Shown here piece after piece: positions 1 to 64,000 of a stretch of DNA of 64,000 bases; the stretch's first letter is position 1; each line of letters starts with the position of its first letter. The translations under genes and the position numbers were made by a program. The stretch is from an uncultured Caryophanales bacterium. Lineage in GTDB: Bacteria > Bacillota_I > Bacilli_A > RFN20 > CAG-826. The notes beneath the pieces were generated by a model, which was not told where the DNA came from, made no database searches, and saw nothing but the letters and a program-made list of their open reading frames with translations. The stretch is from NCBI GenBank assembly GCA_946612115.1, contig CAMOEI010000004.1, positions 1 to 64,000 on the forward strand, read 5' to 3'.

Positions 1-76
1 TATTAGCAAGTTTTTCAACAGTGATTCCTAGACTACTTGTGATTAATTTTAAATCAACATCAATTTTATATTTCAT
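1..76 (-). CDS. Truncated 5' end of an unknown CDS running off the left edge (MKYKIDVDLKLITSSLGITVEKLAN...)
   Basis: Open minus-strand frame from ATG at 74-76 to the window edge. Confidence 0.4.
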   Translation of the reverse strand, partial: MKYKIDVDLKLITSSLGITVEKLAN

Positions 77-150
77 ATACCATATCTTAAATTAGTATGT
101 GATATAAATCAACCCCTATTCAAATAGATAAAAAAAAGAAGACCGTTTAA

Positions 151-1368
151 TCAGTCTTCATTTTCATTCATTATTTCGATTTGCTCTACTCCATTTGAAG
201 AAGAAATGGAATCAAATTTACTATTGATTTTACTAACTCTACTATCGAGTCTTTCTCTTGTTTTACTTGCTGTTTCAAGCTGATTAGAGAACTTATCCCA
301 CTCCTTGGCAAACAAGTCGAATTGCTTACCTAAGAAGGCGAGTTGTTTAGAGATTTCTTTAACGTTTTTCGCTCTTTCGGTTTCTATTCTTACCATATTG
401 ATGGTAACTAAGATAGCAGGAAGAGTACTTGGAGAAGTTAAGATGACTTTCTTTTCTCTAGCGTATTCAACGACATCTTGAAGCTCTTGATGGATGTATG
501 CGAACACTCCATCATTAGGGATAAACATTAAGGCTTCAGGTGCGGTTTTATTTTCAACGATGTATTTATCTTTAATTGCGGTGATATGGAGTTTGACCGC
601 TCTAGCAAAAGCTTTTTTGAATTCTTCTTTATCTTCATCACTTTCTGCTGATAAGACTCTTTCATAATCTGCAAATGGGAATTTAGAATCAATACAAATC
701 ATCTTGTTTGGTTCAGGCATATAAACCACGGCGTCTGCTCTAACATCATCACCATCTTTGACCTTTTTTATTGTGTATTGTTCTTCATAACATCCTACTG
801 TATCTCCAAAGACATTATGTAAAACCATAGAGAGTTGATATTCACCATATTTTCCTCTGGTTTGATTTCCTTCCATAACTTGTTTTAAGGAGATCATATC
901 TTTAGATAAAGATTCCATGTTCTTTTGAGCTTCATCAATAACTTTAAGTCTTTCTCTAACTTGAGTCATGGTTTCAGTTGTACCTTTAAAGCCTTCCTCT
1001 AATCTTTCATCAACTTTCTTATTCATAGCAGTCATCTTCTCATTGAGTTGAGAATTAATGCTTTCAAATCTAGTATTTAAAGATTCGATGATGTTCTTTT
1101 GGAATCTTTCTAATTTTTCGTTATTTTTCTCACTATTACTAGCGTCAGCTTGAGAGAGTTTTAATAACTCTTCAGAGACTGATAATTTTAAATCTTTTTG
1201 AAGTTTTTCCTCGAAATCACGAAATTGTATGCTTAAAGAGAGTAATTCTTTACTAGTGTCCACTGGTTGACTTATTTCTTTCTTTTGTCTTAGTAAAATC
1301 ACTAATAAAATTGCAACAGCAGCAAGTGATAATCCTGAAATAATTAAAGATACAATTTCAATAACCAT
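151..1368 (-). CDS. rmuC: RmuC-family DNA recombination protein
   Basis: N-terminal TM, coiled coil, then RmuC core (GKYGEYQL...VRADAVVYMPEPNKMICIDSKFPFADYERVL); SD AGGAGAAAATT before ATG. Confidence 0.9.
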   Translation of the reverse strand: MVIEIVSLIISGLSLAAVAILLVILLRQKKEISQPVDTSKELLSLSIQFRDFEEKLQKDLKLSVSEELLKLSQADASNSEKNNEKLERFQKNIIESLNTRFESINSQLNEKMTAMNKKVDERLEEGFKGTTETMTQVRERLKVIDEAQKNMESLSKDMISLKQVMEGNQTRGKYGEYQLSMVLHNVFGDTVGCYEEQYTIKKVKDGDDVRADAVVYMPEPNKMICIDSKFPFADYERVLSAESDEDKEEFKKAFARAVKLHITAIKDKYIVENKTAPEALMFIPNDGVFAYIHQELQDVVEYAREKKVILTSPSTLPAILVTINMVRIETERAKNVKEISKQLAFLGKQFDLFAKEWDKFSNQLETASKTRERLDSRVSKINSKFDSISSSNGVEQIEIMNENED

Positions 1369-1388
1369 AATTTTCTCCTAATTAAATA

Positions 1389-2612
1389 TTAGATTGCCCA
1401 AGTACCATTTTCAAAGATAACAGTCTTTTCTCCGTTAAATGATGTACCGACAACTTTTAAATCTTTTGTGCCAATCATGAAATCGACGTGAATCATCGAA
1501 TCATTTAATCCAAACGCTTTTGCTTCTTCAGTGGTCATCTTATCACCACCTGGAAGTAATTCTTTAAAGCCATGCCCTAAAGCGAGGTGACAGGCAGCGT
1601 TTTCATCAAATAAAGTTTCATAGAATAATAATCCAGTTTGTTGGATTGGAGATTCATATGGAACTAAGGCGCATTCTCCTAACATTGAAGCACCTTCATC
1701 CATCTTGACCATTTTCTCTAATTGTTTTTGATTCTTTTTCGCTCCGACTTCAACGACTTTTCCGTTTTTAAATTTCACCCAAAAATCTTCGATGAGTTGA
1801 CCTTGATATGATAATGGTTTAGAAGAATAAACGATTCCTTCACAAGATCCTGCTTTTGGAGAAGTGAAGACTTCTTCAGTTGGAATATTTGGATTAAAAA
1901 ATCTTCCATCACTAGTCTTTTCAATTCCCGCTCCCCAGGCGACATTTTTCATTAATTCAACTTTGAAATTTGTTCCATTAGAAGCGCTATATTCGAGATA
2001 TTGTAAATCGAGTTTTTCGAGTAAATTTTTATGATTTATGAGGGTTTTGTTGTGCTTTTCCCAATTTTTGACGGAATTTTCATTAACTCTTGATGCTGTT
2101 AAAATAGCGGTCCATAATTTCTCAACTGCCTCAGTTTCTTCTACTCCTGGGAAGACCTTTTTAGCCCATGGAGCAGATGGGACAGCAGCGATACACCACT
2201 TGTAGTTTCCATCCATTTTGTTTCTATATGGTTTGACCTTCTTAGAAACCTTCATGCTAGTTTTTGCAATCTTAGCTTGAGAGATTCCTTTTAAAGAATC
2301 AGGGTCATCGCTAACGATATGTAACATTGATGGTAAATGCTTCACCATATAACGATATTCAGCGATTGAATATTCAGGAACTTTTTGTAGTTCTCTTAAA
2401 CTCATATATTGGTAGTGATATCTAGAGATTTTATTATCAGAGAATCTCACTCTGACTTTTTTAGCGCCGGCTTTATAAGCCTCCTCCACAACCATTCTGA
2501 CAAATGGTACTTGGTCTAATCCACAATTGATCCAAACTTCTTCATCTTTTTCGACATTAATACCGACTTTTACTAATAATTTGGCGTATTGTTGTAATTT
2601 TGATAAATCCAT
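1389..2612 (-). CDS. M29-family aminopeptidase
   Basis: Characteristic motifs (NGTNFKVEL, GEcALVPYESPI, LFYETLFDENAACHLALGHGF, HVDFMIGT). Confidence 0.9.
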   Translation of the reverse strand: MDLSKLQQYAKLLVKVGINVEKDEEVWINCGLDQVPFVRMVVEEAYKAGAKKVRVRFSDNKISRYHYQYMSLRELQKVPEYSIAEYRYMVKHLPSMLHIVSDDPDSLKGISQAKIAKTSMKVSKKVKPYRNKMDGNYKWCIAAVPSAPWAKKVFPGVEETEAVEKLWTAILTASRVNENSVKNWEKHNKTLINHKNLLEKLDLQYLEYSASNGTNFKVELMKNVAWGAGIEKTSDGRFFNPNIPTEEVFTSPKAGSCEGIVYSSKPLSYQGQLIEDFWVKFKNGKVVEVGAKKNQKQLEKMVKMDEGASMLGECALVPYESPIQQTGLLFYETLFDENAACHLALGHGFKELLPGGDKMTTEEAKAFGLNDSMIHVDFMIGTKDLKVVGTSFNGEKTVIFENGTWAI

Positions 2613-2682
2613 AAAAGTATATTTTCTCCTTTTGTGAGTAATATTGTAAAATATTCGTAATTTAAAGTGTAGGAGAAAGAAT

Positions 2683-3258
2683 ATGAAAATTGGAAATAAA
2701 CATAAATGGATGTTAATTGTCTATTCAGTGTTATTAATTGCCTTAGGTATTACAACCTTTATTCTCGCTATTGTTAATCTAGGCGCAGTCGTTAGAACTA
2801 CCTCTTATGTTATTGCGGTTGCGTTATTTATTATTGGTTTAATGCACATCGTAACTTCATTAGTAGCGAACACTCAAGATTTCTTTACAGCTGAATTAGT
2901 GGTTGGTAGCTTTGCTATCGCTATCGGAGTGGTCTTATGTGTCTTCCCAGATTTAATTGGAGGATTTTTACCAATCTTATTAGCAACATTATTCTTTGCT
3001 TTTGCCGCTATTGGTATTGCTAAAGCAATTGTGGCAATTAAATTCAAATATAAAGTTAGTTGGATTATTGCTTATATCGCTGCTGCAGTAGTTGGAATTA
3101 CCTTAGGAATCCTTTCCCTAGTGTTTAGATATGAATCCACTCAAGTGATGTATGGCTCTGTAGGGGCAGTTGTTTTAATCCTTGGAGTTATTGAACTTAT
3201 TTACTCAATTAAGTTCTTAAATAATAAGCAAGAGGAAACCAAACCTTTTGAAGAATAA
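2683..3258 (+). CDS. DUF308/HdeD-like multi-TM membrane protein
   Basis: Several hydrophobic TM segments; SD aggagaaag before ATG. Confidence 0.55.
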   Translation: MKIGNKHKWMLIVYSVLLIALGITTFILAIVNLGAVVRTTSYVIAVALFIIGLMHIVTSLVANTQDFFTAELVVGSFAIAIGVVLCVFPDLIGGFLPILLATLFFAFAAIGIAKAIVAIKFKYKVSWIIAYIAAAVVGITLGILSLVFRYESTQVMYGSVGAVVLILGVIELIYSIKFLNNKQEETKPFEE

Positions 3259-3306
3259 CGTCACACTTCTCCTGTGCGTGTGGTCATAATTAATTTATTA
3301 ATTGAT

Positions 3307-3332
3307 AAGAGTCGAGAAATCGGCTCTTTTTT
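3307..3332 (+). terminator. Rho-independent terminator
   Basis: AAGAGTCG-AGAAAT-CGGCTCTT followed by T-run. Confidence 0.8.
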
Positions 3333-3407
3333 CACACAAAAAAATAAAATGTTTTTCAAAAATTTAATTTATATACTTAAAGTATATAACTTTTTTACAA
3401 GCACCTA

Positions 3408-3435
3408 TTGACTTTAGTATAAAAAGGAATAGAAT
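3408..3435 (+). promoter_or_regulatory. Promoter for the 76-aa small protein gene
   Basis: TTGACT - 16 nt - TAGAAT. Confidence 0.6.
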
Positions 3436-3503
3436 ATAGGCATCTTCATTAAATACCCCTACGTCCTAGGCAAGACGTTAAAAGGTCAAAAGGAGGTATC
3501 GAA

Positions 3504-3734
3504 ATGAAAATATACAAATTAGATGCAATTGTAGATGGCAATAGCGTCAATCTTAAAAGGAACTACTTCGCTAGTAGAAACGATGCGATCAATTATATGT
3601 TCCAGTACTATAAGAAACACTACCTCTACAACTTGGCGGTCGAAGAAGAGTACCCTGTTAACAGTGACAAACACTGTGTTGAGTACGTTTGTGACTATTA
3701 CAATAGATTCACAGTTTCTAGAATTGCTGCCTAA
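3504..3734 (+). CDS. Small hypothetical protein (76 aa)
   Basis: Strong SD AAAAGGAGGT, upstream promoter, downstream terminator; competing antisense ORF lacks such signals. Confidence 0.75.
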   Translation: MKIYKLDAIVDGNSVNLKRNYFASRNDAINYMFQYYKKHYLYNLAVEEEYPVNSDKHCVEYVCDYYNRFTVSRIAA

Positions 3735-3752
3735 GCATAAATTTGAATTAAC

Positions 3753-3776
3753 TAGGATGGCTTCGGTCATCCTTTT
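3753..3776 (+). terminator. Terminator of the 76-aa gene
   Basis: AGGATG-GCTTCGGT-CATCCT-TTT. Confidence 0.75.
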
Positions 3777-3806
3777 ATTTTCTAAAGAAGTTGTTATAAT
3801 ACTATT

Positions 3807-3930
3807 ATCAGAGGTGGAGAACCAGTGCACGACCACGACGCACCATTTGGTGGGTACGGTGATCCAGGATGATAACTGCCCTGGCTGACAATAATAAAAG
3901 AGGACATTGAGTTGCCCTCTTTATTTTTTA
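3807..3930 (+). ncRNA. Candidate short transcript (ncRNA or micro-ORF mRNA)
   Basis: TATAAT at 3795-3800; hairpins CACCA-TTT-GGTG and CCAGG..CCTGG; terminator AAGAGG..CCTCTT+T-run at 3898-3930; GC content differs from flanks. Confidence 0.4.
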
Positions 3931-3938
3931 TTCAAAGA

Positions 3939-4379
3939 TTAGAGAATAATGACTGTGCCGTCTTCTTTGACTTCGATTTGATCACCAGTTTTAACTGTAT
4001 CTAAGAATTCTTTTCCAAGTCTATCAATAGCGATGACATCACTATTTTCCCAAACCTTTGCTAGAACAATTCCACTAGCGGCGAGAGAATCAATAGATTC
4101 TGAGAATAAGAAACAGCTAGGAGCGATACCCATTTGGCAAACTGTTTGAATAACTAATCCACCTGTAGTACTTCCGATGGTGATTGGTAAGCATAGTGCT
4201 TTTCCAGTGATATTAACTCCAAATAAGTCTTTGTTATTTTGATCACTAACATAAACTTGTTTAGCGTTTTTAAGAGCGCTTTTTTGGAAAGAAGCTAAGG
4301 TATTAAATCCTTGATGAGAGACAGCGGCTTCACCTTTCCAAGCTCCACCAGCGATGACTCGACCTTTAAATTCTTTCAT
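3939..4379 (-). CDS. Aconitase X swivel-domain protein (DUF126)
   Basis: Motif GSTTGGLVIQTVCQMGIAP; abuts the large subunit. Confidence 0.85.
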   Translation of the reverse strand: MKEFKGRVIAGGAWKGEAAVSHQGFNTLASFQKSALKNAKQVYVSDQNNKDLFGVNITGKALCLPITIGSTTGGLVIQTVCQMGIAPSCFLFSESIDSLAASGIVLAKVWENSDVIAIDRLGKEFLDTVKTGDQIEVKEDGTVIIL

Positions 4380-4380
4380 C

Positions 4381-5676
4381 TTACTTGCTCTCCTTTCCGA
4401 CGATGAAATCTAAGATTTCTTGGTCTTTAGCGTATCTAGCGTTACTGTAAGTTCTTAATTTATTAGAACTTGTGTAGATTCTTCTAGATTTTGTTAATGG
4501 GTTATTTGTGTACATTAATGGACAAATAGAAGTTAATTTAACTCCGGTAGCAAGAAGCTCTTGATATTTAGGAGTTGCTTTAAATTTATCAGCGATATCA
4601 GGAGCGGTTGTCATTATTGTTCTAACGACAACTTTCTTTCTACCTGTCTCTTTTAATCCTGCGACGATTCTGTCGGTCCAGGAATTACATTGTTCAAAGG
4701 TGAGATGTGGGCAACCAATAAAGACGAGATTTCCTTTCTTTTCTGGCTTTTTCCACATGATTGGATAGGAGCGATAAACTCTTTCGATTTCTGCATCGTC
4801 AATGACATATTCTTGCGCGTCATCTCTAATGAGTTTTTGACCTAGTTTTTTTGCTTCTGGAGTGAGTCCATCAATATGATATAAACCAACCGCTCCATTA
4901 GATGCTGTTGCAGCACCGAAATCTTTTAAATAGCCCATGGCTTTGTCATTAATTTCATGACCTAACCATTTATCTAATCCGATGACATATGGGACGTCTT
5001 CCATGACTTTCATTCCAATTGCAGATCCAAGGATCTGTGCTTCTGGAAGCTCTTTACATTTAATGATGACTTTCCATTTGGCTTTTCTTCCTTCATCAGT
5101 AATAAATCCGAATTCAGGGACATAACCAAGGATGGAACCGAATAAATCAAGCATTCCACTATTACGGTTGCATCTAGCGCCTAATACTGAGTTAGCGTAA
5201 ACAACCGCACTACTTTCTGCCCATGATAAGATATCTCCTTCTTTTGGAGTATTTCCTACTTCTGGTAAATAAGCCGCACAAGAGAAAGCGTTTTTATTTT
5301 TTAAACCAGCCTTCATCATTTGTTCTTCATACATCTCTTGTTTGGCGTACATGATTTTAGAGAAGACAAGTTTTTCTAATAAATTACATTTAACATTTTC
5401 ATAATCAATTGGGCGAGGATCCACTGTAAAATGTCCTTTTGTTTTTATTCCCGCTTCATTGATTTGTTCCATCGTTGAGAATAAAGGTTTTAATAGTTTG
5501 ATACCAAAGCTGGTCACTAAATGACCATCATCGTGAGTGACTTTCACTAATCTTGGAGCGCCAAAGATATCACCAAACATGACGACAGTCTCCATGATCT
5601 TCGCCATTGTTGGTCCTTGTTTGCCTTCAAGGATTTCTCTTTGTTCCAAGGTTAATTCCATTTTAGGTTCATACAT
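4381..5676 (-). CDS. Aconitase X catalytic domain protein (DUF521)
   Basis: AcnX motifs (YANSVLGARCNRNSGMLDL, GCPHLTFEQ); abuts the DUF126 gene. Confidence 0.88.
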   Translation of the reverse strand: MYEPKMELTLEQREILEGKQGPTMAKIMETVVMFGDIFGAPRLVKVTHDDGHLVTSFGIKLLKPLFSTMEQINEAGIKTKGHFTVDPRPIDYENVKCNLLEKLVFSKIMYAKQEMYEEQMMKAGLKNKNAFSCAAYLPEVGNTPKEGDILSWAESSAVVYANSVLGARCNRNSGMLDLFGSILGYVPEFGFITDEGRKAKWKVIIKCKELPEAQILGSAIGMKVMEDVPYVIGLDKWLGHEINDKAMGYLKDFGAATASNGAVGLYHIDGLTPEAKKLGQKLIRDDAQEYVIDDAEIERVYRSYPIMWKKPEKKGNLVFIGCPHLTFEQCNSWTDRIVAGLKETGRKKVVVRTIMTTAPDIADKFKATPKYQELLATGVKLTSICPLMYTNNPLTKSRRIYTSSNKLRTYSNARYAKDQEILDFIVGKESK

Positions 5677-5762
5677 ATGAGGAATTTCCTTTCGTTTGAT
5701 AACAATATTTTATCATTTTCTACGCTAGTGCGTGTAAAATATTAGTGAAAGAAGGTAAAGAT

Positions 5763-7835
5763 ATGAAAGAAATCTACAAGCCCCTTTTTACTAGTTGGAA
5801 AATTAGGGACGTTGAAATTAAGAATCGTTTTGTGATGACTTCAATGGGTGGAACTAGCCTATTTGGCTGGATGGAACCTGCTCATTTTGATACTGAAGCC
5901 GCTAAATTCTTGCTTGAAAGAGCAAAGAATGAAGTAGGATTAATTCTTCCTGGCATTGCCCCAGTTAAAAACCCAATGTTAGGTGGATGGTTATACTCTA
6001 ATAAAGGAATGTATAAAAAACTTAAAGAGTATATGGAAGAATTCCATAAGACAGGCGCAAAACTCTTTGTCCAATTGACCGCTGGATTTGGTCGATCTAT
6101 GGCGATTAATGACATTATGGAAAAAGCCTGCACTAATAAAGTGATGGGTGCTTTACTTAAACCAATCTTTAACATGGCGTGGATTAACGCTGCTCCAAGT
6201 GTCACACCAAATAGATGGTCAGACAAAGTCATGACAAAAGAAATGAGTGAGAAACAAATCCTTCAATTAATTGACGCTTTTGCTAAAGTTGCTAAACTCT
6301 GTCAAGATGCTGGAGTGGACGGAATTGAAGTTCACGCGGTTCACGAAGGATATTTATTAGATCAATTTACTTTACCTTACGCCAATAAACGAAGTGATAA
6401 ATGGGGAGGTTCTTTTGAAAATAGATACCGCTTCCCAGTTGAAATCGTTAAAGCTATTAAGAAAGTCTGTGGAGAGAATTACCCAGTCACATTAAGATAT
6501 TCAGTCGTTAGTAAAACTAAAGACTTCAATAAAGGCGCGATGCCAGGAGAAGAGTTCTTAGAGGTCGGTAGAGCGATGGAAGAAAGTGAAAAGGCCGCGA
6601 AATATTTACAAGATGCCGGCTATGACATGCTTAATTGCGATAATGGAACTTATGATGCTTGGTATTGGGCTCACCCACCAGGATATATGCCTAATAACTG
6701 TAATTTAGAAGATGTTGCACATATTAAAAAGTTTGTTGATATCCCAGTTGTCTGCGCAGGTAGAATGACTCCTAAAGTGGCCGCGGAAGCCATTAAAAAA
6801 GGTGAGATTGACGCCATGGGAGTTGCTAGACAATATTTAGTAGATCCTGAATGGGTTGTTAAGTTAAAAGAAGATCGAGAAGAAGATATACACCCATGTA
6901 TTCAATGTCATAATGGTTGTTTCAATATGGCTCACTATAAAGGAGTGCCAAATGATCAATCTTTAACTGATGCTTTACATATGGCAAGATGCGCTCTTAA
7001 CCCAATGACAATGCAGTCTAAAAAGTACAAGATTGTCCCAGCTAAAAAGATTAAAAATATCGCTGTTGTTGGAGGAGGCATCGGAGGCATGGAAACCGCA
7101 ATTGTTTTAGCAAAACGCGGTCATAATGTCACAATTTTTGAAAAATCTGAACAATTAGGTGGTGTTTTTATCGCTGCTAGTAATATGTCATTTAAGGAGA
7201 ATGATAAGGCTCTTATTGAATGGTATAAACGCGAGATTAAAAAGTATCCAAATATCAAAGTTGAGTTTAACGCTGAGATACACTGTGAGAAGTGTTTAAC
7301 TAAACGTGGAAAGTTTGATGAAGTCGTTATCGCTACTGGTAGTGAAGCTCGTAAACTTAGACTTCCAGGAAATGAAAAAGCTATTGAAGCTTGCGACTAT
7401 TTAACCGGTAAAGTGAAAGACGTTGGTAATAATCCTGTTATCATCGGCGGAGGTTTAACTGGATGTGAAATTGCCTATGAATTATCTCTTCAAGGTAAAA
7501 AGCCATCAATCGTTGAGATGAAAAATGATTTAATCGCTGTTAAGGGAGTGTGCCTTGCTAACTCATCTTATTTAAGAGATTACTTTGATTTACATAAGAC
7601 ACCTGTATATTTAGAAACCTCTGTCAAAGAAATTAACGATAAAGGTGTTGTGATTGTTAATAAAGAGGGAAAAGAATCTCAACTTGATGGATCTAGTGTT
7701 ATCCTTTCAGTTGGATATGTTCCAAAACCATTATTTAAAGAAAGTAAACATGTCCACCTTGTTGGAGACTGTAACGTAGTTGGTAATTTACGCACAGTCA
7801 TCTGGCGAGCATGGGATGTGGCGATGAAATTATAA
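5763..7835 (+). CDS. Old Yellow Enzyme-type NADH:flavin oxidoreductase with C-terminal FAD/NAD(P) domain (2,4-dienoyl-CoA reductase/BaiCD-like)
   Basis: N-terminal TIM barrel (GVDGIEVHAVHEGYLLDQF...NKRSDKWGGSFENR), Fe-S Cys cluster CIQCHNGC, Rossmann GGGIGGMETA; ATG at 5763 preceded by GAAGG (ORF track starts at 5745 GTG). Confidence 0.88.
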   Translation: MKEIYKPLFTSWKIRDVEIKNRFVMTSMGGTSLFGWMEPAHFDTEAAKFLLERAKNEVGLILPGIAPVKNPMLGGWLYSNKGMYKKLKEYMEEFHKTGAKLFVQLTAGFGRSMAINDIMEKACTNKVMGALLKPIFNMAWINAAPSVTPNRWSDKVMTKEMSEKQILQLIDAFAKVAKLCQDAGVDGIEVHAVHEGYLLDQFTLPYANKRSDKWGGSFENRYRFPVEIVKAIKKVCGENYPVTLRYSVVSKTKDFNKGAMPGEEFLEVGRAMEESEKAAKYLQDAGYDMLNCDNGTYDAWYWAHPPGYMPNNCNLEDVAHIKKFVDIPVVCAGRMTPKVAAEAIKKGEIDAMGVARQYLVDPEWVVKLKEDREEDIHPCIQCHNGCFNMAHYKGVPNDQSLTDALHMARCALNPMTMQSKKYKIVPAKKIKNIAVVGGGIGGMETAIVLAKRGHNVTIFEKSEQLGGVFIAASNMSFKENDKALIEWYKREIKKYPNIKVEFNAEIHCEKCLTKRGKFDEVVIATGSEARKLRLPGNEKAIEACDYLTGKVKDVGNNPVIIGGGLTGCEIAYELSLQGKKPSIVEMKNDLIAVKGVCLANSSYLRDYFDLHKTPVYLETSVKEINDKGVVIVNKEGKESQLDGSSVILSVGYVPKPLFKESKHVHLVGDCNVVGNLRTVIWRAWDVAMKL

Positions 7836-7841
7836 AATAAG

Positions 7842-7863
7842 AGGGAAGAGTTAAATCTTCCCT
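7842..7863. terminator. Bidirectional terminator between convergent genes
   Basis: AGGGAAGA-GTTAAA-TCTTCCCT. Confidence 0.65.
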
Positions 7864-9083
7864 TTAAATTTGTATTTATAGATTTCTTCAGTTGCTAAGC
7901 TAATCTTAGTGACGGAGAATCTTTCACATTCTGGATATACATAGTATGTATTATCAATTGTATTTAGATCAACGCAGTCCCCATATTTTCCTAGATATTC
8001 ATATTCAATATGAACTCCATATGTTGATTTAGATGGTAAGACCACTTCATATGGTTGATCTTTATGTATTCCAGTTAATTTAAATCCGTCTAAGTCGTGC
8101 ACTAATTTGCCTTTTCCTAATGGAATAAATTTATCTTTTGGAAGTAAGTCGATATGGACTTCGCTTTCAAAGTGATATGTTCCCGCTTCGACTTCTTTTC
8201 TAACTTCATCTCTTTCCCATTCATACCAATCTGGGATATGTGAGAATTCAGTAACTCCATCATCTCCGGTTAATTCTCCATAAATGGAGTAGTCCCAAGT
8301 CTTTCCACACGCGTCACACTTGAGTGTGTGTCCTTTAGAAGACATATAGTATTCTTTATCACAGTGAGGACACTTATATAAGACTTTATGTAATCCTTCC
8401 GCTCTACCTTCATAGGTGACAGGGATTTTATTTTTCTTTTGCCAGGCGTATTCATCATAGATGAACTCGTGTTGGATTCTCTCATCGATTTCATCGATTG
8501 ACATGTCTTGAAGTTCTTCTTTTGTGATCAAGCACTTAAGTTCAGCTTCAATTCCTTTAATCTTGCGATTATGAAGGTTCCAGAACGGAGAATTGATGTG
8601 ATGACCATGCATGATAAGAGTCACAACAGGGACATTTAGGTGTTTACATAGTCTAGCGAGCGATTTAGGAATGATTGCGGTCGTTCCGCATAAAGAATAT
8701 CTCGCTTCCGGAAACATCGCTAAGATGTGCTTATTTTTAATAACGGTTTCAATATGCTCGACAAGTTTAGTGTCTGTGGTGAATTTTCTTTTACAAATTC
8801 CACCGATATGTCTTAAAAACATTTCTCTTCCTAAAAACCCATCGATAGCGATGACATAGTTCATTAGGTGAGGGAAATTAATGACGCTTAACATTTGAAT
8901 ATCTAAAAAAGCGTTATGGTTACCTAAAAGAATATATGGAGGTTTAACGCCCTTCATATTTACTTTTCTCATCTTAGGTTTATGTGAATAGACTGTTGGA
9001 GCAGCGATTAAATAAGAGAGGAACCTTAACTTAGGGGTTTTAGGTTTCATCTCCATATCAAACTTTGGATATTCTTCAAACAT
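7851..9083 (-). CDS. 1-acyl-glycerol-3-phosphate acyltransferase-like (PlsC) with C-terminal zinc-ribbon extension
   Basis: LGNHNAFLDIQ (NHxxxxD), FPEARYS, CPHCDKEYY...CDACGKTW; likely start MFEEYPKF at 9083 because a terminator lies between 9083 and 9133. Confidence 0.8.
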   Translation of the reverse strand: MFEEYPKFDMEMKPKTPKLRFLSYLIAAPTVYSHKPKMRKVNMKGVKPPYILLGNHNAFLDIQMLSVINFPHLMNYVIAIDGFLGREMFLRHIGGICKRKFTTDTKLVEHIETVIKNKHILAMFPEARYSLCGTTAIIPKSLARLCKHLNVPVVTLIMHGHHINSPFWNLHNRKIKGIEAELKCLITKEELQDMSIDEIDERIQHEFIYDEYAWQKKNKIPVTYEGRAEGLHKVLYKCPHCDKEYYMSSKGHTLKCDACGKTWDYSIYGELTGDDGVTEFSHIPDWYEWERDEVRKEVEAGTYHFESEVHIDLLPKDKFIPLGKGKLVHDLDGFKLTGIHKDQPYEVVLPSKSTYGVHIEYEYLGKYGDCVDLNTIDNTYYVYPECERFSVTKISLATEEIYKYKFKGKI

Positions 9084-9096
9084 ACATAAATAATAT

Positions 9097-9131
9097 AAAA
9101 AAATCCCTGGTAGAACCAAGGATTTTGTTTT
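9097..9131 (-). terminator. Terminator downstream of hypA
   Basis: Minus strand AATCCTTGG-TTCTA-CCAGGGATT + T-run. Confidence 0.7.
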
Positions 9132-9132
9132 T

Positions 9133-9477
9133 TTAGATGACTTTGATGTCCTTAATCATGCAATCTTTGCCAGTGAGTAGATAAGTCTTTTCACTTCCGC
9201 AGTAAGGGCAGGTTTTTCCGTGCTCTACTGTCCCATATGTTTTACCACAATTTTCACAATATGTGATTCCTTTAATAGAAATCCAATTGAGCTTGCAGTT
9301 TTGCATATAAGTCGTTTTCTTCTTGCTCCATTCAAAGCAATCTCTGAAATAGGATTCAATGACCCCGGAAACTTCTCCAATCTCTAAAGAGAGTTCCACT
9401 ACTTCTTTGACATTGTTTTGTTTAGCAAGTTCTTCGACTTGATCGATGACGTGGACAACGATTCCAAGCTCGTGCAT
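9133..9477 (-). CDS. hypA: Hydrogenase/urease nickel incorporation protein HypA
   Basis: MHELGI N-terminus and two CxxC zinc motifs (CENCGKTY, CPYCGSEK). Confidence 0.9.
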   Translation of the reverse strand: MHELGIVVHVIDQVEELAKQNNVKEVVELSLEIGEVSGVIESYFRDCFEWSKKKTTYMQNCKLNWISIKGITYCENCGKTYGTVEHGKTCPYCGSEKTYLLTGKDCMIKDIKVI

Positions 9478-12386
9478 TATTCGTGAACGTTGAGCTTTTC
9501 ACCGATAAAGTTACCGGTATTTGGATTGGTCTTATGGAATTCTTTAGAACGTTTATTGTACTCTCTTCTCTTCTTTCTCATTTCACGTGCTTCTTTAGAA
9601 CCACTATGTAAGAGAATCTTGAATTGACGTTTTAAAGCGTAGCCAAGAAGTCCTGTGACTTTATCTTCTGCCATTCTCATATTAGAGCATTCTGGATGAT
9701 CGTGGACTAAGTGGATAGCGTCGAATTCACATTTTGTTGTACAAACACCACATCCAATACACTTATGAGGATCAACAACAGCGGCACCACAAGATAAGCA
9801 ACGACCGGTTTCAACTTTAACTTGTTCTTCAGTTAAGGTCTTATGAGCGTCTTTGAAGGAATTCTTGTAATCAATAGATTCATCCATTCCTGCTTCTTGT
9901 CTTCCGACATCATCGTATCCTGGATAGGTGATATCTTTTTTATTAAGTGGAGTAAATCCTCTTTTGTTATACGCAATGGTTGGGTGAGCAAGAGGTCTAA
10001 CGTGTCTAGCTAAAGCATCAGCAACAGCGTGTCCTGCGGCAATCGCGTCGATAACGAATCTTGGACCAGTGAAGACGTCTCCACCAACGAAGATATCTTC
10101 ATCAGCGGTTTGATAGGTAACTTTGTCTGCGAGTGGGTAATTTCCTCTCCAGAAAGTAACTTTGCTGTCTTTTAATAAGTCGCCCCAAACGATAGCTTGT
10201 CCGATAGCGAAGACGATTTTGCCGGCTTCAACGGTAATGGTTTCATTTTCATCATATTGAGGATTGAATCTTCCATCAGCGTCTAAGCAAGAAACACATT
10301 TCTTAAAGACGATACCTTTGACTTCGCCTTTTTCATTAACGAGAACTTCTTTTGGTCCAAAGGAGTTGTGGATTTCAATGTTCTCTTCAAGTGTTTCTTT
10401 AATTTCTTCGTTACTAGCAGGCATGTGGTCGCGATCTTCTAAACAGAACATCTTGACTGATTTTGCGCCTAATCTATGAGCGGTTCTAGCAACGTCAACA
10501 GCGACGTTACCACCACCGACGACAACGACATCACCCTTGAATTGTGGTTTTTTATCTAAGGCCACTCTTAAGTAATCAACAGCGATATCTGTTCCTTTTG
10601 CAGTGTCATTTGGAACATTTGGTCTACGACCACCTTGACATCCGATGGCGACGTAGAAAGCTTTATAACCTTGTTTTTTGAGCTCTTCGATTGTGACATC
10701 TTTACCAACTTCAACTCCGCATTTGATTTCAACACCGAGTTCTTTGATGACTTCGATTTCAGCTTCGATAACATCTTTTTCAAGTTTATAACTTGGAATT
10801 CCGTACATGAGCATTCCACCTGGCTTTTCATTCTTTTCAAAGACAGTTGGTCTAAAGCCCATTAAGGCTAAATAGTAAGCAGCGGATAATCCGGCTGGAC
10901 CAGCACCGATAATAGCGATCTTTTCATCGAATTCACCATGGACTTTGGCGATGATCTTTTCTGGAACATATCTAGATTCGCTCTTTAAGTCAAAGTCAGC
11001 GACGAATTTTTTGACTGCGTCAATAGAGACTGCTCTATCGATGTCGCCTCTTGTACATTCTTCTTCACAGCGTTTGTTACAAACACGGCCACAAACTGCT
11101 GGGAATGGGTTTTGAGTTTTAATTAAAGCTAAAGCTTCTTGATATTTTCCTTCGTGGGCTTTCTTTAAATAGCCTTGGACAGGGACGTGAGCAGGACAGG
11201 CCACTTTACAAGGTGCTGTACCTGTTTCATAGGTATCGCTACTTCTAGCGGTATCTCTATAGTTTTCATCCCAAGCATATTTACCCCATTTGAGATTATC
11301 TGGGAGAGGTGCTTGTGGATAAGTTTGTTCACTACCATCTTTCTTACAGAGCTTTTGACCTAATTTGACAGCGCCAGCTGGACAATTGCTGACACATTGA
11401 CCACAAGCAACACAGTTAGTTGTTGTGACTTTAGCGGTATAAGCACTTCTAGAAAGGTTAGGAGTGTTAAATAACATGGATGTTCTTAAAGCGTTACAAA
11501 TCTTGACGTCACAGTTACAAATATCAAAGATATGATCTGGACCATCGATGTTAGTGATTTGGTGAACGAATCCGTTCTTTTCACTGAGCTCTAAGATGTG
11601 TAAAGCTTCTTCTTTGCTAATGTAGTGGGCTCTATTGGTTTCGACTGTGTAATCGGCCATATCACCGAGTTGGATACACCAATCGTTGACATCATCGATA
11701 CAGCCATCACCAGTGAGTTTTCTACTTGCTCTACAAGAGCAGATACCGGCGGAAATATGTCCTTCATATTTCTTTAACCAGTGGGAAATCTTTTCGACAT
11801 CAATCGCAGTTGGATCAGATTCAATCGCTTTTTCAACTGGGATGACGTGCATGCCGATTCCCATACCACCTGGCATAACCATTTCAGTAATACCTGCAAG
11901 TGGGACGAAGGTCATTCTTTCAAAGAAGTTAGTAACCGCTGGGTTTTTAGCAATTCTATCTTCACTAGAGTTCATGAGTTCTGCTGAACCTGGAACAAAG
12001 TAGGACATTCTATATCTTTTGATTTTTGGTGCATCTTCAATTGGTGCTTCCCAACTATAGTTGTCTCCGTAATCGTATTCAATGAAACCGATGACCGCTA
12101 ATTCATCAGCAAGACGTTGAACGTCAGCTGGGTTGAATTGCTTTTTGTTCATTTCGATTAAGTCTTCGATTGAATACCATTTTCTTTGTTTCATTCTGAG
12201 CAAGAAATCAACATGGTCTGGTCTTAAGACTTCTTTTAATCCCCAATATTCTGGGTCCTCGGATTTCACTCCGGTTAATTTGTGGACGACGACATCAGTA
12301 ATCTTTTGTCCTAATTTCGCATACTTTTTGTCATAGTCCTTTTCGCCTTGATATATCGATCTAGGCTTTTTGGCTTGTTCTGGCAT
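9477..12386 (-). CDS. Large FAD/NAD(P)-dependent oxidoreductase (GltD-like) with ferredoxin domains
   Basis: CVACGQCVSNCPAG and CIGCGVCTTKC ferredoxin motifs; GAGPAGLSAAYYLA; GGGNVAVDVARTA. Confidence 0.85.
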   Translation of the reverse strand: MPEQAKKPRSIYQGEKDYDKKYAKLGQKITDVVVHKLTGVKSEDPEYWGLKEVLRPDHVDFLLRMKQRKWYSIEDLIEMNKKQFNPADVQRLADELAVIGFIEYDYGDNYSWEAPIEDAPKIKRYRMSYFVPGSAELMNSSEDRIAKNPAVTNFFERMTFVPLAGITEMVMPGGMGIGMHVIPVEKAIESDPTAIDVEKISHWLKKYEGHISAGICSCRASRKLTGDGCIDDVNDWCIQLGDMADYTVETNRAHYISKEEALHILELSEKNGFVHQITNIDGPDHIFDICNCDVKICNALRTSMLFNTPNLSRSAYTAKVTTTNCVACGQCVSNCPAGAVKLGQKLCKKDGSEQTYPQAPLPDNLKWGKYAWDENYRDTARSSDTYETGTAPCKVACPAHVPVQGYLKKAHEGKYQEALALIKTQNPFPAVCGRVCNKRCEEECTRGDIDRAVSIDAVKKFVADFDLKSESRYVPEKIIAKVHGEFDEKIAIIGAGPAGLSAAYYLALMGFRPTVFEKNEKPGGMLMYGIPSYKLEKDVIEAEIEVIKELGVEIKCGVEVGKDVTIEELKKQGYKAFYVAIGCQGGRRPNVPNDTAKGTDIAVDYLRVALDKKPQFKGDVVVVGGGNVAVDVARTAHRLGAKSVKMFCLEDRDHMPASNEEIKETLEENIEIHNSFGPKEVLVNEKGEVKGIVFKKCVSCLDADGRFNPQYDENETITVEAGKIVFAIGQAIVWGDLLKDSKVTFWRGNYPLADKVTYQTADEDIFVGGDVFTGPRFVIDAIAAGHAVADALARHVRPLAHPTIAYNKRGFTPLNKKDITYPGYDDVGRQEAGMDESIDYKNSFKDAHKTLTEEQVKVETGRCLSCGAAVVDPHKCIGCGVCTTKCEFDAIHLVHDHPECSNMRMAEDKVTGLLGYALKRQFKILLHSGSKEAREMRKKRREYNKRSKEFHKTNPNTGNFIGEKLNVHE

Positions 12387-12389
12387 AAT

Positions 12390-13061
12390 TTACTCCTTCC
12401 AGCACTTAATTTTATTTATGAAGTAATCCCCAACTTCTTCAATGCCTTGTCCAAGTTTGGCACTGATAGGGATTATTGTGGCGTTTTTGTTGCGGTATTT
12501 GATTCTTTCCTTACATTTTTCTAAATCGAAGTTGAAGTAAGGAAGAGCATCAATTTTATTGATAATTACGAGATCGCTCTTTTGAAAGACAAGAGGATAT
12601 TTGAGCGGTTTATCATCTCCTTCAGGGATTGAAAGAATCATTATATCTAAGCTCGCTCCAGTATCAAATTCGGCAGGGCAGACTAGATTGCCAACATTTT
12701 CAAGGAAGACGAGATCTAAATCACTGATATCTAGAGCATCAAGTCCAGCTTTGGTCATCCCAGCATCGAGATGGCACATCCCATTGGTGTGTAACTGAAT
12801 TGATTTAACTCCGGTATTCTTAGCGATTGAGATAGCGTCAACATCACTATCGATGTCAGCTTCCATTACTCCTATTCTCAACTTGTCTTTAAGATAATTG
12901 ATGAGTTTTGTTAGAGTAGTGGTTTTCCCCGCTCCTGGAGAAGACATGAGATTAACAACAAATGTCCCTTTACTTTTTAAATACTCCCGTAATGCATCCG
13001 CTTCTAAATCATTATCCGCATAGACTGAGCGGTGAAGTAGAATAGTGCGCACATCATTCAT
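12390..13061 (-). CDS. hypB: GTPase HypB, nickel insertion (copy 1)
   Basis: P-loop SSPGAGKTTT, EADIDSD, CHLDAGM, NKID; 3 nt upstream of the oxidoreductase gene. Confidence 0.9.
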   Translation of the reverse strand: MNDVRTILLHRSVYADNDLEADALREYLKSKGTFVVNLMSSPGAGKTTTLTKLINYLKDKLRIGVMEADIDSDVDAISIAKNTGVKSIQLHTNGMCHLDAGMTKAGLDALDISDLDLVFLENVGNLVCPAEFDTGASLDIMILSIPEGDDKPLKYPLVFQKSDLVIINKIDALPYFNFDLEKCKERIKYRNKNATIIPISAKLGQGIEEVGDYFINKIKCWKE

Positions 13062-13105
13062 ATATATGTATTATACACGTAAGAAAAAAATAATTTGAAC
13101 AAAAA

Positions 13106-13130
13106 AAGACCATTAGGCCTTTTTTCTATG
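13106..13130. terminator. Bidirectional terminator-like hairpin between divergent hypB genes
   Basis: AAAAAGACC-ATTA-GGCCTTTTTT. Confidence 0.55.
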
Positions 13131-13211
13131 AATTTTTAACAATTTTAGGGGTAAATTTTACCGATAAGATAATTTTAATAATTATCAATTAAAAATCAAA
13201 GAATATTTTTG

Positions 13212-13217
13212 TATAAT
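13212..13217 (+). promoter_or_regulatory. -10 box of hypB copy 2
   Basis: TATAAT 18 nt before ATG at 13236; Fur-like palindrome upstream. Confidence 0.5.
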
Positions 13218-13235
13218 AGAAAAAGCGAGCGAATT

Positions 13236-13901
13236 ATGGATTACAAAATAGTCGAAATTAAAGAAGATATCTTGGCTGAAAACGAACTCAAAGCTCAAGA
13301 ATTAAGAAAAGAATTAAAAGATAAACATATTTATTTTATAAATGTCATGGCCTCTCCTGGCAGTGGAAAGACCACTTTATTAGTTAATCTTATCAATAAA
13401 CTTAAAAATAAATATCGCATCGGGGTTATGGAAGCTGATATCGATAGCGATGTTGACGCTGAAAGAATCAGTCAACTTACAGGCGCTAAATCGATTCAAA
13501 TCCACACAGGTGGAGCGTGTCATTTGACTAGTCAAATGTCTAAAGACTCTATCGAAGCATTTGGAGTTGATGAACTAGATCTTGTTTTCTTAGAAAATGT
13601 TGGCAATCTAGTCTGCCCTGCTGAATTTGATACAGGAAGCAATATCAATATGATGCTTTTATCAGTTCCGGAGGGTGATGATAAACCATTAAAATATCCG
13701 CTTATGTTCCAAGTCAGTAATATCGCGGTCATTTCCAAATTAGATGTCGCTCCAATATTTGATTTTGATGTTGATAGATGTAAGAAAAATATTAAGATGA
13801 GAAACCCAAACGCGGAAATCTTTGAAGTATCAGCATTAAACGATATTGGCGTTGATAAATTAGCGACATATATCGATAAACTTATAAAAGAAGCATTTTG
13901 A
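13236..13901 (+). CDS. hypB: GTPase HypB-like (copy 2)
   Basis: P-loop ASPGSGKTTL, EADIDSD, ACHLTSQM; ATG at 13236 preferred over the ORF-track TTG at 13209, which overlaps the -10 box. Confidence 0.88.
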   Translation: MDYKIVEIKEDILAENELKAQELRKELKDKHIYFINVMASPGSGKTTLLVNLINKLKNKYRIGVMEADIDSDVDAERISQLTGAKSIQIHTGGACHLTSQMSKDSIEAFGVDELDLVFLENVGNLVCPAEFDTGSNINMMLLSVPEGDDKPLKYPLMFQVSNIAVISKLDVAPIFDFDVDRCKKNIKMRNPNAEIFEVSALNDIGVDKLATYIDKLIKEAF

Positions 13902-13902
13902 A

Positions 13903-14754
13903 ATGAAATTATATAAAAATGGGACTTATACTGGTGAACGAGCGTTATATGCTTGTTTTGACGCAAGGATTGAAAATTCCGTTTTTGAAGATGGAGAATC
14001 TCCGCTAAAAGAAAGTAGAAATCTAGATATTTCATCAACTGAATTTAGATGGAAATATCCAATTTGGTATTCAAAAGATGTTAAGTGTAGAAATGTCACA
14101 TTTTTGGAAACCGCTAGAAGTGGAATCTGGTATACAGATAATATTGAATTTATAGATTCGAATATCTCCGCTCCTAAAACATTTAGAAGATCAAAGAATA
14201 TTACATTAATCAATACCGATATGCCTCACGCTCAAGAGACTTTTTGGGCTTGTGAAGGAATTAGATTGATCAATGTAAATGCAAAAGGGACATATTTTGG
14301 AATGAACTCCTCTAAAATAGAGATTGACCATCTAAATTTAGATGGTGATTATGCTTTTGATGGAGGAAAAGATATCATCGTTAGAGACAGTGTTTTAAGA
14401 TCAAAAGATTCATTTTGGAATACTGAAAATGTCACTTTAATTAACTGTCAAATCGATGGTGAATATATCGGTTGGAATAGTAAAAATATGGCCTTAATCA
14501 ACTGCAAGATTAGTTCACATCAAGGATTTTGCTATATTGATAATCTTAAATTAGTGAACTGCACTTTTGGCGTAAGTGATTTAATTTTTGAACTTTGTTC
14601 AAATATTGATGCGACTATCTTAAATGAAGTTGAGTCTATTAAAAATCCTATTTCTGGAAGAATATCAGTAAAAGGATTAGAGAAAATAATTCGACATGAA
14701 AGAATTATCGATAAAAGAAAAACAGAGATTTTAGTTGATGGCAAACAAATATAA
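13903..14754 (+). CDS. DUF3737-type beta-helix protein
   Basis: Repeating short beta-helix-like strands; EFRWKYPIWYSKDVKC motif. Confidence 0.75.
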   Translation: MKLYKNGTYTGERALYACFDARIENSVFEDGESPLKESRNLDISSTEFRWKYPIWYSKDVKCRNVTFLETARSGIWYTDNIEFIDSNISAPKTFRRSKNITLINTDMPHAQETFWACEGIRLINVNAKGTYFGMNSSKIEIDHLNLDGDYAFDGGKDIIVRDSVLRSKDSFWNTENVTLINCQIDGEYIGWNSKNMALINCKISSHQGFCYIDNLKLVNCTFGVSDLIFELCSNIDATILNEVESIKNPISGRISVKGLEKIIRHERIIDKRKTEILVDGKQI

Positions 14755-15901
14755 TTTCGATCAAATAGTCGATAGAAGAAAACTTCATAGCTATAAGTGG
14801 TATGTTAAGGATAATGAAATATCTTTAAGTGTCGCTGATAGTGATTTTGTTTGCTTCCCTGAAATTAAAAAATCTTTACTAAGTAAAGCTGATGATTCTT
14901 GTTTTGGCTATACTTATGTTCCAGACGAATATTTTGATGCCTATTCCTACTGGTGGAAGAAAAGATATGATGTCAATTTAGAAAGAAAGAACTTTATTTT
15001 TTGTAGTTCAATTGTGGCCTCAATTGACGTGGTATTAAAAAGAGTTACTTCAAAAGGCGACAAAGTATTGATGTTAACTCCAATCTATAATGTGTTTTTT
15101 AACTGCATTAAAAATAATGGACTAACACTAAATGAATCCAAATATGTTTATGGAAATAATTCCTTTTCAATTGATTGGGAAGATTTTGAAAATAAACTCA
15201 AAGAATCAAAAGTGTTTATCTTATGTAATCCGCATAATCCAATTGGAAAAATGTTCTCTTTAGAAGAGATAAATAGATTTGTTTCTTTGTGTAAAAAATA
15301 CAATGTATTTTTAATTAGTGATGAAATCCACTGCGATTACGATTATAACGAAAAGAAATATGTTTCAGTTTTAAAAATAGATGATAGTGATTATGAAAGA
15401 TTGATTGCTTTATTTTCTCCTGGCAAAACATTTAATGTTGCGGGATTACATTCTTCAGTAATTTATATTAAAGATGATAATTTAAGAGAGCTGATTCAAA
15501 ACGGTGTTTATGCGGATGATGTTGGAGAGCCAAATTATTTTGCGATTGATCCAGTTATCAAAGCGTACACATTAGGTGAACAATACGTCTATGAATTAAA
15601 TGAATACATAAAGGAAAATAGAGTATTACTAAAAAAATATTTTGTTGAGAAAAAATCAAATTTGAAAATAATTGATAATGACGGTACTTATTTATTGTGG
15701 GTAGATATTAGTTATTATGGTTTATCGTCCAAAGAATTCACTAAATTATTACGACAAGAATTTGGTGTCGTAGTTTGTAGTGGAGAAATATATGGAGATA
15801 GTGGAACAAACTTCTTTAGAGTCAATCTAGCGACGAATAAAACCACTATTAAAGAATTCTGTAATAGGTTAATGAAATTTGAAGAAAGGCTAAAGAAATG
15901 A
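14735..15901 (+). CDS. PLP-dependent MalY/PatB family C-S lyase/aminotransferase
   Basis: NPHNPIGKMFS, SDEIHCDYDY, SPGKTFNVAGLHSS motifs. Confidence 0.9.
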   Translation: MMANKYNFDQIVDRRKLHSYKWYVKDNEISLSVADSDFVCFPEIKKSLLSKADDSCFGYTYVPDEYFDAYSYWWKKRYDVNLERKNFIFCSSIVASIDVVLKRVTSKGDKVLMLTPIYNVFFNCIKNNGLTLNESKYVYGNNSFSIDWEDFENKLKESKVFILCNPHNPIGKMFSLEEINRFVSLCKKYNVFLISDEIHCDYDYNEKKYVSVLKIDDSDYERLIALFSPGKTFNVAGLHSSVIYIKDDNLRELIQNGVYADDVGEPNYFAIDPVIKAYTLGEQYVYELNEYIKENRVLLKKYFVEKKSNLKIIDNDGTYLLWVDISYYGLSSKEFTKLLRQEFGVVVCSGEIYGDSGTNFFRVNLATNKTTIKEFCNRLMKFEERLKK

Positions 15902-18027
15902 AAATCAAAACTTACTCCAAAGATGGACTAAATTTTATTGAAGTTTTTAATGGTCCTCATTTAAGAGTGGTCCTTTCAGATTTAGGCGCAAGCATCTTTA
16001 AGATTTATTACGATAATGATGAACTAACCAGAAATGTTTTGAATTATAAAGATTATTATCATCCTAACATCTATTACGGTAAAACCATCGGAAGAGTTTC
16101 TAATCGAATTAAAGGCCATGAAATTGTTATTGATGGTAAAAAATATAATATTCAAAATAATGAAGGAGATAACATACTTCATGGTGGAAAAAATGGTTTA
16201 TCAAATCAAATTTTTACATCAAATATCGTTCAAAATTACGAAAAAGTTGAAGTTTTATTTAATTTTAGGAGTTTAGAAGTCGAAGGCGATTTTCCTGGAA
16301 ATGTTGATTTTGAAGTAAGATATGTTTTTAAAGATGATACTGATAATTTTGATGTCTACTATAAAGCTAACACTGATAAGAAGACTCCTATTTCTTTAAC
16401 TAATCATACATACTTTACTTTAGGTGATCGCACTATTGAAAATTTATTTTTCCAAGTTGATTCAAGATATTATTTAGATGCTGATCCAAAAGATTTAATC
16501 GCTAGAGAAAAAAGAGGAATCACAAAGACTCTTGATTTTAGAAATCCTAAAAGACTAATTGAAGATATTAATTCTAAGTCAATTAATCAATATAGGTTAA
16601 AAGGATACGATCATTATTTCTATTTTGATAACGAGCGCAAGTGCACGTTATTTAATAAAAAATATAGATTAGATATAACAACTGATTTCCCAGGTGTACA
16701 GATCTATACCTCGAATTTTAAAGAAAAAGAACTTTTATGGCCAACTACATATGATATTCGTGATAGTGTCGCTATTGAACCTAGTGATCCTTTTGATGAA
16801 TTACATATGCTAGAGCCAAATAATACATATGAAAGGCATATTAATTACAGGTTTTCCATCATGAAAAAAGAAGAGATGAAAGAAAAATTAGATAGTCTAT
16901 TTAAAGACTATTATGGAGAATTACCAGAAAAGTATTTCTCTTGCGGAGGAAGATTTGAAATCCTTGGCAATCATACTGACCATAATCACGGTTTATGTTT
17001 AGCTAGTAGTTGCAATTTAGCAATTTCAGCAGGTGTTAAGAAAACTAAAGGATTAACAATTAGATTTAAATCGGAAGGATTTGAAGAAGATATTGTTGAT
17101 ATCCACGAACTTATTCCAAGCGAAAAAGAATATGCAACTAGTAAAGGATTAATCAAAGGTGTTGCTTATTATTTAGTTAAGAATGGCTATAAAGTCGGCG
17201 CTTTTGATGCTTTTAGTGTTTCTACTGTTTTTAAAGGAGCAGGAGTTAGTTCTAGCGCAGCTTTTGAATTACTTGTTGGTCAAATATTTAATGACTTATA
17301 TAACGAAGGTAAAGTGCCTTTATTAGAACTTTGTAAGGCAGGTAAATTTGCTGAAAATGAGTTCTTTGGCAAGAAGAGTGGTCTTTTAGACCAAATCGGT
17401 GTTGGTTATGGAGGAGTTGTTGGTATTGATTTCTCCAATATTGATAATCCTCAAGTAAAAAGAATTAAATTCCCGTTTGATGATTTGCACTTCGTTTTAA
17501 TTAATACTGGTGGAGATCATTCCTCATTAAGTGATTTATATTCTCAAATTCCATTAGATATGCATAACGCCGCTAAAGCGACTGGTCATAATTTCTTAAT
17601 GGAAACAAATATGAAAGAAGTTGAAGAAGTTGAAGATAAATTAACTCAAATGGAATATAACAGAGCGGTTCACTTCTTTAGTGAAAATGAAAGAGTGAAA
17701 AAAGCCATTAAGGCTCTTGAACTTAAAAATAAGAAGATGTTCCTAGATGCAATTAATGAATCTAGAGTTAGTTCTACTAATAACTTAAGAAACATGATGG
17801 TGGAAAATCAATACGCTGGTTCTCCACTTGAAGCTTGTGACTTATTTTTAAAGGCTAGCGAAGGTAAAGGCGCTATTAAAATTAATGGCGGTGGATTTGC
17901 TGGAAGTGTTATTGCTGTAATAGAAACACCATATTTAGATAAAGTCATTAGAATAATGAGAGAAAAATATGGTTATAATAATGTTAAGGAAATTTTTATA
18001 AGGAATGAAGGTCCAAAAGCCTTCTAG
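15898..18027 (+). CDS. GalM (aldose 1-epimerase) - GalK (galactokinase-like GHMP kinase) fusion
   Basis: N-terminal ~320 aa GalM ([27 protein letters not shown]); C-terminal GalK-like ([29 protein letters not shown]). Confidence 0.88.
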
Positions 18028-18037
18028 GAGGAAAAAT

Positions 18038-18577
18038 ATGGAATTAAAAGGTAGTAGAACAGAAAAGAATCTACAAACTGCTTTTGCAGGAGAATCTCAA
18101 GCTAGAAATAAGTACACTTATTATGCTAGCAAAGCTAAAAAGGAAGGCTACGAACAAATTGCGGCCATCTTCCAAGAGACTGCTGACAATGAAAAAGAGC
18201 ATGCTGAACTTTGGTTCAAAGCGCTCCATGATGGTAAAGTTCCAACCACAGAGGTGAATTTAAAAGATGCAGCTGATGGTGAGAATTATGAATGGACTGA
18301 TATGTACGCCGAATTTGCTAGAGTCGCAAAAGAAGAAGGTTTTAATGAACTCGCGATTAAATTTGAGCTCGTCGGAAAAATTGAAAAAGAACACGAAGCA
18401 AGATATTTAAAACTTCTTGAGAATTTAAAGAAAGATAAAGTCTTTGTTAGCGAAGAAGTGGTCATTTGGAAATGCCGTAACTGCGGACATATTCACGTTG
18501 GAAAAGAAGCCCCTGAAGTTTGTCCAACATGTGCGCATCCTAAATCATATTTTGAAAGACGTGCAGAAAACTACTAA
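18038..18577 (+). CDS. Rubrerythrin
   Basis: [14 protein letters not shown], ExxH, C-terminal rubredoxin [10 protein letters not shown]...CPTCAHP; SD AGGAGG before ATG at 18038. Confidence 0.93.
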
Positions 18578-18602
18578 TTGATAAAATAGTTAAGGAGAGA
18601 TT

Positions 18603-20051
18603 ATGGATATCAAGGACAAATCATCTGTCATTTTTAATAACGTCATAGATAAGAAAACTATCAAAAAAGCCAACAAAAGTAAGGCGAAATTTATAAAAAA
18701 GTTTGGTGATGACACTCAAAAAGAGTATCACCTTGGTCTAGAAGAGATTCCAACTTTAGACTTTATTGGAACACAAAATTTAGTGTTATCAGATAAGCCT
18801 CTTAAGTTACCAGAAAAACCAGTTATTGTTGGTAACATAAGAATGGGTTTTGGTCACTATCGTATTTCTATTGCTTTAGCGAGCTGTGCGAAAGCGTTAG
18901 GCTATAATCCAGTTTGGATGGATTTAGCTAGTTTTGATGCGACTGGAAGCAAGATGATTAGATATCAAAACGATTTATATTCTATGGCTTCTAGACTTTC
19001 TCAAAAGATTGCTTTATTTAACAAACTTTTCTGGGAACCACTTAATAGTGAAGGCTTTAGACAAATCACTTATAATGCGGCAGATCAAAAAAATAGTGAG
19101 TTATTAGCTCCTTTATATCATGATCTTCCTAAGGATGTTCCTTTTGTGGCCACTCACGTTTGGCCTTCTCAAGGAGCAGTTCACGCAGGCTTAACTCACG
19201 TAGTTAACGCAATTCCTGATAACTGGCCAATGGCGTTACATCTTTCAGAAGGTGCGATTCACGTTGTTCAAACACCATTTGCCTATCTAGGATATAAAAT
19301 GCTTAACGGCATGGCTAAAAAACCACTTAACGGAATTCCTGAAAGTGATTTATATGAAGTTGGTCATTATGTTGACCACGAACTCGTTGCTAACGTAGAA
19401 AAAGACGTTGAAGCAAGAGTTAATAGAATTCAAAAAGGTGAACCAATTAGAATTCTTACCTCTGTTGGAGGAGCGGGTGCAGGATCTAAGAGTTTCTTAG
19501 AGATCGTTAATCATCTCATTCCAATGGTTAAAGAGAAAAAAGTTGCTTTATTTATCAATCTTGGCGATCACAAAGATATGTATGATTTCATTTGTAAGAA
19601 GATCCCTGGATTCGATTCTATGTCAAAGACATATTTTGATGATTATGCTTCGACAAAGGAATTTGTTAAGAAGATGGAAAAAGAAGTTGTTGAAGGAATT
19701 CACGTCTTCTATCACAAAAACATCTTTGAAGCAGTTTATAGCACCAACTTATTAATGAGACAATCAGAAATCTTAATTACTAAACCTAGTGAATTAGCTT
19801 TCTATCCTGTTGTGAAGATTATGATGAAACATATTGGCGGACACGAAGTCTATGGCGCAGTTCACGCTCAAGAGATTGGTGATTCAACATTTGAATGTCC
19901 AGATAAGAAGAGCATGACTGAGATGCTTGATCGCTTAACAAGCGATAAAGAATTACTCATTCACTTAAATAAACAAATAATTAAGTTGAAGAAGATGGGC
20001 TATTACGACGGCGGATATAAAGCTGTCGAGTTGGCGGTCAAAGGAAAATAA
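18603..20051 (+). CDS. GT-B/MurG-MGDG-synthase-like protein of unknown function
   Basis: GNIRMGFGHYRISIALASCAKALG resembles the N-terminal glycine motif of MGDG-synthase-like GTs; SD AAGGAGAG. Confidence 0.4.
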   Translation: MDIKDKSSVIFNNVIDKKTIKKANKSKAKFIKKFGDDTQKEYHLGLEEIPTLDFIGTQNLVLSDKPLKLPEKPVIVGNIRMGFGHYRISIALASCAKALGYNPVWMDLASFDATGSKMIRYQNDLYSMASRLSQKIALFNKLFWEPLNSEGFRQITYNAADQKNSELLAPLYHDLPKDVPFVATHVWPSQGAVHAGLTHVVNAIPDNWPMALHLSEGAIHVVQTPFAYLGYKMLNGMAKKPLNGIPESDLYEVGHYVDHELVANVEKDVEARVNRIQKGEPIRILTSVGGAGAGSKSFLEIVNHLIPMVKEKKVALFINLGDHKDMYDFICKKIPGFDSMSKTYFDDYASTKEFVKKMEKEVVEGIHVFYHKNIFEAVYSTNLLMRQSEILITKPSELAFYPVVKIMMKHIGGHEVYGAVHAQEIGDSTFECPDKKSMTEMLDRLTSDKELLIHLNKQIIKLKKMGYYDGGYKAVELAVKGK

Positions 20052-20058
20052 AAAAATA

Positions 20059-20093
20059 CAGGCTAGCGGAACAAACGCTAACCTGTTTTTTTA
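20059..20093. terminator. Bidirectional terminator
   Basis: ACAGGCTAGCG-GAACAAA-CGCTAACCTGT-TTTTTT. Confidence 0.8.
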
Positions 20094-20096
20094 TGT

Positions 20097-21764
20097 CTAA
20101 AGATGAATCTTATCGTTAATTTCTTTTATCTTTTCTTTTGGGACTTTGACTACTTCTCTATCCATAGTAACAAAGCCATTTAATTCTTCTTCAACATCAC
20201 TTAATTGAGTGTAGATTGAAGCGCTTAATCCAAATGGGACATTTTTAATTACATCACGATTTATGCAAGCCTCATACGCTTTGATAAATTCCTCAGGAGT
20301 TTTATATCCTTTATAGACCTGTTTTCCTTTCATCTCGTGACCTTCAATTTTTAGGTAAAAACCACCAAATTCAGATAAAATAATGGCTCTTTGCTGAATT
20401 TTTGGCAGTTTTACACGCTTAAAATAGACATGAAGTGATTTAGTATCTGAGATTTTTTGATCGTGCCAACCAGAGGCGTGATCATAGATTCTTGTATTAT
20501 CAATTTGTCTCATTTTTTCTAAGACTTCTTTCGCGTCAAATTGACCCCAACCTTCATTAAAAATTGTCCATAAACCGATGCATGGAAAGTTATATAGATA
20601 GTGGATAATTCCTTCCATTTCTTCTAAGGCAAATCTTCTTCCTTCTTCATCACTTCTAGCGAACTTTTTATAGTTATGGTCATTATGATGAATTCCAGTA
20701 ATTAATGGGAAGGCAATCGTGGAGAATTTATAGTTAGTTCCTCCATTGATAAAATCTTGCCAGACAATTAGTCCCTGCCTATCACATTCATAATAAAATC
20801 TTGGCGCTTCAATCTTGATGTGTTTCCTTACTGTGTTAAATCCTAAATCTTTAATTAGTTTTACATCATTTTGATAATCTTCATAGTTTCTTGGAGTTAA
20901 TAATCCTCCAGGGAAATAACCTTGATCTAAAACACCTTTCATAAAGTAAGGTTTGTTGTTTAACGCTAGTCTAGGGATGTTATTTTCGTCTTTAACGACT
21001 GAAAATTTTCTCATCGCAAAATAGCTAGTTACTTCATCGGTGTCTGTACTGATTTTGATGATGTATAAATATGGGTCTTCAGGAGACCATAAGTGCACAT
21101 CTTTTATTTTGATATGATTATCGACGTTTGGACTTATTGGTCGATCGCTTCCACATATATGTATTTCAGCGTATTTCGCTGTTGTGGAAATATTGATAAC
21201 AACTTCCTCTTTATCGATATCAGGTGTAATTTTTATATCTTTGATATAATCAATTGGAACAGATTCGATATAAACTGGTAAATAGATACCAGAATTAGGA
21301 GTGTACCAAATCCCTGAATGATTTAGCTTTTGCTTACCCCTAGAGTAATAAGAAGTATCAGAATAATCTTTAACCTTAACAATTAATTCATTTTCATCTT
21401 TTAGATAATCTTGAATTTCAAAACTAAATGGGAGATAGCCTCCGATATGTTTGCCAAGATATTCTCCGTTAAAAAATACTTCAGCGATTTGATCCACCGC
21501 TAAAAAGTGGAGGATGACTTTATCTTGAATTTCAAAATCTTTTAAATTGAACTTCAAACGATAAAAGAGCCACTCGTTTGGCTGCAAGACTCTTTTAACT
21601 CCACTTAAATCGCATTCAGGAGAATAAGGCACTAAGATTTTACCGTCATATTCTTCGGGTAAATCTTCTTTGGAAGATATTTTATAATCCCATTCTCCAT
21701 TAAGTGAGAGATATGATTCTCGATAAAACTGAGGATTTATATGTTCACTAAGCGGCTTGGACAT
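20097..21764 (-). CDS. Glycoside hydrolase family 2 protein
   Basis: LNGEWDYKIS, FNTVRKHIK...YYECDRQGLIVWQDF, GLWTIFNEGWGQFD, EFGG. Confidence 0.88.
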   Translation of the reverse strand: MSKPLSEHINPQFYRESYLSLNGEWDYKISSKEDLPEEYDGKILVPYSPECDLSGVKRVLQPNEWLFYRLKFNLKDFEIQDKVILHFLAVDQIAEVFFNGEYLGKHIGGYLPFSFEIQDYLKDENELIVKVKDYSDTSYYSRGKQKLNHSGIWYTPNSGIYLPVYIESVPIDYIKDIKITPDIDKEEVVINISTTAKYAEIHICGSDRPISPNVDNHIKIKDVHLWSPEDPYLYIIKISTDTDEVTSYFAMRKFSVVKDENNIPRLALNNKPYFMKGVLDQGYFPGGLLTPRNYEDYQNDVKLIKDLGFNTVRKHIKIEAPRFYYECDRQGLIVWQDFINGGTNYKFSTIAFPLITGIHHNDHNYKKFARSDEEGRRFALEEMEGIIHYLYNFPCIGLWTIFNEGWGQFDAKEVLEKMRQIDNTRIYDHASGWHDQKISDTKSLHVYFKRVKLPKIQQRAIILSEFGGFYLKIEGHEMKGKQVYKGYKTPEEFIKAYEACINRDVIKNVPFGLSASIYTQLSDVEEELNGFVTMDREVVKVPKEKIKEINDKIHL

Positions 21765-23055
21765 CAGACTCTTTTTCTTTTCTCATTAATAAAATTAATG
21801 GTATAACAGTTAAAGCAATAATAATTGCGGCAAATAAGAAAATATATTCATTTGGGACAATCGCCATTTCGCCATAATCATTTAGCTTGAATGTTCCATT
21901 AATATAAGACACTCCTCGACCAATAAATGGACCAGTAACCATTGGAACCATGACGACGAACACCATCCTGACACCTTGGAATAATCCGGTTTCATTTTCA
22001 GGCGTGTAGTCTCTTATTTTTGCTCCTAATACAGCGGTGCTTACTAAGTATCCAGTCATCAAGATAATACCGCCGATAATGACAAGAATTTGACCTTTAA
22101 AGATAAATAGTAAAATTGCTCCAATAACCGCGGCGATTAAGGCGCTATAGACGAGTCTATATTTACCAATCTTGTCCATAAAGATTCCAAAGATAACTGT
22201 CAAAACACAGGCTGTTCCTAAAATTGGTCCAGCAGTGCTTACTAATTCAAAACCTCTAACTGATTGGACATAGACCATAAAATAAGGCATGAAGACTTGA
22301 ATGCCAATTGAGAAAACCATGAACGCTAATAAAGCGAGGTAGAGATTTGGACGGCTTTTAATAACGCTTGGTCTAAAACCATGAATGATATTTTTTAAAT
22401 ATGGTTCTTCTCTATTTGGACCTTTAACATCTTTTGGAAGAAGGAAGATTAATCCTAATCCACTTAAAGAAGTAATTCCTCCAAAGATCACGAAGAACCA
22501 AAGCCAGTTGAGTTCAACTCCTTCTTTTTTCTCTCCAACAAGCATTCCTTGAAGTAACACAACCGCAATCATTGCCACAAGCGGCAAAATAGACAAAACA
22601 GATTCGACTTTACCTCTATTTGAGGTTTCAGTATTATCAGTAACAAATGCGTTGAAGGCAGCATCATTAGCAGTGCTACCAAAGAAAGTCATTAAACAGT
22701 CAGCGATGACAATAAAGACCCCAGAAAGCATCGCACTATGAGCGACGATGTTATATTCTTTTCGATGATCTAAGAAAGCAAATAAGATAATTGAGATTCC
22801 CCAGATTATGTAACCTGATGAAATGAATAGCTTTCTTTTTCCTAACCGATCACTTAGTGCTCCCATAAATAAGGTTGTAATAGTTGCGGCGACCGCAGAA
22901 AAGACTGTCATATAGGTGATAAATCTAGAATCACCAGTGACATCAAAAACATAGACGTTTAGATAATTATTTTCGATTGCCCACGCTAATTGACCAATTA
23001 GTCCTGCAACAATAAAAGATAACCATTTTCTAATGCCGATTCTGCTATTTTCCAT
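21748..23055 (-). CDS. MFS transporter, probably sugar/glycoside
   Basis: About 12 TM segments; GALSDRLGKRK loop; overlaps the GH2 start. Confidence 0.82.
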   Translation of the reverse strand: MENSRIGIRKWLSFIVAGLIGQLAWAIENNYLNVYVFDVTGDSRFITYMTVFSAVAATITTLFMGALSDRLGKRKLFISSGYIIWGISIILFAFLDHRKEYNIVAHSAMLSGVFIVIADCLMTFFGSTANDAAFNAFVTDNTETSNRGKVESVLSILPLVAMIAVVLLQGMLVGEKKEGVELNWLWFFVIFGGITSLSGLGLIFLLPKDVKGPNREEPYLKNIIHGFRPSVIKSRPNLYLALLAFMVFSIGIQVFMPYFMVYVQSVRGFELVSTAGPILGTACVLTVIFGIFMDKIGKYRLVYSALIAAVIGAILLFIFKGQILVIIGGIILMTGYLVSTAVLGAKIRDYTPENETGLFQGVRMVFVVMVPMVTGPFIGRGVSYINGTFKLNDYGEMAIVPNEYIFLFAAIIIALTVIPLILLMRKEKESDVQAA

Positions 23056-23394
23056 ATTAAAAACCTCTAATCTTGTTTGAAATAAAACAGTTTTCCACTT
23101 CTATTATAGTGGTTTTTGCTTCTCTTTTGCTAAAAATTCATAGATTTTTATATTTATCACTACCTACAAAGTAGGTCTAATTATATATAGAAAAAAAGTT
23201 TGGGAAATTTTTTAAAAATTCCGAAAAATCGCCCTATTAATAAATGAGGACACTCGAAAATAAGTGTCCAACTTTTGATCTCTAGCGTGGTCTCCTAGTG
23301 AGAACTCGCTATTCGTTCTTTCTATGGTTTCTGGTCTAGCGATAATCCGATTGGAGTAACGCTGGAGCGAGATAATTAGGAGGAGGATCAGTTT

Positions 23395-23469
23395 ATGAAC
23401 AATGAATTGATACTTTTATTATTATTACTGTTCGCAGTACTAAGCAAAATAAAAGACCCTAAGGACTAA
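23395..23469 (+). CDS. 24-aa hydrophobic peptide MNNELILLLLLLFAVLSKIKDPKD (type I toxin-like candidate)
   Basis: SD TAGGAGGAGG 8-10 nt before ATG; TM-like Leu run with charged tail; absent from the ORF track because of its length. Confidence 0.55.
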   Translation: MNNELILLLLLLFAVLSKIKDPKD

Positions 23470-23512
23470 TTAGGGCCCAACCTATTTATAGTAAACCATG
23501 GCTCTAGACATT

Positions 23513-23518
23513 TGTCAA
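23513..23518 (-). promoter_or_regulatory. Candidate -35 box of an antisense promoter across the micro-ORF
   Basis: Minus strand reads TTGACA; only weak -10 candidates (TACTAT at 19 nt, TATAAA at 22 nt). Confidence 0.3.
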
Positions 23519-23590
23519 TGAGTGTCCTCGAACGATAAGAGAAACTTTGTTTTCGCCATTTATAGAGTTTCTTATTGACGTAAGTATTTC

Positions 23591-23619
23591 TTTACATGCT
23601 AGAAGCGATTTAATATAAT
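23591..23619 (+). promoter_or_regulatory. rpsF operon promoter
   Basis: TTTACA - 17 nt - TATAAT. Confidence 0.75.
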
Positions 23620-23642
23620 TAATGTCGCTGAAAAGCAATTAC

Positions 23643-23675
23643 TCTGCTGTTAAATAGATTAACAGCCGCTAGACC
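23643..23675 (+). promoter_or_regulatory. Candidate S6:S18 ribosomal protein leader
   Basis: CTGTTAA-ATAGA-TTAACAG hairpin followed immediately by CCG, just upstream of rpsF. Confidence 0.55.
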
Positions 23676-23690
23676 AAGGAGGAAAAGAAA

Positions 23691-23981
23691 ATGCGCAAAT
23701 ACGAAATTATGTACATTTTAAGAGCTGACTTAGAAGAAGCAGCGCGCAAAGAACAAATGGAGAAATTAGCAGGCATTATCACTTCTAATGGTGGTAAAGT
23801 CGAAAAGACTGATGAATCCATGGGATTACGCGAACTCGCTTATCAAATCAATGGTCAATCTAAGGGCTATTATGTTGTACTCGAAGCATCAATGGACAAC
23901 GCTTGTATCAATGAATTCAATCGTTTAGTCAGAATTGACGCTAGTGTCTTACGTCATCTTATCACTGTAGCACACAAATAA
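23691..23981 (+). CDS. rpsF: 30S ribosomal protein bS6
   Basis: MRKYEIMYILR start; syntenic with ssb and rpsR. Confidence 0.97.
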   Translation: MRKYEIMYILRADLEEAARKEQMEKLAGIITSNGGKVEKTDESMGLRELAYQINGQSKGYYVVLEASMDNACINEFNRLVRIDASVLRHLITVAHK

Positions 23982-23995
23982 GGAGGACAACGCTC

Positions 23996-24430
23996 ATGAT
24001 TAATCGTGTAGTTTTAGTGGGTCGCTTAACTAGAGACCCAGAATTAAGAAAAACCACATCTGGCAATCAAGTTTGTACATTTACCATTGCTATTGACAAT
24101 CGTCAAAAGAATCCTGATGGTAGCAAATCTACAAGTTTCATTCCATGTACCGCATGGATGAGCACTGCAGAAACCACAAGCAAATACGCCCGTAAAGGTT
24201 TACTCGTAGGCGTCGAGGGCCGCTTAAACCAAAGAAGCTATATCAAAGCTGATGGTAGCAAAGCTAGTGTCATCGAAGTTATCTGTGATTCTGTTCAATT
24301 CTTAGAAAGAAGAGAAGAAACAGTCGCTAACGAAGAAATGGATGTTCCACCATTTGATGATGGACCAGCCATTGACGAAGCAAAAAACTTAGATAGCATC
24401 GAAATTACCGACGACGACTTACCATTCTAA
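23996..24430 (+). CDS. ssb: Single-stranded DNA-binding protein
   Basis: [18 protein letters not shown]; acidic C-terminus DDDLPF. Confidence 0.97.
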
Positions 24431-24449
24431 GAAAGGAAAATTATTTAAA

Positions 24450-24677
24450 ATGGCATTTAAAAAAGTTAGACCACACAAGAAGGTCTGTTATTTCAAGAAA
24501 AATAACATTACCCACATCGATTACAAAGATGTCGAAATGTTAAAAATGTTCATTGCTTCTAATGGAAAGATTTCCCCAAGAAGAACAACTGGAACATGCG
24601 CTAAGCACCAAAGAGAATTAGCCGTTGCTATTAAAAATGCAAGATTTATGGCTCTTCTCCCATACGTTGCTGACTAA
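24450..24677 (+). CDS. rpsR: 30S ribosomal protein bS18
   Basis: [50 protein letters not shown]. Confidence 0.97.
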
Positions 24678-24704
24678 TAAACACTCAAAGCACAGCAATA
24701 CAAA

Positions 24705-24731
24705 TTAAGTCGTCCAAATGGGCGGCTTTTT
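24705..24731 (+). terminator. Terminator T1 of a repeated family
   Basis: AAGTCGTCC-AAAT-GGGCGGCTT+T. Confidence 0.8.
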
Positions 24732-24835
24732 AATATCAATTAAGATTCTTTTGCTCCATATTATAATATATTCAATGTGTTTGACATTATGTCATCTATA
24801 ACAAATAATTGTTATAATGAATCGGGGGTAAAGCT

Positions 24836-25981
24836 ATGTTTAACAAAAAATCACAACAAAGAAATAGATGCCAATTATATGGTGGGCAAGGGAAGAAAGG
24901 CTATGATTGGTGGTGGCATTCTTTTACAGCCTATAACGCAAAAACAGGTGAACCACGCCCATTCTTTTTAGAATTCTTTTTAATCAATCCAAAAAGAGGT
25001 GGAGAAGAACCAGTATTTGGTCAATTAAAAGAAAATCAAGAAGCCGGTATCAAACCATCATACCTTATGGTCAAAATCGGCTACTGGGGGAAAGGTGCTA
25101 AGCAACTCCATCGTTTCTTTGGCTGGAAAAAGATAAAAGTTAATTATAAAGCACCATTTTCAATAAGCGCGGATGATTGTTATTTAGATGAGTATCAAAG
25201 TAGAGGAAATGTCTCCATTTCTAAAGAAGAATCGGAGAAACATCCTGAATATATGTGCGATTATGGTTCCATTTCATGGGATTTAAAAATAGAAAAAGAT
25301 ATCGCTTTTAATGTTGGTTATGGAGCGGGGTGGCTGTTTAGACATCTTCAACTTTTTGAAATGTTTTGGCACGCTGAAGGAATGAAATCTAGATTCTCAG
25401 GTACAATAATCGCGGACGGTGAAGAATACATTGTTAGAAAAGAAGATAGCTATGGCTATTCCGATAAGAACTGGGGCAAAGATTTTACATCTCCTTGGGT
25501 TTGGTTATCTAGCAACAATATGGTAAGTAATATCACTAATAAAAAACTAGAAAACAGTGTCTTTGATATCGGTGGTGGCCGTCCTAAAGTTGGATTTATT
25601 GCCTTAGAAGGCAAATTACTAAGTGCTTTCTACTATGAAGGCAAATGCTATGAATTTAATTTCTCTAAATTCTGGACAAATACTAGAACAAAATTTGATT
25701 GTTATGAAACAGATACACACATAGTGTGGCATGTCGAACAGAAGACTTGGAATAATAAAATGATTACTGATATAACTTGTTTAAAAGAGGATATGCTTCT
25801 TGTTAATTATGAAGCCCCAAACGGAAAGAAATTACATAACCGTTTATTTAATGGTGGTAATGGTGTGGGGCGTATTCAACTATTTCATAAAGGCAAACTT
25901 ATCGATGATATTAATGTCTATAATGTTGGCTGCGAATATGGAGAATATGGACTACCGACCATCTCTTATAAAAAACGATAA
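24836..25981 (+). CDS. Tocopherol-cyclase/CrtC-like (lipocalin-like) protein
   Basis: GYDWWWHSFTAYNAKTGEPRPFFLEFFLINP and C-terminal beta pattern; SD-like GGGGGT before ATG. Confidence 0.5.
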   Translation: MFNKKSQQRNRCQLYGGQGKKGYDWWWHSFTAYNAKTGEPRPFFLEFFLINPKRGGEEPVFGQLKENQEAGIKPSYLMVKIGYWGKGAKQLHRFFGWKKIKVNYKAPFSISADDCYLDEYQSRGNVSISKEESEKHPEYMCDYGSISWDLKIEKDIAFNVGYGAGWLFRHLQLFEMFWHAEGMKSRFSGTIIADGEEYIVRKEDSYGYSDKNWGKDFTSPWVWLSSNNMVSNITNKKLENSVFDIGGGRPKVGFIALEGKLLSAFYYEGKCYEFNFSKFWTNTRTKFDCYETDTHIVWHVEQKTWNNKMITDITCLKEDMLLVNYEAPNGKKLHNRLFNGGNGVGRIQLFHKGKLIDDINVYNVGCEYGEYGLPTISYKKR

Positions 25982-26004
25982 GCAAGATGCATTTAGGCTG
26001 AATT

Positions 26005-26031
26005 AAGTCGTCCACGAAGGGCGGCTTTTTT
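26005..26031 (+). terminator. Terminator T2 of a repeated family
   Basis: AAGTCGTCC-ACGAA-GGGCGGCTT+T-run. Confidence 0.8.
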
Positions 26032-26118
26032 GTGACAAAAAACCTTATCCCAAAGGGCAAAATTGAATAATTGCACTTTGGAATTGCACTTTGAGACAAA
26101 TTATGCTAATATTTTCCT

Positions 26119-27090
26119 ATGGAAAATAAATATTCAAATGAATACCTTATAGAGACAGGAATCGGTCTTCAAGATGTTGACGGTTTAAAAAACTCATCTT
26201 ATTTTTTGTCACAGGCAGACAAATATATTAATGGTGAAATATCTTTGGATGAGTTAGACAAAATTGTTAATTCATATTATGAAAATAAACCAGGTGAAGA
26301 TGAAAGAACCAAAGAAGCCGACATTGTTTCAAATAGAATTGCTCAAATCATTTCAGATGATTCTTTCACATTTACAGTAGGCCAGTTGGTTAGTATTCAT
26401 AAACGTTTGTTTGATGGTGTGTATAATCACGCTGGAAAATTAAGAGATTTTAATTTTATTAAAAAGGAATGGGTTCTTGATGGAAGATCTGTAATTTATG
26501 GCGATTATCATGATCTTCAATCGACTTTAGAATACGATTTTGAATCTGAAAGAAAATTTAAATATGTTGGTTTATCAAAAGATGAGATTATTGAACATTT
26601 AGCAACCTTTGTTTCTAATCTTTGGCAGATTCATGCATTTCAAGAAGGCAACACTAGAACTACTGCGGTATTCTTTATTAAATATTTAAGAAGCTTGGGT
26701 TTCGACGTTACTAATGATGTCTTTGCCAAAAATGCGTGGTATTTTAGAAACGCCCTTGTAAGAGCGAACTTTAGATTCATTGGAAAAGGGATTAATGATG
26801 ACAAATCTTATTTGATTTTATTTTTAAGAAATTTGCTTCTTAACGAACATAACATATTGAGAAATAGAGATTTACGCATCAGTGTTGATAAGGTGAATGA
26901 TAAACCTTTACCAAGAGAGCTGCGTGTTGTCGAATTAATTAAAGCAAATCCAAAAATAAGCATCGATGAATTGGCAAATAGAATTGGAGTATCTCCACGA
27001 ACCATTAAAAACATCACTGCTGTCTTGGTTAAAAATAATAAAATCAAAAGAATTAATGGCAAAAGATATGGCTATTGGAAAGTTATCTGA
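26119..27090 (+). CDS. Fic family protein with C-terminal winged helix
   Basis: HAFQEGNTRTTAVFF Fic-like loop; C-terminal ISIDELANRIGVSPRTIKNITAVL HTH. Confidence 0.88.
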   Translation: MENKYSNEYLIETGIGLQDVDGLKNSSYFLSQADKYINGEISLDELDKIVNSYYENKPGEDERTKEADIVSNRIAQIISDDSFTFTVGQLVSIHKRLFDGVYNHAGKLRDFNFIKKEWVLDGRSVIYGDYHDLQSTLEYDFESERKFKYVGLSKDEIIEHLATFVSNLWQIHAFQEGNTRTTAVFFIKYLRSLGFDVTNDVFAKNAWYFRNALVRANFRFIGKGINDDKSYLILFLRNLLLNEHNILRNRDLRISVDKVNDKPLPRELRVVELIKANPKISIDELANRIGVSPRTIKNITAVLVKNNKIKRINGKRYGYWKVI

Positions 27091-27118
27091 TTACGCTAAT
27101 TTTTGATATATTTTTTAT

Positions 27119-27796
27119 ATGACTAGTATTCAAAAATATTTACTATCTCAAAAGGATCAAAAATACCGTGTTTTTACTTTGCCTTTGATTCCTAATACTG
27201 ATGAAAAAACATTCATCGGTGTTCGTCTACCCATTTTAAAGAAATACGCCAAAGAATTAGAAGTTAAAGACAGAGAAGAATTCTTAAATTCTTTACCTCA
27301 TCAATATCATGAAGAAAATGTATTACACGCTTTTATTCTTTCAAACATAAAAGATTATGATGAATTCATTAAACGCGTTGATGTTTTTCTTCCATATGTT
27401 TCAAATTGGTCAGTGTGCGATACGATATGCAATAAGCACTTATACAAACATCTAGATAGATTAATTAAAGAAATATATGCTTGGCTTAAAAGCAAAGAAG
27501 TGTATCGCGTAAGATATGCAGTTAAATGTTTAATGAATTATTATTTAGGCGATGAATTTAAAGAAGGACATCTACTAAGAGTAGAAGAAATTAAACTCGA
27601 TGAATATTATGTGAAGATGATGGTTGCTTGGTATCTTGCCACTGGATTAGCAAAGAACTATGATTCGTTCATTAAAGCAATAGAAGAGAAAAAATTTGAT
27701 AAATTTACTCATAATAAGGCTATTCAAAAAGCAGTAGAGTCATATCGTGTGAGTGAAGAACACAAAACATATTTGAAAAGCTTAAAAGTGAAGTAG
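27119..27796 (+). CDS. DNA alkylation repair protein, AlkD-like
   Basis: GVRLPILKKYAKEL, HAFILSNIKDYDE, VSNWSVCDTIC, VMMAWYLATGLAK-type pattern. Confidence 0.85.
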   Translation: MTSIQKYLLSQKDQKYRVFTLPLIPNTDEKTFIGVRLPILKKYAKELEVKDREEFLNSLPHQYHEENVLHAFILSNIKDYDEFIKRVDVFLPYVSNWSVCDTICNKHLYKHLDRLIKEIYAWLKSKEVYRVRYAVKCLMNYYLGDEFKEGHLLRVEEIKLDEYYVKMMVAWYLATGLAKNYDSFIKAIEEKKFDKFTHNKAIQKAVESYRVSEEHKTYLKSLKVK

Positions 27797-27840
27797 TGGA
27801 CTATCAAAGTCCCAAAACAGGATTTATATTAATCTAAATT

Positions 27841-27866
27841 AAGCTGTCCATAACGGGCAGCTTTTT
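27841..27866 (+). terminator. Terminator T3 of a repeated family
   Basis: AAGCTGTCC-ATAAC-GGGCAGCTT+T-run. Confidence 0.8.
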
Positions 27867-28045
27867 CTTAACATTTAAAAATATATCTTATAAGATTTTC
27901 TTAGAACAGATGAGAAAATTTCGATTTATCATTGGTGCTTTATTGAAGGCTACCACGCTACTATCTTATTAGTCGCTTCTTTAGTCTTGGTGTGGTGCTA
28001 AAAAAACTTATTTTTCAAAAATAGATCGAATTTAGGAGCAAAAAA

Positions 28046-28435
28046 ATGAAAAGATATAACTTTAATATTAGAACAGATGATGAATGGCTTCGTGAATCAG
28101 GAGTCATGGTCAAAGAGGCTAATGTCTTTATTAAGTATTTCCAAAATCAAGACGCTTTAAGTGTCATCTGGAGTTCTGTTGAAGACTTAAAAGAATACGA
28201 TAAGAGATTTCCTGAAGGCACTGATGATTATCCAGGTGGAGCGCAGTGGTTAATAGATCAACTCCAAGATATGGCAATGCAAATGAAAGACATCGTCATG
28301 GAATTAACCGGGACTTCAAATGATATGAAAAAGCTTGCTGATAAGGCAATCTATCTCATCAAAAACTTCTATGGTGATGCATTTAAAATCATGATGCAAA
28401 ATCTTAAGGATAACGAAGCAAGATATAAAGCCTAA
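28046..28435 (+). CDS. Hypothetical protein
   Basis: SD aggag; abuts the next gene. Confidence 0.65.
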   Translation: MKRYNFNIRTDDEWLRESGVMVKEANVFIKYFQNQDALSVIWSSVEDLKEYDKRFPEGTDDYPGGAQWLIDQLQDMAMQMKDIVMELTGTSNDMKKLADKAIYLIKNFYGDAFKIMMQNLKDNEARYKA

Positions 28436-29217
28436 TGCTTGATGTATTAATTAATGTCTTAATCCAAATTGGCATCTTTGTCGGTGCGGTTTTTGGAGTG
28501 GGATTTATCATTTCTTTGATAAATAGACTCTTCTATTATCTAGCAGGAACTAGTAAAGCGGTGGTCTATGGAACTGGAATCATTGGTACTCCAATTCATG
28601 AATTAAGTCACGCTTTCTTCTGTGTTATTTTCTTCCATCATATTGAAGAGATCAAACTCTTCCAAATCAGTGATGAAGATGGGACTCTTGGTTATGTTAA
28701 GCATTCTTATAACCGTTTTAATATCTACCAAGTAATAGGCAATTTCTTTATTGGCACCGCTCCTATTTTAGTGGGAACAACTTTGTTGATACTCTTATTA
28801 TTCTTAATTTCTCCAACAACATTTGGAAGTGTCTCTGGAGTTTTATCTTTGAATATGGGTTATGCGGATATCTTCCCAAGCCTTTGGGCGGTAATTAAAG
28901 CGTTCTTTTCTGGATATGTTGATTGGAAGTGGTGGCTATATTTAATCTTTGTCATCCTAGTGGCGATCCACATGAACCTAAGCACTGCAGATTTAAAAGG
29001 AACATTAATCTCACTTCCATTTATCGTTATGATCTTACTTATCGTTAACTATGTTATTTATTTTATAAATAAAGGTGCCTATCAATCCTTCAATAGTGTG
29101 ATGATTACTGGAGAGACATATCTCATCTTAATCTTAGCGATGTCTTTGGTCTTCTCTCTTCTCACTTTAGTGATTGGACTAATCATCTACATTATTAGAA
29201 GTATCGCTCATAAATAA
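28435..29217 (+). CDS. Multi-TM membrane protein with HELSH (HExxH) motif
   Basis: GTPIHELSHAFFCVIFF between TM segments; starts inside the previous stop (TAATG). Confidence 0.65.
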   Translation: MLDVLINVLIQIGIFVGAVFGVGFIISLINRLFYYLAGTSKAVVYGTGIIGTPIHELSHAFFCVIFFHHIEEIKLFQISDEDGTLGYVKHSYNRFNIYQVIGNFFIGTAPILVGTTLLILLLFLISPTTFGSVSGVLSLNMGYADIFPSLWAVIKAFFSGYVDWKWWLYLIFVILVAIHMNLSTADLKGTLISLPFIVMILLIVNYVIYFINKGAYQSFNSVMITGETYLILILAMSLVFSLLTLVIGLIIYIIRSIAHK

Positions 29218-29371
29218 TAAATCAAAAAGTTAAAAGGTCCTCCTAAGAACTAAATGGGGTTAAGTTCATATAGGGTGGCTTTTTTTCTTATTGCTAATTG
29301 CACATAAAAGCGTTCAATTGTACTTGATTACGTACGCATTATTTGTATAATATAATCAGGAGGAAATACTT

Positions 29372-29623
29372 ATGGCAGTTACTAATATTTCTGTTTTGAG
29401 AAAAAATCTCTTTAGTTCTATTGATAATGTCATTGAGTACAATGACTCTATCACTGTGAGCACCAAAAATGGTAATGCAGTTATTATCTCTGAAGCTGAA
29501 TACAACGCTATGTTGGAAACTATTTATTTAGTTTCTCAGAAAGGTCTTGTTGAAAAGATTAAAGAAGGCGAAAAAGAAGATATTTCTAAAATGTCTACTT
29601 ATAATCCAAATGAAGAGTGGTAG
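29372..29623 (+). CDS. YefM/Phd family antitoxin
   Basis: MAVTNISVLRKNLFSSIDNVIEYNDSITVSTKNGNAVIISEAEYNAM; SD caggagg; promoter TTGATT-16-TATAAT upstream. Confidence 0.85.
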   Translation: MAVTNISVLRKNLFSSIDNVIEYNDSITVSTKNGNAVIISEAEYNAMLETIYLVSQKGLVEKIKEGEKEDISKMSTYNPNEEW

Positions 29624-29625
29624 TT

Positions 29626-29892
29626 ATGTGGATTATTAAATTCACTAAAAACGCTGAGAAAGATAAAAAACTACTTAAAAGTGCTGGATTAGAAGATAAA
29701 GTAAAGAAATTATTAAACCTTATCGCTAAAAACCCTTTTCAAAACCCACCAAGTTATGAAAAACTTGTTGGTGATTTACAAGGCTATTATTCGAGAAGAA
29801 TTAATCTTCAACATAGGCTTGTTTACAAAGTTCACGAAGATATCAATACTGTTGTTGTTCATTCAATGTGGTCACATTACGGAGATAATTAG
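29626..29892 (+). CDS. YoeB/Txe family mRNA interferase
   Basis: Basic core and C-terminal RRINLQHRLVYKVHE...VHSMWSHYGDN; ATG at 29626. Confidence 0.88.
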   Translation: MWIIKFTKNAEKDKKLLKSAGLEDKVKKLLNLIAKNPFQNPPSYEKLVGDLQGYYSRRINLQHRLVYKVHEDINTVVVHSMWSHYGDN

Positions 29893-29968
29893 AGAAGAAC
29901 GGGAAACCGGTCTTTTCTATTTACAAGTCAAAACTTATGGTTAACTCCTAAAAAAGTAATAAATATTT

Positions 29969-29993
29969 AGTCGCCCTTAGTGGCGGCTTTTTT
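29969..29993 (+). terminator. Terminator T4 of a repeated family
   Basis: AGTCGCC-CTTAGT-GGCGGCT+T-run. Confidence 0.75.
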
Positions 29994-30052
29994 GTGGCAC
30001 AATTGTGACAAATGATGTGATAAAATTTTGCTAACAAAGGAGAACTTTGAAT

Positions 30053-30322
30053 ATGAAAAAAGAATTACTCAAAGGTTTAAGCGAAGAACAAATCGCTAAA
30101 GTTAAAGAGTGCAAAAACAAAGAAGTATTATTAAAACTTGCTAAACAAGAAGGTATCGAACTCACTGATGAGCAATTACAAGCTGTCAATGGTGGTGGAT
30201 GCTTCTCGACTTTTAAATGCCCAAGTTGTGGCTCAGAAGATTATAGAAAATTACCTGTTTATCAAGTGAGTGGATGCTCAGTTTATAAATGTAATCAATG
30301 TGGTTACGAGTGGTCTTTATAA
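30053..30322 (+). CDS. Nif11-leader-like peptide with zinc-ribbon-like C-terminal part
   Basis: Leader KNKEVLLKLAKQEGIELTDEQLQAVNGGG; then CPSCGSEDY...CNQCGYEW; SD AAAGGAGAAC before ATG at 30053. Confidence 0.65.
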   Translation: MKKELLKGLSEEQIAKVKECKNKEVLLKLAKQEGIELTDEQLQAVNGGGCFSTFKCPSCGSEDYRKLPVYQVSGCSVYKCNQCGYEWSL

Positions 30323-30377
30323 ATAGGCGTTATCAGTAAATAGACCATTAAAGGAAAACTTTGAATTAATAAAAATT

Positions 30378-30402
30378 AAGTCGCCCGTAGTAGCGACTTT
30401 TT
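30378..30402 (+). terminator. Terminator T5 of a repeated family
   Basis: AAGTCGC-CCGTAGTA-GCGACTT+T. Confidence 0.7.
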
Positions 30403-30443
30403 CTTTATTTAAATATGATGTATCATTTGTTAGAGGAAAATTT

Positions 30444-31508
30444 ATGAAAAGAAATAGCTTAATCTTATCTATCCTTCCATTAGTGTTCTTGGTGAGTTCT
30501 TGTATAAAAGTCTGCCCTAAAAAGGAATACTTCACTTTATGGAATAAGGATAAATCTACCGCTTTAGCAAAGCTAGAAGCTTACGTTAAAGATGTCACAA
30601 ACAAAAAATCAAAAAACTATATTCCTGTAAAAGACCGCATCGCGACTTTTGATATGGACGGAACATTTATTGGAGAATTATATCCAACTTATTTTGAATA
30701 TAATTTATTAGAATATCGGGTTTTTGAGGATGAAAATTATAAAGATATCGCTCCTGAATCCGTTATAGAAGCTGCTCAAACTATTAGAGATCATAATAAA
30801 GGTATCATCACACAATGGCCTGATCATTTTGATATGACTCACGCCTATGCGGCCGCTAAAGCTTATGAAGGAATGACACTTTCAGAATTTGATCAGTATG
30901 TTAAAAATTTTGCACAGCAAGACGCTAACGGATTTAAGAATATGACCTATGCTGAATCCTTCTATCAACCAATGCTACAAGTTTTTGACTATTTAAAAGC
31001 GTATCAATTTACAAGTTATGTTGTCTCTGGTTCTGATAGATATATTTGTCGCGCTTTAACTGAATCTCTTGGTATTGAATCTAATCGAGTTATTGGAATG
31101 GATGTTAAATTAAAAGCCACCAATCAAGGCGACACTGCAGGAGTGGACTATACAATGTCTAGCGATGAGGAATTAGAAAGAACAAGTGAACTTATCATCA
31201 AAAATTTAAAAACTAATAAGGTTACCCAAATCTCTCAAGAAATTGGTAAAGTTCCAGTTCTCTCATTTGGCAATAGTAGCGGGGACTGCGCGATGCACAA
31301 TTATTGTAAAAGTAATGGCAACTATAAAACCGAAGTCTTTATGCTAATCGCTGATGATGATGTTAGAGACCACGCTGACTTAGTGGAAACTGCAAAAAGG
31401 AAAAAGTCTTGGGAAGATAATAATTACAACATCATTTCCATGAAAGATGATTTCAAAACCATCTATGGATATAATGTTGAAAAAACTGATTTCCATTTTG
31501 ATTATTAA
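30444..31508 (+). CDS. Lipoprotein, HAD-superfamily phosphatase
   Basis: Lipobox LVSSC; HAD motif I FDMDGTFIGE; YVVSGSDRY; SFGNSSGD. Confidence 0.78.
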   Translation: MKRNSLILSILPLVFLVSSCIKVCPKKEYFTLWNKDKSTALAKLEAYVKDVTNKKSKNYIPVKDRIATFDMDGTFIGELYPTYFEYNLLEYRVFEDENYKDIAPESVIEAAQTIRDHNKGIITQWPDHFDMTHAYAAAKAYEGMTLSEFDQYVKNFAQQDANGFKNMTYAESFYQPMLQVFDYLKAYQFTSYVVSGSDRYICRALTESLGIESNRVIGMDVKLKATNQGDTAGVDYTMSSDEELERTSELIIKNLKTNKVTQISQEIGKVPVLSFGNSSGDCAMHNYCKSNGNYKTEVFMLIADDDVRDHADLVETAKRKKSWEDNNYNIISMKDDFKTIYGYNVEKTDFHFDY

Positions 31509-31527
31509 TTCTTGGAAATAATAAAAT

Positions 31528-31551
31528 ATCTACCTATATGGTAGATTTTTT
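31528..31551. terminator. Bidirectional terminator
   Basis: ATCTACC-TATAT-GGTAGAT-TTTTT. Confidence 0.75.
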
Positions 31552-32269
31552 ATTTGTAATAGTAAGAGGCAGGGATATCTATCGTTGTTTCAAAACTAGC
31601 TTCTATATCGTAAAATACACCAGTTTGTCCAAAGTGAAGATAAGTGAGATATTGGCCAACAAACTTCACTTGTTTAGAAAAACTTGTTGTCTGATAACGA
31701 TATATTCCATCATCCTCATCGTATTCATAGTCACTATAGTTATCTAAATGAACATATAATTCATTAAGGATTCTTGAAGTATATTTATCTTGAATATTAA
31801 GCGATGTTTCTATTCTTTCATATCCTTCGCTTGTAGAGATGTATTGATAAAAAGTATTACCGCTTTTTCTCTCATAATATAAAGTTCCAACATTTGACTG
31901 CATATAGTAGCCATTTTTAGTGAATTTCTCCACGGTATAATTACCTAAAGCATAAGCTTTATAGGTGAAATTATAATGATTACTATAATAAGACGCGGAA
32001 CCATTTTTAAAATTATTCCATTCAGTCTGAGTAACTTGCCTTCCTTTAGCGTTGACATTAATTGGTGGATTAGAATCGCTTAATGTATGCGCAGGAACAG
32101 AAATTTTTGTTTCTCCTGATGGTGGGGTTGGTGGAGTTGGTTCACTTCCTCCTCCTGATGAACCACCTGAATCTCCTGATCCACCTGGGGCAAGAGAAGA
32201 TCCTTTTCCTGAGGAACAACTAGTGAATAACGCCACTAGCGATAAAAGTAATAGATTTCTAATTTTCAT
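31550..32269 (-). CDS. Hypothetical lipoprotein with Gly/Ser/Pro-rich linker
   Basis: Signal with lipobox LFTSC; GGSGDSGGSSGGGSEPTPPTPP linker. Confidence 0.7.
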   Translation of the reverse strand: MKIRNLLLLSLVALFTSCSSGKGSSLAPGGSGDSGGSSGGGSEPTPPTPPSGETKISVPAHTLSDSNPPINVNAKGRQVTQTEWNNFKNGSASYYSNHYNFTYKAYALGNYTVEKFTKNGYYMQSNVGTLYYERKSGNTFYQYISTSEGYERIETSLNIQDKYTSRILNELYVHLDNYSDYEYDEDDGIYRYQTTSFSKQVKFVGQYLTYLHFGQTGVFYDIEASFETTIDIPASYYYK

Positions 32270-32399
32270 AAGATACAGCCTTATATTATTTACAAACTAA
32301 TGAATTGTCAATTTTTAGGAATTAACTTGTTCTACGAGATATAAATAATAACGACTTTGCCGTTATTAATTCTTTTATATCTCTACTTATTATGCAATA

Positions 32400-32927
32400 A
32401 TGTTTTATATGGATAATGAATTCAATTCATTGAATTACGATAACATTAAGACCACATTTACTGGAGACACTAATAATTCTTATAGTGAAGATGTTTTATT
32501 GATGGATCCAATTTATCAAGTTAACACTAAGGTTGAACAAAGAAAGAAAGTCTCTAAAACAGTTAACATTGTCGGTATTTCTTTAGCCTTTACCGCGACT
32601 GCGATTGCTGGAGGTGCGGTGTTGACTAATGTCTTTATTCAAAATCCACCTACTGTTAGTAATGTATCAACTAAGGTTGATGGAGATACATTTTATTATG
32701 AATTCTCAATCACTAATAAAAAAGGATATAAGGTTACATATACTATTGAATTGAACGATAAAGTTGTTTCTAGTGATGTTGTTTCTAGCAGCAAACATTA
32801 TTCATTTACTTATTCTCCTGTATCTAACGGAGATAAGATTTATTTTCATATCGATTTCACAAATTCGATTGATTACCATAAGGTAATTCATCAAACGACA
32901 TATATTGTTGGAGGTATTAGTCAATGA
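32400..32927 (+). CDS. Hypothetical single-TM protein
   Basis: TM near residues 58-80; overlaps the MscS start. Confidence 0.6.
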   Translation: MFYMDNEFNSLNYDNIKTTFTGDTNNSYSEDVLLMDPIYQVNTKVEQRKKVSKTVNIVGISLAFTATAIAGGAVLTNVFIQNPPTVSNVSTKVDGDTFYYEFSITNKKGYKVTYTIELNDKVVSSDVVSSSKHYSFTYSPVSNGDKIYFHIDFTNSIDYHKVIHQTTYIVGGISQ

Positions 32928-34072
32928 AAGAAAAACAAGTTGAACCAAAGAAATTAAATTGGTGGACTAGAAAGAGAACATCTTCAAAAATTCTCTTTAT
33001 CGTTGGAGTGTTTTTCTTATTAATTTTCTTGGCGTTATTTATTGTTTTAATGGATGCGAGAAGATTTTTAGGAAATGAACTTGGCGACATGCTTTATGGA
33101 GAAGGTCAAGCCGGTGGATGGGAAATGCTTGGTCAAAAAATAGTTAGCGATGTTCCATCTTGGATTTTGACATTTATCATTATCTTTGTTGCGATATTTA
33201 TTTCCTTTGTTGGAAGTTTTATCACCCACTTATTTGATTACGGCACTAAAAGAGTTAAGACAGTCGCCTCATTAATTAGATCATTACTCAAATATGTTGT
33301 TATTATCGCTGCGGTTTGCTTCATCTTAGTAGTTTGGGGTGTTGATGTCGCTAGCGTAGTGGCAGGAGTTGGAGTCATTACACTTATCATTGGATTAGGA
33401 TGTCAAAATCTTATCCAAGATGTTGTATCTGGTTTATTCATTGTTTTTGATGATTATTTCGCTGCTGGAGAAACTGTTATTATTGATGGCTTTAGAGGAA
33501 CAATCGTTGAAGTTGGACTAAAGTCCACTAAAGTACAAGATTATGGTGGAAACATCAAATCTATCACCAATAGTTCGATTAACACTGTTGTGAATATGTC
33601 TAGACTTAATAGCATCGCTAAAGTCGTTTTATCAATTTCATATAATGAAGATATAGAAAGAGTGGAAGCTCTAATTATCAAAGAATGTGAAGAACTCAAA
33701 AAGAAGATTCCAAATATCATTGAAGGCCCTTGGTATAAAGGAATTGATTCAGTTGGTAATTCCTCAATTAACTTATTAGTCCTTTGTTTTACAAAGGAAG
33801 ATAATCGTTTCCAAGTGACTAGAGATTTAAATAGAGAATTCTATCTCCTATTTAAGAAAAACGATATTCAAATTCCATTTAACCAAATCACTGTTAATCC
33901 TCAAGATGAACAAAAACGTCAAAAAGCGAATAAAGAAGAAATAGATCTCGCTAATGATGTTCAGGATTCTTTAAGAGGAATTAAAAATTCTAATGAAGTG
34001 AAAACTCGTAAAAAATTTAATAAAATGATTAAAGAATCATATGAAAAAACTCGTTCAGATTTTGATGAATAA
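32924..34072 (+). CDS. MscS-family mechanosensitive ion channel
   Basis: LGCQNLIQDVVSGLFIVFDDYFAAGETVIIDGFRGTIVEVGLKSTKVQDYGGN. Confidence 0.92.
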   Translation: MKEKQVEPKKLNWWTRKRTSSKILFIVGVFFLLIFLALFIVLMDARRFLGNELGDMLYGEGQAGGWEMLGQKIVSDVPSWILTFIIIFVAIFISFVGSFITHLFDYGTKRVKTVASLIRSLLKYVVIIAAVCFILVVWGVDVASVVAGVGVITLIIGLGCQNLIQDVVSGLFIVFDDYFAAGETVIIDGFRGTIVEVGLKSTKVQDYGGNIKSITNSSINTVVNMSRLNSIAKVVLSISYNEDIERVEALIIKECEELKKKIPNIIEGPWYKGIDSVGNSSINLLVLCFTKEDNRFQVTRDLNREFYLLFKKNDIQIPFNQITVNPQDEQKRQKANKEEIDLANDVQDSLRGIKNSNEVKTRKKFNKMIKESYEKTRSDFDE

Positions 34073-34090
34073 TATAGGAGGAGATTATTT

Positions 34091-36379
34091 ATGAAAAATC
34101 AAGGTTTAGTAATTCTTGCAATTAGCTCACTTATCGTCAGTGGCTGCACTCCAAGTAGCAAGCCAGAAAAAATAACGATGGTGGATAAAGATGTTGATGT
34201 CACCATGGCTGCTTTATTTGGAGACGATTTTGGCGAAGGCGAATATGTAGATGCTTGGAAATATAGCGATTATTGGTTTTTAAATAACTCTAATGACACT
34301 AATTATGAACTCGCAGTCATGTCAGCGATGACTGGAGGTATGTCTTACACCAACAAAAAAGATGAATATGGTAATAAAATTATCTCCTTTTTAAACGATG
34401 TTGGTTATAAAGCAATTAAAAGAAACCAATATTATGAAAATAGCATTAGATTAGAAGACTCCCTTGGAGTAATCGCTGCTCATAAAAAGATTAAAGATAA
34501 CGACAATAAAGTTTATACATTATTAACTGTCTTCCCTAGAAACGCTGGCTATGGAGCGGAATGGATGGGCAACTTCACCATGGGTGATAGTGGAATTCAT
34601 TCTGGATTTAAACAAGCTAGAGATGAGATGCTTCGTTTTACGAAGAAATATATTACGGACAACAAGATTAAAGGTAATATCAAACTCTGGACTGCCGGAT
34701 ATAGCCGTGGTTCCGCTGCAGCTAGCCTATTCAGTGGATATCTAGCTGATAACCCAAGTTATTTAGGAAAGAATATTAATCTAACTCCTGAAAACATTTT
34801 CTCTTATAACATCGGAGTTCCTGCAAGTATTATCGATGAATTATCTAAAAAAGAAGTTTTAAGTGTTTCTGGACCTCGTGGAGAAGGATATTACGATACG
34901 CCTGTTGAAGCGTATACCTATACCGGAGAAGGAAACATTAACTTAGCAGGAGATCAATATAAAGGAATTCATAACTTTGTCGCTGTTGGAGATTATGTTA
35001 CTAAATTGCCACCAGAAAGTTGGGGATTTACTAGATACGGCAATACCGAAGAAATCACTTATGGCAGTGAAGAGATGCTAGATTACTTAGAAGTACTTTC
35101 TCAAGAGACTGCAGATAAATTTAGTGATGGTAGAAATTACTCCACCGAAGAGAGCAAAAAGACTTTTGATTTAAAGACTTTTGAAGTCGTTGAATTAAAT
35201 GAAAAAATATCTGCTGACGAACTCATTGATGAACGCTTTGAAGCGCTTGAATCTTTATCGGGAAATAGAAGTGGATTTGCTACAAAAGGATTTGATAAAA
35301 TCTTAGGTTCGCTTACCTCAATATATGGTGTTGATTCTACTGATTTTATTGATAAATTAACGTCAAATGTCGGCTCTTTAGCAAAAACTGGCGTTTTAGC
35401 ATATCTTGCTTACGCCGCAGAAAAACAACAATTAAGTGACGCTGATGCGGTCAGTAAATTTTTGATGGATGTCTTAGAACTTGCCGGTAAAAATATCGAT
35501 GATAGAGAAAACTATACAGACCAAGATTTATTAAAAGTTTTATTTGATTATTTAATTAATGATTATGTCGATAGTGAAGACGCGATAAAACGCGCAAATA
35601 AATTAAAATCTATCATCCCTGCTCCATATGATGATTTATATATTGGAGTGTTAGATTACGCTAAAGAACACACGATGAAAATTGAAACATTTGATGACCT
35701 ATTCCTTTTATTAGGCTCATACGTTAGAGAACATAGAAATGAAGAAGCTGTTCAAAATGTTGGTCAAGCTCTTGCGGGTGTCATCCCTGATTTAGCGTTT
35801 TATATTCTCCCTTCTATCACTGAAGGAGATTATTCTGAAGTTCCTGAAGATCAAGTGAAAAAAGAAGTTGTCTTAGATTTACTTGAATGCTGCGTTACTG
35901 GCAGTAAAAAAGGCACTGCTGATGCTTATAAAATAAGATATACAATTGCTCAGTTCCCAAAACTTCTTTTAAGCGATTGTCCAAAACTATGTGACTTAAT
36001 CGCTAACGGAACTAGAGATGGTGAAAGTAGTGAGCCGGTTGTTAATACTCCTAATAAAGTAAGTGAAGTAGTTGGAGAAGTTTTAGCCTATGCTCTTAAT
36101 GGTAAGTCACTTAAAGAAGCATCTAATGAAGCAATCGCAGATTTAATTAGATCATGCAAAACAAGTAGAAGTGAAAAATACGCTGAATATATCGCAACTC
36201 ATGGAGATACATTTAGAGAATTGTTAGTGACATTATTATTTAATCCAGGAAATGAATATTCATTAGCTAGCGATCTTGAAAACGCATTCACATTTATTGA
36301 TCGAATTTCATTCTTTGCTCCTGCTCATTATCACGAGATGTATATCTCTTATTTAAAGACTCAGGTCGTTGAAGAATAA
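34091..36379 (+). CDS. Large lipoprotein with lipase-like alpha/beta-hydrolase motif
   Basis: Lipobox IVSGC; AGYSRGSAAASLFSGYLA (GxSxG). Confidence 0.65.
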   Translation: MKNQGLVILAISSLIVSGCTPSSKPEKITMVDKDVDVTMAALFGDDFGEGEYVDAWKYSDYWFLNNSNDTNYELAVMSAMTGGMSYTNKKDEYGNKIISFLNDVGYKAIKRNQYYENSIRLEDSLGVIAAHKKIKDNDNKVYTLLTVFPRNAGYGAEWMGNFTMGDSGIHSGFKQARDEMLRFTKKYITDNKIKGNIKLWTAGYSRGSAAASLFSGYLADNPSYLGKNINLTPENIFSYNIGVPASIIDELSKKEVLSVSGPRGEGYYDTPVEAYTYTGEGNINLAGDQYKGIHNFVAVGDYVTKLPPESWGFTRYGNTEEITYGSEEMLDYLEVLSQETADKFSDGRNYSTEESKKTFDLKTFEVVELNEKISADELIDERFEALESLSGNRSGFATKGFDKILGSLTSIYGVDSTDFIDKLTSNVGSLAKTGVLAYLAYAAEKQQLSDADAVSKFLMDVLELAGKNIDDRENYTDQDLLKVLFDYLINDYVDSEDAIKRANKLKSIIPAPYDDLYIGVLDYAKEHTMKIETFDDLFLLLGSYVREHRNEEAVQNVGQALAGVIPDLAFYILPSITEGDYSEVPEDQVKKEVVLDLLECCVTGSKKGTADAYKIRYTIAQFPKLLLSDCPKLCDLIANGTRDGESSEPVVNTPNKVSEVVGEVLAYALNGKSLKEASNEAIADLIRSCKTSRSEKYAEYIATHGDTFRELLVTLLFNPGNEYSLASDLENAFTFIDRISFFAPAHYHEMYISYLKTQVVEE

Positions 36380-36401
36380 TTGCTTATTTTATGAATAAAA
36401 T

Positions 36402-36428
36402 AAAGGCTAAGGATTTTCCTTAGCTTTT
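36402..36428. terminator. Bidirectional terminator
   Basis: GCTAAGGA-TTT-TCCTTAGC with A/T tails. Confidence 0.7.
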
Positions 36429-38072
36429 ATTGTGATTTATTTCATCTCCAGTTGGGTTAATTGATGAATAACCGATATTTGTTAAGTGATCTGCAACTCT
36501 TTCTAGTTCCGCGAGTAAATTACTATGGAAAGGAGAGAGTTCATTTTTACATTCGTTCTTTTTGATTCTATTGAAGTGCGCGTCAGCGAGTTTATCTTTA
36601 TAGCTATCAGTTTCTTCTTCTAACTCTTTTAATCTTTGCAGCTCTAATTCGTTATACTCAATAAATGTATTTCTTGCGACCACAAACATTTCGTCTAACA
36701 TTTGGATGAATTCTTTGAATTCTTCTTTAGCGGTAGAGGAGAAACTCAAATCTTCATTGATTAGTTTTCTCGCCATTTCTAGGAAGTTATAGGCATGATC
36801 TCCAATACGTTCAATATCGTTAATCGCGTGATAATAACTACCTATTCTAGTTTCATCTTCTTCACTAGCCTTATTTGATAATTTGATGAGATATTCACTG
36901 ACCGCGGAGTTAATGCAGTCGATTAATTCTTCACGATCTTCAATTTCTTTTCCATTAGATACATCTAAAGATAAGATATCATTCACTCCTAAATTGAAAT
37001 TGATTCGAGATAATTCAAACATGTATTCGATTTCTTTTTGAACTTGAATAATCGCCACACTTGGAGTGTTTAACAAGTTATCATTGATATAGTGCAATGA
37101 TTTCTTTTTTAGTTCATCATCTTTATCTTTGATAAGTTTATTAGATACTTTTTCAATTGGAGTGATTAAAGGTAAGAAGATAATCAAATAGATGAAGTTA
37201 TAAATAATTGTGAACACCGCTAGGAGAATTCCGACGTTAGATTCAGGAATGGTATTTAAAAAATTAAATAAAGGAGTGTTAACTGCCCAGATAATTCCAG
37301 TAGCGAGAACCGCCATTAAGATGCGGCACACTAAAGTGGAATAAGTCACTCTTTTTCCTAAAGTGTTGCTGTTAAACGAAGCGATAATAGCAGGCAATAA
37401 GGCTCCAATAGTGGCGCCAATTACTAAATAGAATCCAGAAGATAATAAGGACGGATTAGCGGCCACCATAATAATGACAATACTATTAGTGGCGCTACTA
37501 GATTGAGTTAACGCGGTAATAACTACACCTATTAACATTAGTAAGAATGGGAAATCCACTTTACTAACTACATCGATTAAAGCGTTTTGAATATCTGGAT
37601 AATTAAACGCTCCTTTCATCGCCTCTAAGCCAAAGAATAAAATACCAAATCCAATAAGGATTTCACTGATATTTTTAATGGTTGCGTTTTTAAAAAATCC
37701 GATGATAAATCCGATAAAGGCAATCGCCATTAAGAAGATTGAAAATGAAAATGAAGATAAAGATACAAATAATCCAGTAACTGTTGTTCCTAAAAAGGCT
37801 CCTAGCATAATGGCAAAGCCTTGAGCAAAAGTTAATGCATTAGCACTTAAAAAACCAACAGTCATAACTGTGGTCGCCCCACTAGATTGAACTATTGCAG
37901 TTGTTCCTGCTCCAATTGCGGCGGAAACAATTCTTTTATCTTTAATCTTTTTAAAGAGCTTACGAATATATTTACCAGCGCTATTTTTTAATCCGTGGGA
38001 CATCATGTTCATCCCAACAACAAAAACAACTAAACCGGTAAGAAGTAAAATAATTTGCTTTGTTATTTCCAT
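36420..38072 (-). CDS. Na/Pi cotransporter family protein with PhoU-like C-terminus
   Basis: GTTAIVQSSGATTVMTVGF and TALTQSSSATNSI repeats; helical PhoU-like tail; ATG at 38072. Confidence 0.9.
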   Translation of the reverse strand: MEITKQIILLLTGLVVFVVGMNMMSHGLKNSAGKYIRKLFKKIKDKRIVSAAIGAGTTAIVQSSGATTVMTVGFLSANALTFAQGFAIMLGAFLGTTVTGLFVSLSSFSFSIFLMAIAFIGFIIGFFKNATIKNISEILIGFGILFFGLEAMKGAFNYPDIQNALIDVVSKVDFPFLLMLIGVVITALTQSSSATNSIVIIMVAANPSLLSSGFYLVIGATIGALLPAIIASFNSNTLGKRVTYSTLVCRILMAVLATGIIWAVNTPLFNFLNTIPESNVGILLAVFTIIYNFIYLIIFLPLITPIEKVSNKLIKDKDDELKKKSLHYINDNLLNTPSVAIIQVQKEIEYMFELSRINFNLGVNDILSLDVSNGKEIEDREELIDCINSAVSEYLIKLSNKASEEDETRIGSYYHAINDIERIGDHAYNFLEMARKLINEDLSFSSTAKEEFKEFIQMLDEMFVVARNTFIEYNELELQRLKELEEETDSYKDKLADAHFNRIKKNECKNELSPFHSNLLAELERVADHLTNIGYSSINPTGDEINHNKS

Positions 38073-38192
38073 AATCAATATATTTATTATATAAAAATTA
38101 GTAAGGATAATTAGAAAAGAATTCTAACTATTTTATTCATAGTGTTAGACTAAAAATAGAAGAATAATTGTAGTTTATATAGGAGATATCTT

Positions 38193-39404
38193 ATGTTTTG
38201 GACAATTAAGAAAATTGGTTACCGTATCGCTCAAAGAGTCTTGATGATTGCGATGTGCTTTATGGATTGGAGAGAACCAATGTTATTTGAAGGTGAAAAC
38301 TCAGTTTTAAAACTCCCTAAATTTATCAAAGATAAAGGAATTAAAAAAGTCATGGTGGTCACCGATAAAGGATTAATGAGTTTACATTTATTAGATCCAT
38401 TTTTAGATGAACTTGAAAATCAAGGGATTGAATTTATTGTCTTTTCTGAAGTTCAACCTAATCCCACAATTGATAACATTGAAAGTTGTAAGGATGCCTA
38501 TATAAACAATAATTGTGAAGGTATTATCGCCTTTGGTGGAGGCTCCCCAATGGATTGCGCTAAAGCAGCGGGAGCAAGAGTAGTCAAACCTCATCAATCA
38601 GTTAGAAAGATGAGAGGATATCTCAAGGTCCATAAAAAACTACCTCCATTTTTCGCTGTTCCTACTACCGCTGGAACTGGTTCAGAAACAACTTTAGCGG
38701 CAGTGGTTACTGACCCAACTACGCACGAGAAAAACGCCATCGCAGATACTTGTTTAAGACCAAAATTTGCGGTCTTAGATCCTAATTTAACAATTGGTTT
38801 ACCACCTCACATTACTTCCACAACAGGTATGGATGCTTATACTCACGCTGTTGAATCTTATATTGGAAAAAGTAATGTTAAGTCGACGATTAGATACGCT
38901 GAAGAAGCAGTTAAATTAATCCGCGCTAATTTAGAAAAAGCCTATACAAATGGTAAAGATATTGAAGCTAGAGAGAACATGCTTAAAGGCTCATTTTACG
39001 CTGGTAGTGCGTTTACTAGAGGGTTTGTTGGATATGTTCATGCGATCGCTCATAATCTAGGCGGAATGTATAACACTCCACACGGTTTAGCCAATGCAGT
39101 TATCCTTCCTTATGTACTAGATTGGTATGGTCCTTCAGTATATAAAACACTAGCAAAACTCGCAGATTTAATTGAAATTTGCGACAAAAACGCCACAAAT
39201 GAGGAAAAAGCAAAGGCCTTTATCGCAGATATTAGAAGAATGAATAAGGCGATGAATATTCCAGAAAAATTCGACTTTATTAAGGAAGAAGATATTCCTT
39301 TATTAGTGAAGCGTGCTTTAAAAGAAGGTAACCCTGGATATCCAGTTCCAAAGATTATGAATGAAAAAGACTGCGAACAAGTTATCCGCAGCCTCATGCA
39401 ATAA
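38193..39404 (+). CDS. Iron-containing alcohol dehydrogenase
   Basis: GGGSPMDCAKA, PTTAGTGSETT, HAIAHNLGGMYNTPHGLANA. Confidence 0.93.
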   Translation: MFWTIKKIGYRIAQRVLMIAMCFMDWREPMLFEGENSVLKLPKFIKDKGIKKVMVVTDKGLMSLHLLDPFLDELENQGIEFIVFSEVQPNPTIDNIESCKDAYINNNCEGIIAFGGGSPMDCAKAAGARVVKPHQSVRKMRGYLKVHKKLPPFFAVPTTAGTGSETTLAAVVTDPTTHEKNAIADTCLRPKFAVLDPNLTIGLPPHITSTTGMDAYTHAVESYIGKSNVKSTIRYAEEAVKLIRANLEKAYTNGKDIEARENMLKGSFYAGSAFTRGFVGYVHAIAHNLGGMYNTPHGLANAVILPYVLDWYGPSVYKTLAKLADLIEICDKNATNEEKAKAFIADIRRMNKAMNIPEKFDFIKEEDIPLLVKRALKEGNPGYPVPKIMNEKDCEQVIRSLMQ

Positions 39405-39959
39405 TTAGTTAATAAAAGATTTGATAAAATAATCAGCGACTTCTTCAGGTGATTCCTGGAAGTCGTTTTTTATCCAATAATTCAAAATGACAATAAATTC
39501 TTCTACTGAAATTGATTTTTTTAGTTCGAGAGGAATCTCTCCTTGATAATGATAATTTGAGTAATATGAATCAGCGACTTTGAGAAGTTCTTTTCTAAAC
39601 TCTTTCATGAAGATTTCACTTCCTCGAGATTTAAGGATTCCTTTGAAGAGTTCTTTTTCATCTAAAACGTGATAATAGATGTGTTCAATTAAATGACGAT
39701 AGTTATAGAAAGTATCTTTAGAGAAGTCGTGTGATTTTTCTTCTTCTAGAGATTTGGAAAAAACGTGTTCAAAAATATGATGAGAAACTTTCAAAAGCAA
39801 TTCGTCTTTTGTTTTATAGTGTGCGTAGAAAGTTGATCTAGAGATTTTGGCTTCTTCTAAAATATCTTGAATGGTCAAAGACTCATAATCTCTTTGGTTA
39901 ATCAACTTTACAAAGGCTTCGTGAATTTTATTAATTGTTTTTTCTTCTCTTTTATCCAT
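39405..39959 (-). CDS. TetR/AcrR family regulator
   Basis: TIQDILEEAKISRSTFYAHYKTKDELL HTH. Confidence 0.92.
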   Translation of the reverse strand: MDKREEKTINKIHEAFVKLINQRDYESLTIQDILEEAKISRSTFYAHYKTKDELLLKVSHHIFEHVFSKSLEEEKSHDFSKDTFYNYRHLIEHIYYHVLDEKELFKGILKSRGSEIFMKEFRKELLKVADSYYSNYHYQGEIPLELKKSISVEEFIVILNYWIKNDFQESPEEVADYFIKSFIN

Positions 39960-39970
39960 ATATACACCTC

Positions 39971-40036
39971 GTTCGATATTTAGTAATCGAATAAATAATA
40001 ATCCTACATAGTGTTCGTTAACAATAAATATCGAAC
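39971..40036. promoter_or_regulatory. Candidate TetR operator region
   Basis: GTTCGATATTTA (39971-39982) and TAAATATCGAAC (40025-40036), perfect 12-bp inverted repeat. Confidence 0.55.
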
Positions 40037-40123
40037 AAAAATTCGAATATTATTTGATAATTATTTTGAAATAGTAAACTCATAGAGATACAATGAATTT
40101 AACTTAAAAAAGGAGATTTATTT

Positions 40124-40549
40124 ATGGCATGTTTCTTAGTATCCGCTGCCGCAGCAGTTGGTGTTACCGCAGCAAAATACATCGTTAGACATAACGAGAA
40201 GAAAAACGAATTAGTCGTTAAAGAACCAAAAGAATACAAATTCGGTTCTGAAGTCAAATGGAGCAAAAAATTAGCTTATTTGGAATTAATGCTTTGGGCT
40301 GGTTCATTTGTTTTAGCAGGTGAGCACATCCTTCATGGAGAAGTTACTCCATTCCCACCATACCTAACTAAAGCCGGAGAAGGTCCGGAAGGAGTTAGAG
40401 AAATGTTAACAGAAATGGGCACTGTTGGAGTTATTATGCTCGTCTCATTAGTGGCCGTTTGGGGAATTGGTGTTCTTCTAGTTGACTACATTAAATATAG
40501 AAAGCATAAGAAAGCTGAAAACAAGGTCTTATCCGCGGAGGCAAAATAA
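40124..40549 (+). CDS. Small multi-TM membrane protein
   Basis: SD AAAAAAGGAG; first gene of a TetR-divergent operon. Confidence 0.65.
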   Translation: MACFLVSAAAAVGVTAAKYIVRHNEKKNELVVKEPKEYKFGSEVKWSKKLAYLELMLWAGSFVLAGEHILHGEVTPFPPYLTKAGEGPEGVREMLTEMGTVGVIMLVSLVAVWGIGVLLVDYIKYRKHKKAENKVLSAEAK

Positions 40550-40836
40550 TGTATTTCATCGTTTCAGTTGTTTGTACAGCTATTGCCGCTGTTTTGTGGT
40601 TCTTCTTTAGAGAAAGAAAAAGTTTACATCTAGATTTCTTAACCATTATTTTTGGTGCTGCATCAGTTATGTGGTTAATCGATGTTATCTTTACAGCAGC
40701 CGAAGGTAATAATCCATTTGAAATTGAACCTATTGATGGTTGGATCTCATTATGGACCATCTTAGGTGGAATATTCTTCTGGTTATTATTGTCCTTCATC
40801 GTTAACAACAAAGCAAAATCAGTTGAAGCTAAGTAA
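40549..40836 (+). CDS. Small three-TM membrane protein
   Basis: Overlaps the preceding stop; hydrophobic segments. Confidence 0.6.
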   Translation: MYFIVSVVCTAIAAVLWFFFRERKSLHLDFLTIIFGAASVMWLIDVIFTAAEGNNPFEIEPIDGWISLWTILGGIFFWLLLSFIVNNKAKSVEAK

Positions 40837-40845
40837 TTGCTGAAT

Positions 40846-40875
40846 AAAAACGTCGCTGTTAAGTGACGTTTTTAT
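40846..40875 (+). terminator. Terminator
   Basis: AAAACGTCGC-TGTTAA-GTGACGTTTT. Confidence 0.65.
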
Positions 40876-40924
40876 TATGGCAATTCGTATATATGCGCGT
40901 TAAAATGTTAATAGAGGTTTACAT

Positions 40925-41596
40925 ATGTTTAAATTTTGGGGAGACGGTAGCGAGGCTGTCAAAGAGGCAGTCAAAGGTATCGCTGTTAGAAGTACAGAAA
41001 ACTTCAATTGGACATTTATCTTCATTTTGGCTGTAGTCTTTTATGTCTACTGGTCAGAAATCCACAAGAAAAACTGGGATATGGTTTTCGCTGGATTAGC
41101 TCTATATGGAGTTCACTGGCTATATGAAATCGGTAACGCAGTTATCGCAAAAGTCAGTGGTTATCCTTTATGGGCAGTAAGTAATGACACAACATCATTT
41201 ATTCTTCTCATCGGTGTTTCTTGGGAATTATCAATGATGTTTATGCTTGCAGGAATCATTTCGTTAAAGATGCTTCCTCAAGATAGGAATAAGAGATGGT
41301 TTGCCTTTGGTAAATTTAAAGGAATTCCATGTCGATTAGTTGGTGCGATATCAATGGCATTATTGTTCGCTTTAGTCGAATCTTTCTTAGCGGCAACTGG
41401 AAATGGATTAAAGTTTATTTGGGTATATCCATGGTGGGGTGTCTTACCAGTATTTATTACCACTTATATTCCATTCTTCTTAGCGAGTAATTATGTTCCT
41501 GATATGAAACCTAAGACTAGAAAGATTTTCCTAATCTCTGAATGGTCGCTTGTCGCTATATTATTAGTGGTTCTTATTCCACTTGGAATTATTTAA
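40925..41596 (+). CDS. Multi-TM membrane protein
   Basis: Many TM segments; SD agagg. Confidence 0.65.
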   Translation: MFKFWGDGSEAVKEAVKGIAVRSTENFNWTFIFILAVVFYVYWSEIHKKNWDMVFAGLALYGVHWLYEIGNAVIAKVSGYPLWAVSNDTTSFILLIGVSWELSMMFMLAGIISLKMLPQDRNKRWFAFGKFKGIPCRLVGAISMALLFALVESFLAATGNGLKFIWVYPWWGVLPVFITTYIPFFLASNYVPDMKPKTRKIFLISEWSLVAILLVVLIPLGII

Positions 41597-41716
41597 TTGG
41601 ATAAATGAGTCGCCGGAAACGGTGACTTTTTTAATTATGTTTTTTTCTTTGTTGTCCTTCATATTTTTTTAATCTATACTTATTAAGTATTTCGAATACA
41701 TAAAGGAGACATAAAA

Positions 41717-43375
41717 ATGTCAAAAGTAAAAGCGGAAAGCTCTACCTTTACTGGCAATAATGTTCCTAAGTTAACGAAAATCCTATATCCTTGGAGTGGA
41801 ATTTTCCGTGATGCATGTTATGCCTTAATCGGCACTTTCTTAATGCAGTACGCAATAACTTCGGGCGTTTTAAGCAGTAATCCTGGAGATTTCAAAGCCC
41901 AATATGCGGTCATTACTATTGCGATGATGATTGCGTTATTATGGGATGGTATTAACGATCCAATCATGGGATTCATCCTTGAAAAATGTCATTTCAAGGC
42001 TGGTAAATTTAGACCATGGATTGAGATTGGTGCCGTTGGCAACGCTGCCGTTGTCTTACTCATGTTCCTTTGCCCATTAATCTTTACTGGATTAAGAGGA
42101 TGGGGATATGTTGCGTTCATGATTGTCATGTATATCCTTTGGGATACAGCGTTCACTATGAACGATATCGGTTATTGGTCAATGCTTCCTGCATTAACAA
42201 ATGACCCACAACAAAGAGCTAAGTTAACCACAAGTACGGCTATTGCTGCTTCTGTCGGTACATTCTTTATGAATATCGCAATGTTTGTTCTTCCTGGTAT
42301 TGGTCTAGGTAGTACAATTCAAGTCTACGCTATTGCAGGTGTTGCAATTGCATTATTATTCTTAGCTTCGCAAACTCTTGTTTTCTTCCTTTGTAAGGAA
42401 CGTGTACGTGATGCTGAACAAGAAGAAGTATCTGAAAAATCATCGATTCTTGATTTGTTTAGAGTTGTCGCAAAAAATAAGGAATTACGTTACGCCGCGA
42501 TTGGCATGTTCTTATATTATTTTGCTAGCTTTATTCTTACCGGAATTGGTCAAAACTATTTCTATATCCAGTATGGATATGGTGGTAACCAAGGTGGAAT
42601 GGTCGCAACCGTTATTTCAGTATTCTATGTCTTAGGTACAATCGTTGCGCAAGCACTATATCCAAGTATGGCGAAAAAGCTTTCTAAAAAGAAGATATTA
42701 ACTATTGTCACAATTGTTATTGTTGTTTCTTACTTATTATTCTTCTTTGTCGCATTCCCAATCTTTGGTAAACCACTCGCCTGGAATACACCTGATCCAA
42801 CAAATGGATTTGCCTGGGTATTTGGTGGAACAATGTTCTTGCTTTATATCTTGTGTTTTATCTTCTTCGGTGCCTCTGGTATTTTCTATCTCGCATGCTT
42901 AGTTATGTTCCAAGATGCGATTGATTATGGTGAATTAACTACCGGAGAAAGAAAAGAATCTATTTGCTTTGCTTGGAGACCATTAGATGTCAAACTTGCA
43001 TCAGGATTAAATAGAGGATTACAATACGCAACATTTGGTATTACTGGAACAGTTATCGCAATTAACGCGATTAGTAACTGGGAAGGTATTGGTAATGCTT
43101 TAAATGCAGATCCAAATATGGCGGCTGCCCAAAAAACAGCGGTTAACAATGTCGTTAGTGAAAATATTAAAAACGCTACATCAGCTGTTAATAACGGCCA
43201 ATTAATTGCCTTTGGTGCGATTATTATCGGTGTTATTTTAGTGGCATTCCTTCTTTCATATTTCTTGCTCAGATTTAAATATTCATTAGATGAGAAGAAA
43301 GTTGAAGAAGTCGTTGCTCAATTAAACGCCAAAAAAGAGGGCGCTGCTAAAGCAGAAGTCGCTCAAGCAGCGTAA
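41717..43375 (+). CDS. MFS/GPH-type transporter
   Basis: About 12 TM; ALLWDGINDPIMGFILEKCHFKAGKFRPWIEIG (MelB-like). Confidence 0.82.
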   Translation: MSKVKAESSTFTGNNVPKLTKILYPWSGIFRDACYALIGTFLMQYAITSGVLSSNPGDFKAQYAVITIAMMIALLWDGINDPIMGFILEKCHFKAGKFRPWIEIGAVGNAAVVLLMFLCPLIFTGLRGWGYVAFMIVMYILWDTAFTMNDIGYWSMLPALTNDPQQRAKLTTSTAIAASVGTFFMNIAMFVLPGIGLGSTIQVYAIAGVAIALLFLASQTLVFFLCKERVRDAEQEEVSEKSSILDLFRVVAKNKELRYAAIGMFLYYFASFILTGIGQNYFYIQYGYGGNQGGMVATVISVFYVLGTIVAQALYPSMAKKLSKKKILTIVTIVIVVSYLLFFFVAFPIFGKPLAWNTPDPTNGFAWVFGGTMFLLYILCFIFFGASGIFYLACLVMFQDAIDYGELTTGERKESICFAWRPLDVKLASGLNRGLQYATFGITGTVIAINAISNWEGIGNALNADPNMAAAQKTAVNNVVSENIKNATSAVNNGQLIAFGAIIIGVILVAFLLSYFLLRFKYSLDEKKVEEVVAQLNAKKEGAAKAEVAQAA

Positions 43376-43389
43376 TGGAGGACCAAAAT

Positions 43390-43968
43390 ATGAAAATTAA
43401 ACATTTTGCATTAATTGGTGTTACCGCCTTATTACTCACAGGTTGTTCATCTTCTTCAACAGAGGCAGATGCTGAAAAACTTTACAAAAATAAAGATGTT
43501 ACCGGCTATGTCGCTACTGTTGATGAAAATAAATCTAAAGAACTTGAGGAAGTTGATTCCAAAGACAAAAAGGTTGGAAAAGATGGTGCTGAAAGCGCTG
43601 CATTCCTTGTTCAATATGGTCTTTTAAAAGCCCAAACTTCTTTAGTAGCGCCATGGACATATTTAACTGTTAATTTCGCTGTTAGAAACGCTTTAGATAA
43701 AGAACTTGCTAAAGCATATAAAGATGATATTACCTATACCATCTCTGGAGCGACAACCACTGTTCAATTTGAAGGTGCTAGCGATTTAGATTTAGGTGAT
43801 GACATTAAGAATTGTTCTTTCGCCTATTCTTATGAAGCGGTATATAACTCAAATGGTTTATTAACGAAAGCAAACTTAATTGCTTCTTACGTTCAACAAG
43901 AAAAAGGTAAAGAACCAACAGTTGTTCGTACTTATAAATCATATAGAGTTGTCTCTTGGAGCAAGTAA
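43390..43968 (+). CDS. Hypothetical lipoprotein
   Basis: Lipobox LLTGC; SD GGAGG, ATG at 43390. Confidence 0.7.
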   Translation: MKIKHFALIGVTALLLTGCSSSSTEADAEKLYKNKDVTGYVATVDENKSKELEEVDSKDKKVGKDGAESAAFLVQYGLLKAQTSLVAPWTYLTVNFAVRNALDKELAKAYKDDITYTISGATTTVQFEGASDLDLGDDIKNCSFAYSYEAVYNSNGLLTKANLIASYVQQEKGKEPTVVRTYKSYRVVSWSK

Positions 43969-43989
43969 TTAATTAACAAACTAAAAGGG

Positions 43990-44016
43990 CTAGAGATTTA
44001 TCTCTAGTCTTTTTTA
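43990..44016 (+). terminator. Terminator
   Basis: CTAGAGAT-TT-ATCTCTAG then TCTTTTTT. Confidence 0.75.
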
Positions 44017-44102
44017 TTGCTCCAATTTCTCTTACATACTTTTCTAGAAAAATATGTAATTTTCTTTTTGTTAAATAAATTATTATTTATAATAAGAATA
44101 CT

Positions 44103-46145
44103 ATGAAGAAAAAGATTAACAGTTTAAGAGTATTTAATTACATATTTATTATCATTCAATTTTTAGCGATTGCGGCTTTCGCAATTATCTATTTCAATAA
44201 CTTTTTTAGCACCAAGATGCTTATTCGTCCTGAATTTGTTGTCGCAGGAGCGGTTATCTTAGTAACTTTAGACACTATTGTTTTATGGACTAACTTAGTA
44301 AGTATTTCTAGTTATCGTCATAAAACTGATTTAAAAGCCGCTCAAGTTATTGGTAGTGACGTTCAAGAAGCTTATAATTTCGCGATGATTGGTTTAGTGG
44401 TCACTGATGAAAACGACACAATTATTTGGTGTAACGATTTATTTAAAGATCGTCACTTAGACATCATTGATTTAAATATCTTTGAATGGCAAAAGTCTTT
44501 AAAGACACTTAAAGAAAAAGGCGATCCAGATGCAGTAGCGAAACTCATTATTTCCAATAGAAACTTTGAATGTAAATTCCTCGCTGATGCGGGATTATGG
44601 ATTTTCAAAGATACAACTGACTATGAAGCTGTTTATACCTATAGTAAACAACAAGCCCCAGTCGTTGGTATTTTATCCATGGATAACTATGATGAAGTTA
44701 TTAAAGGTGATGATGATTATAATGACACGATCACCAAAGCTAAAGATGAAATCTTTAAATATTGTAACGAACACGACATTCTATTACGTAAATTCAAAGA
44801 TAGTAACTACTTAATGTTATTTAACTATGATTCATATTGCAGAATTAAAGATGATAACTTCTCTATTATCGATAAGGTTAGAAATATTTCTATTGGAGAA
44901 GATGTTCCATTAACTTTATCTATTGGTATTGCTAGAGATTTCCCTGACGTTGTTAAACTTAATGAACTCGCTAATTCGGCTTTATCAATTGCTATGTCTC
45001 GAGGTGGAGACCAAGTCGTTGTTTCCGTTTACGGAAAAGAAATGGAGTTCTATGGTGGTAAAACTGAAGCTCAAGAGAAACGTTCCAAAGTTAAAACTAG
45101 AGTCCTCGCTGACTCATTAATTTCATTAATTAAAAATGCTTCTAACGTTTTAGTTATGGGCCACACAAATATGGATATGGACGCTTTAGGCGCGTGTTTA
45201 GGCGTTAAAGCGATTTGTGATCGAGTGAAAATCCCTACTAAGATTGTCGTTGATTTAAGAGCGACAGAATCTAAAACAAGAGCCGCTATTACATCTTCTT
45301 TTAGTAAAGAAGAATTAGAAGAATTAATCGTTTCTAGTAAAGATGCATTAAGCGAAGTTAAACCAGATTCTTTATTAATTGTTTGTGATGTACATATTCC
45401 AAGCATGGTTATGGCTCCTAACTTATTAGATAAGATTAGTAAGGTAGTTGTTATCGACCATCATAGAAGAGCGGAAGAATATATTGAATCTCCTGTCTTT
45501 AACTATATTGATCCAGCGGCCTCTAGTGCTTCTGAATTAATTACTGAATTTATTAGATTTGCGTCTATCTCTCCTAGAATTGAACTCTCCCCAATTTATG
45601 CGACTATTATGCTCGCTGGTATTTTCCTTGATAGTGGATTCTATAAGAGTAAAAACACTGGTATGAGAACATTTGAAGCTAGCACCATCTTAAAAGAATA
45701 TGGTGCTGATAACTCTATGGCGGATGATTTACTTAAAGATGATTATGAAGAATATCTTGAAATCAACTCTATCGTTCAAAATATCAAAACTGTGGCCTAT
45801 GGAGTGGTTTATGCGATTGCGGATCCTAGTAAGATTTATGACACTGCTAGTATCGCAAAAGCCGCGAATACATGTTTATCAATGAAAGGAATTCATGCTT
45901 CCTTTGTCATTGGTAAAACTAGTGGTAGAGAAACAAAAATTTCCGCTAGAAGTGACGGACTTGTTAATGTTTCTTTACTTTGTGAAAAACTCGGTGGAGG
46001 TGGACACTTCACCAGCGCTGCTGCAACATTCTTAAAAAGTGATGTCCACGAAGTTGAAGAACAACTCGTCGATGTCATCCATAAACATTTAAGCGAAGCT
46101 AAAGCAGACGCTAGAAGACAAATTCCAGAAGGAGCAGTGGATTAA
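44103..46145 (+). CDS. gdpP: c-di-AMP phosphodiesterase GdpP (TM-PAS-GGDEF-DHH/DHHA1)
   Basis: Two N-terminal TMs, VMGHTNMDMDALGACLG, IDHHRR, GGGGHFTSAA; followed by rplI. Confidence 0.94.
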   Translation: MKKKINSLRVFNYIFIIIQFLAIAAFAIIYFNNFFSTKMLIRPEFVVAGAVILVTLDTIVLWTNLVSISSYRHKTDLKAAQVIGSDVQEAYNFAMIGLVVTDENDTIIWCNDLFKDRHLDIIDLNIFEWQKSLKTLKEKGDPDAVAKLIISNRNFECKFLADAGLWIFKDTTDYEAVYTYSKQQAPVVGILSMDNYDEVIKGDDDYNDTITKAKDEIFKYCNEHDILLRKFKDSNYLMLFNYDSYCRIKDDNFSIIDKVRNISIGEDVPLTLSIGIARDFPDVVKLNELANSALSIAMSRGGDQVVVSVYGKEMEFYGGKTEAQEKRSKVKTRVLADSLISLIKNASNVLVMGHTNMDMDALGACLGVKAICDRVKIPTKIVVDLRATESKTRAAITSSFSKEELEELIVSSKDALSEVKPDSLLIVCDVHIPSMVMAPNLLDKISKVVVIDHHRRAEEYIESPVFNYIDPAASSASELITEFIRFASISPRIELSPIYATIMLAGIFLDSGFYKSKNTGMRTFEASTILKEYGADNSMADDLLKDDYEEYLEINSIVQNIKTVAYGVVYAIADPSKIYDTASIAKAANTCLSMKGIHASFVIGKTSGRETKISARSDGLVNVSLLCEKLGGGGHFTSAAATFLKSDVHEVEEQLVDVIHKHLSEAKADARRQIPEGAVD

Positions 46146-46146
46146 T

Positions 46147-46596
46147 ATGGAAGTTATCTTATTAGCAGACGTTAAAAAGGTTGGTAAAAAGAACCAAACT
46201 GTCAAAGTTAGCGATGGTTATGCAAATAACTATTTATTCAAAAATAAACTCGCTGTACCAGTTAGTAAAAAAAGCGTTGAAATTTTAGCAAATCAACAAG
46301 AAAATGCCCGAATTGCGGAAGAAAACGCTAAAAAAGAAGCTCAAAAGCTTGCTGAAAAATTAAAAGAAGTCACCGTTGAATTAGACTTAAAAGTTGGTAA
46401 AGACGGTAAGACTTTTGGCTCAGTTAGTCCAAAGCAAGTTGAAGAAGAATTAAAAGCTAAACATAACATTGAAATTGATAAAAGAAAGATTATTGATCGT
46501 GAACCGATGTCCTCTCTTGGTTTTTATAAATTAAGAATCGAACTTCATAAAGGAGTTATTGGAGAGATTAAAGTTCATGTTTCAGGGAAGGAGTAA
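46147..46596 (+). CDS. rplI: 50S ribosomal protein bL9
   Basis: MEVILLADVKKVGKKNQTVKVSDGYANNYL. Confidence 0.97.
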   Translation: MEVILLADVKKVGKKNQTVKVSDGYANNYLFKNKLAVPVSKKSVEILANQQENARIAEENAKKEAQKLAEKLKEVTVELDLKVGKDGKTFGSVSPKQVEEELKAKHNIEIDKRKIIDREPMSSLGFYKLRIELHKGVIGEIKVHVSGKE

Positions 46597-48110
46597 TGAT
46601 GGCTACTAGTAAAAAACAAGTTAATAAATCTATCGCTACTGAATTACCATATAACGCTGATGCGGAAAGAGTAGTTTTAGGTATGGCGATGCTTTCAAAA
46701 GACTATTGCCTTGATATTCTTACTTCCCTTGAAGAAGATGATTTCTTCCTTGGAAAACACCAAATGATTTTCCGAGCCATTTCAACTTTAGCCGAAATCA
46801 GTGATGTTGATGTTTTAACAGTTGCAGAAGAACTCGATAAATTAAAAGAATTAGAAAATGTCGGTGGAGCGCAATATTTAGCGGAATGTACTAACACTGT
46901 TGTCGCTAGTAGTACTTTAAATTTCTATATTAGAATCATCCAAGATAATTCAGTTTTAAGAAAGATGCTTCTTGCTATTAGAGAAATTGATAATGAATAT
47001 AAAACTCAAGAAATTGAAAATATTAATGATTTCATTCTTGCTAGTGAAACTAAATTCAAAGAAAGCATTTCTAAAAGACATATCTCTACTTTTAAATTAA
47101 CTAGTGAAATTGCTCCTGAAGTGGAACAAGCATTAAGCAAATTAGAAGATGCTGAAAACGATAGTGATGTTATCGGAGTTTCTACAGGTTATGAAAGATT
47201 AAATCAAATCACCCAAGGATTTAAACCAGGTGAAATGATTGTTGTTGCTGCTCGTCCTGCAGTTGGTAAAACCGCTCTTGTTTTAAACTTTGCGTATAAC
47301 ATTGCTACTAAAAGTAAAAAAGCCGTTGCTATCTTCTCACTTGAAATGAGTAAAGAGCAACTCTTTAATAGATTGGTCGCCATGTCATCATTATATGATG
47401 CTAAAAGAATCAACAGCGGGAGAATCCCTAGTGCGAGTGATCGCGTAAAAGTCATGAACGGAATTAAAGAAATTGCTGATTCTAAAATCTATATCGATGA
47501 CACTCCATCAATTAAATTAAACGACATTGTCACTAAAGCCACTAAATTAGCAGCACATGAACCTAATTTAGGTTTAATCGTTGTCGACTATTTAGGTTTA
47601 GTTCAAGTCGCTAGTAAAGGTGGAAGAACTCCTGATAGTAGACAAGAAGAAGTTAGACGTATTTCTCTTGCCTTAAAAGCTTTAGCTAGAGACTTAAATG
47701 TACCAGTTATCGCTGTTAGCCAATTATCTCGTGATGTTGAAAAGCGTGACTCTAAACGTCCTGTGATGTCTGATTTACGTGATAGTGGTAATATCGAACA
47801 AGACGCTGATATCGTTATGCTTCTATATAGAGAAGATTATTACGCTGCTTTAAAGAAAGAAAATGCTGCAGCAAATAAAAAAGGCAGTCAACTCACCAAT
47901 AGTGAGAAATATGAACTTGCCAAAGAAAAGAAAGAAAAAGAACTCGGTGCAGAGATTCCAGGAGATGCTTCTTATACTGAAGTTATCGTCGCTAAAAATA
48001 GAGCGGGTCAAACCGGCACTGTTAGATTATTCTTCTATAAGAATTATTTGAAGTTCTCTCAACCAAGTAAAGACTGGGAAGATGCGATGAACGCCATCGC
48101 TGAAGAATAA
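46596..48110 (+). CDS. dnaB: Replicative DNA helicase
   Basis: LPYNADAERVVLGMAM, AARPAVGKTALVLNFA, SLEMSKEQLFNRL, VDYLGL, DSGNIEQDADIV. Confidence 0.97.
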   Translation: MMATSKKQVNKSIATELPYNADAERVVLGMAMLSKDYCLDILTSLEEDDFFLGKHQMIFRAISTLAEISDVDVLTVAEELDKLKELENVGGAQYLAECTNTVVASSTLNFYIRIIQDNSVLRKMLLAIREIDNEYKTQEIENINDFILASETKFKESISKRHISTFKLTSEIAPEVEQALSKLEDAENDSDVIGVSTGYERLNQITQGFKPGEMIVVAARPAVGKTALVLNFAYNIATKSKKAVAIFSLEMSKEQLFNRLVAMSSLYDAKRINSGRIPSASDRVKVMNGIKEIADSKIYIDDTPSIKLNDIVTKATKLAAHEPNLGLIVVDYLGLVQVASKGGRTPDSRQEEVRRISLALKALARDLNVPVIAVSQLSRDVEKRDSKRPVMSDLRDSGNIEQDADIVMLLYREDYYAALKKENAAANKKGSQLTNSEKYELAKEKKEKELGAEIPGDASYTEVIVAKNRAGQTGTVRLFFYKNYLKFSQPSKDWEDAMNAIAEE

Positions 48111-48862
48111 TGTATTTTGACGTTGTTCAATCTGGATCAAAAGGCAATGCAACACTTGTCTTTTCTTCTAACTCAATTATCTTAATTGATATGGGTATTA
48201 CCCATATTGAATTAGAAAAAGAACTCAATAAGTTTAATAAAACTATTAAAGATATCGATGCTTTATTAATCACACATAATCATGCTGATCACTTAAGAAG
48301 CATTAAGTCTTTTTCTCCTAAAAAGATTTATTCTTTAGAAGGTACTGTCCCAGGAAGTTTAAGTAATGTCATTTCTTTAAACGTTCCATTTAAGGTGAAT
48401 AACACTGAAATAACGGCCTTTGAAACATCTCACGATGCGATTAATCCGTGTGGGTTTGTCATTAAAGATGAATCCGCTAAGTTAGTGTATATGACTGACA
48501 CTGGAGTGTACTTATCTAAAAACACTCCGTTATTGAGTAATCCAGATTATTTAATTATTGAATCTAATCACGATATTCAAATGCTTTTACACACCAATCG
48601 ACCAATAGAGTTAATTCAAAGAATTATGTCTGATTATGGACACTTATGTAACGAGGATAGTGCCTTTGCTACTTTAGAAATCATTGGAGATAAAACTAAA
48701 GAAATTGTTTTAGCTCATATTTCAGAAGAGGCTAATACTCCTGAAAAAGCATTAGAAGCATATGATAAAGTCTTTAAGCATGCGCATGTTGATATTAATA
48801 GATATAAAGTTAGAGTGGCCAATCAACATATTGCTCTAATTGGAGGAGATTATGAATATTAA
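48110..48862 (+). CDS. MBL-fold hydrolase, WalJ/YycJ-like
   Basis: LLITHNHADHL, GSKGNATLV, YMTDTGVY; location downstream of dnaB. Confidence 0.85.
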   Translation: MYFDVVQSGSKGNATLVFSSNSIILIDMGITHIELEKELNKFNKTIKDIDALLITHNHADHLRSIKSFSPKKIYSLEGTVPGSLSNVISLNVPFKVNNTEITAFETSHDAINPCGFVIKDESAKLVYMTDTGVYLSKNTPLLSNPDYLIIESNHDIQMLLHTNRPIELIQRIMSDYGHLCNEDSAFATLEIIGDKTKEIVLAHISEEANTPEKALEAYDKVFKHAHVDINRYKVRVANQHIALIGGDYEY

Positions 48863-49328
48863 AATCTACGTGATTGGTAAATCTAAAGACTTTTATCAAA
48901 CTGGATGTTTAGAATACGTTAAACGTTTATCTAGTTATGCAAAAGTGGAAGTTATCGAATTAAAAGATGACTCGATTAGTGAGCATCCTTCTAATAGTGA
49001 AATCACTAAAGCTAAAGATAATGAAGGTAAAAGAGTCTTATCACTTTTAAAACCACAAGAATATTTAATTGGTTTAGATTTATCTAAAAAAGAATTCACT
49101 AGCGAAGGATTCGCTAAATATTTAAATGAGAAGATTGTAAATAATGGCTCCAATATCTCTTTTGTTATTGGAGGAAGTTATGGCCTTAGCGATGAATTAA
49201 AGTCTAGATGTAATGACCGCATTAGCTTATCAACATTAACTTTCCCTCACCAATTAGCGAGATTAGTTCTTCTTGAACAAATCTATCGAGCGTTTAAAAT
49301 TATTAATAACGAGACCTATCACAAATGA
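48852..49328 (+). CDS. rlmH: 23S rRNA pseudouridine1915 N3-methyltransferase RlmH
   Basis: SFVIGGSYGLSDELKSR, LTFPHQLARLVLLEQIYRAFKI; SD GGAGGAG, ATG at 48852. Confidence 0.95.
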   Translation: MNIKIYVIGKSKDFYQTGCLEYVKRLSSYAKVEVIELKDDSISEHPSNSEITKAKDNEGKRVLSLLKPQEYLIGLDLSKKEFTSEGFAKYLNEKIVNNGSNISFVIGGSYGLSDELKSRCNDRISLSTLTFPHQLARLVLLEQIYRAFKIINNETYHK

Positions 49329-49663
49329 GTTACGAAGAATTTAAAGAATTTAAATTAGTCTATGAAAAGGATGATCCATTTATTCCTCATTTCATTATTG
49401 ATGAAGATAATGATTTCTATTTAGAACCACTCGTGTATTCTCAATTGCAGGGTTTTAAAGAAAGACATAAAGATCAATATCAAACAATTATTGATGCGTT
49501 AATCGCTAGAGTAAAAAGAAATCATAAAGTATATTTTATTTCAGATTACGAAAGTTATTTCGAACCTAAAGATGGATATATCTATTTAGAGATTCAAGAT
49601 ATCACTGATCCACTTAAAATCTTCGTGGAAGATAAAAGTCGCGGAAGCGATTATGGAGATTAA
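49325..49663 (+). CDS. Hypothetical protein
   Basis: Overlaps the rlmH stop (ATGA); acidic. Confidence 0.65.
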   Translation: MSYEEFKEFKLVYEKDDPFIPHFIIDEDNDFYLEPLVYSQLQGFKERHKDQYQTIIDALIARVKRNHKVYFISDYESYFEPKDGYIYLEIQDITDPLKIFVEDKSRGSDYGD

Positions 49664-49665
49664 AA

Positions 49666-49688
49666 AAGCACTTCAATTTGAAGTGCTT
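49666..49688. terminator. Bidirectional terminator
   Basis: AAGCACTTCAA-T-TTGAAGTGCTT. Confidence 0.8.
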
Positions 49689-49708
49689 ATTTATTTTATA
49701 AATAATTA

Positions 49709-50866
49709 TTAGGCCGCTGGTCTAAGTTGTCTCATGCTTAACCACATAATTCTAAGTGAGGCAAGTAAGACAAACGCCATTGAACCAATCATATTTCCAC
49801 TTAAGACAAATCCTAAGATTAAGCCAAGGATAGCAGGAGATGCTGCTGACCACCAGGCGATCTTTTGGCAAATCCAGAAATTGAGATTTCTAAATGGATT
49901 GTTCTTTCCTCTAGTTAGTAAGAAGATCATAAATCCAAGGAAGACGATTAAACCAGCATAAACACCTAAATAGATGAGAACTGTATTCCATTTGGTTTGG
50001 TTCTTTTGTCTAATAAATGTTTCATTGAATGTACCCTTCCAGTTTTTATAAATGGAAGCGATTTGTTCATTGTTAATATTAGAGAAATCAGTAGGATTAA
50101 TTCCACCTAACATCGCTTCTAATAAATCACCTTTTTCAGTATTGGTCCAATCAAGTCCACCTTGAGTGTTTTTAGCTTTAGTGGTGGTGCCTGCTTTATA
50201 TAAGGCTGCCGCCATAGTGTTAGGAGTAAAGACGATGAAGTTAGGGGTGTAGAAAGTTGTTCCTTCTGCAGTATATTTAGCAACACTTTCTTCATCATAT
50301 TTTCTAGGAGTTAATGAGCCACTTTCATATTGAGTGTTAACTAAGCCGACAATATTCTTCTTTTTGTTACCATTAATCATATTGATTAAATTGCTGCCTT
50401 TTCTAGCAGTGATATAAACTTGAAGACTATATGTTTGTTTTGCTTCAGCGTTTGTTCTAACAAAACTATAAATAGGAGTTGGGGTGTAATCTTCAGTTGG
50501 TTCGTTAGATAAATCTACCTCATCTTCGCCTTTGTAGAAAGACATCTTTCCACCTTCAACTTCAAATCTATAACCATCTTTTTTTAGTTCAACAGTCGCG
50601 TTAGCAAGACCTCTATCAAGATCATAAGTTGCACTGGAGATGAAGGAAGAACCATATTGTTTGTCTAAAGTAACATAGTTAGGAATTAATGGGATGAAAA
50701 CTGAAAACACTAAGAAAATAGCGGCAATCCACCAGGCACTGTTACTCGCTCCATCAATTGCTGCTTGGTTTGAGAAAAGTGATTTGAATAGATTTATTAA
50801 TGTCGCCTTAGTCTTTGGGCTCATTGGTTTTCTTGGTTTTTGTAATTTCTTAGCTTTGTTCCCCAT
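49709..50866 (-). CDS. Membrane protein of unknown function (DUF1189-like topology)
   Basis: One N-terminal and three C-terminal TMs; SD AGGAGGAAAT before ATG at 50866. Confidence 0.6.
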   Translation of the reverse strand: MGNKAKKLQKPRKPMSPKTKATLINLFKSLFSNQAAIDGASNSAWWIAAIFLVFSVFIPLIPNYVTLDKQYGSSFISSATYDLDRGLANATVELKKDGYRFEVEGGKMSFYKGEDEVDLSNEPTEDYTPTPIYSFVRTNAEAKQTYSLQVYITARKGSNLINMINGNKKKNIVGLVNTQYESGSLTPRKYDEESVAKYTAEGTTFYTPNFIVFTPNTMAAALYKAGTTTKAKNTQGGLDWTNTEKGDLLEAMLGGINPTDFSNINNEQIASIYKNWKGTFNETFIRQKNQTKWNTVLIYLGVYAGLIVFLGFMIFLLTRGKNNPFRNLNFWICQKIAWWSAASPAILGLILGFVLSGNMIGSMAFVLLASLRIMWLSMRQLRPAA

Positions 50867-51018
50867 GATATTTCCTCCTATCAAAGATAGCAAAATAAAT
50901 GATATAGGTATTTGTTGAGGTTGTAAAGTCATTTAAAAGACTTTCGATTTATTTTCATTTATTCACAATTAATATTTTTGCATTTTAAAAAGTTATTATT
51001 TATAATAAGTCCTTGCCG

Positions 51019-54000
51019 ATGAAAAAAATAACTAGTCGAGTCTTATCAAGTATCGTTTTTATGTCTCTACTTACTGGTGGGGCTTTTGTCATTACTCATC
51101 AAGACGAAGTAAAAAAGTCTGATGCAGCCTATAGTAAAACCTCTTTAAGAAAAACAAATATTAACCTTAATGACTGCACAGCGGAAGAAATAATAGCGTA
51201 TTATTCCGACTTGAATAAATTAGACGATAGTGAAAGACAGGGTACAAATTTATTAAAAAATTTAAAACCTATTCTTTCTAATGAACAACAATACCATAAA
51301 TATGATTCTGATATTTGGCAAATGTATGAAATCACTGATAGAGATTGGATTAAATCTCCAGCGGAAGATATTCCTAATTTTAATTCGACAACAAAAATTA
51401 TCTCTTCATATACATATTTAGAAAGTTGCGACGAATCTAACCCTGGACCATATGTTCATGCTTTATATAACAATAGAGATGTTGAAAATAACGCTAGAGC
51501 ATGGTACTGCCACAATGATAGAGGCTATGCATGGACAATTGAAAGAGAACATATTTGGGCTAAGTCACATGGTTTTAATGATGAAAAAGCTGCGGGTGCA
51601 ATGGGTGATCCAATGCATTTACAAGCTGGCAACGGCTATGTTAACGGAGTCCACAGCAATGAAATCTATGGAAATGTTGGAAAGATATCTACTGACTGCG
51701 GGACAAAATTTGATAATACAAAAAGAAATTATAAAGGAATTTCTAAAACCATTGGATCTGGCACAGTATTTGAACCTCAAGATGAAGACAAAGGTGATAT
51801 CGCTAGAGCAGTTTTCTACATGGTTGCTAGATACAATAACTACGCTGGAAAGACTGCTTCACAAGAAACATTTGATAGTGGAAATCCAAATCTATGTTTA
51901 GCAGAAACAATTACTGATACCGCTGTGACAGGTGAATCTACCGCTACCCAAGCTTATTCTTTAGGTTTAGTTCAGGATTTACTTGAATGGAATAGATTAG
52001 ACCCTGTTGATACTTATGAGATTCATAGAAACAATCTTCTTTATAGAAATTACACAAACAATAGAAATCCATTTATTGATTTCCCAGAGTGGGCAGAATA
52101 TATCTGGGGTTCAAATGTTGATGGGAAGAGTTATTCATCTACACCAACAGGTATCGCGGATCCAACTAAAGATGTAATTAATGAAACATTCGAAAGTGTA
52201 AAATTAACCCTTTCAACCACAAAAACAAATGTTGATAAAGGAAGTTATGTAAACATCAATGCAACTGCTTCAGATAGTAAAAGCTACACTGTTTCTTGGT
52301 CGAGTAGTGACACAAATGTTGCTACTGTTTCTAGCTCATCATCAAGTACTGGTACAAATATTAGAATTAACGGAAAAAATGCTGGTTCTGCAGCAATTAC
52401 TGCACAAATAACAGTTGATAATAAAGTAATTAGCGCGACTTGTTCAGTAAAGGTTGTTGATCAATCTATTGATAGTGTTACGATCGAATTAGACCCAACG
52501 ACTCTTGCTTTAGATGTTGGGTCAGCAGAAACTATAACTGCAACTGTCACAGCCACAGGTTCTTATACTACAAATGTTACCTGGTCAACCGCTGATGAAA
52601 ATGTTGCAGATGTTTCTGAAAGCGGAATAGTTATGGGTGTTTCTGAGGGAACGACAACAATAACTTGTAAATCAGTTAGCGATCAAAGTGTATTTGCAAC
52701 TTGTGATGTAACAGTCAATAGTGTTTCCACTCTACTACAGGCGATATATACACCAACATCCAAGACCTCGATATCTACTTCAGGTAGTGCACCTACAGGT
52801 TCAAGCGCTACATATAATAATACTTATGGCCAAAATCAAATGACTGATTGTAATTCTTTAACATTAACTCTTTCTGGGTATGGTGGATATCGTATAGAAG
52901 AAATAATTCTTTCCATGAAATCAAACAAAACTAGTGGTTCTGGATATTTAACTTTAAAAACTGGTTCCACAACATTAGCAAATATTGGTAATGGTTCAGG
53001 ACTTTCGTTTAGTAACGCTAGTTGGAATGGAGCGTATTCTCAATCCTATGTTCCAATCAATTTAAATATTATCAAGACAATTATTAGTAATAACCAAACA
53101 ATAGTTTTAACTATTAATTCTACTCAAAACTCATTATATTTTGGCTCGATGACAGTTAATTATTCTTTACCTGTCTCTAGTGTATCTTTAGATCAATCTA
53201 GTCTTGAACTTGATATAAACGGAGAAGACACTGCTACTTTAATTGAAACCATTAGTCCTAGTGACGCTACTAATAAATATGTTGAATGGACAAGTAGTAA
53301 CGACAGTGTTGCCACAGTTGATGATGGCTATATCGAAGCTGTAGGGGTTGGAGTAGCAACAATTACAGTAACAACTGAAGATGGAAATAAAACTGCAACA
53401 TGTACAGTCACAGTTATTGATTCCTCCTCACCCGTTGATCCTGAACCTGAAGATAAAGGACAAAGTTATTACACAGTAGTTAATGATGTTAATGATATAA
53501 CAACAGGTAAATATGTTATCGCGGTTAAAGTTAGTTCTACTTATTACTCTATGAGTAACATCTTATCAAATGGTAAGTTTTCTAAGGATGCAACATTATC
53601 AGTTAACGAATATGGTGTCATTACAAATAACAGTTCTGATTATGATGTGTTTGAATTTACTGTTTCTAGCCAAACAACGACAATTAAATCAGAAAACAAT
53701 TACATTTCCTACGATGCCAGTACAAACTTTAAATATAGTGCAAATCCATATACGTTCAATATCATAACTAACGATAATGGAAAAGTTAGATTGACTTGTT
53801 CAACAGTATCAACAAGAGGCATATGTTATAGAACATCAACATATAATTTATTTGGAGCTTATATGACTTCAAATATTTCTTCATCTTCAAATGAATACTA
53901 TGATATCGAATTCTTCAAATTAATTACTTCTTATGATTTAGTTTCTACTTTTGTTAGTCAAAACATGAAAATGACTACAATCCCAACTACTGATACAAGC

Positions 54001-54336
54001 GATACTGGAGCGTGTAGAGGAAATAATGGTTATTATATAACCGCAAAGACTGCGTGGAACTCATTAGTGAGCGCTCATGCTGCACATACTGATTTACAAA
54101 CTATTTTCCAAACGAAGTTCAACGATGCTTATTTAAGATATCTTGCTTGGGCAGAGGCTAATCATGATGCAAATCCATTTGATGGAAAGAATTCAATTAG
54201 TTATAAACCAAGTGTCATAAACTCCATTTTCAATAATGATGATAATAGAACTATTTTAATAGTTGCTGTTTCATCTATTGTCTCAATTACGGGTGTATTT
54301 TCTTACCTTATTTTCAAAAAGAAAAAGGTCGATTAG
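51019..54336 (+). CDS. Surface-anchored endonuclease I family nuclease with Ig-like (BIG2) repeats and C-terminal TM
   Basis: REHIWAKSHGF...MGDPMHLQAGNGYVNGVHSNEIYG; repeats WSSSDTNVATVSS / WSTADENVADVS / WTSSNDSVATVDDG; C-terminal TM + KKKK. Confidence 0.85.
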   Translation: MKKITSRVLSSIVFMSLLTGGAFVITHQDEVKKSDAAYSKTSLRKTNINLNDCTAEEIIAYYSDLNKLDDSERQGTNLLKNLKPILSNEQQYHKYDSDIWQMYEITDRDWIKSPAEDIPNFNSTTKIISSYTYLESCDESNPGPYVHALYNNRDVENNARAWYCHNDRGYAWTIEREHIWAKSHGFNDEKAAGAMGDPMHLQAGNGYVNGVHSNEIYGNVGKISTDCGTKFDNTKRNYKGISKTIGSGTVFEPQDEDKGDIARAVFYMVARYNNYAGKTASQETFDSGNPNLCLAETITDTAVTGESTATQAYSLGLVQDLLEWNRLDPVDTYEIHRNNLLYRNYTNNRNPFIDFPEWAEYIWGSNVDGKSYSSTPTGIADPTKDVINETFESVKLTLSTTKTNVDKGSYVNINATASDSKSYTVSWSSSDTNVATVSSSSSSTGTNIRINGKNAGSAAITAQITVDNKVISATCSVKVVDQSIDSVTIELDPTTLALDVGSAETITATVTATGSYTTNVTWSTADENVADVSESGIVMGVSEGTTTITCKSVSDQSVFATCDVTVNSVSTLLQAIYTPTSKTSISTSGSAPTGSSATYNNTYGQNQMTDCNSLTLTLSGYGGYRIEEIILSMKSNKTSGSGYLTLKTGSTTLANIGNGSGLSFSNASWNGAYSQSYVPINLNIIKTIISNNQTIVLTINSTQNSLYFGSMTVNYSLPVSSVSLDQSSLELDINGEDTATLIETISPSDATNKYVEWTSSNDSVATVDDGYIEAVGVGVATITVTTEDGNKTATCTVTVIDSSSPVDPEPEDKGQSYYTVVNDVNDITTGKYVIAVKVSSTYYSMSNILSNGKFSKDATLSVNEYGVITNNSSDYDVFEFTVSSQTTTIKSENNYISYDASTNFKYSANPYTFNIITNDNGKVRLTCSTVSTRGICYRTSTYNLFGAYMTSNISSSSNEYYDIEFFKLITSYDLVSTFVSQNMKMTTIPTTDTSDTGACRGNNGYYITAKTAWNSLVSAHAAHTDLQTIFQTKFNDAYLRYLAWAEANHDANPFDGKNSISYKPSVINSIFNNDDNRTILIVAVSSIVSITGVFSYLIFKKKKVD

Positions 54337-54432
54337 TTCTTAAATAATATAGATTTATCTATTCGATTTTGTTGCATAATGTTTTTTTCGTGGTAGAATA
54401 TCTCACGCTTCTAAAAGAAGAAGCAACACTCT

Positions 54433-54819
54433 GGGGTCGTAATGGATTCGACGGAGATGTGCAGGGCATTAATTGCAGCGGTTGGTAACCAAAAACCAAA
54501 ACAAAAATAACTGACAACAGTTATATGAGAGCACCTCGTGCTCAATCTCTCTGCTTAGCTTAATTTACCCGATATAGGGTCCCATTATTTAATGGGGCAG
54601 AGCGCTCTTTAAGGTTTTAGCCTTTCACGCTTAAAGTAAGTGTCATAACAAAAGGATTGTGGTCTAGAGTTGATTGGTTACTAGGTCATGAAATTCGTTA
54701 ATCTCGCATAGAGAATTGAGTCGATATATGAATCTATGTTAAATGTTAATATCGTCTAAGCTGTAGACGTTATTGTATGGCCATCTTCGGACGTGGTTTC
54801 GATACCACCGGCTCCACCA
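54433..54819 (+). ncRNA. ssrA: Transfer-messenger RNA
   Basis: 5' GGGGTCGTAATGGATTCGACGG, 3' GGTTTCGATACCACCGGCTCCACCA; acceptor 7 bp pairs; tag ORF preceded by AATAACT. Confidence 0.97.
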
Positions 54820-54863
54820 AAAGAAACTATTATTTATATATCAATACAAAGGAGAATATTTAA

Positions 54864-55715
54864 ATGAAAATTTGTATCTCAGCGGAATCTACAATTGATT
54901 TACCACGCGAAATACTCGATGAATTTAAAATTAAAACAATTGCTTTTAATGTTATTTTAGGCGATAAATCTCAAGAAGATGGAGTAGTTACTCCAGAAGA
55001 TATCTTCGAATACGTTGATAAAACTGGTATCTTGCCAAAGACCAGCGCGGTTAACGAAGCAAGATATGAAGAATACTTTGGCAATCTTCTTAAAGAATAT
55101 GATGCGATTATCCATTTCTCTTTAAGTAGTGACTTATCTTCTTCATATAATAACGCTTGCATTGCTGCTCAAGAATTAGGAGAAGATAAAGTATTTGTTA
55201 TTGATACATTAAGTTTATCTACTGGTATTGCTTTACAAGCAATCTATGCTTCTCAATTAAGAGATCAAGGCTTAAAACCACAAGAGATTGTTGAAAAAGT
55301 TAAGGCGAGAATTCCAAGCGATCAAACTAGTTTCGTTTTAGCCACAGTTGAGTATTTGTATAAAGGTGGTAGATGTAGTGCTTTAGCGATGTTAGGGGCT
55401 CAATTATTTAGAATTAGACCACAAATTCTTGTCACTAACGGAAAAATGGGCCCAGGAAAGAAATATTTGGGAAAACAAACTAACTGTGTTGATTCCTATT
55501 GCCGCGATACCTTAGCGCAGTTTAATACTCCAGATCTCTCGCTAGTCTTCATTACTCATAGTAGCGCCACTCCAGAAATGGTGGAAATCGCTAGAAAACA
55601 ACTTGAAGAAAGAGGATTTAAGAGAATTATTGAAACCAAAGCAGGAGCGACAATTACCTCTCACTGCGGTCCTAAATGCTTAGGAATCTTATACATGAAT
55701 GATGGAGCCAAATAA
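54864..55715 (+). CDS. DegV family protein
   Basis: STIDLP, TSAVNEARYEEYF, HFSLSSDLSSSYNNA, DTLSLSTG. Confidence 0.92.
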   Translation: MKICISAESTIDLPREILDEFKIKTIAFNVILGDKSQEDGVVTPEDIFEYVDKTGILPKTSAVNEARYEEYFGNLLKEYDAIIHFSLSSDLSSSYNNACIAAQELGEDKVFVIDTLSLSTGIALQAIYASQLRDQGLKPQEIVEKVKARIPSDQTSFVLATVEYLYKGGRCSALAMLGAQLFRIRPQILVTNGKMGPGKKYLGKQTNCVDSYCRDTLAQFNTPDLSLVFITHSSATPEMVEIARKQLEERGFKRIIETKAGATITSHCGPKCLGILYMNDGAK

Positions 55716-55778
55716 AGGCTCTTTTCATTTGCTAAAATAGCTGAAACTGGACAGTGTCCAAAGTTCTGAAAATTTCTC

Positions 55779-55808
55779 TTGCCATATTACTATATAGATG
55801 TGTATATT
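55779..55808 (+). promoter_or_regulatory. Promoter of the 46-aa acidic peptide gene
   Basis: TTGCCA - 18 nt - TATATT. Confidence 0.55.
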
Positions 55809-55852
55809 ATTTCCAAGTTACTTAATAAGTAACCTAAGGGGAGTAATACATC

Positions 55853-55993
55853 ATGAACTTAACTTTAGGTCCAGGTACAAAAGCATTAACGTCAGATGAA
55901 GAAGTCGTGGAAGTTGTCGAAGTCATCGAACAAGCAGATGATTATTCCGATCTCGACGATAATTATTACTACGATCTAGAGGAAGAGTTCTAA
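55853..55993 (+). CDS. 46-aa acidic orphan peptide MNLTLGPGTKALTSDEEVVEVVEVIEQADDYSDLDDNYYYDLEEEF
   Basis: Promoter, SD-like AAGGGGAG, own terminator; absent from the ORF track because of its length. Confidence 0.65.
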   Translation: MNLTLGPGTKALTSDEEVVEVVEVIEQADDYSDLDDNYYYDLEEEF

Positions 55994-56015
55994 TACTTAC
56001 TTCTAGAAAATAAAA

Positions 56016-56038
56016 AACGAGTTAACGCTCGTTTTTTT
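56016..56038 (+). terminator. Terminator of the 46-aa gene
   Basis: AACGAG-TTAACG-CTCGTT-TTTTT. Confidence 0.8.
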
Positions 56039-56054
56039 ATTATATAATAAGCGT

Positions 56055-57440
56055 ATGAAGTTTATTGATAAACTCAAAGGACTTAATAAATATAGTGCAG
56101 CGATTAGCTTTTTATCATTAGAAGTTTTTGCCATTCTAGCATTCTCTTTTAGTGGTAGCTACGTTTTATTTGGTTCTTTATCTTTAGCGGTCTTCTTATT
56201 ACTTTTGTTATTTAATATTGGACAAATAAAATCTAGTGGAGTTTCTACGATTGGTTTATTTATGATTCCAGTATTTTTATATACCTTACTAACCGCTTTA
56301 GGAATTTATTCTAGAGGTCATGTCTTATTAGGCAATTTCTCTATCGCAGAAATCATCTTTGTTCCATTAGGATTATTACCTATCGCTTTTAGCGGTTATT
56401 TATTATCTATTGATAAAACATTTAAAATCTCAACTTTCTTATTAGTTATCTATGGCGCTTTAATGGCAATTACAATTATTAATCTATTTGTTAACTTAGT
56501 TAACTTTGGAGCGTTCTACACAGTTATTTATAAAGATTATTCGATGTATTATAACGGTCAATTATCTTCGACATTAGTTAAAGATATGGCCTATACCTTA
56601 GAAGGATTTAAATTTATCGAAGTGAAGATGTCTCATTACGTCTTATATCCTGGATTATTATTCTCTTCGATTGCGACGCTCCCATTTTTATCTCCTAAAA
56701 AGGAAACAAAGAAATTTGTTATTTATGGAGTATTCGCTTTTGTTGGTCTATTAGCGTTAATTCTTGTACCTTCTAAAATTGGATTATTCGCGATTATCTT
56801 TAATCTAGTTATAGCTGGCTTAGTCTTATTATGTAAGAAAGTGCCTGCAAGTCGAAAGATAGTGAAAGTTACTGTTGGGGCAATTTTTGTTTTAGGAGTC
56901 TTATTATTCCTAGTGATGTTTATTAATCAACAGGCTAATATCTCTTTTATTTCTAATAATGCATTACTTAATAAATTCTTCAATACGAATCGATTTGTTC
57001 GTATTTATAATCCACTTATTAATCATTTATTCTCTGATAAATTCCTTGGTTTTATTTACTACATTCCAGGAGAAGGAATGGACCCTGTTTTATATGATTT
57101 AAGTGGTAGTTTCTTCTTTGATAACTTCATGACTAGTGGAGTTATTGGAAATATTGCTTTTATTGCAATGATGGTGTTTTCAATCTTTGGCTTTAAGAGA
57201 TATTTCTTAAGCGAAAAAGGTGAATTTTCCATCAAATCGACATTATTTACATTGGTTTCTTTCTATTTTGGATATTCATTCTTATTTAGCGATGGTCAAT
57301 ATGGAATCTTCTATGATATCCGTAAACCAATATATTTAACATCGACATTTATGATTGTTTTATTTATCTGCGCTTATATCTATTCGAGTAATCCAAAAGT
57401 GGAAAATAAGGAGGTAGTTAATAATGAAAAACAAGCTTAA
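56055..57440 (+). CDS. Multi-TM membrane protein, O-antigen polymerase/ligase-like
   Basis: About 10-12 TM with a large loop; next to flippase and GT genes. Confidence 0.55.
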   Translation: MKFIDKLKGLNKYSAAISFLSLEVFAILAFSFSGSYVLFGSLSLAVFLLLLLFNIGQIKSSGVSTIGLFMIPVFLYTLLTALGIYSRGHVLLGNFSIAEIIFVPLGLLPIAFSGYLLSIDKTFKISTFLLVIYGALMAITIINLFVNLVNFGAFYTVIYKDYSMYYNGQLSSTLVKDMAYTLEGFKFIEVKMSHYVLYPGLLFSSIATLPFLSPKKETKKFVIYGVFAFVGLLALILVPSKIGLFAIIFNLVIAGLVLLCKKVPASRKIVKVTVGAIFVLGVLLFLVMFINQQANISFISNNALLNKFFNTNRFVRIYNPLINHLFSDKFLGFIYYIPGEGMDPVLYDLSGSFFFDNFMTSGVIGNIAFIAMMVFSIFGFKRYFLSEKGEFSIKSTLFTLVSFYFGYSFLFSDGQYGIFYDIRKPIYLTSTFMIVLFICAYIYSSNPKVENKEVVNNEKQA

Positions 57441-58275
57441 ATATTTATTAATTCTTCCTGTAGTTGCTTTATCTAGCTGTGGCTATTCACTAGGTTATTT
57501 AGTTAAAGGTAATCGATATATTTCTAGCGATTTCCAAGAGAACTATTATCGAGATTGGAATAAAGAATTAAAGTCTGCTTCAGTTATATCCGCGGACGTC
57601 ACTGATAAGAAGATTACTTCCTTTAACGATATTTCTAAAGTTGACCCTAATTTCTTAATTGATCCATCCATAAGTGATGTTGAAGAATATGGACAAGCCT
57701 TTAAGATGACTAATTTAGATGATTCATTTAGATATGGTTATCAATCTAAATTATTTGATGGAAGAGTCATCTGCGGAGGCTTATATCAACGTAGTAGAGT
57801 TCAATCTGACGGGAATGGATTCTCAGTGAGATTTTCTAAAGAAAGTAATGATTTAAACTATTTCGCCCTTCATTTTAAAACCACCACCGATAGCACAGTT
57901 AATTGCTATCCTGTAGGAGAGGATCAAACTCTAGATGAACTAGGTTTATCTGGCTACGCTAGAGATAAGAAAATCTTCCATAATTCTTCTTTTAGATTGA
58001 AGATTGGTGTTTACACCAAAGAAGATGAAAAGATCGTTAACCACGAATTTACTTCTAGTATTGTTTTTAACAATAAAGAAACAAATGATGGAAATGTATA
58101 TACCTTCTTTGCGTTTGATTTAAAAGAATATTCCTTATCTAGATGTATCGGCTTTTCTATTACATACGATAACTTAGATGACGAATTAATTAATTGGAAT
58201 AAAAATAAAGGCGTAGATATTACCCACGCCCTATTTATCTACGAAGCCTTCTTGCCTTATACAGTCTGGCATTAA
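57424..58275 (+). CDS. Hypothetical lipoprotein
   Basis: Lipobox ALSSC; SD AAGGAGG. Confidence 0.65.
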   Translation: MKNKLKYLLILPVVALSSCGYSLGYLVKGNRYISSDFQENYYRDWNKELKSASVISADVTDKKITSFNDISKVDPNFLIDPSISDVEEYGQAFKMTNLDDSFRYGYQSKLFDGRVICGGLYQRSRVQSDGNGFSVRFSKESNDLNYFALHFKTTTDSTVNCYPVGEDQTLDELGLSGYARDKKIFHNSSFRLKIGVYTKEDEKIVNHEFTSSIVFNNKETNDGNVYTFFAFDLKEYSLSRCIGFSITYDNLDDELINWNKNKGVDITHALFIYEAFLPYTVWH

Positions 58276-59165
58276 ATCTTAAGCCATTCACCCATTTCAA
58301 AGTCACATTTATCATCATCTAAAATGAGTGTTCCTTTCGCTGGAGTGAAAGTCATTTCAGAGAAATAGATTTTACCGTTGATGTTATATAAGTCCACTCT
58401 AACAAATGGGAATGGACTAGCAAGATCTTCACTAATCTTGACCATCTTATCAAAGTTAACTGGCTTATCTAATGGATAGTCAGTTTTTTTCCAACCGTTA
58501 AATTGACTTCCATCAAAATTAGTCCAATCAATATAGTAGTTGTTATATCTAATATCACTACCTCTATTAGTGACTACATATAAAGATTTAGCAACTCCAT
58601 TAAAGACATGAATCTTATATTCAATTGGTAGTTTGTTGTTCTCTAATAGTAGCTCTTCAATAATGATTTGAGGTTTGATTTTGCTATAGTGGAGTTCAAC
58701 TGTTTTTTTACCGTAATTAGTCTTTAGCCATTTATTAAATTTCTTTTTTAAAGAAATAAGATCGATTTTAGATTTATCATAGCAAATGTAATTCATCGCA
58801 CAGCCATGACTACATTTCATGACAAAAGAATTTGGTAATTTATTAAAGTCGATATCTTCAAACTTGTCGTAAACTCCATAGGATTTGATAAGCAATTCTT
58901 CATATCCTTTTTCTTTTAGATATTCTCTAACACCCACTCTTCCAGCACATTTGCTGACTAGATCATTTTTTGGGTATTGATATAGTCTTAAGACTTGGAG
59001 CTTTTCTGTATATCTAGTTGGGTTATTCCAGTTTAGCTTATGGTGGGTAATATATTTATATTGATAAGTGATATACGCTTTTTTACTAATAAGTTTAACC
59101 ACACCTCTAAAAGGAGAGACTATCGCTCTTTTAAATTTATTTTCTTTGAGATTTTTATTAAGCAT
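58272..59165 (-). CDS. ATP-grasp TupA-like glycosyltransferase/teichuronopeptide-type protein
   Basis: FVMKCSHGCAMNYIC, EYKIHVFNG, FVRVDLYNINGKIYFSEMTFTPAKG; likely ATG at 59165. Confidence 0.82.
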   Translation of the reverse strand: MLNKNLKENKFKRAIVSPFRGVVKLISKKAYITYQYKYITHHKLNWNNPTRYTEKLQVLRLYQYPKNDLVSKCAGRVGVREYLKEKGYEELLIKSYGVYDKFEDIDFNKLPNSFVMKCSHGCAMNYICYDKSKIDLISLKKKFNKWLKTNYGKKTVELHYSKIKPQIIIEELLLENNKLPIEYKIHVFNGVAKSLYVVTNRGSDIRYNNYYIDWTNFDGSQFNGWKKTDYPLDKPVNFDKMVKISEDLASPFPFVRVDLYNINGKIYFSEMTFTPAKGTLILDDDKCDFEMGEWLKI

Positions 59166-60663
59166 CTTTTTTCTTCCTAATAAATGAGCTGACAAGGTCT
59201 TCTTTTAATAGACCTAAACTTACTAGATAAATAACCGCATCAATTAAGACTACTGAAACGAGTTCAATAATCATTGAATAACTTTCTACTCCGGTTAGCT
59301 TATATCCTAAGTTATATAAAGGTTTTCTTAACAAGAAAGTTGAAGCGATTATTAACGCGATAGCGATTAATAATTTTAAATTATTAAAATTAAATATAGC
59401 TTTTTTGATCCATTTCCAACTTATTGACACTAAGAATACCATGATGATTAAATCAGTAATTGATGTACCAATGGCAACTCCAATAGAAGGATTAGATTTA
59501 AAGACATATTTACCAAAGACAATGGAAAGAACAATATTTAAAAGTGTTCCACCTAATAAAGCGAATAAATAATATTTTTCTTTCTTCATTGGAAGAAGAA
59601 TTTGACCATAAATAATATCGCTCACTGAATAAGTTAACATCATACTTGATAATATGATTAAAACAACTGGAGCGTTAACATATCCTAGTTCTTCAACGAA
59701 AGAATAATTACCCGAAATTAACCCCGTGATTGGTTTAGATAAAATCGCCATAGTGACAATTGCAGGCAAAACAATAAATAAGCAGATGTTTATTGAATAG
59801 GCGGTTAATCGATTAAAGTATTTCTTATCTTCTTGAGCGTAGCAAATTGCCGCGCGAGGAATAAAGACAGTGCTTAACGCTGTGATCACTCCAATAATGA
59901 CATCAATTCCTTTAATTCCAACAGAGTAAGAAGCAACTTCACCTTTTCCTTCATCGATAAATCCAAGGATGAATGTGTCGGTTTGATTATAAAAAGAAAT
60001 GATAAGAGAAATAGAACATAGTACCGCAAGAGGTTTAACTAACTCTTTAAACGAATAAGACATCGTCTTTTTTAACGAAATAAACTTCCTTGCGTAGATT
60101 ATATTTGCAATACTTGTCACTAAAGTGACAGAAGCAGTAATTAAAGCATAAATATAAATGTCATCAGGAGAAGTAACAAAGATAACAATTAATAAAGTTG
60201 AAAGTGCTAAAATAGCAACACTTCTAACTGACATATAAAATTGCTTTTCCAAAGCAATAAATAACCATTCAAAGGAGAACGCTCCACTTAAAAAGTTAAT
60301 TGAAAGAAGGAAAATAACTTCGCTATTAGCTTTAAATTCAGTGATTGTTAATACTAATAAAGCTTCTAGAGCGAAAGATAAAACTGTAGTGATTAATTGA
60401 ATGATAAAGAATGTTTGAACTTTGTTTGAAAGTTTTTCTTTGTCATCTTTAACTTTAACACACTCTCTAATTGCTAGATTAGGTATACCAATCTTTGCTA
60501 AAACCAGAAAATATAAAACAAAGGTATTACACCAAGTATAAACACCAACTTGATTCGCACCTAAATAACGGCAAACCCAAGGGAATGTCATAAAGGATAA
60601 TATCGTCAAAACTAAAGTTCGCGAGATATTAATGAGTACATTTGTACGTGTTTTATCTTCCAT
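59158..60663 (-). CDS. Polysaccharide flippase (Wzx/MATE-like)
   Basis: 12-14 TM; FPWVCRYLGANQVGVYTWCNTF; ATG at 60663 (MEDKTRTNVLINISRTLVL). Confidence 0.88.
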   Translation of the reverse strand: MEDKTRTNVLINISRTLVLTILSFMTFPWVCRYLGANQVGVYTWCNTFVLYFLVLAKIGIPNLAIRECVKVKDDKEKLSNKVQTFFIIQLITTVLSFALEALLVLTITEFKANSEVIFLLSINFLSGAFSFEWLFIALEKQFYMSVRSVAILALSTLLIVIFVTSPDDIYIYALITASVTLVTSIANIIYARKFISLKKTMSYSFKELVKPLAVLCSISLIISFYNQTDTFILGFIDEGKGEVASYSVGIKGIDVIIGVITALSTVFIPRAAICYAQEDKKYFNRLTAYSINICLFIVLPAIVTMAILSKPITGLISGNYSFVEELGYVNAPVVLIILSSMMLTYSVSDIIYGQILLPMKKEKYYLFALLGGTLLNIVLSIVFGKYVFKSNPSIGVAIGTSITDLIIMVFLVSISWKWIKKAIFNFNNLKLLIAIALIIASTFLLRKPLYNLGYKLTGVESYSMIIELVSVVLIDAVIYLVSLGLLKEDLVSSFIRKKKDA

Positions 60664-60767
60664 TAGGTATATTATAAGCAAACACAATTTATTTTTGAAA
60701 ACTTAAATTTTCAAAGTAATTTATTCAAGTTATATCTATCTTATTTCTATTTTGTTAAAATAGTCTC

Positions 60768-61946
60768 GTGAAAATCTTAGTTATCTGCCAATACTATTAT
60801 CCAGAAAACTTTACTGTCAGTAAGATTGCTGAACAGATGGTTTTGGATGGTCATGAAGTTCATGTACTTACCGGAAAACCAAATTACGGCTATGGATATA
60901 TCCTTCCACAATATAAAAATATCAGTGAAGAAGTGATTAATGGAGTCAACATTCATCGTGTAGATATCTATCCGAGAAAATCATCTAGATTATCGATTAT
61001 TAGAAACTATTTATCATTCTGGAGAAATAGTAAAAAGTGGGTTAGAAATACTAAAGAGCATTTTGATGTTGTTTACTCTATGAGTTTATCTCCTGTAACA
61101 ATTTGTTCTGCTGGAAACATTTACGCTAAAAAACATGATGTAAAGCATGTCATACATTGTGTTGATCTTTGGCCAGAAAGTGTAGTTGTTACTAAGGCCG
61201 TTAGGAAGAATTCTCTTACATATAAAATCTTAAATAGATGGAGCAGAGTAATTTATTCAAAAGCAAATAAAATTCTTGTTGGAAGTCCATCATTTACCGA
61301 TTATTTTGTGCAAATCCATAAAATTCCTAGAGATCGTTTAGTGTATGTTCCTCAATGTTCATTGATCGAAGAAAGTGACACTGCTGAATATAAATATGGT
61401 GAAGGAACGCACATTCTTTATTGTGGTAATTTAGGATTAATTCAACTAATTCCTTTAATTACCGAAGCGATGAGTTTATTAAGGGATTACGATATTTATT
61501 TCCATGTCATTGGAATGGGTCCGATGAGCGATACTTTGATTAAAAATATTGAAAGTAGTGGGTTAAGAGATAAAGTGATTTATCACGGACCAATTCCTGC
61601 TAAAACAGCAGCAGGATTTTATAAGAGTGCGGATGCTTTATATGTCTCTTTAAAAAATGAAGGAACTGTTGGTAAAACTATTCCAAATAAATTAATGATG
61701 TCTATGGCGTTTGCTAAACCAATTATTGGAGTTATTCAAGGTGATGGAAGAGATGTTTTAGTTGAATCTGGTGGTGCGGCATTGGCAGATGAAACCGCTA
61801 AAAGTGTTTCTAAGGCTATCTTAGCCATTCACAATATGAGTGAAAAAGAAAAGAGCAGACTTGGTGCTCTTAATAAAATGTATTACGATTCTCACTTCTC
61901 TAAAAAACGTGTTGCTGAGTTAGTGGAGAGAGAATTAAAACATTAA
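60768..61946 (+). CDS. Glycosyltransferase family 4 (WbuB-like)
   Basis: QYYYPENFTVSKIAEQMVLDGHEVHVLTGKPNY; IPNKLMMSMAFAKPIIG. Confidence 0.9.
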   Translation: MKILVICQYYYPENFTVSKIAEQMVLDGHEVHVLTGKPNYGYGYILPQYKNISEEVINGVNIHRVDIYPRKSSRLSIIRNYLSFWRNSKKWVRNTKEHFDVVYSMSLSPVTICSAGNIYAKKHDVKHVIHCVDLWPESVVVTKAVRKNSLTYKILNRWSRVIYSKANKILVGSPSFTDYFVQIHKIPRDRLVYVPQCSLIEESDTAEYKYGEGTHILYCGNLGLIQLIPLITEAMSLLRDYDIYFHVIGMGPMSDTLIKNIESSGLRDKVIYHGPIPAKTAAGFYKSADALYVSLKNEGTVGKTIPNKLMMSMAFAKPIIGVIQGDGRDVLVESGGAALADETAKSVSKAILAIHNMSEKEKSRLGALNKMYYDSHFSKKRVAELVERELKH

Positions 61947-63068
61947 CTTCTTATTTATTGAGGATAGTGATGTTTCATTCATCACTTTTTCTTTAGCCTT
62001 TTTGATTAAAGCATCTCTATCAGATTTACTCATATTTATCGCTACATTTAAAGCGTCATATAAGTCATCGACTTCTCCAGATTTAGACCAGATAATAATA
62101 TCGCTATACTTATTTTTTAATAGCTTATTATCCACAGTAATATTTAATGTTCCATTTGCTAATGCTTCAAGAGACTTAGAAGGAATAGAGTATTCATCTA
62201 AAGATGAATCAATTGGTCTAGGGTTTACTGATACAATTGAATACTTTTCTAAGGAAGCGTTTTCTTCGTAAGAAACTGGACCTAGATAAATGATATTCTT
62301 GTTATCTTTTATTGCATGAAATAGTTCGTCTTTATTTACATGATGTCCACATAAAACAAGTTTAAGATCTTTGCGATTTAGTTTTTTGAAGGCTTCAATA
62401 AGATTATAGACCCCATATCTTCTCATTAACGAACCACCGAAGTAGATATAATCTCCTTCAATATCTTTTGGAAGTGGATTAGATAATTCTTCGTTAACTC
62501 CGTCAATGACAACATATGGTTTGTTGCTAGTGTTATATATTTCATTAATTTTTTCTGTTAACACTACATATTTATCAAAACTATTTGCTAATTTGATTAG
62601 TTTATCTGTATAGGACTTTTTTACGAAAGAAATATTGTAAGGATTATCAGTGCACACCCCACAAATTTCTAGTCCGTTTTTATGGGCAAACTTGATAGCA
62701 GATTTGACTAAAGAAAGATTTAAAGCATCGACAAAAACGGTTCCTTTTTCGATTTTTTTAGGTAAAACCCTATTTATTCGACTATTTAAAAATAATAATT
62801 TAGTGACCTTAGAAATAGAAACAAAAGGATATCTCCAAGTAACATTATTTTCTTCAATAATCAGTTTTCTTAACGCTAAGCAATTAAAGTATTTATTAAT
62901 AGCTCTAATAGAAATAACATCAACTTTATTTGTTATGGCTAATGAACGAATTAATTTATTGTGAAAGTTCTGATTAGAAAGATTTGGAGAAATTTTCCAG
63001 TCCTTCAAATAGTTTTTAAACGATTCGTTATCTAAGGCGTTAGTAAAATAATAAATCTTATTTTCCAT
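61935..63068 (-). CDS. Glycosyltransferase (GT-B type)
   Basis: YFGGSLMRRYGVYNLIEAFKKLNRKDLKLVLCG...SIPSKSLEALANGT. Confidence 0.78.
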   Translation of the reverse strand: MENKIYYFTNALDNESFKNYLKDWKISPNLSNQNFHNKLIRSLAITNKVDVISIRAINKYFNCLALRKLIIEENNVTWRYPFVSISKVTKLLFLNSRINRVLPKKIEKGTVFVDALNLSLVKSAIKFAHKNGLEICGVCTDNPYNISFVKKSYTDKLIKLANSFDKYVVLTEKINEIYNTSNKPYVVIDGVNEELSNPLPKDIEGDYIYFGGSLMRRYGVYNLIEAFKKLNRKDLKLVLCGHHVNKDELFHAIKDNKNIIYLGPVSYEENASLEKYSIVSVNPRPIDSSLDEYSIPSKSLEALANGTLNITVDNKLLKNKYSDIIIWSKSGEVDDLYDALNVAINMSKSDRDALIKKAKEKVMNETSLSSINKKLMF

Positions 63069-64000
63069 ATTCTTCTTTTAACGCCTCATAAATTGATAAT
63101 CCAGCGTTTTCAAAGGTGTTATATTTCGCTGTTTTGATTGCTTCTTTTCCCATGTCTTTATTGATGAGATCCATACATTCAAGGATTCTTTCCTCATTAT
63201 CTAAATTAACAAGGAAACCGTTTACTCCGTCTTTTATAAATTCAATAGCGCTTTCAACATTATCTGAAGAGATAACAGGAAGTCCACACGCAAAAGCTTC
63301 TAGGATAGTGTGTCCAAAGATATCTTTTCTAGATAAAGTTATATATGCATCAGAGGCTTTAAAGATTTCAAATAAATCATTCTTATCGACGAAAGGTCTT
63401 AATATAACATTTTTAATGTTATTGTGAATTATATAAGACTTATATTGTTCTTTAAGATGCCCTTCGCCATATAAGACTAATACATCGTCTCTATCTTTAA
63501 ATAAGGAGATTAATTCAACATTATTTTTTCGTTCAATGAACTGAGAGGCAGAAACAAATAGTTTCTTACCTTTAGGAAGGTCATATTTGCCTCTTAATTC
63601 ATCTACGTTATCTAATTGTTTATCAATGACTTCATCTTTCGAGAAGTTACTATAGACGTAGTTATAGATTTTTTTATTCCCAGAACCATAATATTCAAGA
63701 TACTTATTTGATTCTTTTAAACTGGATAAGTAATAGCTAGCGCTTGAGATGTATTTAGTTTTAAGCCATTTCTTTAAGAAGAATTCTTTTGTATTAGCGA
63801 TTCCGCCATTAATCATAAGTCCAAACTTAATATTATTTTTAACCATGTACTTAATGGCTTTCATCTCTGCTAGATGAGAATAACCATTCATGATGATTAC
63901 ATCAAATTTAGAATGATTTTCTTTAATATAGTTTCTAACTTTGTTAGAAATGGATCCTTCATTACCAACATAGCCAGTTTTGATAAATTCTACATTGAAA
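63058..64000 (-). CDS. Glycosyltransferase family 4, 5' end beyond the window
   Basis: GEGHLKEQYKSYI, EAFACGLPVISSD; frame stays open past the listed ATG (FNVEFIKTGYVGNEGSISNKVRNYIKENHSKFDVII-MNGY). Confidence 0.88.
   Translation of the reverse strand, partial: FNVEFIKTGYVGNEGSISNKVRNYIKENHSKFDVIIMNGYSHLAEMKAIKYMVKNNIKFGLMINGGIANTKEFFLKKWLKTKYISSASYYLSSLKESNKYLEYYGSGNKKIYNYVYSNFSKDEVIDKQLDNVDELRGKYDLPKGKKLFVSASQFIERKNNVELISLFKDRDDVLVLYGEGHLKEQYKSYIIHNNIKNVILRPFVDKNDLFEIFKASDAYITLSRKDIFGHTILEAFACGLPVISSDNVESAIEFIKDGVNGFLVNLDNEERILECMDLINKDMGKEAIKTAKYNTFENAGLSIYEALKEEYGK

Follow-up and report, generated by a model that had tools for sequence, protein, structure and literature searches.

A multi-copy family of putative type I toxin-antitoxin-like modules behind a competence-type promoter in uncultured gut Bacilli

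The element of interest lies in a 64,000-nucleotide stretch of DNA (hereafter, the window) from an uncultured Caryophanales bacterium, where it occupies the space between a promoter that we call Pcom and the rpsF-ssb-rpsR operon; the same arrangement recurs in most of the genus. We consider it likely that the element works as a type I toxin-antitoxin-like module and is controlled by competence. This reading draws on several lines of comparative evidence: the architecture of the element, its conservation, a promoter shared with other genes, an antisense promoter, and a terminator. Together, the components of the element make up the parts list of a type I module, namely (i) a regulon promoter, (ii) a structured mRNA, (iii) a membrane peptide, (iv) a 3'-overlapping antisense RNA, and (v) copies that are pairing-specific.

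The element contains a 24-aa micro-ORF (positions 23395–23469, plus strand) encoding MNNELILLLLLLFAVLSKIKDPKD, a putative type I-like toxin in which a hydrophobic segment is followed by KIKDPKD. The micro-ORF stands behind a Shine-Dalgarno sequence (SD), TAGGAGGAGG, that can be read directly at positions 23378–23387 of the same strand. An earlier note on this DNA had reported both features, and they are real, with the coordinates given here. DNA-level BLAST searches of 58 relatives returned no homologs, and sequence models were required. Model R1, covering the 3' part of the element, pointed to same-genus genomes, in which inspection revealed complete homologous units. Model R2, built from 15 sequences and covering the SD, the ORF and the antisense promoter, finds matches in 17 of the 19 same-genus genomes, with as many as eight in a single genome and E-values down to 2e-27, and also in a few other genera within the same family. 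Beyond the genus, R1 gave some weak matches (for instance in genomes G089, G163 and G165), which are chance-like and were discarded. The exact antisense-block pattern has no match in GTDB r220 contigs or IMG/VR, collections that possibly do not hold the records of the window's own genome. The host genus is an uncultured gut lineage related to Erysipelotrichaceae; the named contigs with similar RecA proteins are those of uncultured Bacillales, Erysipelotrichaceae and Bacilli MAGs, several of which are rumen-derived.

From 21 genomes, the model matches yielded 62 copies in which an SD precedes a hydrophobic ORF; this count takes in some near-identical copies, and 56 distinct peptides are encoded. 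Their layout is a common one, in which a promoter is followed by a structured 5'UTR, the micro-ORF and a predicted antisense unit that converges on it. Most copies keep a strong SD. Type I toxins usually have fewer than 60 residues, a transmembrane segment and a charged C-terminus (PMC6563280), and these traits are found in the 62 copies: the peptides are 18–28 aa long, with a hydrophobic transmembrane segment and a basic C-terminus (mean net charge of the last nine residues, +1.8). Examples of divergent family peptides are METYLILFLLCLLVSIIKGPTRKD and MKEIIVALFEIIIILLIIKKDPPSDKR. The more diverged pairs show more synonymous than nonsynonymous change, with some close pairs being uninformative: pS is 0.49 versus a pN of 0.06 between the window copy (A1) and the copy on contig C5 (A2), and the values for the G011b/G001a pair are 0.66 and 0.25, respectively. 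Pfam contains no informative match for the peptide (a single sub-threshold hit is to an unrelated family), the peptide family has no match in NCBIfam or PADLOC, and the element has none in Rfam; no toxin or RNA model of Fst/Ldr, TxpA, Hok or other described families matches the element. Searches of the open literature (as opposed to subscription papers and T1TAdb) on type I toxin-antitoxin systems in connection with competence or with these taxa turned up no such family. The peptide could also be just a harmless small membrane protein, and this counts against the toxin reading.

The element is multi-copy in its own 1.23-Mb genome. About eight loci were counted, given that the copies on contigs C18 (5' part only), C1 and C21 (3' parts only) are partial, and all lie at contig ends. 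A 307-base copy at C5:4164 is 89% identical to the window element, while a copy at C2:118829 carries an internal deletion and retains both ends; divergent copies are found on C3, C8 and C18, and at C4:97104, C1:226903 and C21:6963. The own-genome copies form three subfamilies, of which A encodes MNNELILLLLLLFAVLSKIKDPKD, B MDISLIVLVIILAIILEIKKDHH and C MVDLIVVLLITLAIICKIKD. Some lie directly upstream of dprA and of comEA-comEC, a gene pair with SLBB/HHH followed by Competence and Lactamase_B domains. Several others, including those on C3 and C5, stand alone.

Upstream of the micro-ORF lies Pcom (AAATTTTTTAAAAATTCCGAAAAATCGCCCTATTAATAAATGAGG; positions 23205–23249, plus strand). The TATTAA at 23235–23240, in which the earlier note had seen a promoter box, is present and constitutes the -10 of this promoter. 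The Pcom block is shared with recA, dprA, a comG-like operon, radC and the element copies, and is identical to the block 5' of recA at 45 of 46 positions. In the own genome it also serves comEA-comEC, and precedes a small peptide plus radC, and three genes with MuF_C domains; a Pcom variant is common to subfamily B and an operon with a T2SSE (ComGA-like) ATPase. Besides the site in the window, own-genome sites are C5:82494, C1:157074, C7:32362, C8:16789, C8:18969 and C2:49540. From the genes downstream of it, we infer that Pcom is a competence promoter.

The reach of Pcom was assessed with a position weight matrix (PWM) trained solely on 17 dprA and 10 recA promoters. Of 56 element upstream regions, 41 score above the 99% control level, mostly 155–190 nt 5' of the ATG, and a visibly related T-tract variant is seen in several of the others. 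The window Pcom scores 17.4, on a matrix that is not perfectly specific: one site within a window gene outscores the element promoter. Promoter sharing with late competence genes is thus seen in these upstream regions and, in the own genome, with the comG-like operon, radC and recA. In 17 same-genus relatives, dprA has the corresponding promoter without the element. Pcom is weak or missing in a few family members from outside the genus (G071, G126 and G046), which counts against the competence reading. A genus scan with the promoter by itself was abandoned, since all that it yielded outside the own genome were chance matches. No LexA DNA-binding domain was found in 19 genus genomes, while a control search detected LexA in known genomes. 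The absence of LexA from the genus rules out SOS/LexA control of the element; Pcom is therefore no SOS promoter, and competence regulation is the natural reading.

Several observations concern Pcom sites in their own right. The genus-wide consensus is AAATTCgAAAAAaaCCCCTcTTTATATAaTgAGGGG, with an inverted CCCCTC/GAGGGG flanking the -10, and precedes recA, dprA, the comG-like operon and radC. In the C1:157066 region (L026:1500–2450), a 60-aa peptide, MKYTLMNEQELANEVSGAAITLAGVMAILATAVIAVVIYKLFLSKKGTTQVPGGWKFSWN, sits in a Pcom-driven arrangement immediately 5' of radC; its N-terminus is bacteriocin-leader-like, and it has no informative Pfam match. At C8:15–20 kb and C2:49.5 kb (L024, L029 and L030), three paralogs of 172–190 aa with a MuF_C domain (PF18819) each stand directly behind Pcom.

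On the 3' side of the window element, the operon at 23691–24677 (plus strand) comprises rpsF (23691–23981), ssb (23996–24430) and rpsR (24450–24677), and has a separate, housekeeping-type rpsF promoter (TTTACA-N17-TATAAT; 23591–23619, plus strand). In streptococci, ssb is a competence gene. Synteny was counted in the 15 genus genomes in which rpsF was found. In 13 of these, a Pcom motif with a score of at least 6 lies 5' of rpsF; the site in G001 scores 3.2 yet resembles the same motif, and in G005 no Pcom is visible upstream of rpsF. Eleven genomes have SD-bearing hydrophobic micro-ORFs between Pcom and rpsF, with tandem units in several, while in G016 and G006 the Pcom motif lies close to rpsF with no micro-ORF. 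This synteny suggests that the element at the window locus is probably old and vertically maintained, rather than a recent insertion. Elsewhere in the window, we observed a tmRNA (54433–54819) whose predicted tag, DNSYMRAPRAQSLCLA, is unusual, and a pair of ORFs of 83 and 91 aa (29372–29892) with the look of a YefM/YoeB-type antitoxin-toxin pair.

The opposite strand of the element carries what appears to be a transcription unit of its own. Its promoter, TTGACA (23518–23513)-N19-TACTAT (23493–23488), spans 23488–23518 on the minus strand; the TTGACA had already been picked out in the earlier note, and the promoter proves to be conserved across species. The pattern TTGAC(A/T)-N17 or N19-TACT(A/T)T occurs on the minus strand 3' of the stop codon in all 13 full copies compared. 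A looser pattern is found in 50 of the 62 copies, versus 4.7% of dinucleotide shuffles, and a stricter one is unique within the window. Scanning for terminators revealed a minus-strand intrinsic terminator at the ORF 3' end in 43 of 62 copies (versus 8.7% of shuffles); the number with a sense-strand terminator is zero of 62. Among the 47 copies outside the model training set, 35 have the antisense promoter and 31 the terminator. In some copies no antisense promoter, or no terminator, could be recognised, which counts against the toxin-antitoxin reading.

The predicted antisense RNA of the window element is ~37 nt long (23446–23482, minus strand), and consists of a GGUUGGG tail, the terminator hairpin (23478–23454) and a U-rich run; it is complementary to the ORF 3' end and the beginning of the 3'UTR. 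Across the family, lengths of ~35–45 nt are predicted, and we know of no type I antitoxin this short, a further point against the reading. The terminator stems vary widely in sequence, with pairing kept by compensatory change, a signature of selection on a minus-strand RNA. In the own genome, pairing of an antisense RNA with its own mRNA is predicted at about -52 to -62 kcal/mol, versus -17 to -40 kcal/mol with the mRNAs of other copies. At the level of sequence, then, an antisense gene with its own promoter and terminator overlaps the putative toxin mRNA. Comparative sequence strongly supports the proposal in the earlier note of a new type I-like family (of putative toxins) with an antisense RNA: homologs exist, the ORF is conserved, and so are the antisense promoter and its terminator. 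The antisense terminator, the competence-type promoter as driver and the other copies had escaped the note. A separate observation comes from genome G007, where at C24:11778 and C17:83 (L182 and L183) an antisense promoter and terminator lie behind the end of a different reading frame. Both look like an antisense cassette joined to another gene, with the 5' parts missing at contig ends.

The body of the element (23246–23529, plus strand) would correspond to a structured sense mRNA running from the transcription start to the 3' repeat arm, as judged from the limits of the own-genome repeats and from fold z-scores. Since there is no sense terminator, the mRNA probably continues towards rpsF. The region 23235–23540, for which folding had been proposed, is predicted to be more stable than its shuffles (z = -4.4), and z-scores for 13 full copies from seven genomes range from -2.2 to -8.2. 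Predicted plus-strand hairpins flank a conserved 5'UTR motif, GTTCTTTCTATGGTTTCT (23315–23332, plus strand), which is invariant in the own genome bar one C/T and recognisable in relatives: a 5'UTR hairpin, TAGCG...CGCTA (23283–23311), and a hairpin immediately 5' of the SD (23334–23365). Their positions recur among subfamilies A, B and C, with different sequences. The 3' half of GTTCTTTCTATGGTTTCT is able to pair with AAACCATGG in the 3'UTR (23493–23501). RNAalifold returned no consensus structure from a 13-sequence MAFFT alignment; hairpins kept by position with wholly different sequence make such an alignment unsuitable, and pairing was therefore assessed hairpin by hairpin.

The two ends of the element can also pair with each other. 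In the long-range helix H1, the 5' arm GAGGACACTC (23246–23255) is the exact complement of the 3' arm GAGTGTCCTC (23520–23529); in the alternative local hairpin H1', positions 23248–23254 pair with AGTGTCC at 23263–23269 (all plus strand). All three sequences are present as first described. H1 is kept by compensatory change in the three own-genome subfamilies (GAGGACACTC/GAGTGTCCTC, GAGGGCAGT/ACTGCCCTC and GAGGG..CUUU/AAAG..CCCUC), and H1' is also maintained, with different sequence, in B and C. Significant 5'-3' pairing (p≤0.05) is seen in 10 of 47 copies, among them the two G007 copies and each of the four tested from the own genome, and is thus no general feature of the family. The Hok/AapA-like fold-back that had been suggested therefore holds for the own species (G000) and its relative G007, but for few other members. 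For SD masking, likewise suggested, the complementary sequences named are present; anti-SD pairing reaches p≤0.05 in 4 of 53 copies, no more than in shuffles. The SD is mostly paired in predicted folds, with no significant excess of occlusion over 28 ordinary window genes (p = 0.12), and AapA-like unfolding of the SD upon 3' trimming was not seen in silico.

Parts of this design are familiar from known systems. As in TisB/IstR-1 and DinQ/AgrB of E. coli, the mRNA of a membrane micro-peptide with a regulon promoter would face an antisense RNA with a constitutive promoter; DinQ is a single-span peptide of 27 aa, and DinQ and TisB are toxins of DNA-damage/recombination regulons that are countered by antisense RNA (PMC3567139). 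Unlike TisB and DinQ, the element, whose host genus lacks LexA, shares its promoter with competence genes, has a predicted antisense RNA that is cis-encoded at the ORF 3' end, occurs in many copies per genome, and shows no recognised sequence similarity to them. In the own species and G007, a local 5' hairpin would compete with 5'-3' pairing, as in AapA/IsoA (Helicobacter) and Hok/Sok. The element departs from those systems in that its 5'-3' pairing is not family-wide (10 of 47), no excess of SD trapping over chance was seen, and the mRNA 3' end is not defined by a terminator; the predicted antisense overlap is also shorter than the AapA3/IsoA3 duplex of 80 bp (PMC6733600). In Gram-positive type I systems, toxin and antisense RNAs overlap at their 3' ends (PMC4147584). 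With Fst/par_pAD1, TxpA/RatA, BsrG/SR4 and the C. difficile modules, the element has in common a short hydrophobic peptide with a charged C-terminus (PMC4147584, PMC6563280), a predicted convergent, 3'-overlapping antisense RNA, and specificity among homologous copies. It differs from this group in its competence promoter, in its lack of Pfam, NCBIfam and Rfam matches, and in a predicted antisense RNA that is far shorter and overlaps the coding end; nor does it have the shared bidirectional terminator of Fst/par_pAD1 (sense 0/62, antisense 43/62).

The main rival to the toxin-antitoxin reading, which we consider unlikely, is that the element is a regulatory leader: the micro-ORF, folds and antisense unit would tune Pcom read-through into rpsF-ssb-rpsR, comEA-comEC or dprA by attenuation or transcriptional interference, and the peptide would be no toxin. 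Such a role fits the lack of a sense terminator and the placement of copies: most genus genomes have them between Pcom and rpsF-ssb, and those of the own genome include copies that directly precede comEA and dprA. However, the several standalone copies (e.g., on C3 and C5), together with the Pcom promoters that have no element at dprA (17 relatives) and rpsF (G006 and G016), argue against a leader as the sole role, and retention of hydrophobicity and a basic C-terminus despite sequence divergence would be unusual for a mere leader. A distinctly less probable alternative is that the peptide is a small membrane protein of the competence machinery (e.g., a DNA-uptake accessory) that benefits the cell, is not toxic, and is dampened by antisense RNA outside competence. 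Co-regulation with comEA, comG-like, dprA and recA genes, the multiple copies and the strong conservation are all consistent with it, but a toxin-antitoxin system is the better fit for genomes with up to eight divergent copies, for antisense RNAs specific in their pairing and for a lack of similarity to known families.

We give hardly any credence to a selfish, MITE-like repeat with inverted-repeat ends that spreads beside competence promoters. Near-identical copies are indeed dispersed in the own genome, the C2:118829 copy is internally deleted with both ends kept, and contigs end in copies. Against this, the inverted ends are absent from most of the family, with end pairing confined to one subclade; the ORF, antisense unit and promoter are conserved; and the locus 5' of rpsF-ssb is syntenic, by vertical descent, in most of the genus. 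No copies were found in phage, plasmid and viral collections. On these grounds the mobile-element reading was rejected, and the small mobile cassette that had been put forward as an alternative in the earlier note is not supported.

A more specific form of the toxin-antitoxin reading, which we advance tentatively and at somewhat less than even confidence, is that the elements belong to an undescribed family of competence-timed type I toxin-antitoxin systems with unusually short cis-antisense antitoxins, situated in competence-operon leaders (ssb, comEA-comEC and dprA) of uncultured gut Bacilli, with membrane toxins made in step with DNA uptake and recombination. For the main reading, which we hold to be likely, we infer transcription, toxicity, antisense neutralisation and a physiological role as follows. 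Pcom would transcribe a structured mRNA encoding a single-span membrane peptide of ~24 residues, and the sense transcript would read on into rpsF-ssb-rpsR here and, in other copies, into comEA-comEC or dprA, or into no gene at all. From the opposite strand, a promoter of housekeeping type would yield an antisense RNA of ~35–45 nt (tail plus terminator hairpin), perfectly complementary to the ORF 3' end. During ordinary growth, this RNA would pair with leaky sense transcripts, which would be blocked or destabilised. When Pcom fires, the sense RNA would outrun the antisense RNA, and peptide would be produced. The peptide may then act on the membrane, causing depolarisation or a growth pause amid DNA uptake and recombination, by analogy with the LexA-driven TisB and DinQ in the SOS response.

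The work presented here adds to type I toxin-antitoxin systems a multi-copy family for which there is no existing model. If functional, its members would be type I toxins whose link is with natural transformation and not with plasmids, prophages or SOS, and they suggest that very short (about 35–45 nt) cis-antisense antitoxins exist. For reduced-genome gut Bacilli that are known from metagenomes only, the family comes with a recognisable competence-type promoter, which makes competence in these bacteria testable.
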